Shown here: positions 1-64,000 of the stretch, one piece after another | How positions within the stretch are numbered: the first letter of the stretch is position 1 | How the letters are laid out: each line of letters starts with the position of its first letter | Source of the DNA: Tessaracoccus massiliensis | GTDB taxonomy: Bacteria; Actinomycetota; Actinomycetes; Propionibacteriales; Propionibacteriaceae | NCBI RefSeq assembly: GCF_000826065.2 | Contig: NZ_LN623542.1 | Location: 280,715-344,714, forward strand | Length of the DNA stretch: 64,000 bases | Direction: 5' to 3' | Notes under the pieces: generated by a model | Database searches by the model: none | What the model was told of the DNA's origin: nothing | The model's input: the letters and a program-made list of their open reading frames with translations, nothing else | Position numbers and translations under genes: made by a program

Positions 1-157
1 AGATTCACAACAAGCTTTATCCGACCCGTTGATCCGCAGGATCCCGCAGCATCGAGGACAGACGAGCGCTTCGTTGGTACCGATAGTCGGCTTGCAGCCT
101 AAGAACATCGCATGCGATCTAGTCGCACGATGCGTCGAGCCATATTGGGCGCTGTAG

Positions 158-508
158 CCCGACTTCCCATCAGCGGCGGGGATCAATCGTCCACCTTCCG
201 CGGCGCAGTACGTTCAAACAGTCGACCTGAGAGCACGTGCCCCGTCCAGCCGGCGATCTCCGCTGGGTGATTCTGTCCAGGTAGGCCGCTATCAGCCCTG
301 GGTCCAGGTCCTCCACGCTCGCCTCTGCTACAACGCCTTCACCGACGTGGCCCTCCAGACCACCGGCACCGCGGTGACACGGATCCTCCCTCCGGTCTCC
401 CGCTTCGCCCCCGCCGGCGGGCACGGCGAGAAGAAGCAACGGGTCCTCACCCGTCTCGGCGCCTTCCTCGAACGGTTCCTCGGCCTCGGGCACGGCAGTC
501 AGGACTGA
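158..508 (+). pseudogene. Unidentified open-frame remnant
   Basis: An open frame runs from a stop at 155 to a TGA at 506-508 with no convincing start codon. The part from about 281 reads like a real protein end (GRYQPWVQVLHARLCYNAF, later LTRLGAFLERFLGLG), with good third-position GC. I do not recognise the family; a transposase or other mobile-element tail is possible given the decayed surroundings. A hairpin follows the stop. The antisense 170-493 frame is not protein-like. Confidence 0.25.
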
Positions 509-524
509 CCGACGCGCGACAGAT

Positions 525-549
525 CCAAGTTTGAGAAGCCCAAACTTGG
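525..549. terminator. Hairpin after the remnant
   Basis: CCAAGTTT at 525-532 pairs with AAACTTGG at 542-549 over a 9-base loop, 17 bases after the TGA of the preceding remnant. There is no clear U-run, so a terminator or an element end are both possible. Confidence 0.35.
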
Positions 550-629
550 AAGTTCGCCATGATCCTCCAAGTTCAGTTGGGGGTTACTTGGGCCTCTGAG
601 CGGTTGGCGGTACCGGTGGCTACTCGCCG

Positions 630-1538
630 TCACCCCGCAACAACTGGGCCGTCTCGGGGTGGCCGAAAGTACTCCGCCCATGCAGACGGCGGCATGCCGA
701 TATTGGCATCTAGCAGTTCCCCGTCCGCCCCGTGGTCCAGCAGCAGCCGGACGATTGACGGCTCCCCCGCTGCGGCTGCGTAGTGCAGCGCGCTCGGGTT
801 GCCGCCGTCGACGGCGCCGTGCTCGACCAGCGCCCGCACCACGTCCCAATGGCGTCGGCCCGACTCCTCCCCAGCAGCAACGGCGGCACCTCGACACCCT
901 CGTCCATCAGCCTCGCCACCTCGGCCGCGTCATCACGGCGCGCGGCTCCAACCACCGGATCCTCCTGGTCACGCTGGGCGCGATACAGGCCGCGGAGCGG
1001 CGACACCTCCGCGCCGTGGGCCATCACCTCGCGGTTGATGTGCAGCACCAACGCGCCCCAGGACTGGTCAGCATGGTGATCGCCCCGCGGGCCGAGCGGG
1101 CGGAGCAACGCTTCGTCGTCGAGTGTTCGGATGCCGTCGCACCACATCGTGTAGGTCTTGTCGAGGAACGCCAGGGCTTCATCGGCCGTCGCGGGCAGGG
1201 GTTCGGGCCACCAGCGTGCGTCGTACATGGCGAAGTCCTCGGTGGGCAGCGCGCCCTCGGGCAGCGACGGGTCGCCGAAGAACGCTCTTGCCCGGGTGCC
1301 GAGGACGTCGCGCCCGATGTGCACGATGCGCCACGCGATCGTCGTGACCGGGGGTACGGGAGGGTCAACCGCAAAGATCTCGTGCCTCAGCTCGCCCCGG
1401 TCGTCACGGCGAAGCGACCAGCAGCCCGGGACCGGCTCCCACTAGTACTCGTCGTCGGTCACTCCCTCGAGCCGGGGCCCACAGGTGCACGTTCCAGAAG
1501 AACTCCAACTGATCCAGCATCATCTCGCGCCACGTCAT
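630..1538 (-). pseudogene. DinB-like / ankyrin-repeat protein, decayed
   Basis: Three frames together give one gene. It starts at ATG 1538 with MTWREMMLDQLEFFWNVHLW, a DinB-superfamily beginning. A frameshift between about 1490 and 1450 leads to RLEGVTDDEY, followed by an in-frame TAG at 1444-1442 and then WEPVPGCWSLRRDDRG. The frame continues through WGALVLHINREVMAHGAEVS, typical of DinB-like four-helix proteins. A one-base loss near 860 shifts into DVVRALVEHGAV and the ankyrin consensus NPSALHYAAAAGEPSIVRLL. The frame ends at 630. DinB-like folds bind metals and often act as thiol-dependent transferases; here no intact product can be made. Confidence 0.75.
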
Positions 1539-2147
1539 GTACCGACGCTAGACCTTGCGCCGTGCCCGCGCGGCCGATCCGCAGGACCGGAGGGCCAAGG
1601 GGAGCAACCCGCGAACCCTCTAGCAGGGCGCTCGATGGGACCTCTGAGCGGAGAACCACGCTGCACGGGGCGTCGGCTCACGGACGCAGGCGGTCTTCGT
1701 CGCTCCAAGACGGCATTCTGTGACTGCACTCTGGCATCGACCGCACTCCCGGGGATCTGGCCGCCAAGCTCGATCGCCTGTTGCGAGTGCGGCGTGGGCG
1801 GCCGCGCCGGTCCTCACGACGGCGGTTCCCCGGCCGACCCCCCAGCTCCGTCTCGTCCCCGACGACGGAACTGCCACCGGGCTCGACGCCACCGCGAGTC
1901 CCGACCGACGCCCTGCTGAGTAGAGCGCCCGAAGCGAGCGAGCGTCGACCCGCACCCTGTGCTGCCCGGAGGGTAAGACGAGCCCCACCAGGCCAAGCAG
2001 GGCTAGGGCAGCGGCGGCGATGGCCGCGATGATGTCGTGCTCACGACGGCAAGCGTACGGCCCATCCCCCGTTGGCGTGTGGCAGACGCCGGTGGCGTGC
2101 CGCCACAGCCGTTGGCGTTCCGATTGCGCGGCTGCGGGCGGTGAAGA
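1539..2147. other. Gap without a supported gene
   Basis: Both strands were read. Several frames stay open because of high GC, but none shows family-like sequence or a ribosome binding site. A short hydrophobic Ala/Leu stretch can be read on the minus strand near 1960-2040; it may be chance or a membrane-protein scrap. Confidence 0.5.
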
Positions 2148-3008
2148 TCACCCGCGCGACTGCGGCAGACGCGTCCGACCTCCCCGCTTGGGGTTCGATG
2201 GCGGGGGCACGACGGGCCCGATGTCGCCGTCGGGAGCCTGGTCGAGGTCGACGAAGACCGGCGCGTGATCGCTGGGCAGCTTCCCCTTGCGGGCGGCGCG
2301 GTCAACCCAGGCCGCCGCGACGCGGTCGGCCACCGGGCGCGACGCGAGGACCAGGTCGATGCGCATCCCGAGATCCTGGTGGAACATGCCGGCGCGGTAG
2401 TCCCAGTACGAGAACAACCGCTCATGTTCCGGCCAACGCGTTCGGACGACGTCGACCAGCCCGAAGGCGGCGAGCCGCTCCCGCTCCGGCGCGGTGACGT
2501 GGGTGTGCCCGATGTAGGCGGCAGGGTCGAAGACGTCAGCGTCGGCGGGGGCGACGTTCATGTCCCCGCAGAGAGCGACGTCGGCGGGGCCCTGCGCGAC
2601 GGCGTCGGCGAGCGCGTCCAGCCAGTGGAGTTTGTAGTCGTAGTGGTCGGAGGACACCTCGCGGCCGTTGGGCACATAGAGGCTGTGCACCCGCACTCCC
2701 CCGCACGTGGCGCTGATCGCCCGAGCCTCGGTGGCCCCACGGTAGTCGGGCTGCCCGGCGAAGTTGCGCTCCACGTCGGCCAGGCCGGCGCGCGACAGCA
2801 GCGCGACGCCGTTGAACCCGCCCTGCCCGTGGTGGGCCGCCTCGTACCCGAGTTCGGCCAGCGGTCCGTCGAAGAGATCGGCGAACCCGGCGTCGGTGAG
2901 CTTGGTCTCCTGGAGGCAGACGACGTCGGGCTGACGTTCCGCAAGCCACGGCAACAGCCGGGGCATCCGCTGCTTGGCGGAGTTCACGTTCCAGGTGGCA
3001 ATCCTCAC
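2148..3008 (-). CDS. xthA: Exodeoxyribonuclease III (AP endonuclease)
   Basis: The product has 286 residues, slightly longer than typical ExoIII because of a Pro/Arg-rich C-terminal tail. It should cleave DNA 5' of abasic sites and remove 3' blocking groups in base excision repair. The endonuclease/exonuclease/phosphatase fold is complete: N7 ([16 protein letters not shown]), metal-binding E34 (CLQETKL), Y111 (SLYVPNG), D149/N151 (CGDMNVAP), D218 (RIDLVLAS) and the D247-H248 pair (LPSDHAPV). The ATG at 3008 overlaps the last bases of a cytochrome P450 remnant, so the natural upstream context has been lost. Confidence 0.95.
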
Positions 3009-3599
3009 AACTGCGAGGCTACCCCGGAGGGGGCGTCAGCGCTCGGCGAGCGCCCGGGCGGGACCGATGAGAAGACGAGCGTCTCCTCGACGTCCGGCGC
3101 CTCGGCGGGAAGGTCGGCCGGTACGTCGACTGCCACCCCGGAACCAGCGAGCAACTCCCCCACCGTCGCCGGGTCGGCGTTGGCCTGGCGGATGTGCAGG
3201 TCGAGCAGCTGCCCGGCCCGGACGGTGTGCGTGACCCCCGCGTCGTCGAACGTGAACTCACGCTCGGCACGCCGGTACAGGTGCCCGACGATCGGCTCGA
3301 GCCTCAGGGTCTCGTGGAGGATCGCGTACCGCTCCGCCTCATCGGCCTGCACGTAACGGGCACGCAGCGCGCCGTCGCGCAGGAGGTGCAGCGCCGCCAT
3401 CGATCGGCTGGTCGGCCATCGTGCCGCCGGGAATGGACTCGGAGTTGAAGCCCGCCTGCGCGGTGGCGTCACGCTGTCGCAGGATCTGGCGCACCGCCTC
3501 GGTCGAGCGCACGCGCCAGACGCCGTCGTGACTCTCAATTCTCGGGGAGGTGGCCTCCCCTGGTTTGACGGAGATCCGTCGGCAAGCGCCCTCGCTCAT
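3005..3599 (-). pseudogene. Cytochrome P450-like remnant with internal deletion
   Basis: Frame 3599-3339 starts with MSEGACRRI and gives [18 protein letters not shown] then [14 protein letters not shown], the N-terminal signature of an actinobacterial P450 group. Near 3400 the frame changes to one reading [20 protein letters not shown], the K-helix ExxR motif (E-T-L-R), then [13 protein letters not shown]. Some 150 residues, including the I-helix, are missing between the parts, and the Cys heme-ligand loop never appears. The last 50 residues ([17 protein letters not shown] onward) are not recognisable P450 and may belong to another gene. No functional heme enzyme can be made. Confidence 0.65.
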
Positions 3600-3639
3600 G
3601 CCAACCAGCGTACTCCTCGCCCCACACCCGCCAGGCGAG

Positions 3640-4692
3640 TCAGGAGTCCTCGACGACCGGCAGACTGCTGAGCGCCGGGCTGAGTGAGAGCTGCGCAGAC
3701 GCGGCGATGATCCCCGCCAGATAACGGCCCTCGACGTCGTCGAACTCCGCGTTGTGGACCTGGTTCATCAGGGCGGTGACATCCTCACGGACCCGCTCCG
3801 CCAGCTCCGCGGTCGGGGTTACGATCACATCGGCGAGGCCGGCGAAGGCCGTGGCTGTGGCCCGGCGCAGCTGGTGGTTGAGCACCCGGTAGTCGTCGCG
3901 CTGCACGTCCTGGAGGACGACGCCGACGTCCTGCACCATGAACGCGATGTGCGCCAGCGACCGCGCCCGGTCCTGGAGGGAACGGCGGACGCCCTCGTAG
4001 CGGACCGCCCGGGGGTTGCCCTCGGTGGACCGCTTGACCTTCTCCAGCGCCTGCCGCAGCCGATCGCGCTCATTGTCGATCTCGTCGAAGACCGCCTCCA
4101 ACTGCTCTGCTTCTGGCTCGTCGTGCTCGCGCAGCAACTCCGCGACCCGGCGCAGCTGCACCACAAGCTCCGCCCGCAGCCCCTCAGTCGCATCGCTGAG
4201 CGACGTGAGGTTCATCTTCGGCAGCGCCGCGTTGACGCCCAGCCCGATCAGCGCACCGGTCAGGATCTGCCCCACGTAGATGAGGATGTAGTCCTGCGGG
4301 GGGTCGCCGGAGAAGATCAGCACGAACAGCGCCGCCGTCGCGACCCAGTGCCGCTGCTCCCCCAGGAAGCGCAGACCCCCCAGGGCGGTGCCGATCACCA
4401 CCACCGGCGCCACGGTCAACGCGTTGGGCCACGAGATGACCTGCATCAGGGCGGCGACCAGCGCGCCCAGAATAATGGCAGCGGTGGCTCGGAACGCCTC
4501 GCGGACCGAGTCGCTGACGGCCGGGTAGATGACCGAGATGCCGCCCAGCGAGGCGTAGTAGGCGTACTCCGCCATCTCGCCGGGGAACCGCGCCCCCACC
4601 GCCCAGCCGAGCCCGGCGGCGAGCCCGGACTTGAGCGCCAGCAGGGCGCGCTCGTGCAGCATCACCCGGCGCAGCCGGGCAATCAGTTTCAC
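3640..4692 (-). CDS. FUSC / aromatic-acid-exporter-type membrane protein
   Basis: 350 residues from a GTG start at 4692. Residues 1 to about 165 contain several hydrophobic segments (for example VVVIGTALGGLRFLGE, AALFVLIFSGDPPQDYILIY), matching the membrane half of FUSC / aromatic acid exporter family proteins. Residues about 165-300 are charged and helical (LREHDEPEAEQLEAVFDEID), a probable cytosolic coiled coil. The substrate cannot be read from sequence. GTGA overlaps the stop of the upstream 33-codon ORF, so translation is probably coupled, and katE lies just before that. Co-transcription with a catalase suggests, without proving, a role in stress or efflux. Confidence 0.75.
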   Translation of the reverse strand: MKLIARLRRVMLHERALLALKSGLAAGLGWAVGARFPGEMAEYAYYASLGGISVIYPAVSDSVREAFRATAAIILGALVAALMQVISWPNALTVAPVVVIGTALGGLRFLGEQRHWVATAALFVLIFSGDPPQDYILIYVGQILTGALIGLGVNAALPKMNLTSLSDATEGLRAELVVQLRRVAELLREHDEPEAEQLEAVFDEIDNERDRLRQALEKVKRSTEGNPRAVRYEGVRRSLQDRARSLAHIAFMVQDVGVVLQDVQRDDYRVLNHQLRRATATAFAGLADVIVTPTAELAERVREDVTALMNQVHNAEFDDVEGRYLAGIIAASAQLSLSPALSSLPVVEDS

Positions 4693-4790
4693 TGGTGGGG
4701 CTGCTCGGCCGCCTCCAGCGCCGCGCGGGCCGCAGACTTGGGATCAACCCCCTCGAAGGACAGGTCCGCGAATCGATCGGCGTTCGACAT
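4689..4790 (-). CDS. Small 33-residue protein between katE and the FUSC gene
   Basis: ATG at 4790 begins two bases after the katE stop and is preceded by AGGAG at a five-base spacing, one of the better ribosome binding sites in the area. The product begins MSNADRFADLSFEGVDPKSA and ends EAAEQPHQ: soluble, acidic and probably helical. Its TGA (4691-4689) overlaps the GTG of the membrane-protein gene. It may be a real microprotein or a leader that feeds ribosomes to the next gene. No family is recognised. Confidence 0.55.
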   Translation of the reverse strand: MSNADRFADLSFEGVDPKSAARAALEAAEQPHQ

Positions 4791-4792
4791 GA

Positions 4793-7063
4793 TTACTCCT
4801 TCGCAGTGGGCTTGGCGGTGGGGAACCGTTCCCAGACCCTATGGGTGGCGAGCAGCTTTGCCAGCCCGGCAACGGCGGCCTCCGGCTCTTCCGTGACGAC
4901 GCCGATTGCGTCCGCCGGGACACCGGCGGCCTCCAGCACCGCGGTCGCCCCCGGGGCAACGGCGATCGCCTTGCAGTGGCGGAACATTTCGCCGACCATC
5001 TTCACCACCCGCGGGTCGAGGGGCTTCCCCGCCGTCGAGTGGCCGGCCTTGGCATCGAACGTGGGCTCGGCGTCCGGCGCGGGCGCAGGGGCCTCCACAA
5101 CCAGGGCCGCGTCAAACTCGATCGACGCCGCAGTGAGGAACGTGCGATCGACGACGACGTCACCCAGCTTGCCGCCATGGGGCGCGGTGACGAACGGCAG
5201 CATGCCCGCGGCCATGACGGCATCCTTAGCCGCCGCGATGGCGGCGGGATCGGTGTCGGCGTCGACGATGAGCGCGATCTTGCGGCCGGTTACCGGCCAC
5301 GTGCCCCGGATCTGGGACAGCGCCGGGCTCGGCTCGACGTCTGCGGCCGGCGGCACCGTCGGCTCCGGTGCGGGCAGGCCGAGTGCCTTGGCGACCTCGG
5401 CGCAGAGGTCGGCGTCGATGTTGGCCAGGCACTGCAGCTGCCGGACGCGGATCGATTCCTCGTAGCACTTGCCGAGCTCGAAGACGTAGGCCCTCGTCAG
5501 ATGCTGGCGCTCCACGTCGGTCAGCGAGCGGACGAACAGCGTGGCCTGGCTGAAGTGGTCGTCGAAGCTCTCGGACAACTCCCGCACCTTCGCGCCCTCG
5601 ACGCGCTGCGGGACGTCGATGAACGCGCCGCTCTCGTCGTCGGCGACGGCCGGGTTGCCGCCGTCGAGCGAGTTCGGGCGGTATGGCGCCACCCCGCCGT
5701 GGACGGCGTGCTGGTGGAAGCCGTCGCGGAACATGTCGTTGACCGGACAGTGGGCGCGGTTGATGGGGATCTGGCTGAAGTTCGGCCCGCCCAGGCGGGT
5801 GATCTGGGTGTCGATGTAGGAGAACAGCCGCACCTGCAGCAGCGGGTCGTTCGTGATGTCGATGCCGGGCACCAGGTTGCCGGGGTTGAACATCACCTGC
5901 TCCACCTCGGCGAAGAAGTTGGTGGGGCGGCGGTTGAGCGTCATCGTGCCGATGATCTCGACTGGGCAGAGCTCCTCGGGGACGATCTTGGTGGGGTCGA
6001 GCAGGTCGATGCCCTCGAAGGTTTCGTCGTCGCTGTCCGGCATCACCTGCACGCCGAGGTCGTAGGACGGGAAGGCGCCGGCGTCGATCGCGTCGTACAG
6101 GTCGCGACGGTGGAAGTCGGGGTCGTTGCCCGCCGTCATCTGGGTCTCTTCCCAGACCTGGCTGTGGATGCCCTGCTTCGGCTTCCAGTGGAACTTCACC
6201 AGGCTGGTCTCGCCCGCCTCGTTGATGAGCCGGAAGGTGTGGATGCCGAAGCCCTCCATCATCCGGTACGACAGGGGGATGGCCCGGTCGGACATGCTCC
6301 AGGCCACGTGCGCCTGGGCCTCCGTGTGGAGGGAGACGAAGTCCCAGAACGTGTCGTGCGCGCTCTGCGCCTGCGGGATCTCCCGGTCGGGTTCGGGCTT
6401 GACCGCGTGCACGATGTCAGGGAACTTGATGCCCTCCTGGATGAAGAAGACGGGGATGTTGTTGCCGACGAGGTCGTAGTTGCCCTCGGAGGTGTAGAAC
6501 TTCGTCGCGAACCCGCGGGTGTCGCGGACGGTGTCGGAGGAGCCGCGGAACCCGGCGACCGTCGAGAAGCGGACGAAGACGTCGGTCTCGACTCCCTTCT
6601 TCAGGAAGGCGGCACGGCAGATCTTCTCCGCCCGGCCGTTCGCGACAAACACGCCGTGCGCTCCGGTGCCCCGGGCGTGCACGACGCGCTCGGGGATGCG
6701 TTCGTGGTCGAAGTGCGTGATCTTCTCGCGTAGGTGGTGATCCTGCAGCAGCACCGGGCCGCGGGGGCCGGCCTTGAGGGCGTGGTCGGTGCTGCGCAGC
6801 CGCGCGCCCTGCGCGGTGGTGAGGTACTCGGCCTGCTGCGCCTTGGACTCCGGCGAGGCGCCGGTGGGAGCCCCGGTCGGGGTGACCGTCTCGGGTGAAC
6901 CCTGCGACGGCTTGGGCGGCGGCGGCGCGACGGGAGACGTCGGCTCCTCCACCGGCGGATTCTCGATGCCGGGGCCGGGCGGCGGAGCGGAGAGGGCCGC
7001 GTCGTCGGCAGCGGTGACCTTCTTGGCAGCGGGCTTCTTCAAGGGCGACTTCTTCGTGGCCAT
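4793..7063 (-). CDS. katE: Large-subunit (clade 2) monofunctional catalase
   Basis: 756 residues, dismutating H2O2 to water and oxygen. The ATG at 7063 was chosen over longer openings because GGAG precedes it and the protein then starts MATKKSPLKKPAAKK, a Lys/Ala/Pro-rich tail of about 75 residues. The catalase core shows the catalytic His129 (RVVHARGTGAHG), Asn in LVGNNIPVFFIQEG, and the heme-ligand Tyr in RLFSYIDTQITRLGG. The C-terminal region from about residue 600 (KIALIVDADTDPAAIAAAKD) is the flavodoxin/GATase-like domain found only in large-subunit catalases such as E. coli HPII. It is the first gene of a katE - small ORF - FUSC operon. Confidence 0.96.
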   Translation of the reverse strand: MATKKSPLKKPAAKKVTAADDAALSAPPPGPGIENPPVEEPTSPVAPPPPKPSQGSPETVTPTGAPTGASPESKAQQAEYLTTAQGARLRSTDHALKAGPRGPVLLQDHHLREKITHFDHERIPERVVHARGTGAHGVFVANGRAEKICRAAFLKKGVETDVFVRFSTVAGFRGSSDTVRDTRGFATKFYTSEGNYDLVGNNIPVFFIQEGIKFPDIVHAVKPEPDREIPQAQSAHDTFWDFVSLHTEAQAHVAWSMSDRAIPLSYRMMEGFGIHTFRLINEAGETSLVKFHWKPKQGIHSQVWEETQMTAGNDPDFHRRDLYDAIDAGAFPSYDLGVQVMPDSDDETFEGIDLLDPTKIVPEELCPVEIIGTMTLNRRPTNFFAEVEQVMFNPGNLVPGIDITNDPLLQVRLFSYIDTQITRLGGPNFSQIPINRAHCPVNDMFRDGFHQHAVHGGVAPYRPNSLDGGNPAVADDESGAFIDVPQRVEGAKVRELSESFDDHFSQATLFVRSLTDVERQHLTRAYVFELGKCYEESIRVRQLQCLANIDADLCAEVAKALGLPAPEPTVPPAADVEPSPALSQIRGTWPVTGRKIALIVDADTDPAAIAAAKDAVMAAGMLPFVTAPHGGKLGDVVVDRTFLTAASIEFDAALVVEAPAPAPDAEPTFDAKAGHSTAGKPLDPRVVKMVGEMFRHCKAIAVAPGATAVLEAAGVPADAIGVVTEEPEAAVAGLAKLLATHRVWERFPTAKPTAKE

Positions 7064-7323
7064 GCGCGGTTCTCCTTCGTCAGGCCCCCGGACCGCTCTC
7101 GATCCGGATGCATCGGGCCTTTCGAGTCTAGGCAGCAGCCCGGCCCATCCGGGGGTACTTGCCGAAGCCGGAGCCCACCCCAAGGGGTGTGTGACGTGGG
7201 CCCTCACTTCCGACGGACTCAGGCGTAGCATCGTCAGTACCGGTGGCACCGAGCAGCATCGACGCCCGCCCCAGCGCACGCCGCGCAGCCCTCCCCCCGC
7301 CATCGGCAACCACGGGAGGAATC

Positions 7324-7550
7324 ATGAGAAAGCTGTTGACCGTCCTCATCACGGGGGTGCTGGCCGCAGCCTCGCTCCAACCCTTGCCGGCCGCCGCGGC
7401 CCCGGTCCCCCAACTCCCAATGGCACGCCCACCTCGACCCGGACACCGGGCTACCGACCTTCACCCCACCCCGACACATCGACCCAACCCACAAACCCAG
7501 GCAACACCCCAGATATCTGCTGCGGCAGATTTGTCCCGCGTCAAGTAGTT
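7324..7550 (+). pseudogene. Signal-peptide start fused to a DUF222/HNH tail
   Basis: ATG 7324 follows GGGAGGAATC and encodes a clean signal peptide (MRKLLTVLITGVLAAASLQP, then LPAAAAP). At about 7405-7411 the sequence changes. In the next frame it reads SQWHAHLDPDTGLPTFTPPR, then HIDPTHKPRQHPR, the C-terminal end of a DUF222/HNH endonuclease (compare SQWQVHLDEVTGLPWFTPPR in the intact gene at 32095). Homology stops near 7515, where IS sequence begins. Two unrelated gene fragments and an insertion sequence are thus stacked here. The secreted protein's original body is unknown. Confidence 0.7.
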
Positions 7551-8215
7551 GGCAGGATTTCTTCTTGTTCAAAGGTGGGGACGGTCGTGCTGGCTCGCCC
7601 GAGGTGGACCTCGAGGGGCCGGTTCCAGGCGATCGCCTCGTGAGGGCGCTCGGTGTTGTACTCGATGCGGTAGTCTTCCGCTCGTTCGACCAAGGTCAAC
7701 GCGTCGGGGATCTCGTCGAGGAACAAGCGTTCGTACTTCAACGTGCCGAACCCGCGTTCGCGTGAGCCGTTCTGCCCGGGGCTCTTGACCCAGGTCCGGA
7801 CGTGTTGGAGTTCGGGGTGCGAGGTGATGAACAACTCGAAGTCGATCGAGCGGAACGGGCCACCGTTGTCGGTCACGATCGTGACCACGGGCAGCACCTC
7901 ACCAGTGATCTCATTGATCGGGCAGGCATCGGCCAACGGGTGACCGAACAGGGCCTCGTAGTCAGCCAAGGCGAGCTCGACCGCGGCGATCGCGTCGTGC
8001 TTGTTCCCGGTGGGTGAGACATGCCAGGGATGCTCATACTTCGAGTACCAGTCCCGGCATCCTGCGATCCGCCACGTGCCGCCCGTGGTGGTCTCGAACT
8101 CGGAGAAGTCCAGTTGCCACACCTGGTTCGGGCCATCAGGCATCTTTGCGAACGCGGCTCTACGGTCGGCGGCGAGTTCACGGCGCTGCTTCTGGTACTG
8201 CGACGCCAGCAGTAG
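7541..8215 (-). pseudogene. Second IS3-type transposase, 3' fragment
   Basis: The frame ending at 7541 reads SQYQKQRRELAADRRAAF near its break, then NQVWQLDFSEFETTTGGTWR, VTIVTDNGGPFRSIDFELF, SPGQNGSRERGFGTLKYERL and YNTERPHEAIAWNRPLEVHL. All three DDE acids of an rve-type integrase core are present (LDF, TDN, the E of SRERGFG), but the N-terminal HTH half is missing. The upstream junction near 8215 goes directly into another orfB in a different frame. Confidence 0.75.
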
Positions 8216-9072
8216 CCAATGGCTGAGTGGAGCCGGCCGGTGTTGTACCAGTCGACCCACATCAGCGTGGCCAGTTCGACCTCGTCGACGGTCTTGAACG
8301 GTCCGTCGAGCTTGATGCACTCGGTCTTGTAGAGCCCGATCACCGACTCGGCCATCGCATTGTCGTAGCTGTCTCCGACGCTGCCGATGGAGGCCAGCGC
8401 CCCGGCCTCGCAGAGGCGTTGGTGGTAGCGGATGGCTGTGTACTGACGCCCGGCATCGGAGTGATGAATCAGCCCATCGACGTGGTGGCCGGCACGGCCG
8501 CGGACCCACAGCGCCATCTCCAAGGCGTCGAGCGGCAGTTCGGTCGGCATCCGGTGATGGGTGCGCCAGCCGACGATCCGACGGGAGAACACGTCGGTGA
8601 CGAACGCGGTGAACACCATCCCCGACCACGTCGGCACATAGGTGAAATCGACGATCCACAACCGGTTCGGAGCCGCAGCGGTGAAGTTGCGTCCCACCAG
8701 GTCAGCCGGCCGCGAAGCGGTCTCATCCGGCTGGGTGGTGATGACCTTCTTCCGGCCTCTGACAACGCCTTGCATCCCGTGTTCGCGCATCAGCCGGGCC
8801 ACCGTGCAGCGCGCCACGTCGACGCCGTCGCGTTTGAGCAGGTGCCACATCTTGCGGTATCCGGCCACGCCTCGGCCCTTCGCCCGATCCGCTTGCACCG
8901 CCTCGATGTGTTCCCACACCACCGCATCCGAAACAGTCCGCGCCGACGGCGTCCTGGCTCGGGCGGCGTAATAGGTTGACGGGGCGATCTTGCAACCGTG
9001 CTGGGTCAGCACGCGGCAGATCGGCTCGACCCCGAACCGAGCCCTGTGGTCGTCGATGAACTCGACTACCAC
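8216..9072 (-). pseudogene. IS3-family orfB transposase, 3'-truncated
   Basis: GTG 9072 opens VVEFIDDHRARFGVEPICRV, the usual start of IS3 orfB. The HTH_21 region is followed by the rve core (RLWIVDFTYVPTWSGMVFTA, LIHHSDAGRQYTAIRYHQRL, GDSYDNAMAESVIGLYKTE). Sequence homology ends at LMWVDWYNTGRLHSAIGY, about 15 residues before the normal end; the frame then runs on meaninglessly to 7873. The catalytic residues survive, but the element has no second terminus. Confidence 0.8.
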
Positions 9073-9403
9073 GGCAGTCGCGGGTCGAGCTCCCGCTGCG
9101 CATGAAACTCGACGCCGCCATCAGTATCTCGTTGGCGCGCTTGAGCTCACGCACTTCCTGCTCAAGCTGCTTGATCCGGGCCGCGTCACTGGTGGTCGTC
9201 CCCGAGGCCTCGCCCGCGTCGATGCGGGCTTGCTTCGTCCACCCGCGCAGCGTGTCTGGATTGACCCCGACACGCTGCCCGATCCTGATCACCGCCTGGT
9301 TCATCGACAACGAAGGCTCCTCCTTCATCGCTTCGCGAACCAGACGGATCGAGCGGTCCCGCAACTCTGGCGGATACTTCCTCGGTGCTGGCATGGTCAT
9401 CAT
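9066..9403 (-). pseudogene. IS3-family orfA, frameshifted near its end
   Basis: The start MMTMPAPRKYPPELRDRSIR, then RIGQRVGVNPDTLRGWTKQA, is the HTH of IS3 orfA, followed by a leucine-zipper-like stretch IKQLEQEVRELKRANEIL. After ILMAASS a one-base change disrupts the frame. The expected ending (AQRELDPRLPW, stop TAG at 9068-9066) lies in another frame and overlaps the orfB start, so the usual orfA/orfB slippage arrangement is broken. Confidence 0.75.
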
Positions 9404-9540
9404 CCTTTCGTGGAATCAAACCCTCCACCAGACCCGGGGCGGTTCACTGCCTCTGACTGGTGCCCTGCTGGGCTACCGACAAACTGATCACGCCCGGCGG
9501 CGGTTCAGACTGCCCTCAGAAGAGGAACTTCCCAGCAGAC

Positions 9541-10092
9541 TCATGACCAGGGCCAGTCCAACCCCCGCACCACCTCTGACGGCATCGGCACACGTAACAC
9601 GTCGTTCGGGCCCGTCAGGCGAAGCAGGGCTCTCTCCCGGCTGAGTTCCCGAGAAACACCGCCACGTCTGAGTTCAGGAAGTGGCCGCCAGCAGAGCTCA
9701 GAACGCCCCCGCACTATGAGCACAGGGACCCAACTCTCCCAGAACGGCAACAGCGGATCGCCCGACCACGCCCACCCGACAGCTACGATCCTGTCGAAAC
9801 GAACGAACCCCCGACGCGTCAGGATCCCCTTCCGAGTGACGACAACCGCGAACGGCCAGCCACCCACCCACGCTCCACACACGAATAGCAAGGCGAGAGC
9901 GGCTGTAAACCATTGGAGACCTTCCAGCCCCAGAAGGACCGCTGCACACCCGAGCGCCCCCCAACCCATCACTTGAGCGGATCCAAAGCTGAACATGAGC
10001 CCGGGCTGGCCAACACCGTGAACCATGCGACGCCCCGACCGCTTGGCAGAGGCCGTCTCACTCAGCCAGACCTCCGGCGCCACTATCGCCAC
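9541..10092 (-). CDS. Membrane protein of unknown function
   Basis: 183 residues from GTG 10092. Residues about 35-80 hold two adjacent hydrophobic segments (GWGALGCAAVLLGLEGL and FTAALALLFVCGAWVGGWPF), followed by VVVTRKGILTRRGFVRFDRI, which resembles the PH-like segment behind a membrane hairpin in actinobacterial PH-domain membrane proteins. The start overlaps the end of the upstream small secreted-protein gene (GTGGCGATAG), so the two are probably translated together. This is the last recognisable gene of the leftward operon before the IS remnant. Function unknown. Confidence 0.55.
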   Translation of the reverse strand: MAIVAPEVWLSETASAKRSGRRMVHGVGQPGLMFSFGSAQVMGWGALGCAAVLLGLEGLQWFTAALALLFVCGAWVGGWPFAVVVTRKGILTRRGFVRFDRIVAVGWAWSGDPLLPFWESWVPVLIVRGRSELCWRPLPELRRGGVSRELSRERALLRLTGPNDVLRVPMPSEVVRGLDWPWS

Positions 10093-10370
10093 CTGCTGCG
10101 GCTAGCCCAGCGGTCTGAGCCGCCGCTCACGGCACTATTCGCTCCCCCCCTGTAGGCCGACAACGCCGCCTTGGTCGTCCGGCGGTAAGCAGCGTTCTTC
10201 TTACTACCCCAGCGGTGTAAGCCCATGCGTTCGGATTTCGCTCCGCCCATTCGAGACATGAGCGCTCCGTGTCTATCCACCGGATCGGCCCACGCCGGGC
10301 CTACCGCCCCCACACCCGACACCAACGCAACCGAAACCGCGCCCCACAGCGCACAACGCAACCACCGCAT
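10083..10370 (-). CDS. Small secreted or membrane-anchored protein
   Basis: Starting at ATG 10370 (MRWLRCALWGAVSVALVSGV) the 95-residue product has a signal peptide ending near GPAWA. The mature part is short, basic and Ser/Arg-rich (KSERMGLHRWGSKKNAAYRR). A longer start at 10406 would put MRPALRSKVLVV in front and spoil the signal peptide. No family is recognised. It overlaps and probably couples to the membrane-protein gene downstream. Confidence 0.5.
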   Translation of the reverse strand: MRWLRCALWGAVSVALVSGVGAVGPAWADPVDRHGALMSRMGGAKSERMGLHRWGSKKNAAYRRTTKAALSAYRGGANSAVSGGSDRWASRSRWR

Positions 10371-10406
10371 AACCACAAGTACCTTTGATCTAAGGGCAGG
10401 TCTCAA

Positions 10407-10580
10407 CGGTGAGACCCGCGACTGCGCACATCGTGCACCCCCCGAGATACTCTGTCAAACGACGATGCGTCGAATCTCATCCTGATGCGGGATACCCGCC
10501 AGTTGGTGGGCGTTCGCAACCGAGGGATGCACGCGCTGTTGGAACGCTATAGCGCAGCGGGGTTAGAGCCTGGTTGGCTC
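10407..10580. other. Upstream region of the small secreted-protein gene
   Basis: No supported gene. It probably carries the promoter for the two leftward genes below 10370, but no clear -35/-10 pair stands out. Confidence 0.3.
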
Positions 10581-10735
10581 TCGGCTTCTTCTTGGGCCTC
10601 AGCGTTCTTCCTGGTGGTGATGTGGTGGGTACAGCGGCTCAGCACTCGGTCAGCGCATCGCGCCAGAGGACCCACGTGAACGATGGTTGGCTTTCTGTCG
10701 CCGCTGAAATGTAGGCGGTGTGGAGAGCGGCGAAA
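10581..10735 (-). pseudogene. Duplicated 3' fragment of the 11590-12006 gene
   Basis: The sequence is closely similar to 11618-11772. Read on the minus strand it gives FAALHTAYISAATESQPSFT, then WVLWRDALTE, against FAALHAAYVSVVTEGKPSFA, then WVHWHDALAR in the full gene. A one-base deletion after DALT puts a TGA in frame, yet similarity continues beyond it (CTHHITTRKNAEAQEEAE in the shifted frame). Only the last third of the gene was copied. Confidence 0.75.
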
Positions 10736-10825
10736 CGGGCTGCCGGGCGAGATCCGCAGGGCGGGCGTGCTACTGTAGTGAGTAGCAAGACCTCTTGCTC
10801 CCCTTTTATAGGGTGAGCGGGGTTG

Positions 10826-10855
10826 GCCCTTGGTGTAGCTACGGCAGCCAAGGGC
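10826..10855 (-). terminator. Hairpin after the DUF3800-like gene
   Basis: GCCCTTGG (10826-10833) pairs with CCAAGGGC (10848-10855), immediately beyond the stop of the leftward gene ending at 10860. There is no U-run, so it could equally be an mRNA-protecting 3' stem. Confidence 0.5.
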
Positions 10856-10859
10856 TGCT

Positions 10860-11516
10860 TCAGTTTTCCAGCAAGGTGGTCATCGCTTCGATGTGCGAGA
10901 AGTAGCTGCTGTCGCCGCGAACGACCTGCTGACGGTAGGCGCTGCACACCACATCAGGCAACCACAACAGTTGCTCCTCCGCAGGCGTGACCTGAAGCAG
11001 GCTGGTGCGCGCAGATATCACACCATCTGCGACAGCTTGGGCTTTCGTCCGCGCGTCCCGGTTGGCTTGGCGTCGCTCTCGGCGCCGCTCCAGGACGAAC
11101 AGCGACACCGGATCACCCACGGGAGATGAGCCTGTGGCTAGATGCGCCAGCAGGGCAGTCAGTGCTGCAGCACGTGCCTCCTCACCATCGACGTCCCCTG
11201 GCTCGATCGCGCGACGATGCGCGATGACGCACCATTCCATCCCCGCCGGATCAGCCAACGCCGTGAGCATGGCATGGGTCCGTAACCGGCCGTCCTCACT
11301 ACGCAGAGCATCAGTGGTGTGCCACCAACTCGAACCTGCCGCAGCGACAATCTCTGAGCGCAGGAGGTCACGCTGATCGGGCTCCACGACCACAGCGCTC
11401 ATGATGTAGAACTTGTGCGGGTGCGCGGGATCGACGCTGTAGGACTCGTCCAGATACGCTACGGGACCCGTGTTGGACAGGTAAGCACCGCGGACGGCCG
11501 ATGTCATCTCCCGCAT
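10860..11516 (-). CDS. DUF3800-like protein
   Basis: About 218 residues. The opening VAYLDESYSVDPAHPHKFYI and the late LLWLPDVVCSAYRQQVVRGD resemble DUF3800, an RNase H-like fold protein often found on mobile elements. D and E of YLDES and the late D of LPDVVC are the usual conserved acids. The middle (LERRRERRQANRDARTKAQA) is basic. The start is uncertain: GTG 11522, ATG 11516 and ATG 11507 are in frame and none has a strong ribosome binding site. It ends the operon segment with a hairpin. A nuclease or defence role is only a guess. Confidence 0.55.
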   Translation of the reverse strand: MREMTSAVRGAYLSNTGPVAYLDESYSVDPAHPHKFYIMSAVVVEPDQRDLLRSEIVAAAGSSWWHTTDALRSEDGRLRTHAMLTALADPAGMEWCVIAHRRAIEPGDVDGEEARAAALTALLAHLATGSSPVGDPVSLFVLERRRERRQANRDARTKAQAVADGVISARTSLLQVTPAEEQLLWLPDVVCSAYRQQVVRGDSSYFSHIEAMTTLLEN

Positions 11517-11589
11517 TCTCACCGCAGCAGCCTACCGGGCGCACTGAAGACGGTCAGCGTGGTGGCAGGGGAAGCTCCGCGCACTTGGA

Positions 11590-12006
11590 TCAGCGGACTC
11601 TCGTTTCTCTTTGGCCTTCGGCTTCTTCTTGGGCCTCGACATTCTTCCTGGCGGTGATGTGGTGGCTGCAGCGGCTCAGGACGCGGGCCAGCGCGTCGTG
11701 CCAGTGGACCCACGCGAACGATGGTTTGCCTTCTGTCACCACCGAGACGTAGGCGGCGTGGAGAGCGGCGAACTCCTGCTGGATGGCCCGGTTCCGCGAT
11801 AGTTCGATCAACAGTGTGTCTTGGAGGTGGTAGGTGAGGAACAGCCACTCGAACCACTCCTCCATGGACGCGAACATCGCCGGCGACAACTCGCTGGCTT
11901 CCTGCGGGGGTGCCGACGACGCGCCGGTTTCCATCTGGGCTAGCCGCTTGTCGAAGGCGATCAGGGTGTCGGTGACTTGGCGTGCCAGGTCGTCCATGGA
12001 GGTCAT
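11590..12006 (-). CDS. Element protein of unknown function
   Basis: 138 residues from ATG 12006 (MTSMDDLARQVTDTLIAFDK). The start is fixed by the ATGA overlap with the FtsK-gamma gene and by AGGGATATCGCT upstream. It is helical, acidic in the first half (FASMEEWFEWLFLTYHLQDT), with a basic/Gln-rich tail (SHHITARKNVEAQEEAEGQ). No family is recognised. A partial second copy of its 3' third lies at 10581-10735, so the locus has undergone duplication. Coupling to the gamma-domain gene suggests a joint role. Confidence 0.6.
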   Translation of the reverse strand: MTSMDDLARQVTDTLIAFDKRLAQMETGASSAPPQEASELSPAMFASMEEWFEWLFLTYHLQDTLLIELSRNRAIQQEFAALHAAYVSVVTEGKPSFAWVHWHDALARVLSRCSHHITARKNVEAQEEAEGQRETRVR

Positions 12007-12545
12007 AGCGATATCCCTTCCACCTGTGGTGTCCGTGCGGCCGCTGACCGCACTCGGCCGAGCGAGGCATTCAGTTGAGCCGGTTTGATCAGCACAGCGC
12101 GGGGAAATGGGCCGTTGGCTGGCCCGATGATCTTCTGGGACTCCAGCACCGCCAGCACTTTCTCTGCCATGTCTGCGTCGATGTGGAGGTCGCGTTGCAG
12201 CATTGAGGACGACACCACACCTTTGGTGGCTGCATACCGGCACGCGTCCGTGGCTGCATCCGCCACTGCGGCAGTGCCCGCCGGTGTCGGGGGCGGCGGC
12301 AATTCCGTGGAATAGTCCGGCGAGGATGCCACCAGGGTGTCGTCGTCGCCGACGACCCACAGTGGGCGCTGCACAGGTTCCTCATCCCACGATGGGGGCT
12401 CGGGTGCAGTGTCCACACTGGCCGGGTACAGGTCTAGGTCTTCGCGGGGTGTGGACACGGTTTGCCACCCGGCCGACGACGATGCCGACCAGTCGACGCA
12501 CTCAGGTTCGGTGGGCACCCACACCGGCTCAGCAGGTTGGCTCAC
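12003..12545 (-). CDS. Stand-alone FtsK gamma-domain-like protein
   Basis: 180 residues. Residues 1-98 are low-complexity, rich in Pro, Glu, Asp and Ser. Residues about 99-155 (TDACRYAATKGVVSSSMLQR, then DLHIDADMAEKVLAVLESQK, then IIGPANGPFPRAVL) match the winged-helix gamma domain of FtsK/SpoIIIE, where SxSMLQRxLxIGxxRAxxxxDxLExxGIxGPxxGxxxRxVLV is the family pattern. No ATPase domain is attached. In FtsK this domain reads polar DNA sequences and contacts XerD, so a DNA-binding adaptor is likely here. GTG 12545 overlaps the stop of the secreted-protein gene and its own TGA overlaps the next ATG. Confidence 0.7.
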   Translation of the reverse strand: MSQPAEPVWVPTEPECVDWSASSSAGWQTVSTPREDLDLYPASVDTAPEPPSWDEEPVQRPLWVVGDDDTLVASSPDYSTELPPPPTPAGTAAVADAATDACRYAATKGVVSSSMLQRDLHIDADMAEKVLAVLESQKIIGPANGPFPRAVLIKPAQLNASLGRVRSAAARTPQVEGISL

Positions 12546-13213
12546 AGCCGCGGCAGCTGCGGCAGCGCCGGTGGCGGCAACGGCGGAGGCGTCGTCGGCT
12601 TGGGCTGCGGAACCGGTGTGGTCGGGCCGGGCTGCGGTGCCGGTGGCGGAAGGGGAGACGGCTGGACCGGACCGGGCTGCGGTGCCGGCGCAGCAACCTC
12701 AACGGGTTCCGCCGCGGGACCAAACCGGACCATGTTGTTCAACACCCACTGGGTCGACTGGACGTACCGTCCACCGACCGCCGACACGACCGTGGCCTGC
12801 GCGTAGGTACGGCAGCCGTTACGGCCCGTCGAGGCGTTGTCGCATTCGGTGCGCCAGCCCCTGCCCGAGGCATCCGTCCAGGAGACGGTGCCACCGACAC
12901 GGCCATACGCCCCCAACGGGTTGGAGCTCCACACCGAACGAGGCGACGGGGTGTAGGTCAGGTTGTTGAACACCCACCCGTTCGTCTGCACCCAACGGCC
13001 ACCCGACTTCACGATCTGGGTAGCCCAAATCTCGGTACGGCACCGCTGCGCCTGCGAATACGGCTCGCACGACGTGCGCCACTGACGCCCACCCACCGTG
13101 TGCTGGCCAGGAGTGATGTAAATGTCCACGTCCGCGTGCGCAGCCGGGGGTCCAACCACCGCGAGGGTGGTCGTGATGAGGCCCGCCAGGACGGCGAGCA
13201 CGAGCTTCTTCAT
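12542..13213 (-). CDS. Secreted protein with duplicated Cys-containing module
   Basis: 223 residues from ATG 13213, which has AAAGGAAC upstream and gives a clean signal peptide (MKKLVLAVLAGLITTTLAVV, cleavage near AHA at 27). An in-frame ATG at 13366 would bury it. Residues about 28-165 contain two copies of a module with GRxWRTxC, RCRTE and GWVFNNLTY features (ITPGQHTVGGRQWRTSCEPY; VQTNGWVFNNLTYTPSPRS; RGWRTECDNASTGRNGCRTY; STQWVLNNMVRFG). Residues 166-223 are Pro-rich. The same module forms the N-terminus of the M15 peptidase gene at 22128, so element and chromosome share it. Probably a wall- or sugar-binding domain (inference). Confidence 0.8.
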   Translation of the reverse strand: MKKLVLAVLAGLITTTLAVVGPPAAHADVDIYITPGQHTVGGRQWRTSCEPYSQAQRCRTEIWATQIVKSGGRWVQTNGWVFNNLTYTPSPRSVWSSNPLGAYGRVGGTVSWTDASGRGWRTECDNASTGRNGCRTYAQATVVSAVGGRYVQSTQWVLNNMVRFGPAAEPVEVAAPAPQPGPVQPSPLPPPAPQPGPTTPVPQPKPTTPPPLPPPALPQLPRL

Positions 13214-13362
13214 GATTGTGTTCCTTTCGGTTAGTTCGGGTGAGAAGGAAGAAGGACTTCCATCGTCTCGAACTGGTCCGACAGGACTGTTGGCGGGGGC
13301 TGGTAGCTGGGAGGCTGTGGTCGGTGCCACGGCTGCGGGCGCCAGGTGAAGAGGGTTCTGGG
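13214..13362 (-). other. Leader between the small Cys gene and the secreted-protein gene
   Basis: 149 bases. An open frame continues in phase into the secreted protein from ATG 13366 but would ruin its signal peptide, so I treat this as a 5' leader. No hairpin or promoter is obvious. Confidence 0.3.
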
Positions 13363-13617
13363 TCATGCCACGGCCTCCGTATCGGTTGTGGCGCCAGCTC
13401 GTGCTGCGGCGCAGGCAGGGCAGATCCACAGGCGAGTGTCGATGTCGTCTGCGCCGATGGTGGTCCATCCGAGATCGGTGGCTGCCGCGGCGGCTTCGGC
13501 GGCGTTCCAGAACAGGGCCGTGGTGCCGTCGGTGTCTGTCAGGTAGGTCGCGTGACCGGCGGGTTGTTCGTCGGGGAAGATGTTGGCGCACAGCATGACG
13601 TGGACTTGCTGGATCAC
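13363..13617 (-). CDS. Small protein with C-terminal CPxC motif
   Basis: 84 residues from GTG 13617 (overlapping the TGA of the preceding gene). The sequence MIQQVHVMLCANIFPDEQPA, later DDIDTRLWICPACAAARAG, ends in a CPAC pair that could be half of a zinc site, with Cys10 a possible partner. Such small Cys-pair proteins are common in actinophage and element early operons. Function unknown. Confidence 0.5.
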   Translation of the reverse strand: MIQQVHVMLCANIFPDEQPAGHATYLTDTDGTTALFWNAAEAAAAATDLGWTTIGADDIDTRLWICPACAAARAGATTDTEAVA

Positions 13618-13823
13618 TGGTTTGTCTCCTTCAACGCCGTGATACAGGTCGGGCAGAGCCAGTGCTGCCGGACGGGCAGGCCGGTGGCCGGGTCGGTGGT
13701 GACGCTGCGCCAGGAGGCGCAGGCGTCGGCCGGGAGTGCAGCGATGTGGCAGTCGCGATTCCGTGGAATATCGAGGGTGGGGTTGCCGCAGAACACGAGC
13801 TCCTCGAGGGCGGTGGTGGTCAT
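13614..13823 (-). CDS. Small protein with CPTC motif
   Basis: 69 residues from ATG 13823, whose ATGA overlaps the stop of the initiator gene. It contains Cys at VFCGNP, DCHIAALPADACASW and a closing WLCPTCITALKETNQ, giving several candidate zinc ligands. It resembles its neighbour in having a terminal CPxC, so the two may be diverged duplicates or partners. No family name can be given. Confidence 0.5.
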   Translation of the reverse strand: MTTTALEELVFCGNPTLDIPRNRDCHIAALPADACASWRSVTTDPATGLPVRQHWLCPTCITALKETNQ

Positions 13824-15055
13824 GACGCTTCGACCTCCTCGGGGTTGTGGGGGTGGAGCCGTTCTTCCAGCAGGAAGTCCTGGATGCTCACGTTGTGGGG
13901 GATCTTCGAGACGCCGGGGTAGCGGGCCACCCACCACGGGATCGGCTCGTTCGCGGTCGGGTCGCCAGCGAAGCGGGCGCGGGCTCGCTCGACCTGCCAC
14001 AGCGGGTGGAAGGCCGGGCCCTCGTCGGTGAGGGAACGCGGCTTGGGAGGCGCGACGGCGGGGTTGGGAGCAGCTTCCACCGGGATGCCGTCCAGGCGAG
14101 CAACGACGAGGCCACCGAGGCGGCGCACTTCACCCGGAAGGCTGTTCCCGGCGAGGATGTCGTGGATCAGGCGAGCCGACCACGCCGCGTCGAGACGTTC
14201 CCGCAGCATCGCCGCGACCCGAGCGACAGTGCCGCCGTCGAGGGCCTGCATCGACTCCGGCAGGCAGCTGCGGACCAGCTCCCAATCCGCTGTGTCGGCG
14301 GCGGTCACGTCAGCCCGGGGCTGTCGGGTTCGGTCGACGTCTCGAACCGTCCCCTGACCGTCCCTGACCTGAACCGGGCGATCTCCGGAAGGTTGGGGGG
14401 TAGGGGGGTTAGGGATGGTGGTTCTAGATGGTGGTTCTTCCTTATATAGGTGCGTCACCAGTGTCGCAGCGGTAGCGTCACCAGTGTCGCACCGGTGCGC
14501 CGCTGCGTCACTGGTGTCGTAGTGGACTTCACTAGGGGTTTCGCCCGTGACGGCTTCCGGTGCGTCACCGGTGACGTAGCGGACGCCCACCGCTGCGTCA
14601 GATTTGACGTAGCGGACTTCACTAGGGGTTTCGCCCGTGACGGCTTCCGGTGCGTCACCAGTGTCGTAGCGGACGCCCACCGCTGCGTCAGATTTGACGT
14701 AGCGGACTTCACTAGGGGTTTCACTTTTCACGACATTGGGGCGTCCGGTGGCTTGGGCGGCTGGTTTCGCGCCGGGAATATTGAGCTCGAACACCGAGTT
14801 CGTCTGACGTAGCCCGCCACCCTTGTGTCCGATCATGTAGCCCGGGCGTCGCGTGATGAAGCCGGCTTCCTCCAGTGCCGCCAGGGCCCGCTCGACAGTT
14901 CTGCGTCCGCACTCCACCGTCGAGGCAATTGTCTCGATGTAGGGCCAGGCCTCGTCCTCGTCGTTGGCGTAGTTGGCCAGCACGAGGAGGACCGCCTTGT
15001 TGGTGGTGCTCCCGACGATGGACGAGAACGCCCAGTTCAAAGCTCGAACGGACAT
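13820..15055 (-). CDS. Replication initiator-like protein with winged-helix N-terminus
   Basis: 411 residues. Residues 1-95 are a winged-helix domain (VRALNWAFSSIVGSTTNKAV, then IETIASTVECGRRTVERALA, then LEEAGFITRRPG) of the type found in plasmid and phage initiators. Residues about 111-195 are a 30-residue repeat (GETPSEVRYVKSDAAVGVRY...TGDAPEAVT) encoded by the iteron array. Residues about 200-250 are low-complexity. The C-terminal part (ADWELVRSCLPESMQALDGG, then AAWSARLIHDILAGNSLPGE; WWVARYPGV) looks like a helical partner-binding domain. With iterons inside the gene and an AT-richer tract toward its 3' end, the layout copies phage lambda O. Translation couples to genes on both sides. 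Confidence 0.7.
   Translation of the reverse strand: MSVRALNWAFSSIVGSTTNKAVLLVLANYANDEDEAWPYIETIASTVECGRRTVERALAALEEAGFITRRPGYMIGHKGGGLRQTNSVFELNIPGAKPAAQATGRPNVVKSETPSEVRYVKSDAAVGVRYDTGDAPEAVTGETPSEVRYVKSDAAVGVRYVTGDAPEAVTGETPSEVHYDTSDAAAHRCDTGDATAATLVTHLYKEEPPSRTTIPNPPTPQPSGDRPVQVRDGQGTVRDVDRTRQPRADVTAADTADWELVRSCLPESMQALDGGTVARVAAMLRERLDAAWSARLIHDILAGNSLPGEVRRLGGLVVARLDGIPVEAAPNPAVAPPKPRSLTDEGPAFHPLWQVERARARFAGDPTANEPIPWWVARYPGVSKIPHNVSIQDFLLEERLHPHNPEEVEAS
14421..14705. repeat. Seven 22-bp iterons plus AT-richer tract: candidate origin
   Basis: On the plus strand seven copies of TGCGTCACCAGTGTCG followed by (C/T)A(G/C)(C/T)GG start at 14451, 14474, 14504, 14561, 14594, 14651 and 14684. 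Variants 5 and 7 read TGCGTCAGATTTGACG. Copy 4 contains the perfect palindrome CGTCACCGGTGACG, so each unit is a dyad. Copies 4-5 and 6-7 form 90-bp higher-order repeats. Adjoining at 14421-14450 is an AT-richer stretch with CTTATATAGG. All of it lies within the initiator gene. Confidence 0.7.
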
Positions 15056-15058
15056 GAC

Positions 15059-15374
15059 TCAGCCCGCCTGACGGAGTTGCTCGAAGGGATCGCTGAGTCG
15101 ATACACAGCGGGGCTACCGCCGGATGCCGGTCGCAGAAGCCCCAGCCACCCTGGCTCGATGAGACTGCCCAGGTGCCTGCGGGTTGTCAGCTTCCGGAAG
15201 GAGCGTCAGCTCCGCAACACGGGCCAGCGGCGGCGCAGTGACCCCGTCATCGTCAGCGTAGTAGGCCATCGTGGCGAGGACGAACTTGCGTTCCATCCCG
15301 TATACCGGAGCGCGCAACGCCCAGTTCACATGCCGAGCAATGTTCTTGCGCTCGCTTTGGCGGTCACCCATCAC
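15059..15374 (-). pseudogene. Frameshifted winged-helix protein next to the initiator
   Basis: The frame from GTG 15374 (MMGDRQSERKNIARHVNWAL, later YGMERKFVLATMAYYADDDG) is a short relative of the initiator's N-terminal domain. After ARVAELT the reading becomes meaningless, but a +1 shift near 15190-15200 restores a winged-helix second half (SFRKLTTRRHLGSLIEPGWL, then GLLRPASGGSPAVYRL) that stops at 15059, just before the initiator ATG. The full product would be about 104 residues. Either the gene is broken, a sequencing error is present, or CTCCTTCC is a slippery site; nothing favours the last strongly. Confidence 0.6.
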
Positions 15375-15376
15375 GA

Positions 15377-15610
15377 TCAGCCCTCCACCTGCGTCGGCGA
15401 AGACGGGCTACTGGGAGACCCGGCCAGCCGGCCCGCCTCATACTCCTTGATCCGCAGCACGGTCGACGGCGCGAACAGCGCTTGGCGCCCGTTGTAGGCA
15501 TCCGGCTTATAGGTCACATCCTCCCGCTGAACACGGCGGTAGACGGTTGACGGGTCCAGGCCAAGCTCAGCAGCGAGCTGGGGGACGCTCAGGAACACGA
15601 TGTCTTGCAC
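15377..15610 (-). CDS. Helix-turn-helix (Cro- or excisionase-like) protein
   Basis: 77 residues from GTG 15610 (VQDIVFLSVPQLAAELGLDP, then STVYRRVQREDVTYKPDA). The motif LSVPQLAAELGLDPSTVYRR is a clear helix-turn-helix; the remainder (YNGRQALFAPSTVLRIKEYE) resembles excisionase/MerR-like small proteins. A TTG start at 15646 is possible but would begin inside the divergent control region. It is the first gene of the leftward operon and faces the repressor across about 110 bases, the position of cro or xis in temperate phages. Confidence 0.65.
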   Translation of the reverse strand: MQDIVFLSVPQLAAELGLDPSTVYRRVQREDVTYKPDAYNGRQALFAPSTVLRIKEYEAGRLAGSPSSPSSPTQVEG

Positions 15611-15723
15611 GCATTGATCATTGCACAACCTTAGCTTTAACGGCAAACACTGCTATCCGGCGTGTCGACCGACAAAGCCGCCATCTCTAGATATAAGAGC
15701 GCTGCTGTGCAAGACTTATTGCA
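15601..15723. promoter_or_regulatory. Divergent control region between HTH gene and repressor
   Basis: The nonamer GTGCAAGAC occurs at both ends on opposite strands: plus at 15707-15715 just before the repressor ATG, minus at 15610-15602 overlapping the GTG of the HTH gene. Each is flanked by a TTGCA half-site (ATTGCACAA at 15620-15628; TTATTGCA at 15716-15723). TAGATATAAG at 15688-15697 could be the repressor -10. No Shine-Dalgarno precedes ATG 15723, so the repressor mRNA may be leaderless or nearly so. These are candidate operators. Confidence 0.5.
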
Positions 15724-16028
15724 TGACGCTGCAGCAACTTGATGTCGGAGTTGTCCCGGAGGTCACCACCGGTGATCGCATGAGGATTTCTCTGAGACAC
15801 GCCAACCTGTCAGTTCAAGAGATGGCCGACTACCTGGGCGTTGCCCGCACATCGGTGGGGAACTGGCTGAATGACCGCGTTCGAATCTCACGGCAGACGA
15901 TGCTCTTGTGGGCCATGCGGACGGGCGTGCCGATTACCTGGCTGGAAACGGGTCAGGCCCCGGTCGATGACCGGGGCCTGGAGGAGCGCGCTCGGAGGGA
16001 TTCGAACCCCCAACCTTCTGATCCGTAG
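15723..16028 (+). CDS. Phage-type repressor whose 3' end lies in tRNA-Arg
   Basis: 101 residues from ATG 15723 (MTLQQLDVGVVPEVTTGDRM). Residues 19-60 hold a Cro/CI-type helix-turn-helix (VQEMADYLGVARTSVGNWLN). The last dozen residues (RARRDSNPQPSDP) are translated from the complementary strand of the tRNA-Arg 3' half, and the TAG sits at its anticodon arm. In BPs-type mycobacteriophages attP lies inside the repressor gene and attB is a tRNA-Arg gene, so integration swaps the repressor C-terminus and leaves a short stable form of about 103 residues. The match in length, host gene and position suggests the same device here. Confidence 0.75.
   Translation: MTLQQLDVGVVPEVTTGDRMRISLRHANLSVQEMADYLGVARTSVGNWLNDRVRISRQTMLLWAMRTGVPITWLETGQAPVDDRGLEERARRDSNPQPSDP
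15987..16028. other. Inferred attachment-site region (att)
   Basis: The overlap between the repressor's 3' end and the 3' half of tRNA-Arg is where element and chromosome DNA must join if the element entered at this tRNA. The precise core cannot be set without the second att copy, which I did not find in the window. Confidence 0.45.
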
Positions 16029-16059
16029 TCAGATGCTCTATCCGTTGAGCTACGAGCGC
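15987..16059 (-). tRNA. tRNA-Arg (anticodon ACG)
   Basis: The minus strand folds as a full cloverleaf: acceptor GCGCTCG/CGAGCGC, D-arm GCTC...GAGC, anticodon stem TCTGA/TCAGA around CTACGGA (anticodon ACG), T-arm GGGGG TTCGAAT CCCTC. Position 15987 supplies discriminator G; CCA is not encoded. Its 3' end abuts the integrated element. Confidence 0.95.
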
Positions 16060-16189
16060 TTGGGCAAGAAAGAACTATACGTGGTTCTTCGCCGATTCGC
16101 CAAAACGGGGCCTCGTCCACGGAAATCTGCGTCACCGCCGTGTCGCATTCCTGCTAGTTCAGGCAGTCGTCGTCAGCCACACTGGAGGC

Positions 16190-17209
16190 ATGCACACCGA
16201 CGAAGCCGCCTGCCTCAGGGCGATCCGCGCGAAGGACGCGCGCTTCGACGGGGTGTTCTACACCGGCGTCACGTCCACCGGCATCTACTGCCGGCCCTCC
16301 TGCCCGGCGCGCACCCCGCAGGCCGGCAACGTGCGGTTCTACCCCACCGCCGCGGCCGCGCAGGCCGCCGGGTTCCGCGCATGCAAGCGCTGCCTCCCGG
16401 GGGCGGCCCCGGGGTCGCCGGAATGGGACGTGCGCGGCGACACCGTCGCCAGGGCCATGCGCCTCATCGACGACGGCGTGGTGGACCGGGAGGGCGTCCC
16501 GGGGCTGGCCGCGACGCTGGGCTACTCGCCGCGCCAGTTGCAGCGGCTCCTCGCCGACGGGGTGGGCGCCGGCCCCGTCGCCCTGGCCCGCACCCGACGG
16601 CGGCCCACGCCGTCGAGCGGGGGCCTGACCTTCGTCGACCTCACCCTCCCCACCCTCCCCACCGCCATCTCGCGGGTGCGGCGCCTGCTCGACCTCGACG
16701 CCGACCCCGTCGCCGTCGCCGGCCACCTCGGCCGCGACCCCCACCTGGGCGCGCTCGTGCGGAAGCATCCCGGTTGCCGGATCCCTCGCAGCGTCGACGG
16801 TGACGAGTTGGCCGTGCGGATCGTCCTCGGGCAGCAGGTGTCCACCGCTGCGGCCCAGACCCACGGGGCGCGGTTGGTCGCGGCGGCGGGGGCCGCCGTT
16901 GAGACCCCCATCCCGGGACTCACGCACCTGTTCCCCACCACCGAGGCCGTGGCGGAGGTTCCCGACTCGGCGCTGGCCTTCCCGGACGCGCGCCGCCAGA
17001 CGCTGCGTCGGCTGGCCCGCGCGCTGGCCGGGAGAGAACTCGATCTGGGCGTCGGGGCCGACCGCGCCGAGGTATGCGGCATCAGCCTCGGTGGCCACGA
17101 CTCCTGGCGCCCCTGGCGCAGCTACGCCGCCCAGTACCTGTGGGCCCTCACACCCCACGCCGTCAACACCATCCCGGGCCGTCCGGCCTGCCACCCGGAG
17201 GATCAATGA
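16190..17209 (+). CDS. Ada-AlkA fusion with two internal deletions
   Basis: 339 residues, while actinobacterial Ada-AlkA proteins are usually near 480-500. Residues 1-80 are an intact Ada zinc domain with C34, C38, C65 and C68 (YCRPSC, CKRC). Residues 85-140 give only the first helix-turn-helix of the AraC unit. It then jumps into the late AlkA N-domain (TLPTAISRVRRLLDLDADP) and the HhH start (DELAVRIVLGQQVSTAAAQT). After DLGVGADRAEV the expected PGIGPWTA...D segment with the catalytic Asp is absent, resuming at WRPWRSYAAQYLWAL. Both gaps keep the frame. Methyl-DNA sensing may survive; glycosylase activity should not. The stop overlaps the ogt ATG. Confidence 0.8.
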   Translation: MHTDEAACLRAIRAKDARFDGVFYTGVTSTGIYCRPSCPARTPQAGNVRFYPTAAAAQAAGFRACKRCLPGAAPGSPEWDVRGDTVARAMRLIDDGVVDREGVPGLAATLGYSPRQLQRLLADGVGAGPVALARTRRRPTPSSGGLTFVDLTLPTLPTAISRVRRLLDLDADPVAVAGHLGRDPHLGALVRKHPGCRIPRSVDGDELAVRIVLGQQVSTAAAQTHGARLVAAAGAAVETPIPGLTHLFPTTEAVAEVPDSALAFPDARRQTLRRLARALAGRELDLGVGADRAEVCGISLGGHDSWRPWRSYAAQYLWALTPHAVNTIPGRPACHPEDQ

Positions 17210-17685
17210 GCACCTACAGCATCATGGACAGCCCCATCGCCGCCCTCACGATCGTCGAGCGCGACGGCGGGCTGGCCGCCATCTACATGACCGAGCACCG
17301 GCACGCGCCCGGCCCGGAGACGTTCGGCGAACGGGTGGACGACGCCCTCCCCGAGGTCACCCAGCAGCTGCGAGAGTACTTCGACGGTGAGCGCACCGTC
17401 TTCGACCTGCCGCTGAACCCGGTGGGCACGGAGTTCCAGCGCTCGGTGTGGTCGGAGATGGCCGCCATCCCCTACGGCGAGACGCTCACCTACGGCGACA
17501 TCGCCGCGGCACTGGGTCGCCCGTCGGCCTCACGTGCTGTCGGCACGGCCGTGGGCCGCAACCCCATCAGCATCGTGGTGCCCTGCCACCGGGTGGTGGG
17601 CAGCTCAGGAAAGCTCGTCGGCTACGCCGGGGGCGTGGACCGCAAGGAGTACCTCCTGGCCCACGAACGGGGGTTGATGCGATAA
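17206..17685 (+). CDS. ogt: Methylated-DNA--protein-cysteine methyltransferase
   Basis: 159 residues. It removes O6-methylguanine lesions by suicidal transfer to Cys127 in the IVVPCHRVV motif. The C-terminal DNA-binding part (VWSEMAAIPYGETLTYGDIA, then ASRAVGTAVGRNPI, then GYAGGVDRKEYLLAHE) is complete, and the N-terminal domain is of normal length. ATG 17206 overlaps the TGA of ada-alkA, so the two alkylation-repair genes form one unit. Ogt is intact although its neighbour has lost its catalytic segment. Confidence 0.95.
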   Translation: MSTYSIMDSPIAALTIVERDGGLAAIYMTEHRHAPGPETFGERVDDALPEVTQQLREYFDGERTVFDLPLNPVGTEFQRSVWSEMAAIPYGETLTYGDIAAALGRPSASRAVGTAVGRNPISIVVPCHRVVGSSGKLVGYAGGVDRKEYLLAHERGLMR

Positions 17686-17746
17686 CTGTCCTTCAGACGG
17701 GGTCACCCCCACCGAATGGGGCAGGGTGACCCCACCTGGAGGACAT

Positions 17747-18163
17747 TCACGGGGTCGCGGTGAGCCGCTCCAGGATCTCGAGCGCGCTGGAGACACTGTC
17801 GATGGGCACCAGGAGGTGGTCGTGGTGCAGCCCGGCCAGCATGTTGCAGCTGATCCCGGCCCCGGCGAGGGCGGTGGACACGGCGGCGGTCAGCCCCACC
17901 GCTTGGAGGGACGAATGCACCTCGAGCGTGATCCAGCCGAAGACGCCGACGAACTGCTTGTCATAGTCGAGCGCCACCTCCTCCTCGAGGACCAGCGTGC
18001 GGCCCTCCTCCTCCACGATCACGGCCTGGGCCTCCACCTCGAGCGCCTCCCAGTCGTAGTCGTCGAGGGTGTCGTCGGCCCGGAGCACGTAGACGAAGCG
18101 CCCGTCGCGCACGGAGGGAGAGAGGTCGCGCAGCAGCGCGCCGAGATCAGTCAGACCAGCCAT
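17747..18163 (-). CDS. ACT-domain protein (COG3602-like)
   Basis: 138 residues: MAGLTDLGALLRDLSPSVRD, then FVYVLRADDTLDDYDWEALE, later GWITLEVHSSLQAVGLTAAV, then GISCNMLAGLHHDHLLVPID. The repeated beta-alpha-beta pattern with a central small-molecule loop (HSSLQAVGLTA) matches tandem ACT domains of the COG3602 type, which usually bind amino acids or similar ligands. No catalytic domain is attached. It stands alone between ogt (convergent) and tRNA-Ser. Confidence 0.75.
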   Translation of the reverse strand: MAGLTDLGALLRDLSPSVRDGRFVYVLRADDTLDDYDWEALEVEAQAVIVEEEGRTLVLEEEVALDYDKQFVGVFGWITLEVHSSLQAVGLTAAVSTALAGAGISCNMLAGLHHDHLLVPIDSVSSALEILERLTATP

Positions 18164-18236
18164 GGCTTCAGCCTAGGGCCGCGGGCATGGAGCACAGTGG
18201 CGTGGAGCGTCGCGCCGGCGAGGTGCCCCAGAAGAC

Positions 18237-18262
18237 GCAGAAACCCCCGGGACGGGGGGTTC
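18237..18262 (-). terminator. Terminator of tRNA-Ser(GCT)
   Basis: On the minus strand AACCCCCCGTCCCGGGGGTTT forms a strong hairpin ending in T residues about 10 bases after the tRNA, a normal intrinsic terminator (motif cut: stem arms AACCCCC and GGGGGTT). Confidence 0.75.
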
Positions 18263-18273
18263 TGGTTCACTGG

Positions 18274-18364
18274 CGGAGGTGGCGGGATTTGAACCCGCGA
18301 TCGAGTTGAAGCTCGAAACCCGCTTAGCAGGCGGGCGCCATAGACCGTACTAGGCGACACCTCC
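18274..18364 (-). tRNA. tRNA-Ser (anticodon GCT)
   Basis: 91 nt including discriminator G. Acceptor GGAGGTG pairs with CACCTCC, the anticodon loop is CTGCTAA in the stem CCCGC/GCGGG, there is a long variable arm (CGAGCTTCAACTCG) as in class II tRNAs, and the T-loop is TTCAAAT. No CCA is encoded. Confidence 0.95.
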
Positions 18365-18452
18365 AGTGCCGAACCAGCCTAGCCGAGCGGAATGGTGAGC
18401 ACCAAACAGGCCGGGGTTACACTGGCGCGCAGGACGATTTCAGGGAGATTGC

Positions 18453-20339
18453 ATGAGCGACGAGACGCCGCGCCGGGGCTACGGCCTCGGAGACGAGCCT
18501 GACATCGATGCCGCACGAGACCTCGACGGCGGTGAGGACGGCGTCGAAGACACCTCGGTGCTGCGACGCTCCCTCCTGGAGAACAAGAACTGGTTCCGCC
18601 CCGCGGCGGGCCCTGCGCCGGTACCCAGCAGGGCCAAGGAGGCGCTCAGCGAGTGGGCCGACGTGCCCTTCGGGCAGGAACCCAAGCCCCGGCACGCCGG
18701 CTCCCCCGCCACCGTCACCGACGGCGGCGGCGCCCCCACAGATCCGGGCTCAGGCTCGTCCCGCGCCGGTGACGAGGGCAAGCGCAAGAAGCTGCGCACC
18801 TCGCTGCTGCTCACCGTCGCCTCAGCCATCCTGCCCGGCTCCGGCCTACTGGGCGCGCCGGAACGCTGGCAGAAGATCACCGGCGCCGTGACCGCCGTCG
18901 GCGCCATCGCCCTGGTGGGCTACTTCGCCAACTGGGCGCTGAACGACACGGCCAGCTTCGCCACCATCGCCGTCGACCCCGATTTCCTCGGCCGTGCCGC
19001 ACTGTCGCTGATCATGCTGGGCCTGATCTGGGTGGCGCTGATCGCCACTACCCACATCGCCACGCGCCCCGGCGGCCTCGGCCACGGGCGGCGGGTGCTG
19101 GGTGCGGTGCTGGTCACCGCGCTCGCGTTCGGCGTGGCGGCCCCGTCGGCGCTGGGCGCGCGCTACTCCCGCGACCAGATCCTGCTGCTCGAGAACGTCT
19201 TCGGCCCGGAGAACCCCGGCGACGGCGGTAGCGACGGCGTGAAGTCCACCACGCGCCCCACGCTGGCCACCGAATCCACAGAGGACCCGTGGAAGGACAT
19301 CCCGCGGGTGAACGTGCTGCTGCTTGGCGCCGACGGCAACGAGGCCCGTGCGGACGAGGTCGAGAAGTACAGCGTGCGCACCGACACGATCATGGTGGCC
19401 TCCATCGACACCGTCACGGGTGACACCCTCCTGGTGCAGATCCCCCGCAACGTGCAGTACACGCCCTTCCCCGAGGGCTCGGAGATGGCAGAGGCCTTCC
19501 CCCGCGGTTTCCGCGGCGAGCCAGAGGCAGACTGGCTGATCAACTCCATCTGGGCCAAGACGGAACTCGACTACCCCGACCTCATGGAGGGCAACACCTT
19601 CCGCGGCGCGGAGGCGCTGAAGTTGGGTGTCGAAGGCATCACCGGTCTCCACATGGACTACTTCATGATGCTCGACATCGATGGACTGCAACGACTCATC
19701 ACGGCGATGGGCGGCGTGGAGGTCAACATCAACGAGCCGCTACCCATGGGCACCGCCAAGAACTGCCGCGACCCCGAGCGCTGCCTCCAGCCCGGCCCGG
19801 ATCAGCGCCTCAACGGCTACGAGGCCATGTGGTACGCCCGTAGCCGCGCCACCACGTCGGACTACTCGCGCATGGCGCGCCAGTCCTGCCTCATCGACGC
19901 GGTGATCAAGCAGGCCAACCCCGCCACCATGCTGACCAGCTACGAGGGCATCGCCAATGCGGCCTCCCACATGGTCACCACCGACATCCCGCAGCCTGAC
20001 CTCAAGGCCTTCGTCCAGTTGGCCTTCAAGGTCAAGGACGCCAAGGTGCAGCGCCTGGTCTACTCGCCCGGCAAGAACGGCTACTCCTACGAGAACCCGG
20101 ATTTCGACGAGATGCGCGAGGCCGTCGAGAACGTCCTCAACCCGCCGGACCCCGAGCCGACGACGGCCGCACCCTCGCCCGTCCAACCCACCGCGGCGCC
20201 CACCACCGTGGAGCCCACGGCGGACCCGACGACGGCCTCACCGTCGCCGTCGGCCACCCCTGAACTGCAGGAGGGCGCGCAGACCGTCGCCGACGCCTGC
20301 GCCTGGCACGGCTACCCGGAGGGCGAAGAGGAGGGCTGA
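18453..20339 (+). CDS. LytR-CpsA-Psr (LCP) family wall-polymer ligase
   Basis: 628 residues. Residues 1-115 are a charged cytosolic region. Hydrophobic segments follow (SLLLTVASAILPGSGLLG, GAVTAVGAIALVGYFANWAL, AALSLIMLGLIWVALIATTH, VLGAVLVTALAFGVAAP). The LCP domain starts near 285 (RVNVLLLGADGNEARADEVE) with RTDTIMVASIDTVTGDTLLV, QIPRNVQ and YARSRATTSDYSRMARQSCL. The tail from about 565 is Thr/Pro-rich with a final Cys. LCP proteins transfer undecaprenyl-linked polymers to peptidoglycan, so this one could attach the glycans encoded downstream. Multiple membrane spans before LCP are unusual but known in actinobacteria. Confidence 0.92.
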   Translation: MSDETPRRGYGLGDEPDIDAARDLDGGEDGVEDTSVLRRSLLENKNWFRPAAGPAPVPSRAKEALSEWADVPFGQEPKPRHAGSPATVTDGGGAPTDPGSGSSRAGDEGKRKKLRTSLLLTVASAILPGSGLLGAPERWQKITGAVTAVGAIALVGYFANWALNDTASFATIAVDPDFLGRAALSLIMLGLIWVALIATTHIATRPGGLGHGRRVLGAVLVTALAFGVAAPSALGARYSRDQILLLENVFGPENPGDGGSDGVKSTTRPTLATESTEDPWKDIPRVNVLLLGADGNEARADEVEKYSVRTDTIMVASIDTVTGDTLLVQIPRNVQYTPFPEGSEMAEAFPRGFRGEPEADWLINSIWAKTELDYPDLMEGNTFRGAEALKLGVEGITGLHMDYFMMLDIDGLQRLITAMGGVEVNINEPLPMGTAKNCRDPERCLQPGPDQRLNGYEAMWYARSRATTSDYSRMARQSCLIDAVIKQANPATMLTSYEGIANAASHMVTTDIPQPDLKAFVQLAFKVKDAKVQRLVYSPGKNGYSYENPDFDEMREAVENVLNPPDPEPTTAAPSPVQPTAAPTTVEPTADPTTASPSPSATPELQEGAQTVADACAWHGYPEGEEEG

Positions 20340-20358
20340 GGAAGCCCGCCACCTCACC

Positions 20359-20459
20359 GGATTTCGACACTGCTCGCTGGCGCTCGCAGGCTCAATCAGC
20401 GGCTGGGGGCGCTCGCAGGCTCAATCAGCGGCTGGGGGCGCTCGCAGGCTCAATCAGCG
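20359..20459. repeat. 29-bp tandem repeat of the GTTTCGACA...GCTCAAC family
   Basis: A TTTCGACACTGCTCG half-element is followed by units beginning CGCTCGCAGGCTCAATCAGC at 20381, 20410 and 20439, spaced 29 bases; the last unit is partial. The half-palindromes TTTCGACAC and GCTCAATCAGCG recur as complete elements at 41289-41420 and 49574-49724. It sits between convergent genes (LCP and the next). Confidence 0.8.
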
Positions 20460-20460
20460 A

Positions 20461-20901
20461 TCAGATGCCCTTAACGACGCGGAGGCGTTCGCGGATGTCG
20501 AGCACCACGTCGTCGACCTGCTTCGGGTCGTTGCCCGGGAACATCAGGTAGGTGGCCCTGTCCGGGCCGTGCTGGATGGTCACGCGGTTGCCGCTCTGCG
20601 TCTGGGTGACCTTGGTGACGTCTCCCCAGTGGCCCTCGCCGTTGACCTCGCGGCCCTCCACGCGGTAGCCGTCCTCCGTGAAGGTGACCTGCACGGCGTT
20701 GCGGCCCATGGTGGTGAACGCGGCGGCGAACAGCACGAATCCCGCCGCCATCACCATGCCGCCGAGGATCGCGACGAGGACATGCCACCCGGAACTCAAC
20801 GCCGCGACCAGCACCACGGCGCCCAGGAGGGTGGCCACAGCGGCGATCGCAAACGCCCGCACGGGTGGCCGGGCCTGGATGAGGTAGGTCGTCTCTGCCA
20901 T
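20461..20901 (-). CDS. Two-TM protein with C-terminal PH-like region
   Basis: 146 residues from ATG 20901 (MAETTYLIQARPPVRAFAIA). Two adjacent hydrophobic helices (AIAAVATLLGAVVLVAAL; VLVAILGGMVMAAGFVLF) precede a beta-rich soluble part (VQVTFTEDGYRVEGREVNGE, then VTKVTQTQSGNRVTIQHGPD). The arrangement resembles small PH-domain membrane proteins of actinobacteria. Function unknown. It is convergent with the LCP gene across the repeat. Confidence 0.65.
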   Translation of the reverse strand: MAETTYLIQARPPVRAFAIAAVATLLGAVVLVAALSSGWHVLVAILGGMVMAAGFVLFAAAFTTMGRNAVQVTFTEDGYRVEGREVNGEGHWGDVTKVTQTQSGNRVTIQHGPDRATYLMFPGNDPKQVDDVVLDIRERLRVVKGI

Positions 20902-21000
20902 GCCACCGAGCGTACTGCGTCCCTCCGACAGGCAGCGCTCCTCATCCTCGGAGGCGGCCGGCTCAGGAACCGGCCGCAACCCGCTACGATGGAGCGCACT

Positions 21001-21088
21001 GGCGAGGTCGCATAGTGGACTAGTGCAGCCGCCTTGAAAGCGGCCGAGTGGCAACGCTCCGTGGGTTCGAATCCCACCCTCGCCGCCA
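21001..21088 (+). tRNA. tRNA-Ser (anticodon TGA)
   Basis: 88 nt with encoded CCA at 21086-21088. Acceptor GGCGAGG/CCTCGCC, anticodon stem CCGCC...GGCGG type around CTTGAAA (anticodon TGA), extended variable arm, T-arm GTGGG TTCGAAT CCCAC. Confidence 0.96.
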
Positions 21089-21121
21089 GATCGCCCGACG
21101 CCGGCTCGGGCTGGAGGACAG

Positions 21122-22060
21122 ATGCCACCCAAGAGCCCACTTCCGCCCCGCCACGGGCTGCAGGCCGCCTGGGTGCGCACCCCGGACCGCGATCCCGCCA
21201 ACGCGCTGCCCTGGCCCACGATGCGCGACTGGCTCGTCCACAAGCTCGCCCCGTCGCCGGAGGACGTCGACGAGATGCTGTCGCGCGGCGCCTTCGTCGA
21301 CGACCGGGGTCGCCCCTGGACCGGCGGGGAGGTCTACCGCCCGCACACGTTCGTCTGGTTCCACCGCGAACTGCGCGACGAGGCCGAGGTGCCCGGCGAG
21401 CTGACGGTGCTGCACCGGGATGAGCGCATCGTCGTGCTCGACAAACCGCACTTCCTCTCCTCCATCCCGCGCGGTAGGCACGTGGTGCAGAGCGCCGTGG
21501 TGAAGGCCCGCCAGTCGCTGGGGCTGCCGGAGTTGTCCGCCTCACACCGGCTCGACCGCGGCACCGCCGGCGTCCTCCTCATGACCACCGAGCAGCGGTG
21601 GCGCGCCGCCTACCACTCGGTGTTCGTGGACCGCTCGGCGCGCAAGGTCTACCGCGCCATCGCCCCGTTCGACGCATCGCTGAGCTTCCCGCGGCGCGTC
21701 GAGTCACACCTCATCAAGCGCGTGGGCACCATGCAGGCCGAAACCCTGGACAGGGAGCCGAACGCCTTCACGGACATCGACGTGCTCGAAGTGCGCGGGA
21801 GCCATGCCCTCTACGAGGTACGCCCCCTCACCGGGAAAACGCACCAGATCCGCGCCCACTTCAACCAGTTGGGCATCCCTCTGCTGGGCGACCCCCTGTA
21901 CCCCGAGGTACTGCCCACCGGGATCGACGACTTCTCCACCCCGCTGCGGCTGTTGGCGTGGTCGCTGGAGTTCACAGACCCGGTCGACGGGACCCCGCGC
22001 CGCTTCGACTCGCGGCGGGACCTCGACTGGCCGTCACGAGACGGTGAACCCACCGCGTAG
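21122..22060 (+). CDS. RluA-family pseudouridine synthase
   Basis: 312 residues. It should isomerise uridine to pseudouridine in rRNA or tRNA; the exact target is not readable. The catalytic Asp145 lies in SHRLDRGTAGVLLM, followed by KVYRAIAP and the closing motif GKTHQIRAHFNQLGIPLLGD. There is no S4 domain; the N-terminal 90 residues (PTMRDWLVHKLAPSPEDVDE) match the actinobacterial RluA-like subgroup. ATG 21122 follows the tRNA-Ser gene by 33 bases and the sequence GGAGGACAG. Confidence 0.92.
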   Translation: MPPKSPLPPRHGLQAAWVRTPDRDPANALPWPTMRDWLVHKLAPSPEDVDEMLSRGAFVDDRGRPWTGGEVYRPHTFVWFHRELRDEAEVPGELTVLHRDERIVVLDKPHFLSSIPRGRHVVQSAVVKARQSLGLPELSASHRLDRGTAGVLLMTTEQRWRAAYHSVFVDRSARKVYRAIAPFDASLSFPRRVESHLIKRVGTMQAETLDREPNAFTDIDVLEVRGSHALYEVRPLTGKTHQIRAHFNQLGIPLLGDPLYPEVLPTGIDDFSTPLRLLAWSLEFTDPVDGTPRRFDSRRDLDWPSRDGEPTA

Positions 22061-22127
22061 GTCGAGTGGGGGTCGAGGTTCGGCCCGCACCGAGAGGGCG
22101 CTGTTATCGTGACGGCGGAGGTTCCAG

Positions 22128-24008
22128 ATGACGCACCGATTCAAGGCCGTGAAGGTCGCCCTGCTGAGCCTGCTGGTGACGCTGGGCCTCGCCGTCGTGC
22201 CCCCCGCGGCGACGGCGGAGGCGCTGGATGTGTACACCACGCCCGGCACCCACTGGCTCAACGGCCGCGAGTGGAAGACGGCCTGCGAGAAGTACTCCTC
22301 GACGGTGGAGCGCTGCCGCACGGAGATCAAGGCCACCACGATCGCCTACATCAACGGCCGCTACGTGCAGACCACCGGCTGGACGTTCAACAACCTCACC
22401 TACAAGCCTTCAGCGCGGAGCCAGTGGGCCGGCAACGTGCTGGCCACGCCCGGCGAACACACCAGCGGCGGTCGCCGTTGGAAGACCGAGTGCGACACCC
22501 AGTGGACCGGCCTGGGCGCCTGCCGCTCGTCGATCTGGATGACCACCTACACCACGGCACCGAGCGGCCCCGGCTACGTGGCGAAGCACTAGTGGGTGTT
22601 CAACAACATCGTGCGGTTCACCGACCGCGGCCCCGCCGCCGAGTTCTGCGTCCCCGCGGAATCGACCCGCACCGCGGCCGACGCGGCCGACGCGGCCAAG
22701 GCCCTGAGCGTCGCCGAGGAGGCGGAACCCACCGTCGAGCCCGAACCCGAAGACCGGCCCCTGAGCGTGCGCGCCAGCGAACAACAGAGGGCCGCCGAAG
22801 AGTCGCCATCACCTGAACCTGAACAGTCGGTGAGCCCATCCCCCGCGACCCTCGAGCCCGCAGCCGCCACCCCCGCGGCCGTGCCCGCTGCGCAGGCCGC
22901 AGTGATCACGTCGGTGCAACACGAGGGCTACCCCGGCGGCGCACTGTACGACAGGCTGGGCGACATCCAGGTCAAGGGCACCGCGTCCGCACCCGACGGC
23001 ACCCAGGTGAAGGTGGAGCTGCGCGATGCGACGGGCAAGGCCAGGTCCTCGGGCACGGCGAAGATGGCCAAGGGCGCCTTCACCGCGTACGTCGCCGGCG
23101 GATTCGCGGGCGAGGGGATCATCGCCGTCACCGGCCCCGACGGCGCTGAGATCGCGCGGCAGGTGACGCTCCGCAAGGCGGGCGTCACCGTCACCGGGGA
23201 TGGCAAGATCGACCCCCTCGGCACCGCGTCGGTCACCGGCAAGGTGGCCCCGGGGATCGGCAACCTGCTGGTGCAGGCGATGGTCTCCACCTCCGGGGGG
23301 TGGGTCAAGGCCGGCGAGGCCCGCACCACCTCCGATGGCACCTACAGGCTCGACTACGCCTACGGCCAAGGGTCGCTCGGCACCCAGCAGGTGCGCGTGT
23401 GCGTCACCCTCCCGTGGGGCGCGACCATCCCCAGTGCCGGGTCGCTCAGCATCGAACGGGTCCGCGCCGCGAACCCGGTGATCACCAACACCACCGCCGC
23501 GGAGGTGGCGCTCACCTACCGCAGTGGCTGCCCCGTCGGCCCCAGCTCGCTGAGCACCATCCGCATCAACCAGCAGTCGATGGACGGGCGGGTCTACCGC
23601 GGCGAGATCATCGTGCGGCGTGACCGGGCCGCGGAGGTCGCCGACGTGTTCAAGCGCACCTTCGAGGGCGATTTCCCCGTCTTCCAGATGACCAACCCCA
23701 ACGAGTTCGGCGCCGACGACATCAAGATGATGGCCGCCAACAACACCTCGGGGTTCAACTGCCGCAGGGTGGTGGGCAACCCGTACGCGATGTCGCCGCA
23801 CAGCTACGGCTACGCCGTGGACGTCAACCCGGTGCAGAACCCGTACCGAGATCCCAACGGCAAGTGGCATCCCAGCACCGCGCACGTGAAGCGCACCCCG
23901 GTGGTGCCCGGCATGCTGACGGCCACGAGCGTCCCGGTCAAGGCGTTCCAGTCCCACGGCTGGAGCTGGTTCTCCGGCTGGGACTGGCACCACTTCGAGA
24001 AGCGGTGA
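22128..24008 (+). pseudogene. Secreted M15 peptidase with an in-frame amber codon
   Basis: ATG 22128 starts MTHRFKAVKVALLSLLVTLG, a signal peptide, and then the same double Cys module as the element protein at 12542 (TTPGTHWLNGREWKTACEKY; VQTTGWTFNNLTYKPSARSQ). Codon 155 (22590-22592) is TAG, where the paralogue has a Gln (QWVLNN); after it the same frame continues WVFNNIVRFTDRG, a Pro/Ala linker, beta-rich repeats and an M15 D-Ala-D-Ala carboxypeptidase-like domain (MSPHSYGYAVDVNPVQNPYR; GWDWHHFEKR) with its His, Asp, His zinc ligands. 626 codons in all. As written it yields a 154-residue secreted fragment; the downstream GTG 22596 has no ribosome binding site or signal peptide. Confidence 0.85.
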
Positions 24009-24013
24009 GCGCG

Positions 24014-24778
24014 ATGTACCGAGGGGCGCTCGTCCTTGGCGCACTGGCGCTGGGGCTCTCCGGGTGTGCTCCCGCCCCGGGGCCGGCGGTGAGCACGCCG
24101 CCTCCTGTTGCCTCAACGCTGGCCGAGCCCACCGTCGACGCGTCGACGGCCGGGCCAGGCAGCCCCGAGGCCTCGCCCACGCAGATAGCGCCGGCGACGG
24201 TGACGCCCACGCAGCCACCCACGACTCCCCCGACGGGGCGGGCCGTGCCGCCAGCGGAGCCGCCTCCACCACCCACCGCCCCGGCCCCCAGCACGGCGGG
24301 CGGGTTGACGGAGCAGGACGTGCCCAGCGCGGACCACTGGCAGCCCACCGCCAAGCAGGGCAGCGCCGAAGAAGGCTTCATGGGCAACGGCACGTGGGTG
24401 CACGCCACCTCCGCGGAGCACTCGGCCTACGCGGCAATCGCGCTGGGGTGCGCCGAGGTGGGCTCCTACCCCCAGCCCACCGCGGCGCTGGAGGGCAGCC
24501 TCACGGACGAGGCTGGGCGCCCGGGGATCGGGTTGGCGCTGGAGTTCGCCAACGCCACCGAGGCCGAGGCCTACTTTGCCGAATGGCTGCGCCAGGCGGA
24601 GGCCTGCGTCGGCACCGCCACCCAGAAGATCTCCGCCACCGGCGACACCTGGCTCGGCCGCCGCAACCTCGAGACCGTGTGGACAGAGGCCGCCGGCGTG
24701 CGCGGAAGCACGGTGCGCCTGCTGATCGTCGATTCGTCCGACGCGGACCTCGGCACCGCCCTCGACGGCGCCAGATGA
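24014..24778 (+). CDS. Lipoprotein with Pro/Thr linker
   Basis: 254 residues from ATG 24014 (GTG 24005, overlapping the previous stop, is also possible). MYRGALVLGALALGLSGC carries a lipobox with Cys18. A Pro/Thr/Ala spacer of about 80 residues leads to a globular C-terminal domain (WQPTAKQGSAEEGFMGNGTW, later LALEFANATEAEAYFAEWLR, then TVRLLIVDSSDAD). It resembles sensor-domain lipoproteins of actinobacteria. Direct juxtaposition to the M15 gene suggests co-transcription. Function unknown. Confidence 0.75.
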   Translation: MYRGALVLGALALGLSGCAPAPGPAVSTPPPVASTLAEPTVDASTAGPGSPEASPTQIAPATVTPTQPPTTPPTGRAVPPAEPPPPPTAPAPSTAGGLTEQDVPSADHWQPTAKQGSAEEGFMGNGTWVHATSAEHSAYAAIALGCAEVGSYPQPTAALEGSLTDEAGRPGIGLALEFANATEAEAYFAEWLRQAEACVGTATQKISATGDTWLGRRNLETVWTEAAGVRGSTVRLLIVDSSDADLGTALDGAR

Positions 24779-24795
24779 GGGACGCTGAGAAATAA

Positions 24796-24850
24796 CGGGA
24801 TTATTCTGACCCAAGGGGCCATATAGGACCCTTAGGCAATAATAATCCCG
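24796..24850. terminator. AT-rich palindrome between convergent genes
   Basis: CGGGATTATT (24796-24805) pairs perfectly with AATAATCCCG (24841-24850), and an inner CCAAGGG/CCCTTAGG stem lies between. It separates the ends of the lipoprotein and oxidoreductase genes and can terminate both. Its AT content is strikingly different from its surroundings. Confidence 0.6.
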
Positions 24851-24865
24851 CTATATCCGTGGTCC

Positions 24866-25834
24866 TCAGGGGTGGACGAGCACGATCTTGCCCACGTTGC
24901 TGCCGCCGGTGAGTTGCTCGTGAGCCTTACGCACGTCGTCGAACGCGATGCGGGTCTCGGGGGACGGCTTGATGCGGCCGTCGGCCAGCATGGGCCACAC
25001 CTCCGTCTCCACCGCGGCGCAGATCTCAGCCTTCTCCTCGGCGGGGCGGAAGCGCAGCGAGGTCGCCGTGATGGTGGCCTGCTTGTTGAGCAGCATCCCC
25101 AGGTTGAGGGTGCCCTTGACGCCGCCCTGGAGCCCGATGACGACGATGCGCCCACGCTTCTTCAGTGCCTTGACGTTGGGCTCGAGGTACTTGGCGCCGA
25201 TGATGTCGAGGATCACGTCCGCGCCACCGGTGGCCTCCTTGAGTTCCGAGACCCAGTCGCCGTGGTAGTCGAACGCGAAGTCCGCGCCATGCTGGCGGCA
25301 GTGCTGGAGCTTCTCCTCGCTGCCCGCAGTGGCCGCAACGATGGCGCCCAGCGCCTTGGCGTACTGCGTGGCGAACGACCCGATGCCGCCCGCCCCGCCG
25401 TGGGCGAGGAACACCTCCCCCTCCGAGAGCGCGCCCACGCGCAGGTTGGACAGAACAGTCGCCGCCACCTCCAGCACGCCCGCGGCGGAGACCAGGTCGA
25501 CACCCGGCGGGGGCGCGATGAGCTGCCCCTCCGGCGCGACGAAGAACTCCGCGTAGCCGCCGCCTGACAGCAGGGCGACCACCTCGTCGCCCTTCTTCCA
25601 GCGCTCGACGCCCTCGCCCACCTCTTCGACGACGCCACTGGCCTCGAGGCCGATGATGTCGGTGACGCCGGGCGGGGGTGGGTAGTGGCCCTGGCGCTGC
25701 AGCACGTCGGCACGGTTCACGCCGGACGCGACGGTGCGCACCAGCACATCACCGGGGCCTGGCTTGGGGGTTTCGGCCTCGCCGATGGTGAGGGCGTCGA
25801 CATCTCCGGGGTTCTCAACGATGACAGCTCGCAT
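24866..25834 (-). CDS. NAD(P)H:quinone oxidoreductase, zinc-independent MDR
   Basis: 322 residues from ATG 25834 (a GTG at 25843 adds three). The MDR family pattern is complete: MRAVIVENPGDVDALTIGEA; GVNRADVLQRQGHYPPPPGV; IGLEASGVVEEVGEGVERWK; the Rossmann motif AHGGAGGIGSFATQYAKALG; and ILDIIGAKYLEPNVKALKKR. It lacks the Cys/His zinc ligands of alcohol dehydrogenases, pointing to the PIG3/QorA-like quinone reductase group using NADPH. It stands alone. Confidence 0.92.
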   Translation of the reverse strand: MRAVIVENPGDVDALTIGEAETPKPGPGDVLVRTVASGVNRADVLQRQGHYPPPPGVTDIIGLEASGVVEEVGEGVERWKKGDEVVALLSGGGYAEFFVAPEGQLIAPPPGVDLVSAAGVLEVAATVLSNLRVGALSEGEVFLAHGGAGGIGSFATQYAKALGAIVAATAGSEEKLQHCRQHGADFAFDYHGDWVSELKEATGGADVILDIIGAKYLEPNVKALKKRGRIVVIGLQGGVKGTLNLGMLLNKQATITATSLRFRPAEEKAEICAAVETEVWPMLADGRIKPSPETRIAFDDVRKAHEQLTGGSNVGKIVLVHP

Positions 25835-25843
25835 GTCGTCCAC

Positions 25844-26138
25844 CCTAGTCGCGATCCGCTGGTTGCATCCGAGCAGAGATGGACTTCGGGCGGCAGCAGG
25901 AAGGTGTTGTCGTAGACCTCCGCATCGGACTGGCCGGCCTGGACGAACAGACGGGGCCCTCGTTGTGGCCTCAGTTGGTGATCTGGTCTCCGTGCTCGAG
26001 CCCGACGGCGGAAGCCGAGGCGGCCGTCGACAGGACGACGACCTACGGGTGGTCGATTGGATCCCAACCTAGCAACGGCACACGGTGTTACCTAGCTGAG
26101 GGGCCGGTTGTGCACCCCCGATGACCGCTACTGCGCCC
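25844..26138. other. Gap without a supported gene
   Basis: About 295 bases. The minus strand contains a short protein-like string (AEVYDNTFLLPPEVHLCSDA at about 25860-25920), but it has no start or continuation. I consider it a possible remnant, unidentified. Confidence 0.35.
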
Positions 26139-28994
26139 CTAGCCCGAGGCCTCCGTCACGGTCATGGGCGGAAACTCCTGCGCCGGCTCGGTATGCACGA
26201 AGCCGGTGAGCCGGTCATACAGGCCGAGGATCGCCGGTTCCAGATGCTGCCAGGTGCGCTCCGAAGCTTTGTCCGCAAGCAGTTCGGCGGGCACAGGCGT
26301 TTCCAGGTTCTGCCGTACGGCGCGCAGATAGTCGTTCACGTCGCCGCTGCGGAACACGGTGCCGGTTCCCTCGCGACGCGTGAACGCGCGCATCGCGGCG
26401 GCGTCGGCGTGCACCAGCGGCAGCCGGGCGTGGAGGTACTCGAACAGCTTGTTCGGCAGCGCCAGGTCATGATTGGGCGAGCCCTTCGGAATGGCCGAGA
26501 CCGCCACGTCGGCCCCGCTGAGGTAGTACGCCAGCTCATGCTGATCCACCGGAGGGGCGAAGTGCAGGCGGCTCTGCGCCACGCCAGCAGCGTCGGCGAC
26601 CTTGCGGAGCTCTGCTTCCTGTGGGTGCGGGTACGGCACGGCCACCAACGCCAGGTGCACGTGCTCCGGCAACTCCTTGAGCCCGTTGATCAGCAGGTCC
26701 AGGTTGCGGGCGCGGCTGAGTACGCCGGAGTAGACGAGCAGCTGCACGTCGTCGCCCAGGTGCAACGCCTCCCGGACGGTGCGGGTGCCGGCGAGGGGAT
26801 ACTCCACCGGGTAATGCAGCGCCACCAGGGGGCGGCGGGGCAGGTGGAACCTGGCCTTGAGGTCGTCGGCGAGGGGTTCGGCAACGGTGAGCACGCCGTC
26901 GGCATGCACGATTCCGGTGGCCTCCGCGTGCACCAGAGTGTCGTGGCGGGAGCGGGTGCCGCGCTCCACCACGGGCAGCCCGGCCCAGTTCTCGCGCGCG
27001 TCGTAGACCATCCGCACGTCCGGGCCGAGGCGGCGCAGCGCCACGCGGGCGGCGTCGAACACGTAGGGGTGGTGCACGTGCAGCACATCGGGCTTCAGCT
27101 CCACGAGGAGATCTGCGAGCGTGCTGGTGTGCGCGTCGATGATGGCTTCAGGGCGCTGCGACGGCGGGGTCATCAGCGCGCGGATCCGCGCGGGCGCGTC
27201 GCGCTGCAGCTTCGCGACGAGCCGCTCGGGCAGCGACTTCGGCTTGGGTGGCGCGGCGGGCGCATTCTTGAGCGGCACGCGGATGATCCGCACGTCGTTC
27301 ATCACGGCCTCGCCGGGGGCGGAGCCGGGCTGCTCGACGGAGACGATCGTGACGCGGTAGCCGCCGCGGCTGAGCGTCTGGGCGATCTTCTTGGCGCGGG
27401 TGTCGATGTCGACGGGGGCGTGGCGGAACAGCACCACGTGCGGTGGTTCGGCGGCGGAGCCGGGCGCGCGGAACGGCTTCTCGGCGGGCACGATCTGGGC
27501 CCGCCCGGTGCGGGGGTCCGCGTCGCGCAGGGCGGCCAGGCGCGAGAATTCGCGCAGGATGATGGCCTCGTTGTGCTGCCAGGAGTAGCGCTCGGCGAGC
27601 TCGCGGAGGTGCTTGGCAGAGACCGGCTCGGCAAGTGCCGCGGTGAGTTGGCGGCCCAGGTCCACGGCGTCGTGGGAGCGGAAGACGCGGCCCATGCCGT
27701 TGTCGGTGACGAACTGGGCCAGCAGTTTCGCGTCGGAGCACACGAACGTGAGGCCGGCGTGGAGGTACTCGAACAGCTTGTTCGGCATGGCCTGGTCGTG
27801 GTTGGGCGAGCCGCCGGGCATGGGGTGCACCGCGATGTCGGCGCCGCTGAGGTAGTGGATCAGCTCGCTCTGGTCGACGGCGGGGAGGAAATGGATGCGG
27901 CTGGCCACGCCCAGGGACTCGGCCTGCTCCATCAGTTCCTGTTCCATGGGGTGCGGCAGCGGCATGGTCACGATGCCCAGGTGCGCGTCGGCCGGCACGT
28001 GGGACATCGCCTCGATGAGGGTGTCCATGCCGCGGGCGCGGCTCATCACGCCGGAGTACAGGATCAGCGGGGTGTCGTCGCTGAGGCCCGCGGCCTCGCG
28101 CACCGTGCGGGGGCCCTGCGGCTCGGCCAGCACCGGGTAGTTGCGCAACTCCAGGGCTGGGCGTTCCAAGTTGTACTGCTCGGTGACGATGTCGGCGATC
28201 TGCTGGTTGACCGAGGTCACGTAATCGGCGAACGGCATGAACCGGCGCTGCACCTCGAGCAGGGTGCGGTGGGCCACCGGGTCCCCGATCTCCTTCTCCG
28301 GCAGGCCGGTGAAGTTCTCGCGGATGTCGAGCGAGACCCGCACCGGGTGGCCGGCGGAGCGCAGCGCGTCGAGCGCCTCCCAGGCGGCGGGCAGCACGTT
28401 GGGATGGTGGGCGTGCAGGATGTCCGGCCGCAGCGAGATCAGCAGGTCTGTGAGCGTGTAGGCGGTGTGGTCCGCGATGGGCAGCGTGGCGCCCAGGTCG
28501 AGGTCGTCGTACAGGCCGCGACGCTTACCGTCGGGCCGCAGCGGCGCGGTGACGGTGTCGACGGCGCCACCCACCGTGTGCGCCACCTTGCGACCGATCC
28601 GCTCGGCGACGAACGGTGCCATCTGGGCGGTGAGCTTCGCGTAGTGGGCCGCGGCCTTGGCCGAGGACTTGTCGGCGCCCTTGATCCGCTGGGCGTAGAC
28701 GCCGCGCCGGCGGCGCAGCGCGCGCACCCTCTCGACGGCGGGATCGGGCGCGCCGGGATCTGCGGGCACGTGCTTGAGCAGCGACTCCTTGGGCCGGAAC
28801 GCCAGCGGCACCCGGATGACGCGGATCTGGCCGTCGAGGAGGAACTCCTCGGACTTCCCACCCGCGGGTTCCACGGAGATGATGATGGGCTCGAAGCCGC
28901 CCTTCAGCAGCGTGCCGGCCATGCGCTTGGCACGTGAATCGAAGTCGACCGGGGCGTGGCGGAACAGGACAACGCGGGGCTTGCGATCTGACAC
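26139..28994 (-). CDS. Two-headed GT4-type glycosyltransferase (tandem duplicate)
   Basis: 951 residues made of two homologous halves. The first begins RVVLFRHAPVDFDSRAKRMA, the second at about residue 515 with HVVLFRHAPVDIDTRAKKIA. Each half shows the same landmarks: LRPDILHAHHPNVL / LKPDVLHVHHPYVF, LILYSGVMSRARGMDTLIEA / LLVYSGVLSRARNLDLLING, and GGSPNHDQAMPNKLFEYLHA / KGSPNHDLALPNKLFEYLHA. These are GT-B folds of the GT4 class; two donor-site halves imply addition of two sugars or a bifunctional enzyme. The C-terminus is followed by a gap, and the start by a palindromic divergent region toward wecB. Confidence 0.85.
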   Translation of the reverse strand: MSDRKPRVVLFRHAPVDFDSRAKRMAGTLLKGGFEPIIISVEPAGGKSEEFLLDGQIRVIRVPLAFRPKESLLKHVPADPGAPDPAVERVRALRRRRGVYAQRIKGADKSSAKAAAHYAKLTAQMAPFVAERIGRKVAHTVGGAVDTVTAPLRPDGKRRGLYDDLDLGATLPIADHTAYTLTDLLISLRPDILHAHHPNVLPAAWEALDALRSAGHPVRVSLDIRENFTGLPEKEIGDPVAHRTLLEVQRRFMPFADYVTSVNQQIADIVTEQYNLERPALELRNYPVLAEPQGPRTVREAAGLSDDTPLILYSGVMSRARGMDTLIEAMSHVPADAHLGIVTMPLPHPMEQELMEQAESLGVASRIHFLPAVDQSELIHYLSGADIAVHPMPGGSPNHDQAMPNKLFEYLHAGLTFVCSDAKLLAQFVTDNGMGRVFRSHDAVDLGRQLTAALAEPVSAKHLRELAERYSWQHNEAIILREFSRLAALRDADPRTGRAQIVPAEKPFRAPGSAAEPPHVVLFRHAPVDIDTRAKKIAQTLSRGGYRVTIVSVEQPGSAPGEAVMNDVRIIRVPLKNAPAAPPKPKSLPERLVAKLQRDAPARIRALMTPPSQRPEAIIDAHTSTLADLLVELKPDVLHVHHPYVFDAARVALRRLGPDVRMVYDARENWAGLPVVERGTRSRHDTLVHAEATGIVHADGVLTVAEPLADDLKARFHLPRRPLVALHYPVEYPLAGTRTVREALHLGDDVQLLVYSGVLSRARNLDLLINGLKELPEHVHLALVAVPYPHPQEAELRKVADAAGVAQSRLHFAPPVDQHELAYYLSGADVAVSAIPKGSPNHDLALPNKLFEYLHARLPLVHADAAAMRAFTRREGTGTVFRSGDVNDYLRAVRQNLETPVPAELLADKASERTWQHLEPAILGLYDRLTGFVHTEPAQEFPPMTVTEASG

Positions 28995-29057
28995 GGTGCG
29001 CCTTTCTCTCGAGCACCGGCAACTCTACAGTCGTCGCTCAGCCAGATGCCCGTCACT

Positions 29058-29121
29058 TCACCTTGAGAAATCGAAAACTGACACCGTTATTCGGGGTGAT
29101 CGCCCCGTTTTCTCAAGGTGA
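29058..29121. repeat. Nested palindrome in the divergent region before wecB
   Basis: TCACCTTGAGAAA (29058-29070) pairs perfectly with TTTCTCAAGGTGA (29109-29121), and inside it CGGGG (29092-29096) pairs with CCCCG (29103-29107). It lies between the starts of two divergent genes, so it is not a simple terminator. A regulator site, mRNA leader structure or inserted miniature element are all possible. Confidence 0.6.
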
Positions 29122-29168
29122 GCCCAGGCAACACCCGCGCAGGTGCGCCCCTGTGCCAGACTGGGCGG

Positions 29169-30236
29169 GTGAAGTTCATGAGCGTCGTCGGAGCCCGTCC
29201 CCAGTTCGTCAAGCTCGGCCCCATCGTGCGGGCAGCGCAGCAGCATGACGACGTCGAGCACATCATCGTGCACACCGGCCAGCACTATGACCCGCTGCTG
29301 TCCGACGTGTTCTTCCGCGACCTCGGCATCCCCGCCCCAGACGCACATCTGGGCGTCGGCTCCGGCACGCACGGCCGCCAGACGGGCGCGATGCTCTCGC
29401 AGATGGACGGCGTGCTCGAGGAGTACCAGCCGGATTGGGTGCTGGCCTATGGCGACACGAACTCCACCGCCGCCGCCGCGATGGCCGCGGTGAAGATGCA
29501 CGTCAAGCTCGCCCACCTCGAGTCCGGCCTGCGCTCCTTCAACCGCCGCATGCCGGAGGAGCACAACCGCATCATCACCGATCACCTCTCGGATCTCCTC
29601 CTGGTGCCCACGCAGGTGGGCATCGACAACCTCGCCAAGGAGGGCCTGGCGGACCGCGCGCTCCTGGTGGGCGACGTGATGACCGACGTGTGCCTGGCCA
29701 CCCGAGACGCCGTGGCCGGCGACGCACCCCAACTCCCCGACGGCGTGGACCCGGAGCAGCCGTTCGCTCTGGCCACCATCCACCGGGCAGACAACACCGA
29801 CGACCCGGAGCGCCTCCGCGCCATCCTCGACGCGCTGAAGGCTGCGCCCGTGCCCGTCGTGCTGCTGGCCCACCCACGTCTCGTCGCGCTGGCAAAGAAG
29901 CACGGGCTTGAGCTGTCCAACGGTTCGCTGTTCGCCTCCGAACCCCTCGCCTACCCGCAGATGGTGCGCGCCGTGATGGCGGCCGATGGCGTGGTCACGG
30001 ATTCGGGTGGCCTGCAGAAGGAGGCCTTCCTCCTGGGCACCCCCACCACCACCATCCGCACTGAGACGGAGTGGACCGAGACCCTCAACGACGGCTGGAA
30101 CATCCTCGACCCGGAGCTCACGCAGCTCTCCGACGTGATCGTGCGCCCGGTCCCCAGCGGCGACCAGGGTCAGCCCTACGGCGACGGCAAGGCGTCGGAG
30201 CGCGTCATCCGGGCCCTCCTCGACTTCGAGGGCTGA
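29169..30236 (+). CDS. UDP-N-acetylglucosamine 2-epimerase family (WecB/WbpI-like)
   Basis: 355 residues from GTG 29169 (VKFMSVVGARPQFVKLGPIV). The family signatures are HTGQHYDPLLSDVFFRDL, VLAYGDTNSTAAAAMAAVKM, HLESGLRSFNRRMPEEHNR and DSGGLQKEAFLLGTPTTTIR. These enzymes invert C2 of UDP-GlcNAc, or, in the WbpI branch, of UDP-GlcNAc(3NAc)A. The RSFNRRMPEE variant is closer to WbpI-like enzymes than to the NIYSPFPEE type at 62979. Because a WbpA/B/E/D set lies at 41-45 kb, I infer the diacetamido-uronate as substrate. Confidence 0.88.
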   Translation: MKFMSVVGARPQFVKLGPIVRAAQQHDDVEHIIVHTGQHYDPLLSDVFFRDLGIPAPDAHLGVGSGTHGRQTGAMLSQMDGVLEEYQPDWVLAYGDTNSTAAAAMAAVKMHVKLAHLESGLRSFNRRMPEEHNRIITDHLSDLLLVPTQVGIDNLAKEGLADRALLVGDVMTDVCLATRDAVAGDAPQLPDGVDPEQPFALATIHRADNTDDPERLRAILDALKAAPVPVVLLAHPRLVALAKKHGLELSNGSLFASEPLAYPQMVRAVMAADGVVTDSGGLQKEAFLLGTPTTTIRTETEWTETLNDGWNILDPELTQLSDVIVRPVPSGDQGQPYGDGKASERVIRALLDFEG

Positions 30237-30239
30237 CAG

Positions 30240-30870
30240 TCCGCTGGATTTCACCCGCGATGTCGACGGCTACGCGGTGCGCACCCTGTATCACGAGTTC
30301 GTCTCGCTCCGACGGAAACCGACGGCGTCTGCCACCGATGAGCTGTTCGAACTGCTCCAGCCCGACGCCGACCCCGCCGCCCCCATCGACCTGGCCCGCG
30401 CGGTCAACACGCTGAAACCCGCCGAGCGGGCTGTGATCGTGGCCCGCTACGTGGAGCACCTGCCGGTGGCCGACGTCGCCACGGCGATGGACCGTACCCA
30501 GGGATGGGTCAAGGTCACCGCCTCGCGCGCACTCAAGAAACTAACCCCCACCCGCGGACAGGTGGTCCTGGACGGCCAGCCTGTCTCACGGCGCAGCGAC
30601 CGGCATCGCTCCCTGATGCGCGCCGAGCGGATCGGGTTCGTCTTCCAGGACGCCGCCCTCGACCCGTCGCGGAAGGTGCTGGATTCCGTCATCGAGCCCC
30701 CGCTCTACGGCGGCGCCACCCCGCGCGCAGCCAAACGCACGGCCAGGGAACTGATGGAGCGCATGGGAGTGGCCGCCCTCTCAGCCGCCACCGACGGCTC
30801 ACGCACCCTGGTGATCGCCACCCACGATCCGTTCGTCCTGGAACACGCCGACGAGGTGCTCGCCCTATGA
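30240..30870 (+). pseudogene. Chimera of sigma-factor tail and ABC-ATPase fragments
   Basis: The open frame joins two unrelated genes. The first part (GYAVRTLYHEFVSLRRKPTA, then NTLKPAERAVIVARYVEHLP, then VADVATAMDRTQGWVKVTAS) is the C-terminal half of an ECF sigma factor with region 4, lacking region 2. At about 30545 it becomes GQVVLDGQPVSRRSDRHRSL, then AERIGFVFQDAALDPSRKVL, the Q-loop part of an ABC ATPase without its Walker A. After RELMERMGVAALS it jumps to SRTLVIATHDPFVLEHADEV, the H-loop, skipping the signature and Walker B. It cannot hydrolyse ATP. The TGA overlaps the permease ATG. Confidence 0.8.
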
Positions 30871-32084
30871 GGCTGCTCACTCTGCTCCGCGAAGCGCTGG
30901 CCACCACCTGGGCCAACGAGGTCCCCAGCGCGCTGGTCACGTTCCTGGTCACCGTCATGGTGGCCGCCACATTGGCCACTGTCGGGCGCACCGCCGCCGC
31001 AGAAGAACAACTCGAGGCCCGCATGGACGCAGCCGGATCCCGCCTGCTCACCGTGCGCAGCAACGCGCTGCTCGGCGTTTCGATCATCGAACAGACCTCG
31101 GCGATGTCGTTCAGCGAACGCGCCGTGGGCACGCTGCCCGCCATCGACGTGGTGTCCGGGCCCGTCGGACCCGGCGCAGACCGGGTGCCGGCGTGGGGCA
31201 TCACCGGCGACCTCGCAGCCGTGGCCACCCTGACCGCCGGGCGCTGGCCCCGGCCCGGCGAAGCCCTGGTCTCGGCCAGCGCGCAAGGAACCCTCGGGAT
31301 GACCAGCCCCTTCGGTTGGGTCACCGAAGCCGCCACCAGCGGCGGCGCCGAGTTGGCCGTCGTCGGCTCCTTCATCCCTCGGGAACCGTTCGGCGACTAC
31401 GACACCGGGCTGATCTACCACGCGGGCGACGCCCCCGCCGGCACACTCTCGGTGGTCCTCACCGACGCTCGCCACGCTGCCCCCGCCCAACAGGCAGTCC
31501 TCGGTCTCATCGCGGCCCCGGATCTGGCTGACCTCAACGTCACCTCCCCCATCGGGCTGTCCGAACTGCGACACCAGGTGCTGGGCGACTTCACCCGCTT
31601 CGGCCGCACCCTCCTCCTCGGCGTGCTCGGCGCCGGCTCCGTCCTGATCGCCATCGTGGTGCTCGCGGATGTCCTCGTCCGCCGCGCCGACCTCGGACGA
31701 CGGCGCGCGCTCGGCGCAACCCGCGGCACCATCGTCGCCATTGTCACCGTCCGCACCGTCGTCCCCGCCCTCATCGGCGAAGGCCTCGGGATCGGGGTGG
31801 GGCTCTGGCTCACCCACCGTCTGGGCGCAACTCCCCCCACCACATTCGCCGCAGAGGTTGCCATCCTCGCCGTTCTCGCCGCGGCGATCTCCGCCATTGC
31901 GCCAGCCCTCTTCGCCGCCACCCGCGACCCCGTCGCCGCCCTCCGCACCAGCAGTACCCATTGCGCTCGCGCACCCGCTACCCCGCCAACCTCCTCCCCT
32001 CCGCCGGCAGCTAGGCGGGCTTCTCGAAAACTCCTTCTGTGGATAACTCTGGATCCGTCCGGTTTTGTCAGAGTGGCCGTTTAA
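30867..32084 (+). CDS. FtsX/MacB-like ABC transporter permease
   Basis: 405 residues from ATG 30867 (MRLLTLLREALATTWANEVP). A first TM (ALVTFLVTVMVAATLATVG) is followed by a large extracytoplasmic region, then TM segments at LLLGVLGAGSVLIAIVVLADV, TVVPALIGEGLGIGVGLWL and AEVAILAVLAAAISAIAPAL, the MacB/FtsX order. The family ending DPVAALRT appears near 31950, but the frame then runs a further 40 Pro/Ala/Arg residues to 32084, so the natural 3' end has probably been lost. Its partner ATPase upstream is destroyed, so the protein is likely orphaned. Confidence 0.7.
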   Translation: MRLLTLLREALATTWANEVPSALVTFLVTVMVAATLATVGRTAAAEEQLEARMDAAGSRLLTVRSNALLGVSIIEQTSAMSFSERAVGTLPAIDVVSGPVGPGADRVPAWGITGDLAAVATLTAGRWPRPGEALVSASAQGTLGMTSPFGWVTEAATSGGAELAVVGSFIPREPFGDYDTGLIYHAGDAPAGTLSVVLTDARHAAPAQQAVLGLIAAPDLADLNVTSPIGLSELRHQVLGDFTRFGRTLLLGVLGAGSVLIAIVVLADVLVRRADLGRRRALGATRGTIVAIVTVRTVVPALIGEGLGIGVGLWLTHRLGATPPTTFAAEVAILAVLAAAISAIAPALFAATRDPVAALRTSSTHCARAPATPPTSSPPPAARRASRKLLLWITLDPSGFVRVAV

Positions 32085-32094
32085 TATCGGCTGT

Positions 32095-33495
32095 ATGAAC
32101 GAGATGCGGGATCTGACACAGCGGTACATCGCCGCGCTGTGGGACACCGCGCGCTCACTCGGAACCGACGAAGCCGCTCACGAGGTGTTGGCGGGGCTGG
32201 TCGAAGATCTGGCCGAAGCCGAGGCTCAACTGGCCGGGTTGAAGCTGCACCTGCTCCACGAAGCCCGCCTCTCCGGCGCCGACGCCGTGGTGGCCGGGGT
32301 GCGGGAATCGGTGCGCACCACCACAGCGCAGGCCACCTCCACGTTGAAACTATCCGTCGAGCTCGGGGAACGCTTCGAGGTGATCGGGTCCGCGTTGAAC
32401 GACGGCAACATCTCGATGGCGCAGGCCGAGGCGATCGTCTCTGGGCTACGGAAACTGCCCTCGCGGCTCACCGGCTCGGAGTTGGTCCGGTGTCAGGAGA
32501 CGATCCTGGAGTACACCGACACATTCGGTCCCAGTCAGCTGCGGATCTTGGCGTCGCGGTTGCTGGAGGTCATCGACCCGGAACAGGCCGAACTGGAGGA
32601 CGCCAAACGCCTCGCAGCCGAAGAACGCTCCGCCCGGCGGTGCCGGTTCCTGCGCCTCTCCCCTGACTTTCATGGCTCCATGCGCATCACCGGACAACTA
32701 CCCGTGGCCGATGCCGCGCAACTGGCTGCCCAGTTGGATGCGTTGATGCCGTCGATCTCGTCCTATACGGAAACCGGTGAGGTCCCGGGGCCGGATGTGC
32801 GACGTGCCGATGCGCTGGTGCTCCTGTGCCAAACTGCGGCGAACGCCGGCACCCTGCCCGCCCACGGCGGGGACCGCCCCACGGTGCACATCACCATGGA
32901 CTTCGACACCCTCGTCTCCGGCCTAGGCAGCATTGACCTGCTCGGCCATGATTCCGTGGACGGGATCTCCGCCGGTGAAGCACGGCGCCTGGCCTGCAAC
33001 GCGAACATCATCCCCGTCGTGCTCGACGGAACGTCACGTCCACTGGACGTGGGCCGCGAGAAGCGGTTGTTCACCCCGGCGATGATCGCGGCCCTTGCTG
33101 AACGGGACAAGGGCTGTGCTTTCCCCAACTGCCACGTCCCACCGGCGTCGTGTCACGCGCACCACATCGTGCCCTGGTGGGCATGGGGCCCCACCTGCGT
33201 CTCCAACGGAGTGTTGCTGTGCCCGCACCACCACAGGATGGTGGAACCAGACCCGAACCAACCGCCAGAATCGCAATGGCAGGTCCACCTCGACGAGGTC
33301 ACAGGGCTGCCGTGGTTCACCCCACCCAGACACATCGATCCCAGGCGAAGGCCCCGACACAACGCCAGATTCATCCTCCACCACATCAAACTCGAACCCG
33401 CCGCTGGGACACCACCATGCCCACCCGAGAGCAGAGAACTCATCCTCAAGGACCTGCTCCAACACGCCTCACCAGCCTGGGCCGACAGCGGCTAG
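32095..33495 (+). CDS. DUF222 / HNH endonuclease-domain protein
   Basis: 466 residues from ATG 32095 (MNEMRDLTQRYIAALWDTAR). The DUF222 helical part covers about 1-330. The HNH module near 350-395 reads GCAFPNCHVPPASCHAHHIV, then SNGVLLCPHHHRMVE, with the His-His, Asn and His expected of the beta-beta-alpha metal fold. These proteins are multicopy in Propionibacteriaceae and their biological role is unsettled. A tail fragment of another copy is stranded at 7411-7515. It is located between the broken ABC system and the glycan operon. Confidence 0.92.
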   Translation: MNEMRDLTQRYIAALWDTARSLGTDEAAHEVLAGLVEDLAEAEAQLAGLKLHLLHEARLSGADAVVAGVRESVRTTTAQATSTLKLSVELGERFEVIGSALNDGNISMAQAEAIVSGLRKLPSRLTGSELVRCQETILEYTDTFGPSQLRILASRLLEVIDPEQAELEDAKRLAAEERSARRCRFLRLSPDFHGSMRITGQLPVADAAQLAAQLDALMPSISSYTETGEVPGPDVRRADALVLLCQTAANAGTLPAHGGDRPTVHITMDFDTLVSGLGSIDLLGHDSVDGISAGEARRLACNANIIPVVLDGTSRPLDVGREKRLFTPAMIAALAERDKGCAFPNCHVPPASCHAHHIVPWWAWGPTCVSNGVLLCPHHHRMVEPDPNQPPESQWQVHLDEVTGLPWFTPPRHIDPRRRPRHNARFILHHIKLEPAAGTPPCPPESRELILKDLLQHASPAWADSG

Positions 33496-33677
33496 TGCCT
33501 TGCGCCTAGCGCGCCAACTCGTCGACCCGTCGGAAAACAACTGGCCTGCTGAGATCGGTTGCGGATGCTCAGGGGCCAACATGAGGGATCTTTAACAAAG
33601 CGTTCATTCCGCGGCCATGTAACGACGTCATTGTCTTTACCAAGACGAACCACAGGCACCGAGGAGACGACGAGAAC
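33496..33677 (+). promoter_or_regulatory. Leader of the 33.7-41.3 kb glycan operon
   Basis: No gene. The segment is AT-richer than its surroundings around TTTAACAAAGCGTTCATT (33592-33608) and ends with GAGGAGACGACGAGAAC before ATG 33678. It should carry the operon promoter, though I cannot assign a sigma-factor motif. Confidence 0.4.
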
Positions 33678-34874
33678 ATGACCACCACACCCGACGGGCG
33701 GCCGGCGTTCCACGCCCAGTTCTACTCCCACGATTCCGTCGGGTTCGGTCACGTGCGCCGCAACCTCGCGTTGGCCAACGCCCTGGCCCGCGAGCTGCCC
33801 GTGCGCACCGGGATGCCCGGCGTCGGCCTCGTGCTCACCGGCGAGCCGGAGGCCGCCCGTTTCCCCCGCCCCAACGGCTTCGACGTGCTCGTCCTCCCCG
33901 GCATCACCAAGCGCGGCCGCCAGTACGCACCCCGCCACGCCGGCTTCGCGCTCGATGACCTGGTCGACATGCGCGGCTCCCTCCTCAACGGCCTCTGGGC
34001 CGCCGAGGCGCCTGACCTGCTCGTCATCGACCGCCACGTCTTCGGCATCGACGGCGAACTCAAGAAGGGCCTGAAAAAGCTCCGCAAGCGTTCCCCGCAC
34101 ACCAAAGTCGTGCTGGGGCTGCGCGAGGTGCTCGACAGCCCGGAGGTCGTCGCCAAGGAATGGGCCGCCGTCGATCCCCAGTCGCTCGACCGGATCGTCG
34201 ACGAGGTGTGGGTCTACGGCGACGCCGCCGTGCACAACGCCGCGGCCACCGGCGAACTCCCCCAGCCGCTCGCGCAGAAGGCCTTCTTCACCGGCTACCT
34301 CGCCAACGGCCGCCCCACCTCCGCCCAGGCCCCGGAGCACCGCAGCGACGAGCGGCTGATCCTCACCACCGCCGGAGCCGGGTCCGACGGCCTGCCGCTC
34401 ACCCTGGCGGCCGCCCGCGCCGAGGTTCCCGCCGGGATGCGCCACGTCGTCGTCACCGGCCCGCAACTGCCCCAGGCCCGCCACGATCAGGTGGTCCGCG
34501 CCGCCCGCCCCGGCACCGAGGTGCTGCGCTCGGCGGATGTCGCCCAACTCATGGACGACGCGCACGCCGTGATCACCATGGGCGGCTACAACTCGGTGTG
34601 CGAGGTGCTGGCCTCCACCGCCCCCGCCCTGATCGTGCCCCGCGTGGTGCCCCGCCTGGAACAGGAGATCCGCGCCCGCAGCCTGGAGAAGGTGGGCGCC
34701 GTCGACGTGCTCCACCCCCGCGACCTCACCGCCGAGGCACTCAGCGGCTGGCTGGCCCGCAGCGTGGGCAGCGACGCCCAGAGGATCGCACGCCGCAGCA
34801 TCAACCTCGACGGCCTGGCCAACGTCGCCAACCACGTCGTGACCACCATGGCGAAGGAGCCCATCCATGTCTGA
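33678..34874 (+). CDS. MurG/GT28-like glycosyltransferase (COG4671 type)
   Basis: 398 residues. FYSHDSVGFGHVRRNLALAN is the N-terminal nucleotide-sugar transferase signature (GxGHxxR) of GT28 relatives, and VAQLMDDAHAVITMGGYNSV, then CEVLASTAPALIVPRVVPRL is the C-terminal donor-binding region. The group (predicted glycosyl transferase) is cytosolic and often clusters with polysaccharide genes. First gene of a six-gene operon; its TGA overlaps the next ATG by eight bases. Confidence 0.8.
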   Translation: MTTTPDGRPAFHAQFYSHDSVGFGHVRRNLALANALARELPVRTGMPGVGLVLTGEPEAARFPRPNGFDVLVLPGITKRGRQYAPRHAGFALDDLVDMRGSLLNGLWAAEAPDLLVIDRHVFGIDGELKKGLKKLRKRSPHTKVVLGLREVLDSPEVVAKEWAAVDPQSLDRIVDEVWVYGDAAVHNAAATGELPQPLAQKAFFTGYLANGRPTSAQAPEHRSDERLILTTAGAGSDGLPLTLAAARAEVPAGMRHVVVTGPQLPQARHDQVVRAARPGTEVLRSADVAQLMDDAHAVITMGGYNSVCEVLASTAPALIVPRVVPRLEQEIRARSLEKVGAVDVLHPRDLTAEALSGWLARSVGSDAQRIARRSINLDGLANVANHVVTTMAKEPIHV

Positions 34875-36135
34875 GACCACCACCGGCAAGAAGATCGGCT
34901 ACGTCCTCAAGGTCTACCCGCGCTTCTCCGAGACGTTCATCGTCACCGAGCTCATCTCACGCGAGGCCCAGGGCGAGAAGGCGGAGATCTTCGCGCTGCG
35001 CCCCACCACCGACGAGCGGTTCCACCCGATGCTCGGCCGCGTGCAGGCGCCCGTGACCCACAGCCGCAAGCCCGGCAAGCTCGAGGAGGGGTGGCAGCGC
35101 ATCGCCGAGGCCACCGCCGAGGTGCCCGGCTTCGCCGATGCCTTCGCGAAGCTGCTGCCGGTCCTGACGACGCTGCCGTCCTCCGACGTGGCGCAGGCCG
35201 TGGAGCTGGCCACGTGGGCCACGCGCCGCGGCATCACGCACCTGCACGCGCACTTCGCCTCGCTCGCGGGCCAGAGCGTGGCGATCGCCGGGCGGCTCAC
35301 GGGCATCCCGTACTCGGTGACCACCCACGCCAAGGACATCTTCCACGAATCGGTCAACCATGAGGTGCTGCGCTTCATCATCGAGGGCGCCCACCACGTC
35401 GTGACCATCAGCGCCTACAACCACCGCTTCCTCGGCGAACTCTTCCCGGACCTCAAGGGCCGGCTGCGCCAGGTGAACAACGGCCTGGACCTGACGCGCT
35501 TCCCCTATTCGGATCCGGAGCCCGTGCACAGCCCGATCCGCATCGTGTCGGTCGGCCGGCTCGTGGAGAAGAAGGGCTTCGACCTGCTCGTCGAGGCGGC
35601 CGCGTGCCTCCGGGACGAGGGCATCGACGTCGACGTGCGCATCGCCGGCGGTGGCGAACTGACCGAACAGCTCCAGACCCAGATCGACCAGCTGGGGTTG
35701 GGCGGCCCTTCGACCTGCCCGGATCCTCCGTCGCAGGGGCAGGCTCAGGGATCGTCCGTGACGCTGCTGGGGCCCCGCAGCCAGGAGGAGATCGTGGAGC
35801 TGCTCGGCTGGGCCGACGTGTTCGCCGCGCCCTGCCGCATCGGTGCCGACGGCAACGCCGACGGACTGCCCACCGTGCTGCTAGAGGCCATGGCCGTGGG
35901 CCTGCCCGTGGTGGCCGGCGACGTCACCGGCATCGGCGAAGCGGTCCGCAACAAGGGCCCCCGCACCGGCTTCCTCATCCCGCCCGACGACGTGCCCACC
36001 CTGGTGGACGCGCTGAAGGCCGCCACCAGCCCCACCCTCGACCGCGCCGCGCTGGCCCGCAACGCCCGCGCCGTCGTCGAATCCGATTACGACAGCCTGC
36101 GCCAGGTGGCCAGGCTCAAGGAGGCCATCGCATGA
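34867..36135 (+). CDS. GT4 glycosyltransferase with REP insertion
   Basis: 422 residues. KIGYVLKVYPRFSETFIVTE is the opening of WcaL/AmsK-like GT4 enzymes; later landmarks are HLHAHFASLAGQSVAIAGRL, SVTTHAKDIFHE, VNNGLDLTRFPY, RIVSVGRLVEKKGFDLLVEA and the donor-binding GADGNADGLPTVLLEAMAVG. Between LGLGG and VTLLGPRS the usual one- or two-residue turn is replaced by about 17 residues (PSTCPDPPSQGQAQGSS) encoded by a dispersed palindrome at 35706-35750, in frame. The loop lies between two Rossmann elements, so activity may persist. ATGA overlap with the next gene. Confidence 0.88.
   Translation: MSETTTGKKIGYVLKVYPRFSETFIVTELISREAQGEKAEIFALRPTTDERFHPMLGRVQAPVTHSRKPGKLEEGWQRIAEATAEVPGFADAFAKLLPVLTTLPSSDVAQAVELATWATRRGITHLHAHFASLAGQSVAIAGRLTGIPYSVTTHAKDIFHESVNHEVLRFIIEGAHHVVTISAYNHRFLGELFPDLKGRLRQVNNGLDLTRFPYSDPEPVHSPIRIVSVGRLVEKKGFDLLVEAAACLRDEGIDVDVRIAGGGELTEQLQTQIDQLGLGGPSTCPDPPSQGQAQGSSVTLLGPRSQEEIVELLGWADVFAAPCRIGADGNADGLPTVLLEAMAVGLPVVAGDVTGIGEAVRNKGPRTGFLIPPDDVPTLVDALKAATSPTLDRAALARNARAVVESDYDSLRQVARLKEAIA
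35706..35750. repeat. REP-like palindrome inside a GT4 coding sequence
   Basis: CCCTTCGACCTGCCC at 35706-35720 is the inverse of GGGGCAGGCTCAGGG at 35736-35750. It belongs to the CCCTGAGC...GTCGAAGGG family also found at 39299, 40044, 40981 and 62890, and adds in-frame codons. Confidence 0.8.
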
Positions 36136-37250
36136 GCCGCATCGCCTACATCTGCGCAGACCCCGGCATCGGGGTGTTCGGCACCAAGGGCGCGTCCGTG
36201 CACGTGCAGGAGATCGTGCGCTCGTTCCGCAAGCGCGGCGACGACGTGACCATCTACTGCGTGCGCACCGGCGACGACCGCCCGGCCGATCTCGCCGACG
36301 TCCGAGTGGTGCGCCTACCCATCAAGGCCGACAGCACCGAGGAACGCGAACAGGTGGCCGCACGGGTCGCCGGCGAGCTCGCCGAGCGGATCATCGCCGA
36401 CGGCGCCGACCTGGTCTACGAGCGCTACGCGCTGTTCTCCGACGCCATGTCGCGGGTGGTCGATGCGCTGGGCATCCCCGGCATCCTCGAGGTCAACGCG
36501 CCGCTGATCGAGGAACAGAAGGAACACCGCGTGCTGCACGACGAGGCGGCCGCCGAGGCCACCCTCAGCCGCCAGCTGGGCGCGGCCCACCGCGTCACCT
36601 GCGTGTCGCGGCTCGTGGCCGACTGGGTGCTCGGGCGCGGCGGCGACGAGAGCAAGGTGGTGGTGGCGCCCAACGGCGTCAACGTGGACCGGCTGCGGCC
36701 CACCGGCCGCGGGCCCGGCCACCCCGTCGTCGTGTTCATGGGCACGTTGAAGCCCTGGCACGGCACCGACGTGCTGATCGAGGCCGCCGCCAAGGCGCGC
36801 CACCCGTGGCGGCTGCGGATCATCGGCGCCGGTCCCCAGGAGGAGGCGCTGCGCAGGCAGGCCGCCGAGCTGGGCGTGCCCGTCGACTTCGTGGGCGCCG
36901 TCGCGCCGGAGGAGATGCCCGCCGCGCTGGCCGGCGCCGCCGTCGGCGTGGCCCCGTACCCGGTGCTGCCCAGCGGCCAGTACTTCTCACCCCTGAAGAT
37001 CTACGAATACGCCGCTGTCGGCCTGCCCGTGGTCGCCTCCGCGGTGGGCCAGGTGCCCGACATCGTCGAGGGCGGGAAGACCGGCCTGCTGGTGCCGCCG
37101 TCGGACCCGGAGGCCCTCGCTTCGGCCATCGACCTGCTCGCAGGCGACTCGGATCTGGCCGCCCGCCTCGGCGCCGCCGGGCGGGAGAAGGTGGAGCGCA
37201 ACCACACTTGGGATCAGGTGCTCGAGGCGTCGCTGGGTGATGCCGCATGA
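36132..37250 (+). CDS. GT4 glycosyltransferase
   Basis: 372 residues. RIAYICADPGIGVFGTKGAS begins a GT-B enzyme with an acceptor domain; VVVAPNGVNVDRLRPTG and VVVFMGTLKPWHGTDVLIEA mark the hinge, and SGQYFSPLKIYEYAAVGLPV, then VASAVGQVPDIVEGGKTGLL the donor site with its Glu. Third gene of the operon, ATGA-coupled on both sides. The sugar specificity cannot be assigned. Confidence 0.88.
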   Translation: MSRIAYICADPGIGVFGTKGASVHVQEIVRSFRKRGDDVTIYCVRTGDDRPADLADVRVVRLPIKADSTEEREQVAARVAGELAERIIADGADLVYERYALFSDAMSRVVDALGIPGILEVNAPLIEEQKEHRVLHDEAAAEATLSRQLGAAHRVTCVSRLVADWVLGRGGDESKVVVAPNGVNVDRLRPTGRGPGHPVVVFMGTLKPWHGTDVLIEAAAKARHPWRLRIIGAGPQEEALRRQAAELGVPVDFVGAVAPEEMPAALAGAAVGVAPYPVLPSGQYFSPLKIYEYAAVGLPVVASAVGQVPDIVEGGKTGLLVPPSDPEALASAIDLLAGDSDLAARLGAAGREKVERNHTWDQVLEASLGDAA

Positions 37251-39061
37251 GTGACTCCACCGAAAGCGGCCTGAAGCGCACGCTGCGCGTGGTGCGGCCG
37301 CACCTCGGCGGGCAGAAGCTGCTGATGGCCGGCGGCTCGGTGTCGCTGCTGGCCGAGGTGGTCTTCCGCGTGTTGGAGCCGTGGCCGTTGAAGTTCGTGA
37401 TCGACGCCGTGTCGCGCTCGCTGGGCGCGGACCTCGCGCAGGACGGGCCGGTCGCCACCGTGCGGCTGCTCCTGCTCGCCGCGCTGGCGACCCTGCTGAT
37501 CGTCGGCCTGCGGGCGTTGACGAACTACCTCGCCACCGTCGCGTTCGCGCTGGCGGGCTCCCGGATCGCGACGCGGCTGCGCGCGCACGTCTTCGACCAC
37601 ACGCAGCGCCTCTCGGCCGCCTACCACTCCACCCGACAATCGGGCGACACCGTGCAGCGGCTCGTCGCCGACGTCGGCCGCCTGCAGGAGGTCGCCGTCA
37701 GCGCCGGCCTGCCGCTGCTGGCCAACATCGCCACGCTCACCGTGATGACCGGCGTGATGTTCTGGCTCGATCCGCTGCTCGCGCTGGTCGTGGTGTGCGC
37801 CGCCGGGTTGTTCTTCCTGCAGTCGCGGCGCAGCGGGCCGCGCATCACCTCGGCCGCCCGCAAGACGCGCAAGGGCGAGGGAGCGCTGGCCAACACCGCG
37901 CAGGAGACCCTGGGCGCCATCAAGGTGGTGCAGGCCTACGGCCTCGAGCAGGTGGTGCGCGAACGCTTCGGCAGCGCCAACAACCGCTCGCTGAAGGAGG
38001 GCGTGAAGTCCCGCCGGCTCGCGGCCGCGCTGGAACGCAAGACCGACGTCGTGGTGGGGCTGGCCACCGCCTCCGTCATCGCGTTCGGCGGCTGGCGCGT
38101 GCTCGAAGGCTCCATGACCCCCGGCGACCTCGTGCTGTTCACCACCTACCTCAAGACCGCCATGAAACCGCTGCGCGATCTCGCGAAGTACACCGGCCGC
38201 ATCGCCCGCGCCACCGCCTCCGGCGAGCGGGTGGCCGATCTGATGGAGACCCGCATCGACATCGCAGACCCGAAGGACCCCGTCGAACTGGAGCATGTGC
38301 GCGGCGACATCAGCCTCAGCCGCGTGACCGCCACCTACGACGGCTACCCGGCGCTACGGGGACTCTCGCTGGACATCAGGGCCGGCCAGAAGGTCGCCCT
38401 CGTGGGGCCCTCAGGCAGCGGCAAGTCGACGCTCGCCAGCCTTTTGGTACGCAGCATGGACCCGGTCCTCGGCACCGTCAGCCTCGACGGTGTGGACCTG
38501 CGGCAGATCCGGGTGGCGGACCTGCGCCGCCACGTGGCGCTGGTGCTGCAGGACAGCGTGCTGTTCACCGGCTCGATCGCCGACAACATCCGCTACGGCC
38601 GCCTCGGCGCCACCGACGACGAGGTGGAGGAGGCCGGCCGGCTCGCGCAGCTCGACAGCTGGGTGCGGTCGCTGCCCGACGGGTACGACACCCCCGTGGG
38701 CGAGCGCGGCTCCACCATCAGCGGTGGCCAGCGGCAACGCATCGCGATCGCCCGGGCGCTGCTGCGCGACGCCTCCATCGTGGTGCTCGACGAGGCCCTC
38801 GCCGGGCTGGACCCGGCCAACGCCGCCGAGGTGCGCGGCGCGATCAACCGGCTCACCGAGGGCCGCACGACGATCAGCATCACGCACGACGCCCCGTCGG
38901 CCCTGGCCGCGGACCGCGTGCTCTGGGTGGAGGACGGCTCCGTGCTGCACGACGGCGCGCCGGATCAGTTGCTGGCGGATCCGGACAGCCCGTTCGCGGG
39001 GTGGCTGGAGCGTCAGCGCCAGTCGCTGGGTGAGCCCGGCCCGCTGGGTGTGGCGCGATGA
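37247..39061 (+). CDS. ABC exporter, fused membrane and ATPase domains
   Basis: 604 residues. The N-terminal half is a six-helix type IV exporter domain (for example LVVVCAAGLFFLQSRRS, VVGLATASVIAFGGWRV). The ATPase shows Walker A VGPSGSGKST near 387-395, signature STISGGQRQRIAIA near 490, Walker B SIVVLDEALAGLDPANA near 512 and H-loop ISITHD. The neighbours are glycosyltransferases and kinase-like proteins, so a lipid-linked glycan or glycolipid is the likely cargo (inference). ATGA overlaps at both ends. Confidence 0.92.
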   Translation: MSDSTESGLKRTLRVVRPHLGGQKLLMAGGSVSLLAEVVFRVLEPWPLKFVIDAVSRSLGADLAQDGPVATVRLLLLAALATLLIVGLRALTNYLATVAFALAGSRIATRLRAHVFDHTQRLSAAYHSTRQSGDTVQRLVADVGRLQEVAVSAGLPLLANIATLTVMTGVMFWLDPLLALVVVCAAGLFFLQSRRSGPRITSAARKTRKGEGALANTAQETLGAIKVVQAYGLEQVVRERFGSANNRSLKEGVKSRRLAAALERKTDVVVGLATASVIAFGGWRVLEGSMTPGDLVLFTTYLKTAMKPLRDLAKYTGRIARATASGERVADLMETRIDIADPKDPVELEHVRGDISLSRVTATYDGYPALRGLSLDIRAGQKVALVGPSGSGKSTLASLLVRSMDPVLGTVSLDGVDLRQIRVADLRRHVALVLQDSVLFTGSIADNIRYGRLGATDDEVEEAGRLAQLDSWVRSLPDGYDTPVGERGSTISGGQRQRIAIARALLRDASIVVLDEALAGLDPANAAEVRGAINRLTEGRTTISITHDAPSALAADRVLWVEDGSVLHDGAPDQLLADPDSPFAGWLERQRQSLGEPGPLGVAR

Positions 39062-40230
39062 GCGTCGACCGCGCAGCGCTGGACCTGGTGTTCAACCCCG
39101 AGGCACTGGAGTCGCTGACGGGCGCCGTGCGCGCCGGGCACCTGCGCTTCAAGCCGGGCACCGGCCTCACCGCCACGCTGCTGGACGCGGACGGTGCACC
39201 GACGGGCTGGCTGCGGATCCTCGCCGACGGCGCGGAAAAGCTCGACAACGCCCGCCGCCGAGCCGAGCGCCGCTCCCTCACCGTCGAAGCCGCCGTGCTC
39301 CCTGAGCGTGTCGCCTGTGAGGAACGAGCAGCGCGACACGACGAAGGGACCACCACAGCGTTCTGGGGGCCGGTCCTCGCCGACCCCGGCCTGGCCAAGG
39401 TCCTCGACGAGATCGACGACTCTCCGACGGACAGCTGGCAGGTCCTGCGCTACAACCCGCTGCGTCGGCTTGTCGTGAAGGTCACCGCATCCGACGGCAC
39501 GCCCGTCGCGGGGCGGCTGACGCACGACAGGCAGGACCGCCTCCGCGGGGCCGCTGAGCGGATCGCCCGCCAGGTGCCCACCGTCGCCCGGTTGCGCGAC
39601 ACGGGCCTGCCCGAGTCCCCGCGGATCACGTGGTGGGCCTGGTGCGATGGCGGCGACCTGAGCCACTCGCCCTCGGAGGACGCAGTCCGGGAGGCCGGCC
39701 GGGTCACCGCGCAACTGCACGAGGTCGTCCCCCCGCCCGGCGACGACATCCGCCACCACGTGGCGGGCAACCTGGCCGCGAACGTGGAGCTGCTCACCGC
39801 CCTCGACGGCGACCTCGGCGCCCGGCTCGGCTCCACCGTCGAGCGACTCCTCCCCCAACTCACCGCCGAAGGCCCTGCCGTGACCTGCCACGGCGACCTC
39901 AGCGCGGACCAGTTCTTCCTGGAGGGCACGCGGGTGCGCCTCGGCGACCTCGACCGCGTCACCGCCGGTCCTCCTGCCTTCGATCTGGGTTCGTTCGCCG
40001 CCACCTCGCCCGAACTGTTAGACGTACTCCTCGACGGCTACCAGTCCCTGAGCCAGGCCCCCCAGGGCCTGGTCGAAGGGCCGTCAAGCACTGCAGGCGA
40101 CCTCGCCGCGTGGACCGCCTACGCCCACGCGATCCGGGCGCTGGAGCCGTTCCGCGCCGCGAACTCGGACTGGCGCGAGAAGATCTCCGCCCGCATCGAC
40201 ACCATCGAGGAGACCCTGTGCAGCCGCTGA
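39058..40230 (+). CDS. Aminoglycoside-phosphotransferase-like kinase
   Basis: 390 residues. The C-terminal lobe carries the APH/choline-kinase catalytic loop AVTCHGDLSADQFFLEGTRV (H-G-D ... Q in place of N) and metal-binding LGDLDRVTAGPPAFDLGSFA. The N-terminal lobe is diverged. Two REP-like palindromes are inside the gene: 39299-39350 gives PERVACEERAARHDEG, and 40044-40082 gives SLSQAPQGLVEGP. Within a glycan operon it may phosphorylate a sugar or lipid intermediate rather than an antibiotic (inference). ATGA-linked to the ABC exporter. Confidence 0.75.
   Translation: MSVDRAALDLVFNPEALESLTGAVRAGHLRFKPGTGLTATLLDADGAPTGWLRILADGAEKLDNARRRAERRSLTVEAAVLPERVACEERAARHDEGTTTAFWGPVLADPGLAKVLDEIDDSPTDSWQVLRYNPLRRLVVKVTASDGTPVAGRLTHDRQDRLRGAAERIARQVPTVARLRDTGLPESPRITWWAWCDGGDLSHSPSEDAVREAGRVTAQLHEVVPPPGDDIRHHVAGNLAANVELLTALDGDLGARLGSTVERLLPQLTAEGPAVTCHGDLSADQFFLEGTRVRLGDLDRVTAGPPAFDLGSFAATSPELLDVLLDGYQSLSQAPQGLVEGPSSTAGDLAAWTAYAHAIRALEPFRAANSDWREKISARIDTIEETLCSR
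39299..39350. repeat. REP-like palindrome in the first kinase gene
   Basis: TCCCTGAGCGTGTCGC is followed 20 bases later by its inverse GCGACACGACGAAGGGA. It encodes residues within the N-terminal lobe and keeps the frame. Confidence 0.8.
40044..40082. repeat. REP-like palindrome, second copy in the same gene
   Basis: GTCCCTGAGCCAGGCCC pairs with GGGCCTGGTCGAAGGGC. It lies near the C-terminal end of the kinase-like protein, between LLDGYQ and STAGDLAAW. Confidence 0.8.
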
Positions 40231-41288
40231 GCATCCCGTCGCACCTCGACACGCCCGAAGGCCCCACCACCGTGACGCGAGCCTGGTTCGAGCGGATCGA
40301 CGAGGGCCTGCGCAGGCTCAGCTTCGAGGGCCGCGACGAGGAGGGCCGGCTCCGCGCCGGCCTGGTCTGGTTCGACGACGACGCCCGCCCGGCGCGCGTC
40401 GAGCTGACCCGCTACGGCCGCGACAAGAAGCTCCCCGCCCTGGAACGCCTGCTCGCCGACGGCGAACTCCTCGTGCACCGCGCCGGCCGCCGCGCCGTCG
40501 TGCGCACGCCGGACGGCTTCGCCAAGGCGCTGCGTCCGGCCAAGCTGCCGGACGCCGAGGCCCGCGCCCGCGCCTTCCACCACCTGCGCGGCCCCGTGCG
40601 CACCCCCGAGGTGCTGCGGGTCGACGACGACGGTGCGCTCACCGTCGGCATCGTGCCCGGGCGCAGTCTCCACGACCTGGGGGTCGACGCCGGCACGTTC
40701 ACCTGGCGCGAGGGCTGGCGCGCATGGGCGGAGAGTTGGGCGGACTGGGTGCGCACCCCTGGCCTGGGCGACGCGCTCCCCCGCTACACCGTCGACGATG
40801 AGGAGCAGACGCTCACCGGCTGGCTGCTGCGGGTGGAATTGGCCCGCCCGAGCGGGTTGGCGCTGACCACGCTGCGGGAGAGGTTCGGTTCGGTGATGGA
40901 GTCGCTGCACGGCCTCGAACGCGATGTGTGGCACCTCAGCCACCGCGACCTGCACGACAAGCAGATCCTCGTCAGCTCGTTCCCTGAGCCTGGCGCGCGC
41001 GAGCTTGCGAGCGCCGCGTCAGGTCGAAGGGCGGCCGGCCTGATCGACTCCGACACCCTCGCCATGGCCGACCCCGCCGTCGACCTGGGCAATCTACTCG
41101 CCCACGTGCGGCTCCGCGAGGCGCAGGGGCTGCTCAACCCGACGCGGACGGAGTTGGCCGAGGCGCTGATCTGCGAGATCGCCGACAACCTGGACGTGCC
41201 GGGCCCGGCGCTGCACGCCTGGCGCGACGCGGCGAGCCTGCGGCTGTCGTGCGTCTACGCCTTCCGCCCCACCGGCACCGCCTCTTGA
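40218..41288 (+). CDS. Second kinase-like protein of the glycan operon
   Basis: 356 residues from GTG 40218, overlapping the previous gene by 13 bases. The lobe has HLSHRDLHDKQILVSSF (H-R-D ... K-Q) and LIDSDTLAMADPAVDLGNLL, a kinase catalytic and metal loop of the Kdo-kinase/APH type. A REP-like palindrome at 40981-41031 inserts PEPGARELASAASGRRA between those two loops, that is between catalytic and metal-binding residues. Its tolerance there is remarkable if the protein is active. Last gene of the operon. Confidence 0.75.
   Translation: MQPLSIPSHLDTPEGPTTVTRAWFERIDEGLRRLSFEGRDEEGRLRAGLVWFDDDARPARVELTRYGRDKKLPALERLLADGELLVHRAGRRAVVRTPDGFAKALRPAKLPDAEARARAFHHLRGPVRTPEVLRVDDDGALTVGIVPGRSLHDLGVDAGTFTWREGWRAWAESWADWVRTPGLGDALPRYTVDDEEQTLTGWLLRVELARPSGLALTTLRERFGSVMESLHGLERDVWHLSHRDLHDKQILVSSFPEPGARELASAASGRRAAGLIDSDTLAMADPAVDLGNLLAHVRLREAQGLLNPTRTELAEALICEIADNLDVPGPALHAWRDAASLRLSCVYAFRPTGTAS
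40981..41031. repeat. REP-like palindrome between kinase catalytic loops
   Basis: TCCCTGAGCCTGGCGC pairs with GCGTCAGGTCGAAGGG, with an inner GCGCGAGCTTGCGAGCGC arm. In frame with the surrounding gene. Confidence 0.8.
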
Positions 41289-41420
41289 CGCTGGTTGAGC
41301 CGCCCGCCTCCGAGGGACGAGGAGCGCGGGCGCGTCGAAACCGCCAAGCTTCACGACAGCCAGACTGAGGAGTCACCCGGTTTCGACACTGCTCGCAGAG
41401 CTCGCAGGCTCAACCAGCGA
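41289..41420. repeat. Pair of GTTGAGC...GTCGAAAC elements between convergent genes
   Basis: CGCTGGTTGAGCC ... CGTCGAAACC spans 41289-41343, and the inverse CGGTTTCGACACTGCTCG ... GCTCAACCAGCG spans 41379-41420. The two copies face each other and could fold into one large structure that stops transcription from both sides. The same family occurs at 20359 and 49574. Confidence 0.8.
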
Positions 41421-41428
41421 CGACGACC

Positions 41429-42718
41429 TCAGCCGAGGCCGATGACCCGGATGTCGACCCCGGGGAAGTCGACCGGGTCCAGGCTGCGCCGACCGTCGAC
41501 GATCACGCTGACTCCCGGCAGGTCGTCCTTGCCGATCGTGCGGTATTCCACGTGGTCGGTCTGCACGACGGCGTAATCGGCCTCTTCGCCCAGGTGGTAC
41601 GGCGCGAATCCGTACTTGGCGAGTTCCTCGTCGGTGAACATGGGGTCGTGCACCGCGACGTCAGCGCCGCGCTCGCGCAGTTCCGCGACCACGGGGAACA
41701 CGCCGGAGAACGCCGTCTCCTTCACCCCGCCGCGGTAGGAGGCGCCCAGCACGGCGACGCGCTTGCCCGTGAGGTCGCCTGCCGCGTCGGCCAGCATCTG
41801 CACCGCGTAGGCCGGCATCGCAGCATTGGCGGCACGGGCCGTCTCCACGACGGTGGCGTCGGGATCCGTCCAGAGGTACAGGCGCGGGTAGATGGGGATG
41901 CAGTGGCCACCCACGGCGATGCCGGGGCGGTGGATGTGCGAGTAGGGCTGCGAGTTGGAGGCCTCGATGACCTGGTAGACGTCGATGCCGCTCTTGCCGG
42001 CGAACTTGGCGAATTCGTTGGCCAGGCCGATGTTGACGTCGCGGTAGGTGGTCTCGGCCAGCTTCGCCATCTCGGAGGCCTCGGCCGAGCCCAGGTCCCA
42101 CACGCCGTTGCCGCGCGGGAGGTCAGGGCGCTCGTCGAAGGTGAGGACGGCCTCGTAGAACTCCTTGGCGCGGCGGGCACCCTCCTCGGAGAGCGCGCCG
42201 ACGAGCTTGGGGTACTTGCGCAGGTCCTCGAACACACGGCCGGTGAGCACGCGCTCCGGGGAGAAGACCACGTGGAAGTCCCGGCCCTCCGTGAGGCCGG
42301 AGCCCTCTTCGAGCATGGGCTTCCAGCGGTTGCGGGTGGTGCCGACGGGCAGCGTCGTCTCGTAGCTGACGAGCGTGCCGGGCTTCAGGCCCTCGGCGAT
42401 GGAGCGGGTGGCGTTGTCCATCCACTCGAAATCCGGGATGCCCTCGGCGTTGACGAACAGGGGCACCACGACGACGACGGCGTCGGACTCGGCGACGGCG
42501 GCCGCGGTGTCGGTGGTGGCGCGCAGCTTACCTGCGGGCACCAGTTCGGAGAGCTTCTCCTGCAGGTGGGCTTCGCCCGGGAACGGCTCGGTGGCTTGGT
42601 TGACCAGATCGACGACGCTCTGCTGCACGTCCGCGCCGATGACCTCGTGGCCGGCGTCCGCGAACTGCACGGCCAGCGGCAGGCCGATCTTGCCAAGTGC
42701 TACGACGGTGATCTTCAC
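41429..42718 (-). CDS. UDP-sugar 6-dehydrogenase (WbpA-like)
   Basis: 429 residues from GTG 42718 with GGAG upstream. Rossmann VVALGKIGLPLAVQFADAGH, central AKLAETTYRDVNIGLANEFA and catalytic Cys273 in AVGGHCIPIYPRLYL, then VAVLGASYRGGVKETAFSGV. It oxidises C6 of a UDP-hexosamine to a uronate with two NAD+. With the wbpB/E/D homologues just upstream on the same strand the likely substrate is UDP-GlcNAc. A hairpin separates it from them, so it may be partly independent. Confidence 0.88.
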   Translation of the reverse strand: MKITVVALGKIGLPLAVQFADAGHEVIGADVQQSVVDLVNQATEPFPGEAHLQEKLSELVPAGKLRATTDTAAAVAESDAVVVVVPLFVNAEGIPDFEWMDNATRSIAEGLKPGTLVSYETTLPVGTTRNRWKPMLEEGSGLTEGRDFHVVFSPERVLTGRVFEDLRKYPKLVGALSEEGARRAKEFYEAVLTFDERPDLPRGNGVWDLGSAEASEMAKLAETTYRDVNIGLANEFAKFAGKSGIDVYQVIEASNSQPYSHIHRPGIAVGGHCIPIYPRLYLWTDPDATVVETARAANAAMPAYAVQMLADAAGDLTGKRVAVLGASYRGGVKETAFSGVFPVVAELRERGADVAVHDPMFTDEELAKYGFAPYHLGEEADYAVVQTDHVEYRTIGKDDLPGVSVIVDGRRSLDPVDFPGVDIRVIGLG

Positions 42719-42838
42719 CTGAGTCTCTCCTCACCCTGCCGGCCTTCGCCGGACACAGCCCACAGCCTACCGCTACGCCACCCGAACCTTCGCCTCAGGC
42801 AGCGGCCAGCAACCAGGCCGAGATGCCTTGAAACGTGA

Positions 42839-42886
42839 AGCAGGTGCGAGTTGTGCAGCGGACTTGCTGCACAACTCGCACCTGCT
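42839..42886. terminator. Perfect 21-bp hairpin before the wbpA-like gene
   Basis: AGCAGGTGCGAGTTGTGCAG plus C at 42839-42859 is perfectly repeated in inverse at 42866-42886 with a six-base loop. It lies 14 bases after the wbpB-like stop. Stem length far exceeds a normal terminator; T residues follow weakly (TTCACGTTTC on the minus strand). Confidence 0.65.
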
Positions 42887-42899
42887 CAGAAATCTGAGA

Positions 42900-43886
42900 T
42901 CAGCTGACGGAGATGAACTGGCCGCTCTTGGCCGATTCGATCATCGCCTCGCACACCTCGACGACGCGGGCGCCCTGCTCCATCGTCACGATGTCTGCCT
43001 CCTTGCCCAGGATGGCGTCGCGGAAGTTCTCGTGCTCGGTGCGCAGCGGCTCCGGCTTCGAGATGGCGAAGCGGGTGACGTCGCCCTCGGTGACGCCGCG
43101 GAACTGCGCGATGTCGTCCCAGGTGGTGGCCACCTGGCCGTTGGCGTAGAACGTCAGGTCAGCCGTCAGGGTGTCGGCGACGAACATGCCCTTCTCGCCG
43201 GTGACGATCGTGAGGCGTTCCTTGGTGGGGGTCAGCCAGTTGACGAGGTGGTTCGACATGAGCCCGCCCTCGAGCTGGCAGGTGGCCGAGACCATGTCCT
43301 CGTACTCGCGGCCGGCCTTGCTCATGGTGCGGGCTGCGACCAGCTCGAACTTGCGCTGCGTGACCCAGGCCGTGAGGTCGATGTCGTGTGACGCGAGGTC
43401 CTTCACGACACCGACGTCGGCGATCCGCGCCGGGAACGGGCCCTGACGGCGGGTGGTGATCTGGTACAGGTCACCGAGGTCGCCGTTGGCCAACCGCTTG
43501 CGCAGGCTCTGCAGAGCAGGGTTGTAGCGCTCGATGTGGCCGGTGGCGCCGATGAGGCCCTTGGCCGCGAACGCCTCGGCGAGCCGCTTGGCCGCGCCGG
43601 TGTCTGCCGCGAGGGGCTTCTCGATCAGCGCGTGGATGCCAGCCTCAGCCAGCGCCAGGCCGATCTCCTCGTGGTAGCGCGTGGGCGTGGCGACGACGAC
43701 GTAATCGGGCTTCTGCTCGATCAGCGCCTCGATGCCGCTGAGCACCTCCAGGTCGCCCGACACGTCGAACGGGTCTCCCGCGGGGTCAGCGACGGCGACG
43801 AGCTCAACACCGTCGATCGCGCGCAGGTTGCGGGCGTGGTGACGCCCCATGGATCCGAGGCCGATGAGGCCGGCACGCAACGTCAT
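42900..43886 (-). CDS. Gfo/Idh/MocA oxidoreductase (WbpB-like)
   Basis: 328 residues. NAD-binding AGLIGLGSMGRHHARNLRAI, the EKP motif at 89-91 (HALIEKPLAAD) and SHDIDLTAWVTQRKFELVAA fit sugar 3-dehydrogenases. In P. aeruginosa WbpB oxidises C3 of UDP-GlcNAcA so that WbpE can aminate it. The ATG overlaps the TGA of the aminotransferase gene by one base. Confidence 0.85.
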   Translation of the reverse strand: MTLRAGLIGLGSMGRHHARNLRAIDGVELVAVADPAGDPFDVSGDLEVLSGIEALIEQKPDYVVVATPTRYHEEIGLALAEAGIHALIEKPLAADTGAAKRLAEAFAAKGLIGATGHIERYNPALQSLRKRLANGDLGDLYQITTRRQGPFPARIADVGVVKDLASHDIDLTAWVTQRKFELVAARTMSKAGREYEDMVSATCQLEGGLMSNHLVNWLTPTKERLTIVTGEKGMFVADTLTADLTFYANGQVATTWDDIAQFRGVTEGDVTRFAISKPEPLRTEHENFRDAILGKEADIVTMEQGARVVEVCEAMIESAKSGQFISVS

Positions 43887-44974
43887 CAGGCACCAGCCTT
43901 CGCGAGGGTGTTGACCGCGGTCACGATGCGCTCAAGGTCTTCCTGCGACAGCGAGGGGTGCACCGGCAGGGACAGGCACTCGAGCGCCGCCTGCTCCGTG
44001 TTGGGCAGGTCGACGTCAGCCTGGAAGGGCTTGAGGCGGTGGTTCGGCACGGGGTAGAACATGCCGGAGCCCACGTTGTACTCCTCCTTGAGGGCCTTGG
44101 CCAGGCCGTCGCGGTCCTCCGCCACGCGGACGGTGTACTGGTGGTAGACGTGCACCGCGCCGTCGAGCACCGGCGGGACGACCACGCCGTCGAGGTTCGA
44201 CGACAGGTAGGCCGCGTTGTCCTGGCGCTGCTTCGTCCAGGCGTCGACCTTGGTCAGCTGGACGCGGCCGATGGCGGCGTGGATGTCGGTCATGCGGTTG
44301 TTCAGGCCGACGACCTCGTTGTGGTACTGCTGCAGCATGCCCTGGTTGCGGTAGAGGCGCAGGTTGCGCTCCACCTCCTCGTTGGCGGCCGAGACCATGC
44401 CGCCCTCGCCGGAGGTCATGTTCTTGGTGGGGTACAGCGAGAACATCGCGAACGTGCCGAACGCGCCGACGGGAGTGCCGTTCAGCGACGCGCCGTGCGC
44501 CTGCGCGGCGTCCTCGAAGATCATCAGGCCGTGCTTATCGGCGATGGCCTGCAGTTCCGCCATCTTGGCGGGATGGCCGTAGAGGTGCACCGGCATGATC
44601 GCCTTGGTGCGCTCCGTGATGGAGGCCTCGACGGAGGCGGGATCCAGCGTGAAGTCGTCGAGCGCGATGTCGGCGAAGACGGGGGTGGCGCCGGTCAGGG
44701 CCACGGAGTTCGCCGTCGCGGCGAAGGTGAACGACGGGACGATGACCTCGTCGCCCGCGCCGATGCCGGAGCTCAGCAGACCCAGGTGCAGGCCCGAGGT
44801 GCCGGAGTTGACCGCGACACACGCGCGACCGAGGCCGAAGTGCGCCGAGAATTCCTCCTCGAAGGCCTTGACCTCAGGGCCCTGGGCGAGCATGCCCGAG
44901 CGCAGCACGCGGTCTACGGCCTCGCGCTCCTCGTCGCCGACGATCGGCTTGGCCGGTGGGATGAAGTCGTTCAC
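43886..44974 (-). CDS. DegT/DnrJ/EryC1 aminotransferase (WbpE-like)
   Basis: 362 residues from GTG 44974, overlapping the acetyltransferase stop. PLP-lysine K184 in MFSLYPTKNMTSGEGG, D155 in MIFEDAAQAHGA and the opening FIPPAKPIVGDEEREAVDRV identify the sugar aminotransferase family. It should place the amino group at C3 of UDP-3-keto-GlcNAcA with glutamate as donor. Membership in the A-B-D-E set supports this over perosamine-type activity. Confidence 0.9.
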   Translation of the reverse strand: MNDFIPPAKPIVGDEEREAVDRVLRSGMLAQGPEVKAFEEEFSAHFGLGRACVAVNSGTSGLHLGLLSSGIGAGDEVIVPSFTFAATANSVALTGATPVFADIALDDFTLDPASVEASITERTKAIMPVHLYGHPAKMAELQAIADKHGLMIFEDAAQAHGASLNGTPVGAFGTFAMFSLYPTKNMTSGEGGMVSAANEEVERNLRLYRNQGMLQQYHNEVVGLNNRMTDIHAAIGRVQLTKVDAWTKQRQDNAAYLSSNLDGVVVPPVLDGAVHVYHQYTVRVAEDRDGLAKALKEEYNVGSGMFYPVPNHRLKPFQADVDLPNTEQAALECLSLPVHPSLSQEDLERIVTAVNTLAKAGA

Positions 44975-45570
44975 TGAGAAACCTCCACGAGAGTGTTTTC
45001 GTCTTGTTCTTGGTACTTGTCGCCGGTCTGGGGGCACACCCACAGGCCTTCGGCGTCACCGGGCTCCAGCGGCACGCCTGCGCGGCCCACCCAGCGGATG
45101 CGACGGGCCGGGACGCCTGCCACGAGGGCGAAATCCGGGACGTCCTTCACCACGACGGCGCCCGCGGCCACCATGGACCAGCGGCCCAGCGTGACGGGGG
45201 CGACACACACGGCGCGGGCCCCCACGGAGGCGCCCTGCCTGCAGGTCACGCCCACCGGCTCCCAGTCGTCGCCGCGCTTGAGCTTGCCTTCGGGATCGAT
45301 CGCGCGCGGGTAGTAGTCGTTGGTGAACACCGCTGCGGGGCCGACGAACACGCCGTCCTCCAGCACGGCCGGCTCGTAGACCAGCGCGTAGTTCTGGAGC
45401 TTGCAGTTGTCGCCCATCTGCACGCCGGTGCCGACGTAGGCGCCGCGCCCGACGATGCAGTTGACGCCGAGCACCGCCTTCTCACGCACCTGCGCGAGGT
45501 GCCAGACGGAGGAGCCTTCTCCGATCACCGCCTCAGGGGAGACGTCTGCGGAGTCAAGGATGCGAACCAT
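44971..45570 (-). CDS. Hexapeptide-repeat N-acetyltransferase (WbpD-like)
   Basis: 199 residues. Left-handed beta-helix repeats (AVIGEGSSVWHLAQVREKAV, then LGVNCIVGRGAYVGTGVQMG, then DNCKLQNYALVYEPAVLEDG, then VFVGPAAVFTNDYYPRAIDP) as in WbpD/WlbB, which acetylates the 3-amino group. The C-terminal extension (GLWVCPQTGDKYQEQDENTL) is longer than in WbpD, with Cys that could pair with another. First gene of the operon; ATG 45570. Confidence 0.9.
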   Translation of the reverse strand: MVRILDSADVSPEAVIGEGSSVWHLAQVREKAVLGVNCIVGRGAYVGTGVQMGDNCKLQNYALVYEPAVLEDGVFVGPAAVFTNDYYPRAIDPEGKLKRGDDWEPVGVTCRQGASVGARAVCVAPVTLGRWSMVAAGAVVVKDVPDFALVAGVPARRIRWVGRAGVPLEPGDAEGLWVCPQTGDKYQEQDENTLVEVSQ

Positions 45571-45680
45571 GCTGGGTCCCTTCAGTATCGCTGCAAGCGA
45601 GCATACCGGCTGGCCGCCCCCGCGTGACATCAGGCTGAACCCCTCGCGGGATAGATTGACGCAAAAGCCAGGGAGGACCC

Positions 45681-45986
45681 ATGAGCAGCGACTTCGCCGT
45701 CGAGTACGGAGTTCTGGAAAGCTACAGCGCGCAGATGTCCACCACGACGGGCAACGCCTCGTCCACGATTGAGAGCACCAGGGTCGATTCCCCGTGCAGC
45801 GCGATGCCCGGCGGGCTCGCCTCCGGCGCGGCCGGATTGCTGCAGGGCCGTTGGGAGGCCGCCGCGCAGCGCGTGACCACTCACCTACGGGAGCACCCCG
45901 AGGGGCTGCGGACGGCCGCGGCCGAGTACCGCCGCATCGAGGACACCAACCAGGGGCTCGTGCGCGAGCAGTTCGGGAGCCTGTGA
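45681..45986 (+). CDS. WXG100-like small secreted protein
   Basis: 101 residues from ATG 45681 with GGGAGG upstream. The predicted helix-turn-helix hairpin (YGVLESYSAQMSTTTGNASS ... AAGLLQGRWEAAAQRVTTHL) and a late YRRIED (Y83, E87) fit WXG100/ESX proteins and the YxxxD/E export signal, although the WXG is replaced by RWE. One base overlaps the next gene. A partner for the downstream hydrolase is likely. Confidence 0.65.
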   Translation: MSSDFAVEYGVLESYSAQMSTTTGNASSTIESTRVDSPCSAMPGGLASGAAGLLQGRWEAAAQRVTTHLREHPEGLRTAAAEYRRIEDTNQGLVREQFGSL

Positions 45987-47563
45987 TGGCCGGCTGGGGA
46001 GACGGGCTGCGCTGGGCACCGGACGCGATGCTGGCCGAATCGACGACCAACCGCGCCAACGCCGCGACGCTGCGCGCCGACCATGGCGGCGTCCTGGCGT
46101 TGCGGACCCCCCTCTGGTTCGGCACGGCCGCCGAGCGGTCCCGGCAGGACATGCGGCTGATGCTGGCCAGGCTCGAGTCGTTGGCGGATCTGCTGGAGCG
46201 CCAGGCCGAGCACGTCGGCGAGGCTGCGGACCGGCTCACCACCATCAAGGCCGACATGGCGGCGCTGCAGCAGCAGGCCACCAGGCGCGAGTTCGAGATC
46301 ACCGGCAGCGGTGGGGTGACCTCGCACGCGAAGCTGCCGGGCAGCCTGGACCCGCGTCGGATCTGGTGGGCCGGCGAGCTCAGCGGCGGCGTGCTGGCCA
46401 TCTCGTTCCGGCTCACGGGGCTCGACGTGGGGCTGGCCAGCCAGCTGGGCCGCCTGGTCCTCAACGACCTGGCCGACGGTCTGCACCAGGGCGTCATCGA
46501 CGTGACCAACACCGCCTTCGCCGGCACGCAGGATCTGGTCAGCGACGGCAACCAGTGGCTCATCGACAAGGCCGAGCAGCACTGGCCAGACGCCGTCGGC
46601 CCCCTCAGCGCGTGGCAGCGCGGCTCCGAGAAGTTCCTCGACGAGGCGCTCACCCAGCCACGCTGGCTGCAGGAGATGCTCTACACCGGCAGGCTGCCGG
46701 ACGCCGCTGAACTGCTGGGCGGCGGGCTGTTCCAGCTGGGTCACGGGCTGGGCGCGTTGACCGGCACGGACCTGTTCCACGACGGAATCGGCTACGTCCC
46801 CACGCTGCGCGAATCCGTCGACATGGCCGCCCCACGGTCCGTGGCGGACCTGGTGGAGAACATGCAGCTGCCCTACCAGACCAGCGACTGGGCCAACCAC
46901 GACGACCGCCCGTCGGCGTTGGTGACCGTCGTGCCCGGGGACCCGCCGAAGTTCATCGCCAACATCCCAGGCAGCACCACCGGCATGCACCGCGCCGAGG
47001 GCTGGACCGGCGACATCGAGGGCACCGACTGGACGGCCAACCTCAAGGGCGTGGGCACGGGCGACACCGCTGCCACGCAATCGGCCAAGGCGGCGATCGA
47101 CCTGGCGATCCGCGAGTACGAGGCCCAGCACGGCCCCATCGAGCGGCCCCAGGTGCTGCTGACGGGGCATTCGCAGGGCGGCATCATCGCCTCCAACATC
47201 GCCTCGGATCCCGCGTTCACCGCCCGCTACCAGGTGGACGGGCTCATCACCGCCGGGTCGCCGATCAACACCATTCCCATCAGCCAGGACGTGCCCACCA
47301 CCAACTTCTCCCACACCTTCGACCCGGTGCCGAAGGTGGATTTCGGCGGCATCCACGAACAACCCAACGTCACCGAGGTGCACATCCCGCGGTGGGACAC
47401 GCCGTTCTCCTCCCACGAACCGGCGCACTACGGCACGGGTGTGCACGACATCGAGGGCTCCCACGAGCACGTGCAGCACCTCAACGAGACCCTCGCCGGC
47501 TACTTCGGCGGCGAGGATGCGCAGTGGACCACCCACTACTACGACATCGGAAGGATGCCATGA
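45986..47563 (+). CDS. Alpha/beta hydrolase with N-terminal T7SS-like helices
   Basis: 525 residues. The first 105 are helical (LARLESLADLLERQAEHVGE) like LXG/WXG-type secretion domains. An amphipathic linker follows, and a C-terminal alpha/beta hydrolase has the nucleophile Ser396 in LLTGHSQGGIIASNIASDP, a later DPVPKVD and a final H in GSHEHVQHL. A lipase, esterase or toxin role is possible. It forms a translationally coupled cluster with the small helical protein before it and the lipoprotein after it (ATGA). Confidence 0.75.
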   Translation: MAGWGDGLRWAPDAMLAESTTNRANAATLRADHGGVLALRTPLWFGTAAERSRQDMRLMLARLESLADLLERQAEHVGEAADRLTTIKADMAALQQQATRREFEITGSGGVTSHAKLPGSLDPRRIWWAGELSGGVLAISFRLTGLDVGLASQLGRLVLNDLADGLHQGVIDVTNTAFAGTQDLVSDGNQWLIDKAEQHWPDAVGPLSAWQRGSEKFLDEALTQPRWLQEMLYTGRLPDAAELLGGGLFQLGHGLGALTGTDLFHDGIGYVPTLRESVDMAAPRSVADLVENMQLPYQTSDWANHDDRPSALVTVVPGDPPKFIANIPGSTTGMHRAEGWTGDIEGTDWTANLKGVGTGDTAATQSAKAAIDLAIREYEAQHGPIERPQVLLTGHSQGGIIASNIASDPAFTARYQVDGLITAGSPINTIPISQDVPTTNFSHTFDPVPKVDFGGIHEQPNVTEVHIPRWDTPFSSHEPAHYGTGVHDIEGSHEHVQHLNETLAGYFGGEDAQWTTHYYDIGRMP

Positions 47564-47958
47564 GCCGCATCGCCCTGGGGGTGGGCCTGCTGGCCGCCAC
47601 CGCCCTGTTCGGCTGCTCCGCCAACCTCGAGGAACCGGGGAGGTGGGAAGGCGAGATGCGGGTCGCGGCGCAGGAGGTGGCGCCCGAGCCCGTCACCGTG
47701 CGCTGGGGCGAACGCGGTTCCCTCGCGGAGATCCGCAACATGGAGATCACCACCGAGGTGGCCGGCGGGCGAGCCGAGGCCGAGGCGCTCGCGGCGGACA
47801 TCGAGGCCGCCGTCGCCCCCATCGCCGTGACCATGCCCGTCAAAGGCGGGGTCTACATCACCGTCAACGCCATCGACGGCGAGCGGAAATACCGGCACTG
47901 GCAGCAGCGCAGCTTCGACCAGCTCGCCGACGACTACCAGTTGCCCAGGGAGAAGTGA
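47560..47958 (+). CDS. Small lipoprotein
   Basis: 132 residues: MSRIALGVGLLAATALFGCS with lipobox Cys19. The mature domain (VRWGERGSLAEIRNMEITTE, then AVTMPVKGGVYITVNAIDGE) is a compact alpha/beta fold of unknown family. Encoded right after the hydrolase with ATGA overlap, it could be an immunity or chaperone lipoprotein for it (inference). Confidence 0.7.
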   Translation: MSRIALGVGLLAATALFGCSANLEEPGRWEGEMRVAAQEVAPEPVTVRWGERGSLAEIRNMEITTEVAGGRAEAEALAADIEAAVAPIAVTMPVKGGVYITVNAIDGERKYRHWQQRSFDQLADDYQLPREK

Positions 47959-47959
47959 C

Positions 47960-48610
47960 GTGGACCAGTTCCCGGGATCGCCGCTGTGGATCGGCGTGGT
48001 GCCCACACTGGCGTGGCAGGCCGCCGTCGGCCTCGGCGCCGACGGGGTCGCCTACTCCACCGACGACGACCTGGTGATGCAGTGGCGGGCGGCGGGCATC
48101 GTCGACGGCGACGGCAACGTGCAGCCGCGGTGGGCGCAGGCGATGGCCGTGGCGGAAGAGGCCACCGACGGACTGGTGCTGGTGGCGCAGCACGCCGACC
48201 TCGCGTTCCTGAGCAACGTGCATCTGGGTGACGGCTCGACAGTGGTCGCGCGCAGCCGCGCCACGGTGGAGGTACGAGGGGGCAGCCCGCACCTGGCCAC
48301 GATGGAGCCCGTGGTGGAGGTGACGCTGTGCCACGAAGATCGCTGGCCCGACATCAAGCGCGTGCTCCCGCCCGTGCCCGAGTTCACCGTCGAGGCTAAC
48401 GATTCAGCCGACGGCCCGGCGGCCGAGCCGATGGATCCGGCGTTGTCGCCGCCGTCGGCTCCGGAGTCGTCGCTGACCGTAACCCAGGCCGAGGGCGAGG
48501 AAACCCGCTCGGTCCACTGGTACCTCAACGACGGCGAGCTCTACCGGGTCGACCAGACGGGCTGGTACCGGGTCGCCCCCGGCGACATCCACCGCACCCT
48601 CGGCCCCTGA
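47960..48610 (+). CDS. Protein of unknown function (EspG-like position)
   Basis: 216 residues from GTG 47960, one base after the lipoprotein stop. No signal peptide. DQFPGSPLWIGVVPTLAWQA and the later pattern LHx-like ALCHED/DIKRVLPPVPEF, with a Pro/Ser linker and a C-terminal SVHWYLNDGELYRVDQTGWY, do not match a family I can name. By position it resembles the EspG-type cytosolic chaperones of ESX clusters, a weak inference. Confidence 0.5.
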   Translation: MDQFPGSPLWIGVVPTLAWQAAVGLGADGVAYSTDDDLVMQWRAAGIVDGDGNVQPRWAQAMAVAEEATDGLVLVAQHADLAFLSNVHLGDGSTVVARSRATVEVRGGSPHLATMEPVVEVTLCHEDRWPDIKRVLPPVPEFTVEANDSADGPAAEPMDPALSPPSAPESSLTVTQAEGEETRSVHWYLNDGELYRVDQTGWYRVAPGDIHRTLGP

Positions 48611-48639
48611 CCTCTGCCCCGCAGCCGGCCCCCCTTGAC

Positions 48640-49830
48640 TTAAGCCAGCGCGGCGATGCGACGGGCGGCCTCGTCGTAGGGGCTGGGCCGCTGGCGTAGT
48701 TCCTCACCCGCGGCGCGGGCGTTGGCGACGAGGGCGTCGCGGTGTTCGGCATCCGTGGCGAAGCGACGTAGGGCCCCGACGACGGCGGGCACTCCGTCGA
48801 CGATGCTGCCCGCCCCGGTCCCCTCCACCAGTTCACGCACGCGCGGCAGCGGCGTGGCGACGGTGGGCATGCCCATGGCGAGGTATTCGTAGACCTTCGA
48901 CGGCATGGCGTCGCGGAAGGCCGGGGTGTCAGCCAGCAGGCACAACCCGACGTCGGCGCCGGCGGCGATCCGCCACGACTCGGCAGGCGGCTGGCGGTCG
49001 TACCAGGTGATGTTGCGGGCATCGGGCTGGGTGAGCCGCTCGTCGAACCACCCGCGGTCAGCGGCGGCGACGGGGCCGACGAGGTCGAGCCTCCAGGGCG
49101 CCGGGTCGTCGACGGTGGCGGCGACGGCCTCGATCATGTCTCGTAGGCCGCGGGTGGTGCGGTTGTCGCCGATGTAGACCGCGCGCATTCCGCTCCCGGG
49201 CTCAACCGACGTCGGCGGCATGGGCGGCAGCAGCGTCACGTCGGGGACGTTGCGCATCACGAAGCGGCTGGCGGCCTTGCGCGGCGGCACGTGCTCGTCG
49301 GCGACCAGCACCAGATCGGCTCGGGTGATGATCGCGTTCAGCACGGAGACGGCGCCGCGGAGCACTGCGAGCAGCGGCTTCGGCACCCAGGCGCGGTCAC
49401 GGAGCAGCTCGCGGTAGTCCTCGTGCACGTCGGCCACCCAGCGGCGGCGCAGCACCTTCGACGAGACCCAGGCTGACAGCGCGGTATCCGGATCGATGGT
49501 GATGAGCACGTCGCAGCGCGCCTGCCACGGCCAGACGAGGGCCCGCAGCCCCCGCCTCATCTTCCCGGACCTCACGCTGGTTGAGCCGACCGCCCCCGAG
49601 CTTGCGAGGGGCACGGTCGTGTCGAAACCCCGCGAGTTTCCAAACAGGCCATCTCCACGCTTGGCGGTTTCGACACCGCTCGTAGAACTCGCGTGCTCAA
49701 CCAACGTCGAGGGCTCAACCAGCGCGCGGACGTGCACGTCGCAACCCGCGCGCTGCAGGGCCGCGACGGTGCGGTACAGCCGGGCGTCAGCGGCGTCGTG
49801 GCCCGTCGTGACGATGGCGACCCGGCTCAG
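48640..49830 (-). CDS. GT4 glycosyltransferase with repeat-derived linker, CTG start
   Basis: 396 residues if translation starts at CTG 49830, whose CTGA overlaps the ABC-ATPase stop. No ATG, GTG or TTG lies close enough to include the first beta-strand (SRVAIVTTGHDAADARLYRT). GT4 landmarks: WVADVHEDYRELLRDRAWVP, AVYIGDNRTTRGLRDMIEAV, PSKVYEYLAMGMPTVATPLP. Residues about 40-88 (VEHASSTSGVETAKRGD ... RGFDTTVPLASSGAVGST) come from GTTGAGC/GTCGAAAC repeats at 49574-49724 and have no counterpart in the fold. Confidence 0.75.
   Translation of the reverse strand: MSRVAIVTTGHDAADARLYRTVAALQRAGCDVHVRALVEPSTLVEHASSTSGVETAKRGDGLFGNSRGFDTTVPLASSGAVGSTSVRSGKMRRGLRALVWPWQARCDVLITIDPDTALSAWVSSKVLRRRWVADVHEDYRELLRDRAWVPKPLLAVLRGAVSVLNAIITRADLVLVADEHVPPRKAASRFVMRNVPDVTLLPPMPPTSVEPGSGMRAVYIGDNRTTRGLRDMIEAVAATVDDPAPWRLDLVGPVAAADRGWFDERLTQPDARNITWYDRQPPAESWRIAAGADVGLCLLADTPAFRDAMPSKVYEYLAMGMPTVATPLPRVRELVEGTGAGSIVDGVPAVVGALRRFATDAEHRDALVANARAAGEELRQRPSPYDEAARRIAALA
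49574..49724. repeat. GTTGAGC...GTCGAAAC elements inside a GT4 gene
   Basis: CACGCTGGTTGAGCCGACC ... GTGTCGAAACC (49574-49629) faces CGGTTTCGACACCGCTCG ... TGCTCAACCA (49665-49703), followed by GGGCTCAACCAGCG (49711-49724). The block keeps the reading frame and codes for about 48 residues. Confidence 0.8.
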
Positions 49831-50699
49831 AAGTCCTCCATGATGATGGAGTCGTCGCCCACCTTCAGGAAGTCCAGGTACGCCTGGCACACTTCCTTCG
49901 GGTCGCCGCGGCGGATGAGGCGACCCTTGTGCAGCCACACCACCTCATCGGAGAGCTCCTGGATGGTGCCCAGCGCGTGCGAGACCAGCAGCATCGTGCC
50001 GGCCTGGTCCATGAGCGAGGCCATCTTCTGGTTGGCGCGGTCCTTGAACGCGGCATCGCCGGCCGAGAGCGCCTCGTCGATGATGAGGATGTCCGGGTCC
50101 ATGTGCACCGCCACCGAGAACGCGAGGCGGGAGAACATGCCCGAGGAATAGGTGCGCATGGGCATGTCGATGAAGTCACCCAGGTCGGCGAACTCGGCGA
50201 TCTCGTCGAAGCGTTCGGTCACCTGCGCGCGGGTCAGGCCGGCGGCCAGGCCGCCCAGCACGACGTTCTCGCGGCCCGTGAGGGCAGAGTTGAAGCCGAC
50301 GCCGAGCGCGAGCAGCGTGGAGACCTTACCGTCGATCTCAATGCGGCCCTTCGACGGCGGGAGGATGCCGGCGACCGCACGCATCAGCGTGGATTTGCCC
50401 GCGCCGTTGGCGCCGATGATGCCGGTGCACTGGCCCTTGGGCACGTTGAAGGTGACCCCGCGGATGGCGCGCACCTCGCGGTAGTTGACCTGCTGGCCGC
50501 GCAGCCGCTTGACCAGGGCGTTCTTGAGCGTGTTCTTGCGCTCCATGAACACCTTGTACGTGATGTGTAGGTCGTCGATGACGATCGCCGCGCCCTCGTC
50601 GGTGCTGGGCGGGGCGACGGAGGCGTGGACCTCCGGCTCGGGGGCTCCTGGTTGGCGCTCCAGGTCTTTGGATTCGTCAGAGGCGGACAGCGAAATCAC
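49827..50699 (-). CDS. ABC-2 exporter ATPase (TagH/Wzt-like)
   Basis: About 290 residues from GTG 50699, overlapping the permease gene by 23 bases. An acidic N-terminal stretch leads to IDDLHITYKVFMERKNTLKN. Walker A TGIIGANGAGKSTLMRAVAG, signature MRTYSSGMFSRLAFSVAV, Walker B PDILIIDEALSAGDAAFKD and H-loop TMLLVSHAL are complete. No C-terminal carbohydrate-binding domain follows, so it is TagH-like in the short form. Together with the permease it should flip lipid-linked polysaccharide. Confidence 0.9.
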   Translation of the reverse strand: MISLSASDESKDLERQPGAPEPEVHASVAPPSTDEGAAIVIDDLHITYKVFMERKNTLKNALVKRLRGQQVNYREVRAIRGVTFNVPKGQCTGIIGANGAGKSTLMRAVAGILPPSKGRIEIDGKVSTLLALGVGFNSALTGRENVVLGGLAAGLTRAQVTERFDEIAEFADLGDFIDMPMRTYSSGMFSRLAFSVAVHMDPDILIIDEALSAGDAAFKDRANQKMASLMDQAGTMLLVSHALGTIQELSDEVVWLHKGRLIRRGDPKEVCQAYLDFLKVGDDSIIMEDF

Positions 50700-51555
50700 G
50701 CTCCCTCGAGATGAAGTAGAGAATGCCGCCGATGCTGAGCACCAGCGCCCAAGCAGCGGCCACCGCGACGTAGTGCCACTGCGGCCACTCACCGTGCAGG
50801 ATGTCGCTCCAGAACCCGAGGAGCCCGAAGACGGGGTTGAGCAGGATCCAGTCGCCGGTGCGCTTACCGATCGAGTTGGTGAGGAACTGCTCGCCCGTGT
50901 ACAGCACCGGGGAGGCGTAGAGCCAGATGCGGATGACGTAGGGCAGGAAGTTGGCGGTGTCGCGGAAGTACACGTGCCAGGTGGCCACGATGGACCCCAG
51001 CCCCATGCCGATCAGGGCGGCGAACAGCACCACCACCGGGATCAACAGCAGCGTCCAGGTGATGGGTCTGCCGAACACCACGTGGATGACGGCGTAGACG
51101 ATCATCGTCGGCACGAAACGCCGCAGCGCCAGATACGTGTTGGCGAAGATCAGCAGCTGCTTGGGGAAGCTCATGTTCAGGATGAGCGAGCCCGCGTTCG
51201 TCACCGAGGTGGCGCACGCCTGCACGATGCCCGAGATGAGGAAGAACAGGAACAGACCACCCGCGATCTGCGGGAAATCCGCGCGGGGCACGCCGTTGGC
51301 GTCGAGTTGGCTTCCGCCGCCGATGATCATCACGAGCAGGAAGTAGACCGCCGCGAGCAGCAACGGGTTGAGGACCAGCCAGGCCTGGCCGAGGAAGGTG
51401 TTGGTGTTGCCCGCCCGGATGTTGGTGTCGCTCATCTCCTTCGCGAAGTCCAGGCGTGCCCACAGCTCCTTGAAGTAGTCGCGCAGGTTGGGGATGCCCG
51501 CCTTGTGCGGGGTGTACACCCTCCGCGTGGGCTTCACAGCAGTGTCCTTGGCCAC
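50677..51555 (-). CDS. ABC-2 exporter permease (TagG/Wzm-like)
   Basis: 292 residues from GTG 51555. LRDYFKELWARLDFAKEMSD precedes six hydrophobic segments (LLLAAVYFLLVMIIGGG; IAGGLFLFFLISGIVQACAT; FVPTMIVYAVIHVVF; WTLLLIPVVVLFAALIGMGL; IRIWLYASPVLYTGEQ; YVAVAAAWALVLSIGGILYF), the ABC2-type polysaccharide exporter topology. It sits between glycosyltransferases and its ATPase, one base from the upstream GT stop. Confidence 0.92.
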   Translation of the reverse strand: MAKDTAVKPTRRVYTPHKAGIPNLRDYFKELWARLDFAKEMSDTNIRAGNTNTFLGQAWLVLNPLLLAAVYFLLVMIIGGGSQLDANGVPRADFPQIAGGLFLFFLISGIVQACATSVTNAGSLILNMSFPKQLLIFANTYLALRRFVPTMIVYAVIHVVFGRPITWTLLLIPVVVLFAALIGMGLGSIVATWHVYFRDTANFLPYVIRIWLYASPVLYTGEQFLTNSIGKRTGDWILLNPVFGLLGFWSDILHGEWPQWHYVAVAAAWALVLSIGGILYFISRERDFAVRL

Positions 51556-52730
51556 TTAACCTTCTCCCCGGCCGTCCGCGTGCGCGGCTGCCAGCTTCTC
51601 GTAGACGGCCCGCAGGCGGGCGGCGTCGGCATCCCAACACAGGGCGGGGCGTGCCGTCTCGACATTACACACGTAGCGCGGGAAATCGGCAACGACGTCG
51701 CTGACGGCGCGCGCAAGGTCCTCCGCGTCGCCCGGCGCGTAGAGGGTGCCGAGGTCGTGCTCGCGGACCACCTTGGCCAACTCGCCGATGTCGGTGGCCA
51801 CCACCGGCAACCCGAGGCTGACTGCGTGGAACAGCTTGTTGGGCAGCGCCAGGCGGTGGTTGGTCCACCTGTCCGAGTGCGTCACCAGCGCCAGCCCTGC
51901 GGCCGACATCAGCGCCGAGGCCTCGTCGAGTGGCAACGCCCCCAGCACGGTGGCGCGGCCGGGATCGAAGGAGGTCAACCACGTCTGGTCCGCCGGCCCG
52001 CACATCGTGATGGGCAGGTCGACGAGGCGGCTGGCCGCCGCGATGGTCTCGAGCTCGCGGTAGGCGGCGATGCGGCCGGCGTAGACCAGCCCGGTGGGCC
52101 GCTCCAGCACCAGCGGGTGGTCGCCGCGCAGCGGGAAGGTGTTGCGCACGACCGTGACGTCGCTCCAGCCATGCACGCCCTTGAGTGCGTCGGCCACGCC
52201 GTCGCCCACCGTGATGATGGCCGAGGCGCGCGAGCCGCACTCCCCCTCGATGCGCTTCTCGCGTGCGTCGGCGAGGGGGGTGGGGCGGAACTCGCGGGGC
52301 AGGCCCGTCCAGAGTTCGTGGGAGTCGTAGACCAGCGGCACGTCCCGCTCGCGGGCGAGTTGGTCCCCGGCCGCCAGGGCGGTGTAGTCGTGGGCGTGCA
52401 CCACGTCGAAGTCACGGGTCTGCGCGTCCTTGACCACGCCGGCCGCCCATCGGCCGAAGGCGGAGCGGCGGTGCTCGGGCAGCAGCACCCAGCGCGCGAA
52501 CCGCAGGTGCGGCGGGAGCTTCCTACCCGCCAGCGACCGCTTGCCCTCGCCGCGGAACACCGACGATGTGCCCACTGAGCTCACCGTGATGCCAGGCCCT
52601 GGCTCGAAGTCCTCCGGCACCGAGCGGCCGATGATGTGCACGCTGTGCCCGGCGTCGACGAGGGTGCGTGCCTCGCGCAGCACCCGGGTGTCCGTGGCCA
52701 CGGAGGTGGCCACCAGCATGAGGATCTTCA

Positions 52731-52731
<1 letters not shown>
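51556..52731 (-). CDS. GT4 glycosyltransferase
   Basis: 391 residues from ATG 52731, overlapping the two-headed GT stop as TGATG. KILMLVATSVATDTRVLREA is a typical GT4 start; FDVVHAHDYTALAAGDQLAR, LVYDSHELWTGLP, GLVYAGRIAAYRELETIAAA and HRLALPNKLFHAVSLGLPVV complete the fold. It is similar in style to the GT at 48640. Specificity unknown. Confidence 0.88.
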
Positions 52732-56806
<4,075 letters not shown>

Positions 56807-56849
56807 GCGCCTCCCGGGGCAGGACGCCACGAGACACTAGGCTGGCTGC

Positions 56850-58208
56850 GTGCCGCCCGAAGTGTCCGTCATCATCCCCTGTTATCAGGCGGTGGGCTAC
56901 CTGCCCCGGTGCATCGGCTCCCTCGCGGCCCAGAGCCTCGACGCGGACCGCTTCGAGGCCGTCCTGATCTTCAACGGCCCCGATGACGGCGGCGAGCAGC
57001 TGGCCGCCGAGTTGCTGCGGAGCTCGGGGATCGCGCACCAGATCCTGCACAGCGACCCCGGCGCCGGCCGCGCCCGCAACGTCGGCATCGCCGCGGCCCA
57101 CGCGCCCTGGACGACGCTGCTCGACGCCGACGATGAGCTCAGCCCGCAGTTCCTCGAGTTGATGCTGGCCGCCGCCACGGACCAGTCCGTGGTGCCGGTG
57201 GCCGGCGTCGTCGACCAGAGCTACGACGGGGTGACCACCCCCTGGTGGTTCAACGCCACCCTCGACGCCGCGGAGGGCCCGCAGAGCCCGGAGGCGTTCT
57301 ATCCCCACCTCTCCATGAACGCTGGCAAGCTCATCCCCACCGCGGCGCTGCAGCGCCACCGGTTCAATGAGGAGCTCCGCAGCGGTGAGGACATCGTGCT
57401 CTACTGCGCCCTCTTCGACGACGAGCAGCTCCAGATGTCCGCCGCACCCGCCCAAGCGGGCGCGCAGTACGTGCGGCATGTCACCGCGTCTTCGGTGAGC
57501 CGCCAGAACAGCAGCTTCGACTTCATGGTCACCCAGCGCCTCGCCGTGATCGGCGAGCTCAACCGTCAACTCGACGCGGCCGCGGGGGAACTCGATGGCG
57601 TGCGCCGCGTCTCCATCGCCAGCCAGTGCCACTTCATCCGTCGCTACCTGCGGCAACACCCGGAGCAGAAGCCCGAGGTGATCGATGAGGTGACAGGGCA
57701 CCACTTCCGCCACTTGGCGCCCTACCTGCGTCCCACCCCACCCCGCCGTGTACTGGTGTGCGGGGACTACCTGCGTCCCACCCCACCCCGCCGTGTACTG
57801 GTGTGCGGGGACTTCTCCCCCGCCGGCACCGCCGCCTCCCGCGAGGTCATCGGATGGATGGTCGACGGAGGGGAAGAATGGCAGGTGGTCTCCACCGCCT
57901 CCACGCAGGGCATGGACTGGGCGTTGACCTGGACCGTCGCCCTGTCCGTGGCCCGGCACGACCGCATCCCGGTCCCGCCTGAGGCCGATTCGGAGCACGC
58001 CACAGGAGAGTTCGTCGACGCGGCCCTCGCCTCGCTGGCCGACATGGGCGACCTCGACGTCGTCGCCACGTTCGGTCCCTGGCGTGCGGCCCACATCGCC
58101 GGCGCCCTGCACGCGGAACGCACCGGTGCCCGCTGGGAGCCGCACGCCACCCCACCCCTGCACGACGCGGACCTGAACCGCGATATCGACCGATGGAGGA
58201 CGAGATGA
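56850..58208 (+). CDS. GT2-type glycosyltransferase with tandem 15-residue duplication
   Basis: 452 residues from GTG 56850. VSVIIPCYQAVGYLPRCIGS and the metal motif TTLLDADDELSPQFLELMLA define a GT-A, family-2 domain in residues 1-230. A C-terminal Rossmann-like region (VLVCGDFSPAGTAASREVIG; DLDVVATFGPWRAAHIAGAL) looks like half of a GT-B. At the junction YLRPTPPRRVLVCGD is present twice in tandem because of a perfect 45-bp DNA duplication, so the first strand of the second domain is doubled. ATGA-coupled to the next gene. Confidence 0.85.
   Translation: MPPEVSVIIPCYQAVGYLPRCIGSLAAQSLDADRFEAVLIFNGPDDGGEQLAAELLRSSGIAHQILHSDPGAGRARNVGIAAAHAPWTTLLDADDELSPQFLELMLAAATDQSVVPVAGVVDQSYDGVTTPWWFNATLDAAEGPQSPEAFYPHLSMNAGKLIPTAALQRHRFNEELRSGEDIVLYCALFDDEQLQMSAAPAQAGAQYVRHVTASSVSRQNSSFDFMVTQRLAVIGELNRQLDAAAGELDGVRRVSIASQCHFIRRYLRQHPEQKPEVIDEVTGHHFRHLAPYLRPTPPRRVLVCGDYLRPTPPRRVLVCGDFSPAGTAASREVIGWMVDGGEEWQVVSTASTQGMDWALTWTVALSVARHDRIPVPPEADSEHATGEFVDAALASLADMGDLDVVATFGPWRAAHIAGALHAERTGARWEPHATPPLHDADLNRDIDRWRTR
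57722..57813. repeat. Perfect 45-bp tandem duplication in the GT2 gene
   Basis: Two adjoining identical 45-bp units (each begins TACCTGCGTCCCACC and ends TGTGCGGGGAC) encode 15 residues twice without frame change. No differences between copies were seen, so the event is recent or a sequence-assembly artefact. Confidence 0.9.
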
Positions 58209-58594
58209 AGAAACTGCGTTCGAGCGCCTACAAGATCGTGCTGGCAGCCTCAGTGCTCCTTGCCCTGGTCGCCGCGGTCCTCGGTGCGGTGGCGGCGGTG
58301 CAGGACGAGGCGGAGGTCCTCGGCTGGGCCGTCGCGCTGTGCGCCGCCGCTGTCGCAGGCCTCGCCGTCGCGCTGCACTTCCGCACCGGCCACATCCTGC
58401 AGGCGGCCCGCCGCGCCCAGGTCACCGGTCCGGCGCAGCAGGTGGTGGCGCAGGCCGGGCTGGTCGCCGTCGACGACTCGATCCTCACCGAGCTCCAGGA
58501 ACTCCGCAAGAGCGTCAAGCTGAGCCTGAACAACGAGATGTTCCTGCTCGACGAGATCCAGCGAGTCAACGCCCAGCGCACCGATGACCACTGA
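58205..58594 (+). CDS. Small membrane protein
   Basis: 129 residues from ATG 58205. Two hydrophobic segments (IVLAASVLLALVAAVLGAVA; GWAVALCAAAVAGLAVAL) and a C-terminal helical cytosolic tail (ILTELQELRKSVKLSLNNEM). It overlaps the genes on both sides (ATGA; 11 bases). It may anchor or scaffold the neighbouring glycosyltransferases; no family recognised. Confidence 0.65.
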   Translation: MKKLRSSAYKIVLAASVLLALVAAVLGAVAAVQDEAEVLGWAVALCAAAVAGLAVALHFRTGHILQAARRAQVTGPAQQVVAQAGLVAVDDSILTELQELRKSVKLSLNNEMFLLDEIQRVNAQRTDDH

Positions 58595-60098
58595 GCTGAG
58601 CCTTCCGCCGGGAGGGTGGCGCTCCCCCGACGACACCGCACCCACCGTTGCCCTGGTGCGGCGGATGGTCGCGCTGCAGGCCTGGGCCGATGCCTCCCCC
58701 AGTTGGCAGGCGGCGCAGGCCGAGGCCTTGATCGACGAGGTGGCCGTGCTGCTGCGCGACCGGGCCTCCGGCTCCGCCGAGCAGCGTCGCGCGGTGTTCG
58801 ACGAGATCACCATGTGCGCCCCGGGCCCCACCTTCCCCTGGGAGAAGGTGCAGCCCCTGGCCCGCGGGCTTGCGTTCCTCTACCAGTTCGCGCCGTGGGC
58901 TGATTCAGGTGCAGTCGTCGCGTCGAAGCGGATGCGAGACCGTGGCGACGTCGTCGATGTCATCTCGTGCAGCGGCGCCAACCGTCGCCGCATCGACCCC
59001 ACCATCGCCCTGGTGGGCGCACCGTACGTGGGCAAGCTCATCCACCTCGATCTGCTCCAGGCGTGGGCGTCCTGGCCGGAGGTGCGCGCCTTCTGCGCCG
59101 AGGGCCTCAAGGCGGCCGAGGACCTGGGCGGCTCCCGCACCCACCTGTACACCCGCGCCATGTGGCCGCCGTCCCACTTCGCAGGGGCGCTCTGCAAGCT
59201 GCGTCACCCCGAGGTGCCGTGGATCGCCGAGTTCTCCGACCCGCTGTCCATCGACATCGAAGGCAACTGGCGGCCGGATCCGGAGGTGCCACGCGAGGAC
59301 TGGTACGACCCGGTCTGGCGCGCCATCGAGGAACGGTGGGGCCCGGTTCCGGAGCGTCGCAGGGGCTTCTTCCCGTTCGCCGAGTGGGTGGCCTACGCGC
59401 TGGCCGACGAGGTCTGGTTCACCAACGAGCACCAGCGCGAACTGATGTTGGCCGTCATCGACGACGACGCGTTGCGCGAGGACGTCCGCCGCCGCTCGCA
59501 CGTGAGCCACCACCCCACGCTCCCGCCGGAGTTCTACGAGCTCGTGCCTACCGAGTACACGGTCGACGACAGCAAGCTCAACCTCGCGTACTTCGGCGAG
59601 TTCTACGCCACCCGCGGCATCGGCGACGTGACCTCCGCCATCCGGCTGCTTCCGGACGAACTGCGCTCCCAGATCCACCTCCACGTGTTCACCAACTTCG
59701 TCCCGGCCGGCCACGGCGGGCGCCGCCCCGCGCACATGACCGAGGCCGCCTACAACGAGCTGGTCAACCGGGCGGTGCAGGGTGTGGGGGCCGACGGCAT
59801 CGAGGACCAGGTCTTCATCAACCCGGCGCGCCCGTTCCTGGAGTTCCTCAACCTCACGCAGCGCTTCGACTATCTCATCGTCTGCGACGCACTCACTGCG
59901 GGCCACCACGAGCGCAACCCCTACCTCCCCTCCAAGTGGAGCGACTACGCCAACTCCGCGGCCGGCACCTGGGCGCTGGTGGAGGAGGGCTCGATGCTCA
60001 GCACCAAGCCCGCCTCCGCCATGAGCCCCGTGGGCGACCCCGAGGCCGCGGCCATCGTCCTCAGGCAACTGCTCGCGAAGCGGGAGGCGCGCCCATGA
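58584..60098 (+). CDS. Glycosyltransferase-like protein, GT4 style
   Basis: 504 residues. The N-terminal 90 are helical; AFLYQFAPWADSGAVVASKR opens a GT-B-like acceptor fold with WIAEFSDPLSIDIEGNWRPD, and the donor half shows LAYFGEFYATRGIGDVTSAI, then FDYLIVCDALTAGHHERNPY and LPSKWSDYANSAAGTWALVE. Actinobacterial surface-glycan clusters contain many such enzymes. It overlaps the next ATG (ATGA). Confidence 0.75.
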   Translation: MTTELSLPPGGWRSPDDTAPTVALVRRMVALQAWADASPSWQAAQAEALIDEVAVLLRDRASGSAEQRRAVFDEITMCAPGPTFPWEKVQPLARGLAFLYQFAPWADSGAVVASKRMRDRGDVVDVISCSGANRRRIDPTIALVGAPYVGKLIHLDLLQAWASWPEVRAFCAEGLKAAEDLGGSRTHLYTRAMWPPSHFAGALCKLRHPEVPWIAEFSDPLSIDIEGNWRPDPEVPREDWYDPVWRAIEERWGPVPERRRGFFPFAEWVAYALADEVWFTNEHQRELMLAVIDDDALREDVRRRSHVSHHPTLPPEFYELVPTEYTVDDSKLNLAYFGEFYATRGIGDVTSAIRLLPDELRSQIHLHVFTNFVPAGHGGRRPAHMTEAAYNELVNRAVQGVGADGIEDQVFINPARPFLEFLNLTQRFDYLIVCDALTAGHHERNPYLPSKWSDYANSAAGTWALVEEGSMLSTKPASAMSPVGDPEAAAIVLRQLLAKREARP

Positions 60099-61624
60099 GC
60101 CGCGAACTCGGCGCCCAGTTGCGCGACCTCTGCCGCGACGGTGACCTCGTCGCCGCCAAGGCGCTCCTCGAGGCCTCCGCCGACGAACTGCTCACCGCCC
60201 AGCAGGACCCCGCCGCCGACGGCGCCCGTCTGGTGCTGGACCATGCGTCGTACCTGCGCGGCTGGGCGACGCTGCAGCTGCGGCTGGGACGCATCGTCGG
60301 GTCCGGGCCGGCCGCCCTCACCAGGCCCACGCCCGACCTCCTGCTCGTCTCTCACCCCGGCACAGACGTGCTGCGGCACTGGGTGGGTACTGCCGCGCGC
60401 ATCACCCACCTGACGGTGGAGCAGTTCCGGGCTGAACTCGACGGCGAAGCCGACCCCAGCGCAGACCTCAGCGATGCCCTCGGCCTGCCGCTCGACCGCT
60501 ATGCGGACCAGGCCATCGAGGCGATCACTGCGCAGGCGATCCAGCTGGGCGCGCCGTTGATCGTGGTGCAGGGCCGCCCCTGGCTCGCGGTCGCCGCCTC
60601 GGCCGCGGCCCATCGTCTGGGTCTGCCGCTCTGGTGGGATCTGCGGGGCGACGCCGTCGCGCTGAGCCAGATCCATGACGGGCGCCCCTACTCGGCACCG
60701 GTCCCCTCCCCGCCGGCCGACGCCGCCTTCCGCGCCGCCGCCTCCACCGCCCGCTTGGTGCTCGACGGCACCCAGGTGGCATACCTGCGGTCCCACCCCG
60801 AGCTCCGCGACCGCCTGCTGGCGATCAGCACGGGTCCGCACGGCACCGTGCCCACCCAGCCGAACGTCTGGGCGGCGTGGCGCGCCGTGCAGGACGGTCA
60901 GCTCGCCTCGGCCCCGCGCCGCCACTACGTCGGCGGGCTGCGCGCCGCCTCATCGGTGCCCTCGGTGCCCCGCATCGCGGTGCTCGGTACCTTCGACGGG
61001 TTCCCGCACTCCGACGTCGTGCTGAACCCCGCCGAGATCGTGCCGGAGGAGGTCGACGCCTTGGTGATCGACGCGCGGACGCCCGGGCTGTGGGATGAGG
61101 CGAAGGAGCGGGCCATCCAGGCCCGCACCGCCCACCTGCCGATCGTGGCGATCGGCCTGCCGGAGCCGGCGGAACGGCCGTTCGCCGACATCGTGGCCAC
61201 CATCGGCCCCATCCCTCGCGAGGCACGCACCAGCGGGCACCAGCCGCAGTGGGGCTTCGCCGCGATCAGCGACAACCCGACGGGCTACCGCATCGCCCTC
61301 AGGGCCGCGTCGCTGGCCGTCGGGGCCGCGGCCTTCGCGCCCCGTCCGGCGGAACCGCCACGGCTCGAAGCTCTGGGCTTCAGCGCTCCCCGACCGCAGC
61401 TCACCGTCGTCATCGAAGAAGGCGAGCGCGCCGGGCACCAGATGACCCTCGACGACCTTGCCCGACAGACGCTGCACCGCTCCCTGTTCGAGTGCGTCGT
61501 GACGGAGCCTGGCTCGCCCCTCCAACAGCAGGGCCCAGCCGTCGTGAAGGTGGAAGCGGGTGCCCGGTTAGCCCCTGACTTCCTGCTCAGCCGCTGGCTG
61601 AGCGGCCCGGAAACCGTGGTGTAA
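60095..61624 (+). CDS. Glycosyltransferase-like protein with truncated GT2-like end
   Basis: 509 residues. Residues about 80-250 form a GT-B-like N-domain (PDLLLVSHPGTDVLRHWVGT; APLIVVQGRPWLAVAASAAA; LGLPLWWDLRGDAVALSQIH). Residues about 430-509 (QLTVVIEEGERAGHQMTLDD, then LARQTLHRSLFECVVTEPGS, then APDFLLSRWLSG) look like the beginning of a GT2 domain that stops early, lacking a DxD. It may be truncated or a degenerate fusion. Last GT gene before wecC. Confidence 0.6.
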   Translation: MSRELGAQLRDLCRDGDLVAAKALLEASADELLTAQQDPAADGARLVLDHASYLRGWATLQLRLGRIVGSGPAALTRPTPDLLLVSHPGTDVLRHWVGTAARITHLTVEQFRAELDGEADPSADLSDALGLPLDRYADQAIEAITAQAIQLGAPLIVVQGRPWLAVAASAAAHRLGLPLWWDLRGDAVALSQIHDGRPYSAPVPSPPADAAFRAAASTARLVLDGTQVAYLRSHPELRDRLLAISTGPHGTVPTQPNVWAAWRAVQDGQLASAPRRHYVGGLRAASSVPSVPRIAVLGTFDGFPHSDVVLNPAEIVPEEVDALVIDARTPGLWDEAKERAIQARTAHLPIVAIGLPEPAERPFADIVATIGPIPREARTSGHQPQWGFAAISDNPTGYRIALRAASLAVGAAAFAPRPAEPPRLEALGFSAPRPQLTVVIEEGERAGHQMTLDDLARQTLHRSLFECVVTEPGSPLQQQGPAVVKVEAGARLAPDFLLSRWLSGPETVV

Positions 61625-61653
61625 AGTCCACTTCTGCTGATCTACGGAAGGCT

Positions 61654-62886
61654 ATGAGCATGTTCTCGCACGTATGCGTGGTGGGGTTGGGGTACATCGG
61701 ACTGCCCACCGCAGCGATCCTGGCGGCCCAGGGGATCAGGGTCACAGGTGTCGACGTCAACGAACGATCCGTCGCCGAGATCAACCAGGGCCACGTGCCG
61801 TTCGTGGAGCCGGATCTCGAGGCCTTCGTGGTGAGCGCCGTCAACCGCGAGCTCCTCACCGCCCAGACTGAGCCCGCGCCCGCTGATGCGTTCATCGTGG
61901 CGGTTCCCACCCCGTTCCACGCGGACAAGTCCGCAGACCTCTCCTACATCGAGGCCGCCACCCGCGCGATCGCCCCCCACCTGACGGGCAACGAACTGCT
62001 GGTGCTCGAGTCCACCTCCCCGCCCGGGGCCACGGAGTTCATGGCGGACGTGGTCTTCCAGGAGCGCCCGGAACTGAAGGACGCGGACCTCAAGTTCGCG
62101 CACTGCCCGGAGCGCGTGCTCCCCGGCCGCGTCATGACCGAACTGGTGGAGAACGACCGGATCGTCGGCGGGCTCACCCCTGAGGCAGCCGAGGCCGCGG
62201 CCGAGCTGTACCGCACGTTCTGCAAGGGCGAGATCCTCCTCACCGATGCGAAGACCGCTGAGATGGCCAAGCTGGTCGAGAACAGCTTCCGCGATGTCAA
62301 CATCGCCTTCGCCAACGAGTTGTCGATCATCTGCGACAAGCTGGGCATCAACGTGTGGGAGCTCATCGAGTTGGCCAACCACCACCCGCGCGTCAACATT
62401 CTGCAGCCCGGCCCCGGCGTCGGCGGCCACTGCATCGCGGTGGATCCGTGGTTCATCGTTTCCGCCGTACCCGACGAGGCGCGCCTCATCCGCAGCGCGC
62501 GCACCATCAACGACGCTAAGCCCCAGTGGGTCATCGACCAGGTCAAGGCGGCCGCCTACGGGCTGGACCAGCCCGCCGTCGCGCTGATGGGCCTGGCGTT
62601 CAAGCCGAACATCGACGACCTGCGGGAGTCGCCGGCGCTGTCCATCGCGGCGCAGCTGGCCGACGAGATGCCCACGGCCCGGCTCCTGGCTGTCGAGCCC
62701 CACATCGAGGAGCTGCCGAAGGCGCTCGCGGGCCGCAGCAACGTGGCCTTCACCCAGACGGAGGACGCCATCGCCACCGCGGACATCGTGGTGGTTCTGG
62801 TTGATCACGACGCGTTCAAGCAGCTCGACCCCGAGCTCTTGGAGGGCAAGGCCCTCGTCGACACGCGCGGCCTCTTCCGCGCCTGA
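61654..62886 (+). CDS. wecC: UDP-N-acetyl-D-mannosamine dehydrogenase
   Basis: 410 residues. VCVVGLGYIGLPTAAILAAQ, LLVLESTSPPGATEFMADVV, AEMAKLVENSFRDVNIAFAN and Cys260 in GPGVGGHCIAVDPWFIV match the WecC group; the LESTSPPG and DPWFI variants distinguish it from the WbpA-like enzyme at 41429. It oxidises UDP-ManNAc to UDP-ManNAcA with NAD+. The partner epimerase wecB lies just beyond, convergent. Confidence 0.9.
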   Translation: MSMFSHVCVVGLGYIGLPTAAILAAQGIRVTGVDVNERSVAEINQGHVPFVEPDLEAFVVSAVNRELLTAQTEPAPADAFIVAVPTPFHADKSADLSYIEAATRAIAPHLTGNELLVLESTSPPGATEFMADVVFQERPELKDADLKFAHCPERVLPGRVMTELVENDRIVGGLTPEAAEAAAELYRTFCKGEILLTDAKTAEMAKLVENSFRDVNIAFANELSIICDKLGINVWELIELANHHPRVNILQPGPGVGGHCIAVDPWFIVSAVPDEARLIRSARTINDAKPQWVIDQVKAAAYGLDQPAVALMGLAFKPNIDDLRESPALSIAAQLADEMPTARLLAVEPHIEELPKALAGRSNVAFTQTEDAIATADIVVVLVDHDAFKQLDPELLEGKALVDTRGLFRA

Positions 62887-62889
62887 TCG

Positions 62890-62926
62890 GTCCCTGAGCC
62901 AGCCGCCCCACGGCTGGCCGAAGGGC
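62890..62926. repeat. REP-like palindrome between convergent wecC and wecB
   Basis: GTCCCTGAGCCAGCC pairs with GGCTGGCCGAAGGGC; same family as the copies inside coding sequences, here in its expected intergenic place. Confidence 0.8.
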
Positions 62927-62978
62927 CCTCAACGTAGAAGCTGAGCCACCCAGGTGCCGCTGCCTCAGCCCCTGACCG

Positions 62979-64000
62979 TCAGCCCTCGAACTCGTCGATC
63001 CGCTGACCGACGCCCAGGAGCTCGGCAATCGCGGCGACGCTGCGCTCTGCTGCGCGCCCGTCGCCGTAGGGGTTGACCGCGTTACTCATGGCCGCGTACG
63101 CCTCCGCATCGTCGAGCAGGCGGCTGGCCTCGTCGACGATGGTCTGCCTGGCGGTGCCGATCAGCTTGACGGTGCCTGCGGTGACCGCCTCAGGCCGCTC
63201 AGTGTTCTCCCGCAGCACCAGCACCGGCTTGCCGAACGACGGCGCCTCCTCCTGCACGCCACCCGAATCAGTCAGCACGAGCTTGGCCCACTTCTGGGCA
63301 TGGACGAACTCGGGGTAGTCAAGAGGCTCGACGATCACCACGTTCGGGAAGTCCTTGATGGCGGGGAAGATCACCTCGCGCACTGTGGGGTTCTTGTGCG
63401 CGGGGAAGACGAACAGCGTCTCCGGGTAGCGCGCGGCGAGTTCGGCCACGGCTGCGGCGATGTCCGCCATCGGCTCGCCCCAGTTCTCCCGACGGTGGGT
63501 GGTGAGGAGCACCATGTCGCGCCCGGCTGCGGCCTCGTCACGCAGCCGTTGGTCGCTGAACTCCACCGGCTTCTCCGCGGTCCAGTTGAGGGCGTCGATG
63601 ACGGTGTTGCCCACCACGGCGACGATGCCGGGGTCGATGCCCTCGGCCAGCAGGTTGTCGCGCGACATCGTCGTGGGGGCCAGATGCAGCGCCGTCACCT
63701 GGCCGGCGAGGCGGCGGTTGGCCTCCTCCGGGAACGGCGAGTAGATGTTGCCGGAGCGCAGACCTGCCTCCAGATGGACGACGGGGATCTCCTTGTAGAA
63801 GCAGGTGATGGCACCCATCGCGACGGTGGTGGTGTCTCCCTGGACGACCACGGCGTCCGGCCGGTGCTCGTCAAGCACCTGTGGGAGGCGCTCCATGATC
63901 CGGGCCGACAACTCGGTGAGGCTCTGCCCCGGCTTCATGACGTCGAGGTCCGCATCCGGCTCCACGACGAACCACTTGTTGACCTGGTCGAGCATCTCCC
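62979..64000 (-). CDS. wecB: UDP-N-acetylglucosamine 2-epimerase, N-terminus outside window
   Basis: The window holds the C-terminal 340 or so residues; the gene continues past 64000. VVVQGDTTTVAMGAITCFYK, VHLEAGLRSGNIYSPFPEEA, NRRLAGQVTALHLAPT, LLTTHRRENWGEP and TDSGGVQEEAPSFGKPVLVL are the non-hydrolysing WecB signatures. It makes UDP-ManNAc for wecC next to it. Convergent orientation means they are not one transcript. Confidence 0.93.
   Translation of the reverse strand, partial: EMLDQVNKWFVVEPDADLDVMKPGQSLTELSARIMERLPQVLDEHRPDAVVVQGDTTTVAMGAITCFYKEIPVVHLEAGLRSGNIYSPFPEEANRRLAGQVTALHLAPTTMSRDNLLAEGIDPGIVAVVGNTVIDALNWTAEKPVEFSDQRLRDEAAAGRDMVLLTTHRRENWGEPMADIAAAVAELAARYPETLFVFPAHKNPTVREVIFPAIKDFPNVVIVEPLDYPEFVHAQKWAKLVLTDSGGVQEEAPSFGKPVLVLRENTERPEAVTAGTVKLIGTARQTIVDEASRLLDDAEAYAAMSNAVNPYGDGRAAERSVAAIAELLGVGQRIDEFEG

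Follow-up and report, generated by a model that had tools for sequence, protein, structure and literature searches.

A repressor gene ending inside tRNA-Arg(ACG) of Tessaracoccus massiliensis, the probable remnant of a prophage with integration-dependent immunity

Why should a phage-type repressor gene end inside a host tRNA gene? In a 64,000-nt stretch of the Tessaracoccus massiliensis genome (contig NZ_LN623542.1, positions 280,715 to 344,714; hereafter the window), an ORF of 101 codons running from ATG at 15723 to TAG at 16026–16028 is antisense to the 3' 43 bases of a tRNA-Arg gene (Table 1). Its last 14 codons and the stop lie within the antisense tRNA, the stop codon starting on the last base of the anticodon complement. 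A first-pass annotation of the sequence had described a repressor reading into tRNA-Arg and stopping at the anticodon, which the coordinates confirm, and had proposed that its activity depends on prophage integration. The deduced protein is of the CI/Cro HTH type (Pfam HTH_3, 6e-08; Phage_CI_repr, 6.2e-08), and residues 7–100 of its 101 match PHROG 2328, "transcriptional repressor" (6e-26; profile of 128 positions), a significant match over the protein that places it in this family.

In the integration-dependent immunity (IDI) of mycobacteriophage BPs, as described in the available part of PMC4557955, the short repressor of 103 aa is active and the long one of 136 aa is degraded via an ssrA-like tag. 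The likeness to BPs (gp33-103/gp33-136) lies, as far as that part of the paper goes, in an attP within the repressor gene, an active prophage form of about 100 aa and a facing HTH gene (PMC4557955). The repressor family, the tRNA-Arg attB, the orientation, the short form and the facing HTH gene all match what IDI would lead one to expect.

Table 1. Features of the repressor locus and of the element to which it belongs (window coordinates)
Feature	Position	Strand	Evidence or remark
Insertion sequences, far side of the element	7531–9447	-	IS3-family copy and part of another IS
Not present in the close relative G032; sets the outer bounds of the remnant	7089–15985	.	Alignment
Replication-initiator-like protein, 411 aa	13820–15055	-	HTH_36 3.7e-13; phrog_1032 5e-20
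Short ORF, weak match to a replication-initiator N-terminus	15114–15374	-	phrog_1032 0.011
Divergent HTH gene, excisionase/Cro-like, 89 aa; real start possibly further in	15377–15646	-	phrog_66 1.5e-4
Inverted 70% copy of the operator-like site, on the facing ORF's first codons	15608–15627	-	Putative function
Operator-like site on the repressor start codon	15706–15725	+	20-nt site, putative function
CI/Cro-type repressor, 101 aa, prophage (short) form	15723–16028	+	ORF and profile matches
Hairpin in the repressor ORF, 12-bp stem, 3-nt loop	15954–15980	-	-27.2 kcal/mol; proposed tRNA terminator
Predicted att core	15986–16025	.	Analogy with the 38–40 bp cores of G591, G131 and G453
tRNA-Arg(ACG), 3' part being the predicted attB/att site	15986–16059	-	ARAGORN

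The match of the facing HTH gene to phrog_66 (excisionase/regulator) is weak, and an NCBIfam scan of this gene gave no match. Two 20-nt sites, one on the repressor start codon and the other on the first codons of the facing ORF, are mutually inverted with a 70% match, and are operator candidates. GTGCAAGAC is found at these two sites only in the whole 64 kb, the shared 9-mer of the site on the facing ORF being at 15602–15610, and 300 shuffles of the control region yielded a perfect inverted pair of at least 9 bp five times. The BPs operator was sought in the window and is absent from it.

Homologues of the repressor occur in phages. A tblastn search at E<=0.01 yielded 225 phage records (153 Mycobacterium, 66 Gordonia, 4 Arthrobacter, 1 Curtobacterium and 1 Kosakonia), all below 60% identity to the window repressor; that of Kosakonia phage Kc166BP, a weak match (2e-3), was set aside. 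Ten of twelve phage repressors compared contain an antisense tRNA T-arm in the ORF followed by further C-terminal sequence, the cores of Fishburne and Purky being recognised by the wider motif only. As annotated, these ten are 101–140 aa long and end in AA (6 proteins), KAS (two), VA (one) or PA (one). The Arthrobacter repressors of Berka and BlueFeather have no tRNA core in the ORF, and in a set of 53 loci the tRNA T-loop motif was present in the repressor ORF in 36 and absent in 17. The record of phage Hope, a relative of BPs, has AttP annotated inside the repressor gene, with the integrase next on the same strand. Hope shares with the window a homologous repressor and tRNA-Arg type sequence, but the antisense tRNA frame reads RRDSNPQPSDP in the window and RPEGFEPPTF in Hope.

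In bacterial genomes, the whole 101-aa protein matched in 9 of 96 (E<=0.001), and an 87-aa query, i.e. the repressor minus its tRNA-coded residues, matched in 10 of 198 genomes of the family and 12 of 394 of the class (E<=1e-6), the T. massiliensis genome being counted each time. The union comprised 24 loci, of which 23 were evaluated after one at a contig edge (G583) had been dropped. The reading frame terminates within a tRNA gene in 15 of the 23, namely tRNA-Arg(ACG) in 9 and tRNA-Lys in 6; the longer query includes the tRNA-coded residues and was alone in recovering G003, G030, G012 and G059, two of which overlap tRNA, and with the 87-aa query the count is 13 of 19. A repressor running into tRNA-Lys was also seen in a contig of Rhodococcus sp. 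06-235-1A. The remaining 8 homologues do not overlap a tRNA (G138, G347, G121, G374, G365, G520, G012 and G059). Two of these, G012 and G059, have far longer ORFs resembling other HTH proteins, and two others, G138 and G347, have a longer repressor with an integrase directly downstream, i.e. the uninterrupted arrangement. The G138 protein is 63% identical to that of the window over 70 residues and ends in LALVA, after which the integrase follows. In none of the 23 does the repressor stop shortly before a neighbouring tRNA. Two minor features may be recorded here: contig C198 of G138 (L151, L178) carries the closest repressor found, with no tRNA motif in its ORF and an integrase frame ending in RWVA, and the end of the G121 repressor (L153) resembles a decayed tRNA-Lys T-arm, an integrase being 7 kb away.

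Within the genus, tRNA-Arg was located in 37 of 39 genomes, and 30 tRNA-Arg loci were inspected, of which 28 were retained after removal of one at a contig edge (G030) and one mis-located (G025). The repressor is absent at 25 of these 28 sites and present at 3 (G000, G003 and G011), and no tRNA locus free of the element was found to carry it. A 46-bp, 98% copy of the 3' part of tRNA-Arg occurs about 18 kb from the full tRNA-Arg in G026 (C34:280305–280350), probably owing to another element at the same site.

If immunity depends on integration, the viral form of the gene should be longer than the integrated one, and this form could be rebuilt by joining the ends of intact prophages. G005, of the same genus, has a 15.6-kb prophage in tRNA-Lys with terminase, portal and tape measure genes, 35-bp att repeats at 1039359 and 1054883, and an integrase at 1053852; joining its ends turns the integrated repressor of 102 aa into one of 128 aa ending in GQAVAA. 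In the same genome, the att copy at C1:1054883–1055015 is followed by 23 bases and then a second complete tRNA-Lys, as in tandem tRNA genes or stacked integrations. Eight virus-contig pairs gave three cores of 36–37 bp with the tails ALEAA, GRRVA and AAAAA, the other five comprising four with no core and one with a 15-bp palindrome, which was discarded. Nine genome cases gave six cores of 35–40 bp, with viral ends ERAA (G591), KLAA (G131), IDRD (G445), ARAA (G130), PSAA (G453) and RLAA (G395); no core was found in G374. The 17 joins attempted across the two sets include 8 without a usable result, among them G005, which was settled separately as above. All 10 informative attP joins lengthen the repressor, by 10–41 residues, and the long forms end in AA in 8 cases, VA in one and neither in one (G445, RD), as compared with 28 AA ends among 1288 stop-to-stop ORFs from the same kind of loci. 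G591, G131 and G453 share with the window both the tRNA-Arg and its antisense frame and have attP within the repressor ORF, and by analogy with them an att core is predicted in the window (Table 1). The core of G591 and G453 extends to immediately before TAG, and the stop is therefore contributed by the host DNA.

The first-pass annotation had called for a version of the repressor with a longer C-terminus adjoining an integrase, and such versions exist, in G138 and G347 as they stand and in G005 and G591 when the ends are joined. It had also suggested looking for an ssrA-like tag on the reconstructed attP form, and most of the rebuilt long forms have a tag-like end (AA or VA), G445 with its RD end being the exception. 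The att core is inside the repressor ORF in all 10 reconstructed relatives and the integrase is beside the repressor in viral order in G138, G005 and G591. The window ORF ends in the tRNA, as IDI would predict, but has no second core and no integrase next to it.

The wider surroundings in the window also differ from the BPs group. A search with PF00589 detected no tyrosine integrase in the window or in the contig to its left, the matches on this contig being far to the right, at 704–707 kb. A second att copy had been expected to the left of the window, but a scan of the window plus the adjoining 40 kb on the left gave no copy at a length of at least 14 bases, and a genome-wide search with a 22-mer and up to 3 mismatches gave only a tRNA-Trp gene; other weak att-like matches are tRNA-Trp and tRNA-Asn genes. 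Elsewhere in the genome, three adjacent tyrosine recombinases with equal scores throughout occur at four places (C14, C15 twice and C16), sets which resemble a recombinase-trio element. On the far side of the element, 8212–9447 is a nearly complete IS3-family copy, 99% identical to another copy in the genome, and 7531–8211 is part of a second IS. The idea of a working switch in the window is therefore given up: the element is a remnant and not a working IDI system and, having neither an integrase nor a second att site, has no way of restoring the long form of the repressor. In the close relative G032 a catalase gene adjoins tRNA-Arg, i.e. the site is empty, and the alignment ends at window position 7088 and restarts at 15986. 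A 40-kb prophage was also considered, the usual left neighbour of the tRNA in several relatives being about 25 kb to the left of the window, and was rejected because G032 limits the insert to less than 8.9 kb.

Phage-type genes still present beside the repressor are the divergent excisionase/Cro-like gene, by its weak match, and the replication initiator, in which repeated segments of the ETPSEVRYVKSDAAVGVRY type are seen (14455–14724; ORF translations). Compared with the fetched prophage loci, the ORFs of the element other than the repressor gave weak, host-type or no matches, and PADLOC detected nothing in six of them. A TerL probe (PF03354) for lost structural genes was uninformative, missing the positive controls G005 and G591. 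The first-pass annotation had noted a region with no phage structural genes, and indeed none was recognised among the window ORFs scanned; since the intact relative G005 of the same genus carries such genes, their absence here is best read as decay.

Taken together, the locus is very probably one end of an IDI-type prophage at the 3' end of tRNA-Arg(ACG), with its far end lost and its repressor fixed in the short form. In the viral DNA before integration, the repressor reading frame would have continued through attP and ended in a tail similar to an ssrA degradation tag. Integration would have swapped this tail for tRNA sequence, the antisense strand of which supplies a stop at the anticodon, resulting in a stable short repressor of 101 aa. 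The other end of the prophage, with the integrase, the second att site and probably the structural genes, would have been lost later; IS copies now occupy the lost side and may have caused the loss, leaving the repressor locked in the short form and joined to the tRNA. IDI is supported for the repressor family by the comparison of sequences, and we infer it from there for the window gene, whose own copy would once have had a tag-like tail and whose product may still repress. The points against IDI are the 8 of 23 homologues outside tRNA genes, the RD end of G445, the joins that gave no usable result, the missing integrase and lost tail of the window gene, and the weak or absent matches between the other ORFs of the element and the prophages compared.

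An element other than a phage, such as an integrative plasmid or conjugative element that had borrowed an IDI-type repressor, is unlikely. It would fit the FtsK-gamma domain protein at 12003–12545, whose few plasmid matches include FtsK translocases, as well as the presence of a replication initiator and the lack of any recognised structural gene. However, the initiator matches phage families, the repressor and the facing gene are in a phage layout, and the annotated relatives are all phages (G005, and G591 with its terminase). Furthermore, the region of 9.4–13.6 kb, which consists of the FtsK-gamma protein, a secreted protein (12542–13591) and ORFs without useful matches, may be unrelated DNA, judging from the relatives that the secreted protein has in host DNA; against phages this protein gave no match. 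A 52% relative of it is encoded elsewhere in the genome (L145, 3349–3753), on a different contig and beside the IS3 element's other copy.

The remnant prophage could also owe its repressor to selection, as an immunity gene domesticated against related phages, for the ORF, the HTH and the operator-like sites are intact while the integrase is gone, and in G051 an intact repressor likewise lies in tRNA-Lys on a contig with no tyrosine integrase. We regard this as rather improbable: both G003 and G011 carry a repressor cut short at its N-terminal side, so loss is tolerated, and recent decay explains an intact repressor equally well. No tyrosine-integrase match was found on the G011 contig or within 280 kb of the G003 repressor. 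Incidental read-through, in which an ordinary repressor lost its own stop at integration and stops in the tRNA by chance, no switch having ever existed, is highly improbable. In its favour, any gene pointing into an att site would enter the tRNA, G445 has a long form without a tag-like end and the tail of the window gene is lost. Against it, several families show this arrangement repeatedly, with the core within the ORF and with two frames at tRNA-Arg, and AA ends are found in 8 of 10 viral forms as against 28 of 1288 background ORFs.

The prophage end at tRNA-Arg has a further feature, a hairpin within the repressor ORF (CAGGCCCCGGTC-GAT-GACCGGGGCCTG) five bases from the 3' end of the tRNA. 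On the tRNA strand this stretch has a z-score of -4.75, and among 300 synonymous-codon shuffles its energy was reached in 2 and its stem in 1; the tail is weak (ACCCGTTT). Of 64 repressor loci submitted to such shuffling, after eight near-duplicates had been dropped, three were too short, and 15 loci recovered with the 87-aa query lay outside this set. Among the 45 repressors whose ORF contains a tRNA core, 23 folded better than 95% of their shuffles (mean z -1.58), compared with 0 of 16 without a core (mean z +0.19). The P value for the difference between the two groups (Mann-Whitney, 2e-5) is optimistic, since the sequences are related and some of the 16 may hold a core missed by the motif. 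The hairpin is common and not universal, Hope, Taheera, Hilltopfarm and G045 being among those with no excess folding. The six bases following it contain 2.69 T on the tRNA strand and 1.28 on the other in 29 loci that were chosen for having a hairpin (of 31 submitted, two lacked a located core) and in which conserved codons may contribute to the count. At empty tRNA-Arg sites, 20 of 25 have a hairpin with a stem of at least 7 bp no more than 80 bases away from the tRNA 3' end, followed by 2.76 T in six bases on the tRNA strand versus 1.20 on the other, and integration displaces this hairpin of the host site.

We propose from these sequence features that the hairpin in the repressor gene serves as a replacement terminator for the host tRNA. 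In many IDI phages a single DNA stretch might then be the tail end of the repressor, the border of the attP core and, after integration, the tRNA terminator in place of the displaced one, a reading to which we give an even chance, slightly raised by the hairpins at empty sites. If it is true, each strand of this DNA serves one of the two, repressor or tRNA, through identical bases, and the persistence of the segment in remnants such as the window, G003 and G011 would be explained. A terminator in this place would also explain how phages enter tRNA genes without spoiling the 3' ends of the tRNAs, and would account for a constraint on the repressor's end. A literature search, with the founding IDI paper out of reach, returned no account of an IDI repressor gene that contains a hairpin, in the portions of papers covered.

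The locus had been thought novel as a case of IDI outside the mycobacteriophages, a view that does not hold, since IDI has already been published for Gordonia (PMC5559632) and Bifidobacterium (PMC6109161), both consulted in part. From the sections of these papers that were accessible, about half of the Gordonia phages with a tyrosine integrase and an identified attP show IDI (PMC5559632), M. abscessus has nine IDI prophages (PMC8092301) and Bifidobacterium has two prophages with similar systems (PMC6109161). As in the window, the att core in these systems is near the 3' end of the repressor gene, many being at tRNA genes (PMC5559632, PMC8092301, PMC6109161, in the same sections), but they belong to working or presumed working phages, whereas the element in the window is a remnant, and its host is of a different family. 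Arthrobacter phage Galaxy is similar and was rejected as a case of IDI, its attP being outside the repressor according to the excerpt of PMC5513430 available. None of the retrieved passages of PMC5559632, PMC5513430 and PMC6109161 concerns Propionibacteriaceae. The locus is ordinary as a kind; the points of interest are the new hosts, the set at tRNA-Arg and, most of all, the coding hairpin. The evidence for IDI is extended to Propionibacteriaceae and five other families of the class, at tRNA-Arg and tRNA-Lys, and the intact prophages supply testable predictions of attP and tag. By analogy with BPs, the locus would show what remains after such a switch has lost its way back, i.e. a repressor tied to the tRNA in the form that is active in BPs. 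In cluster K1 mycobacteriophages a putative terminator stem-loop is located by the attP core, with attB in the host tmRNA gene (PMC3203893, in part), and the likeness to the window lies in a stem-loop beside the core and an attB in a host RNA gene; in the passages seen, that stem-loop is not described as part of a repressor ORF, whereas the one in the window is coding and within the immunity repressor. Hope, without excess folding, differs from the window in this respect, and the small Gordonia phages GRU3 and SallySpecial have a coding hairpin as in the window.
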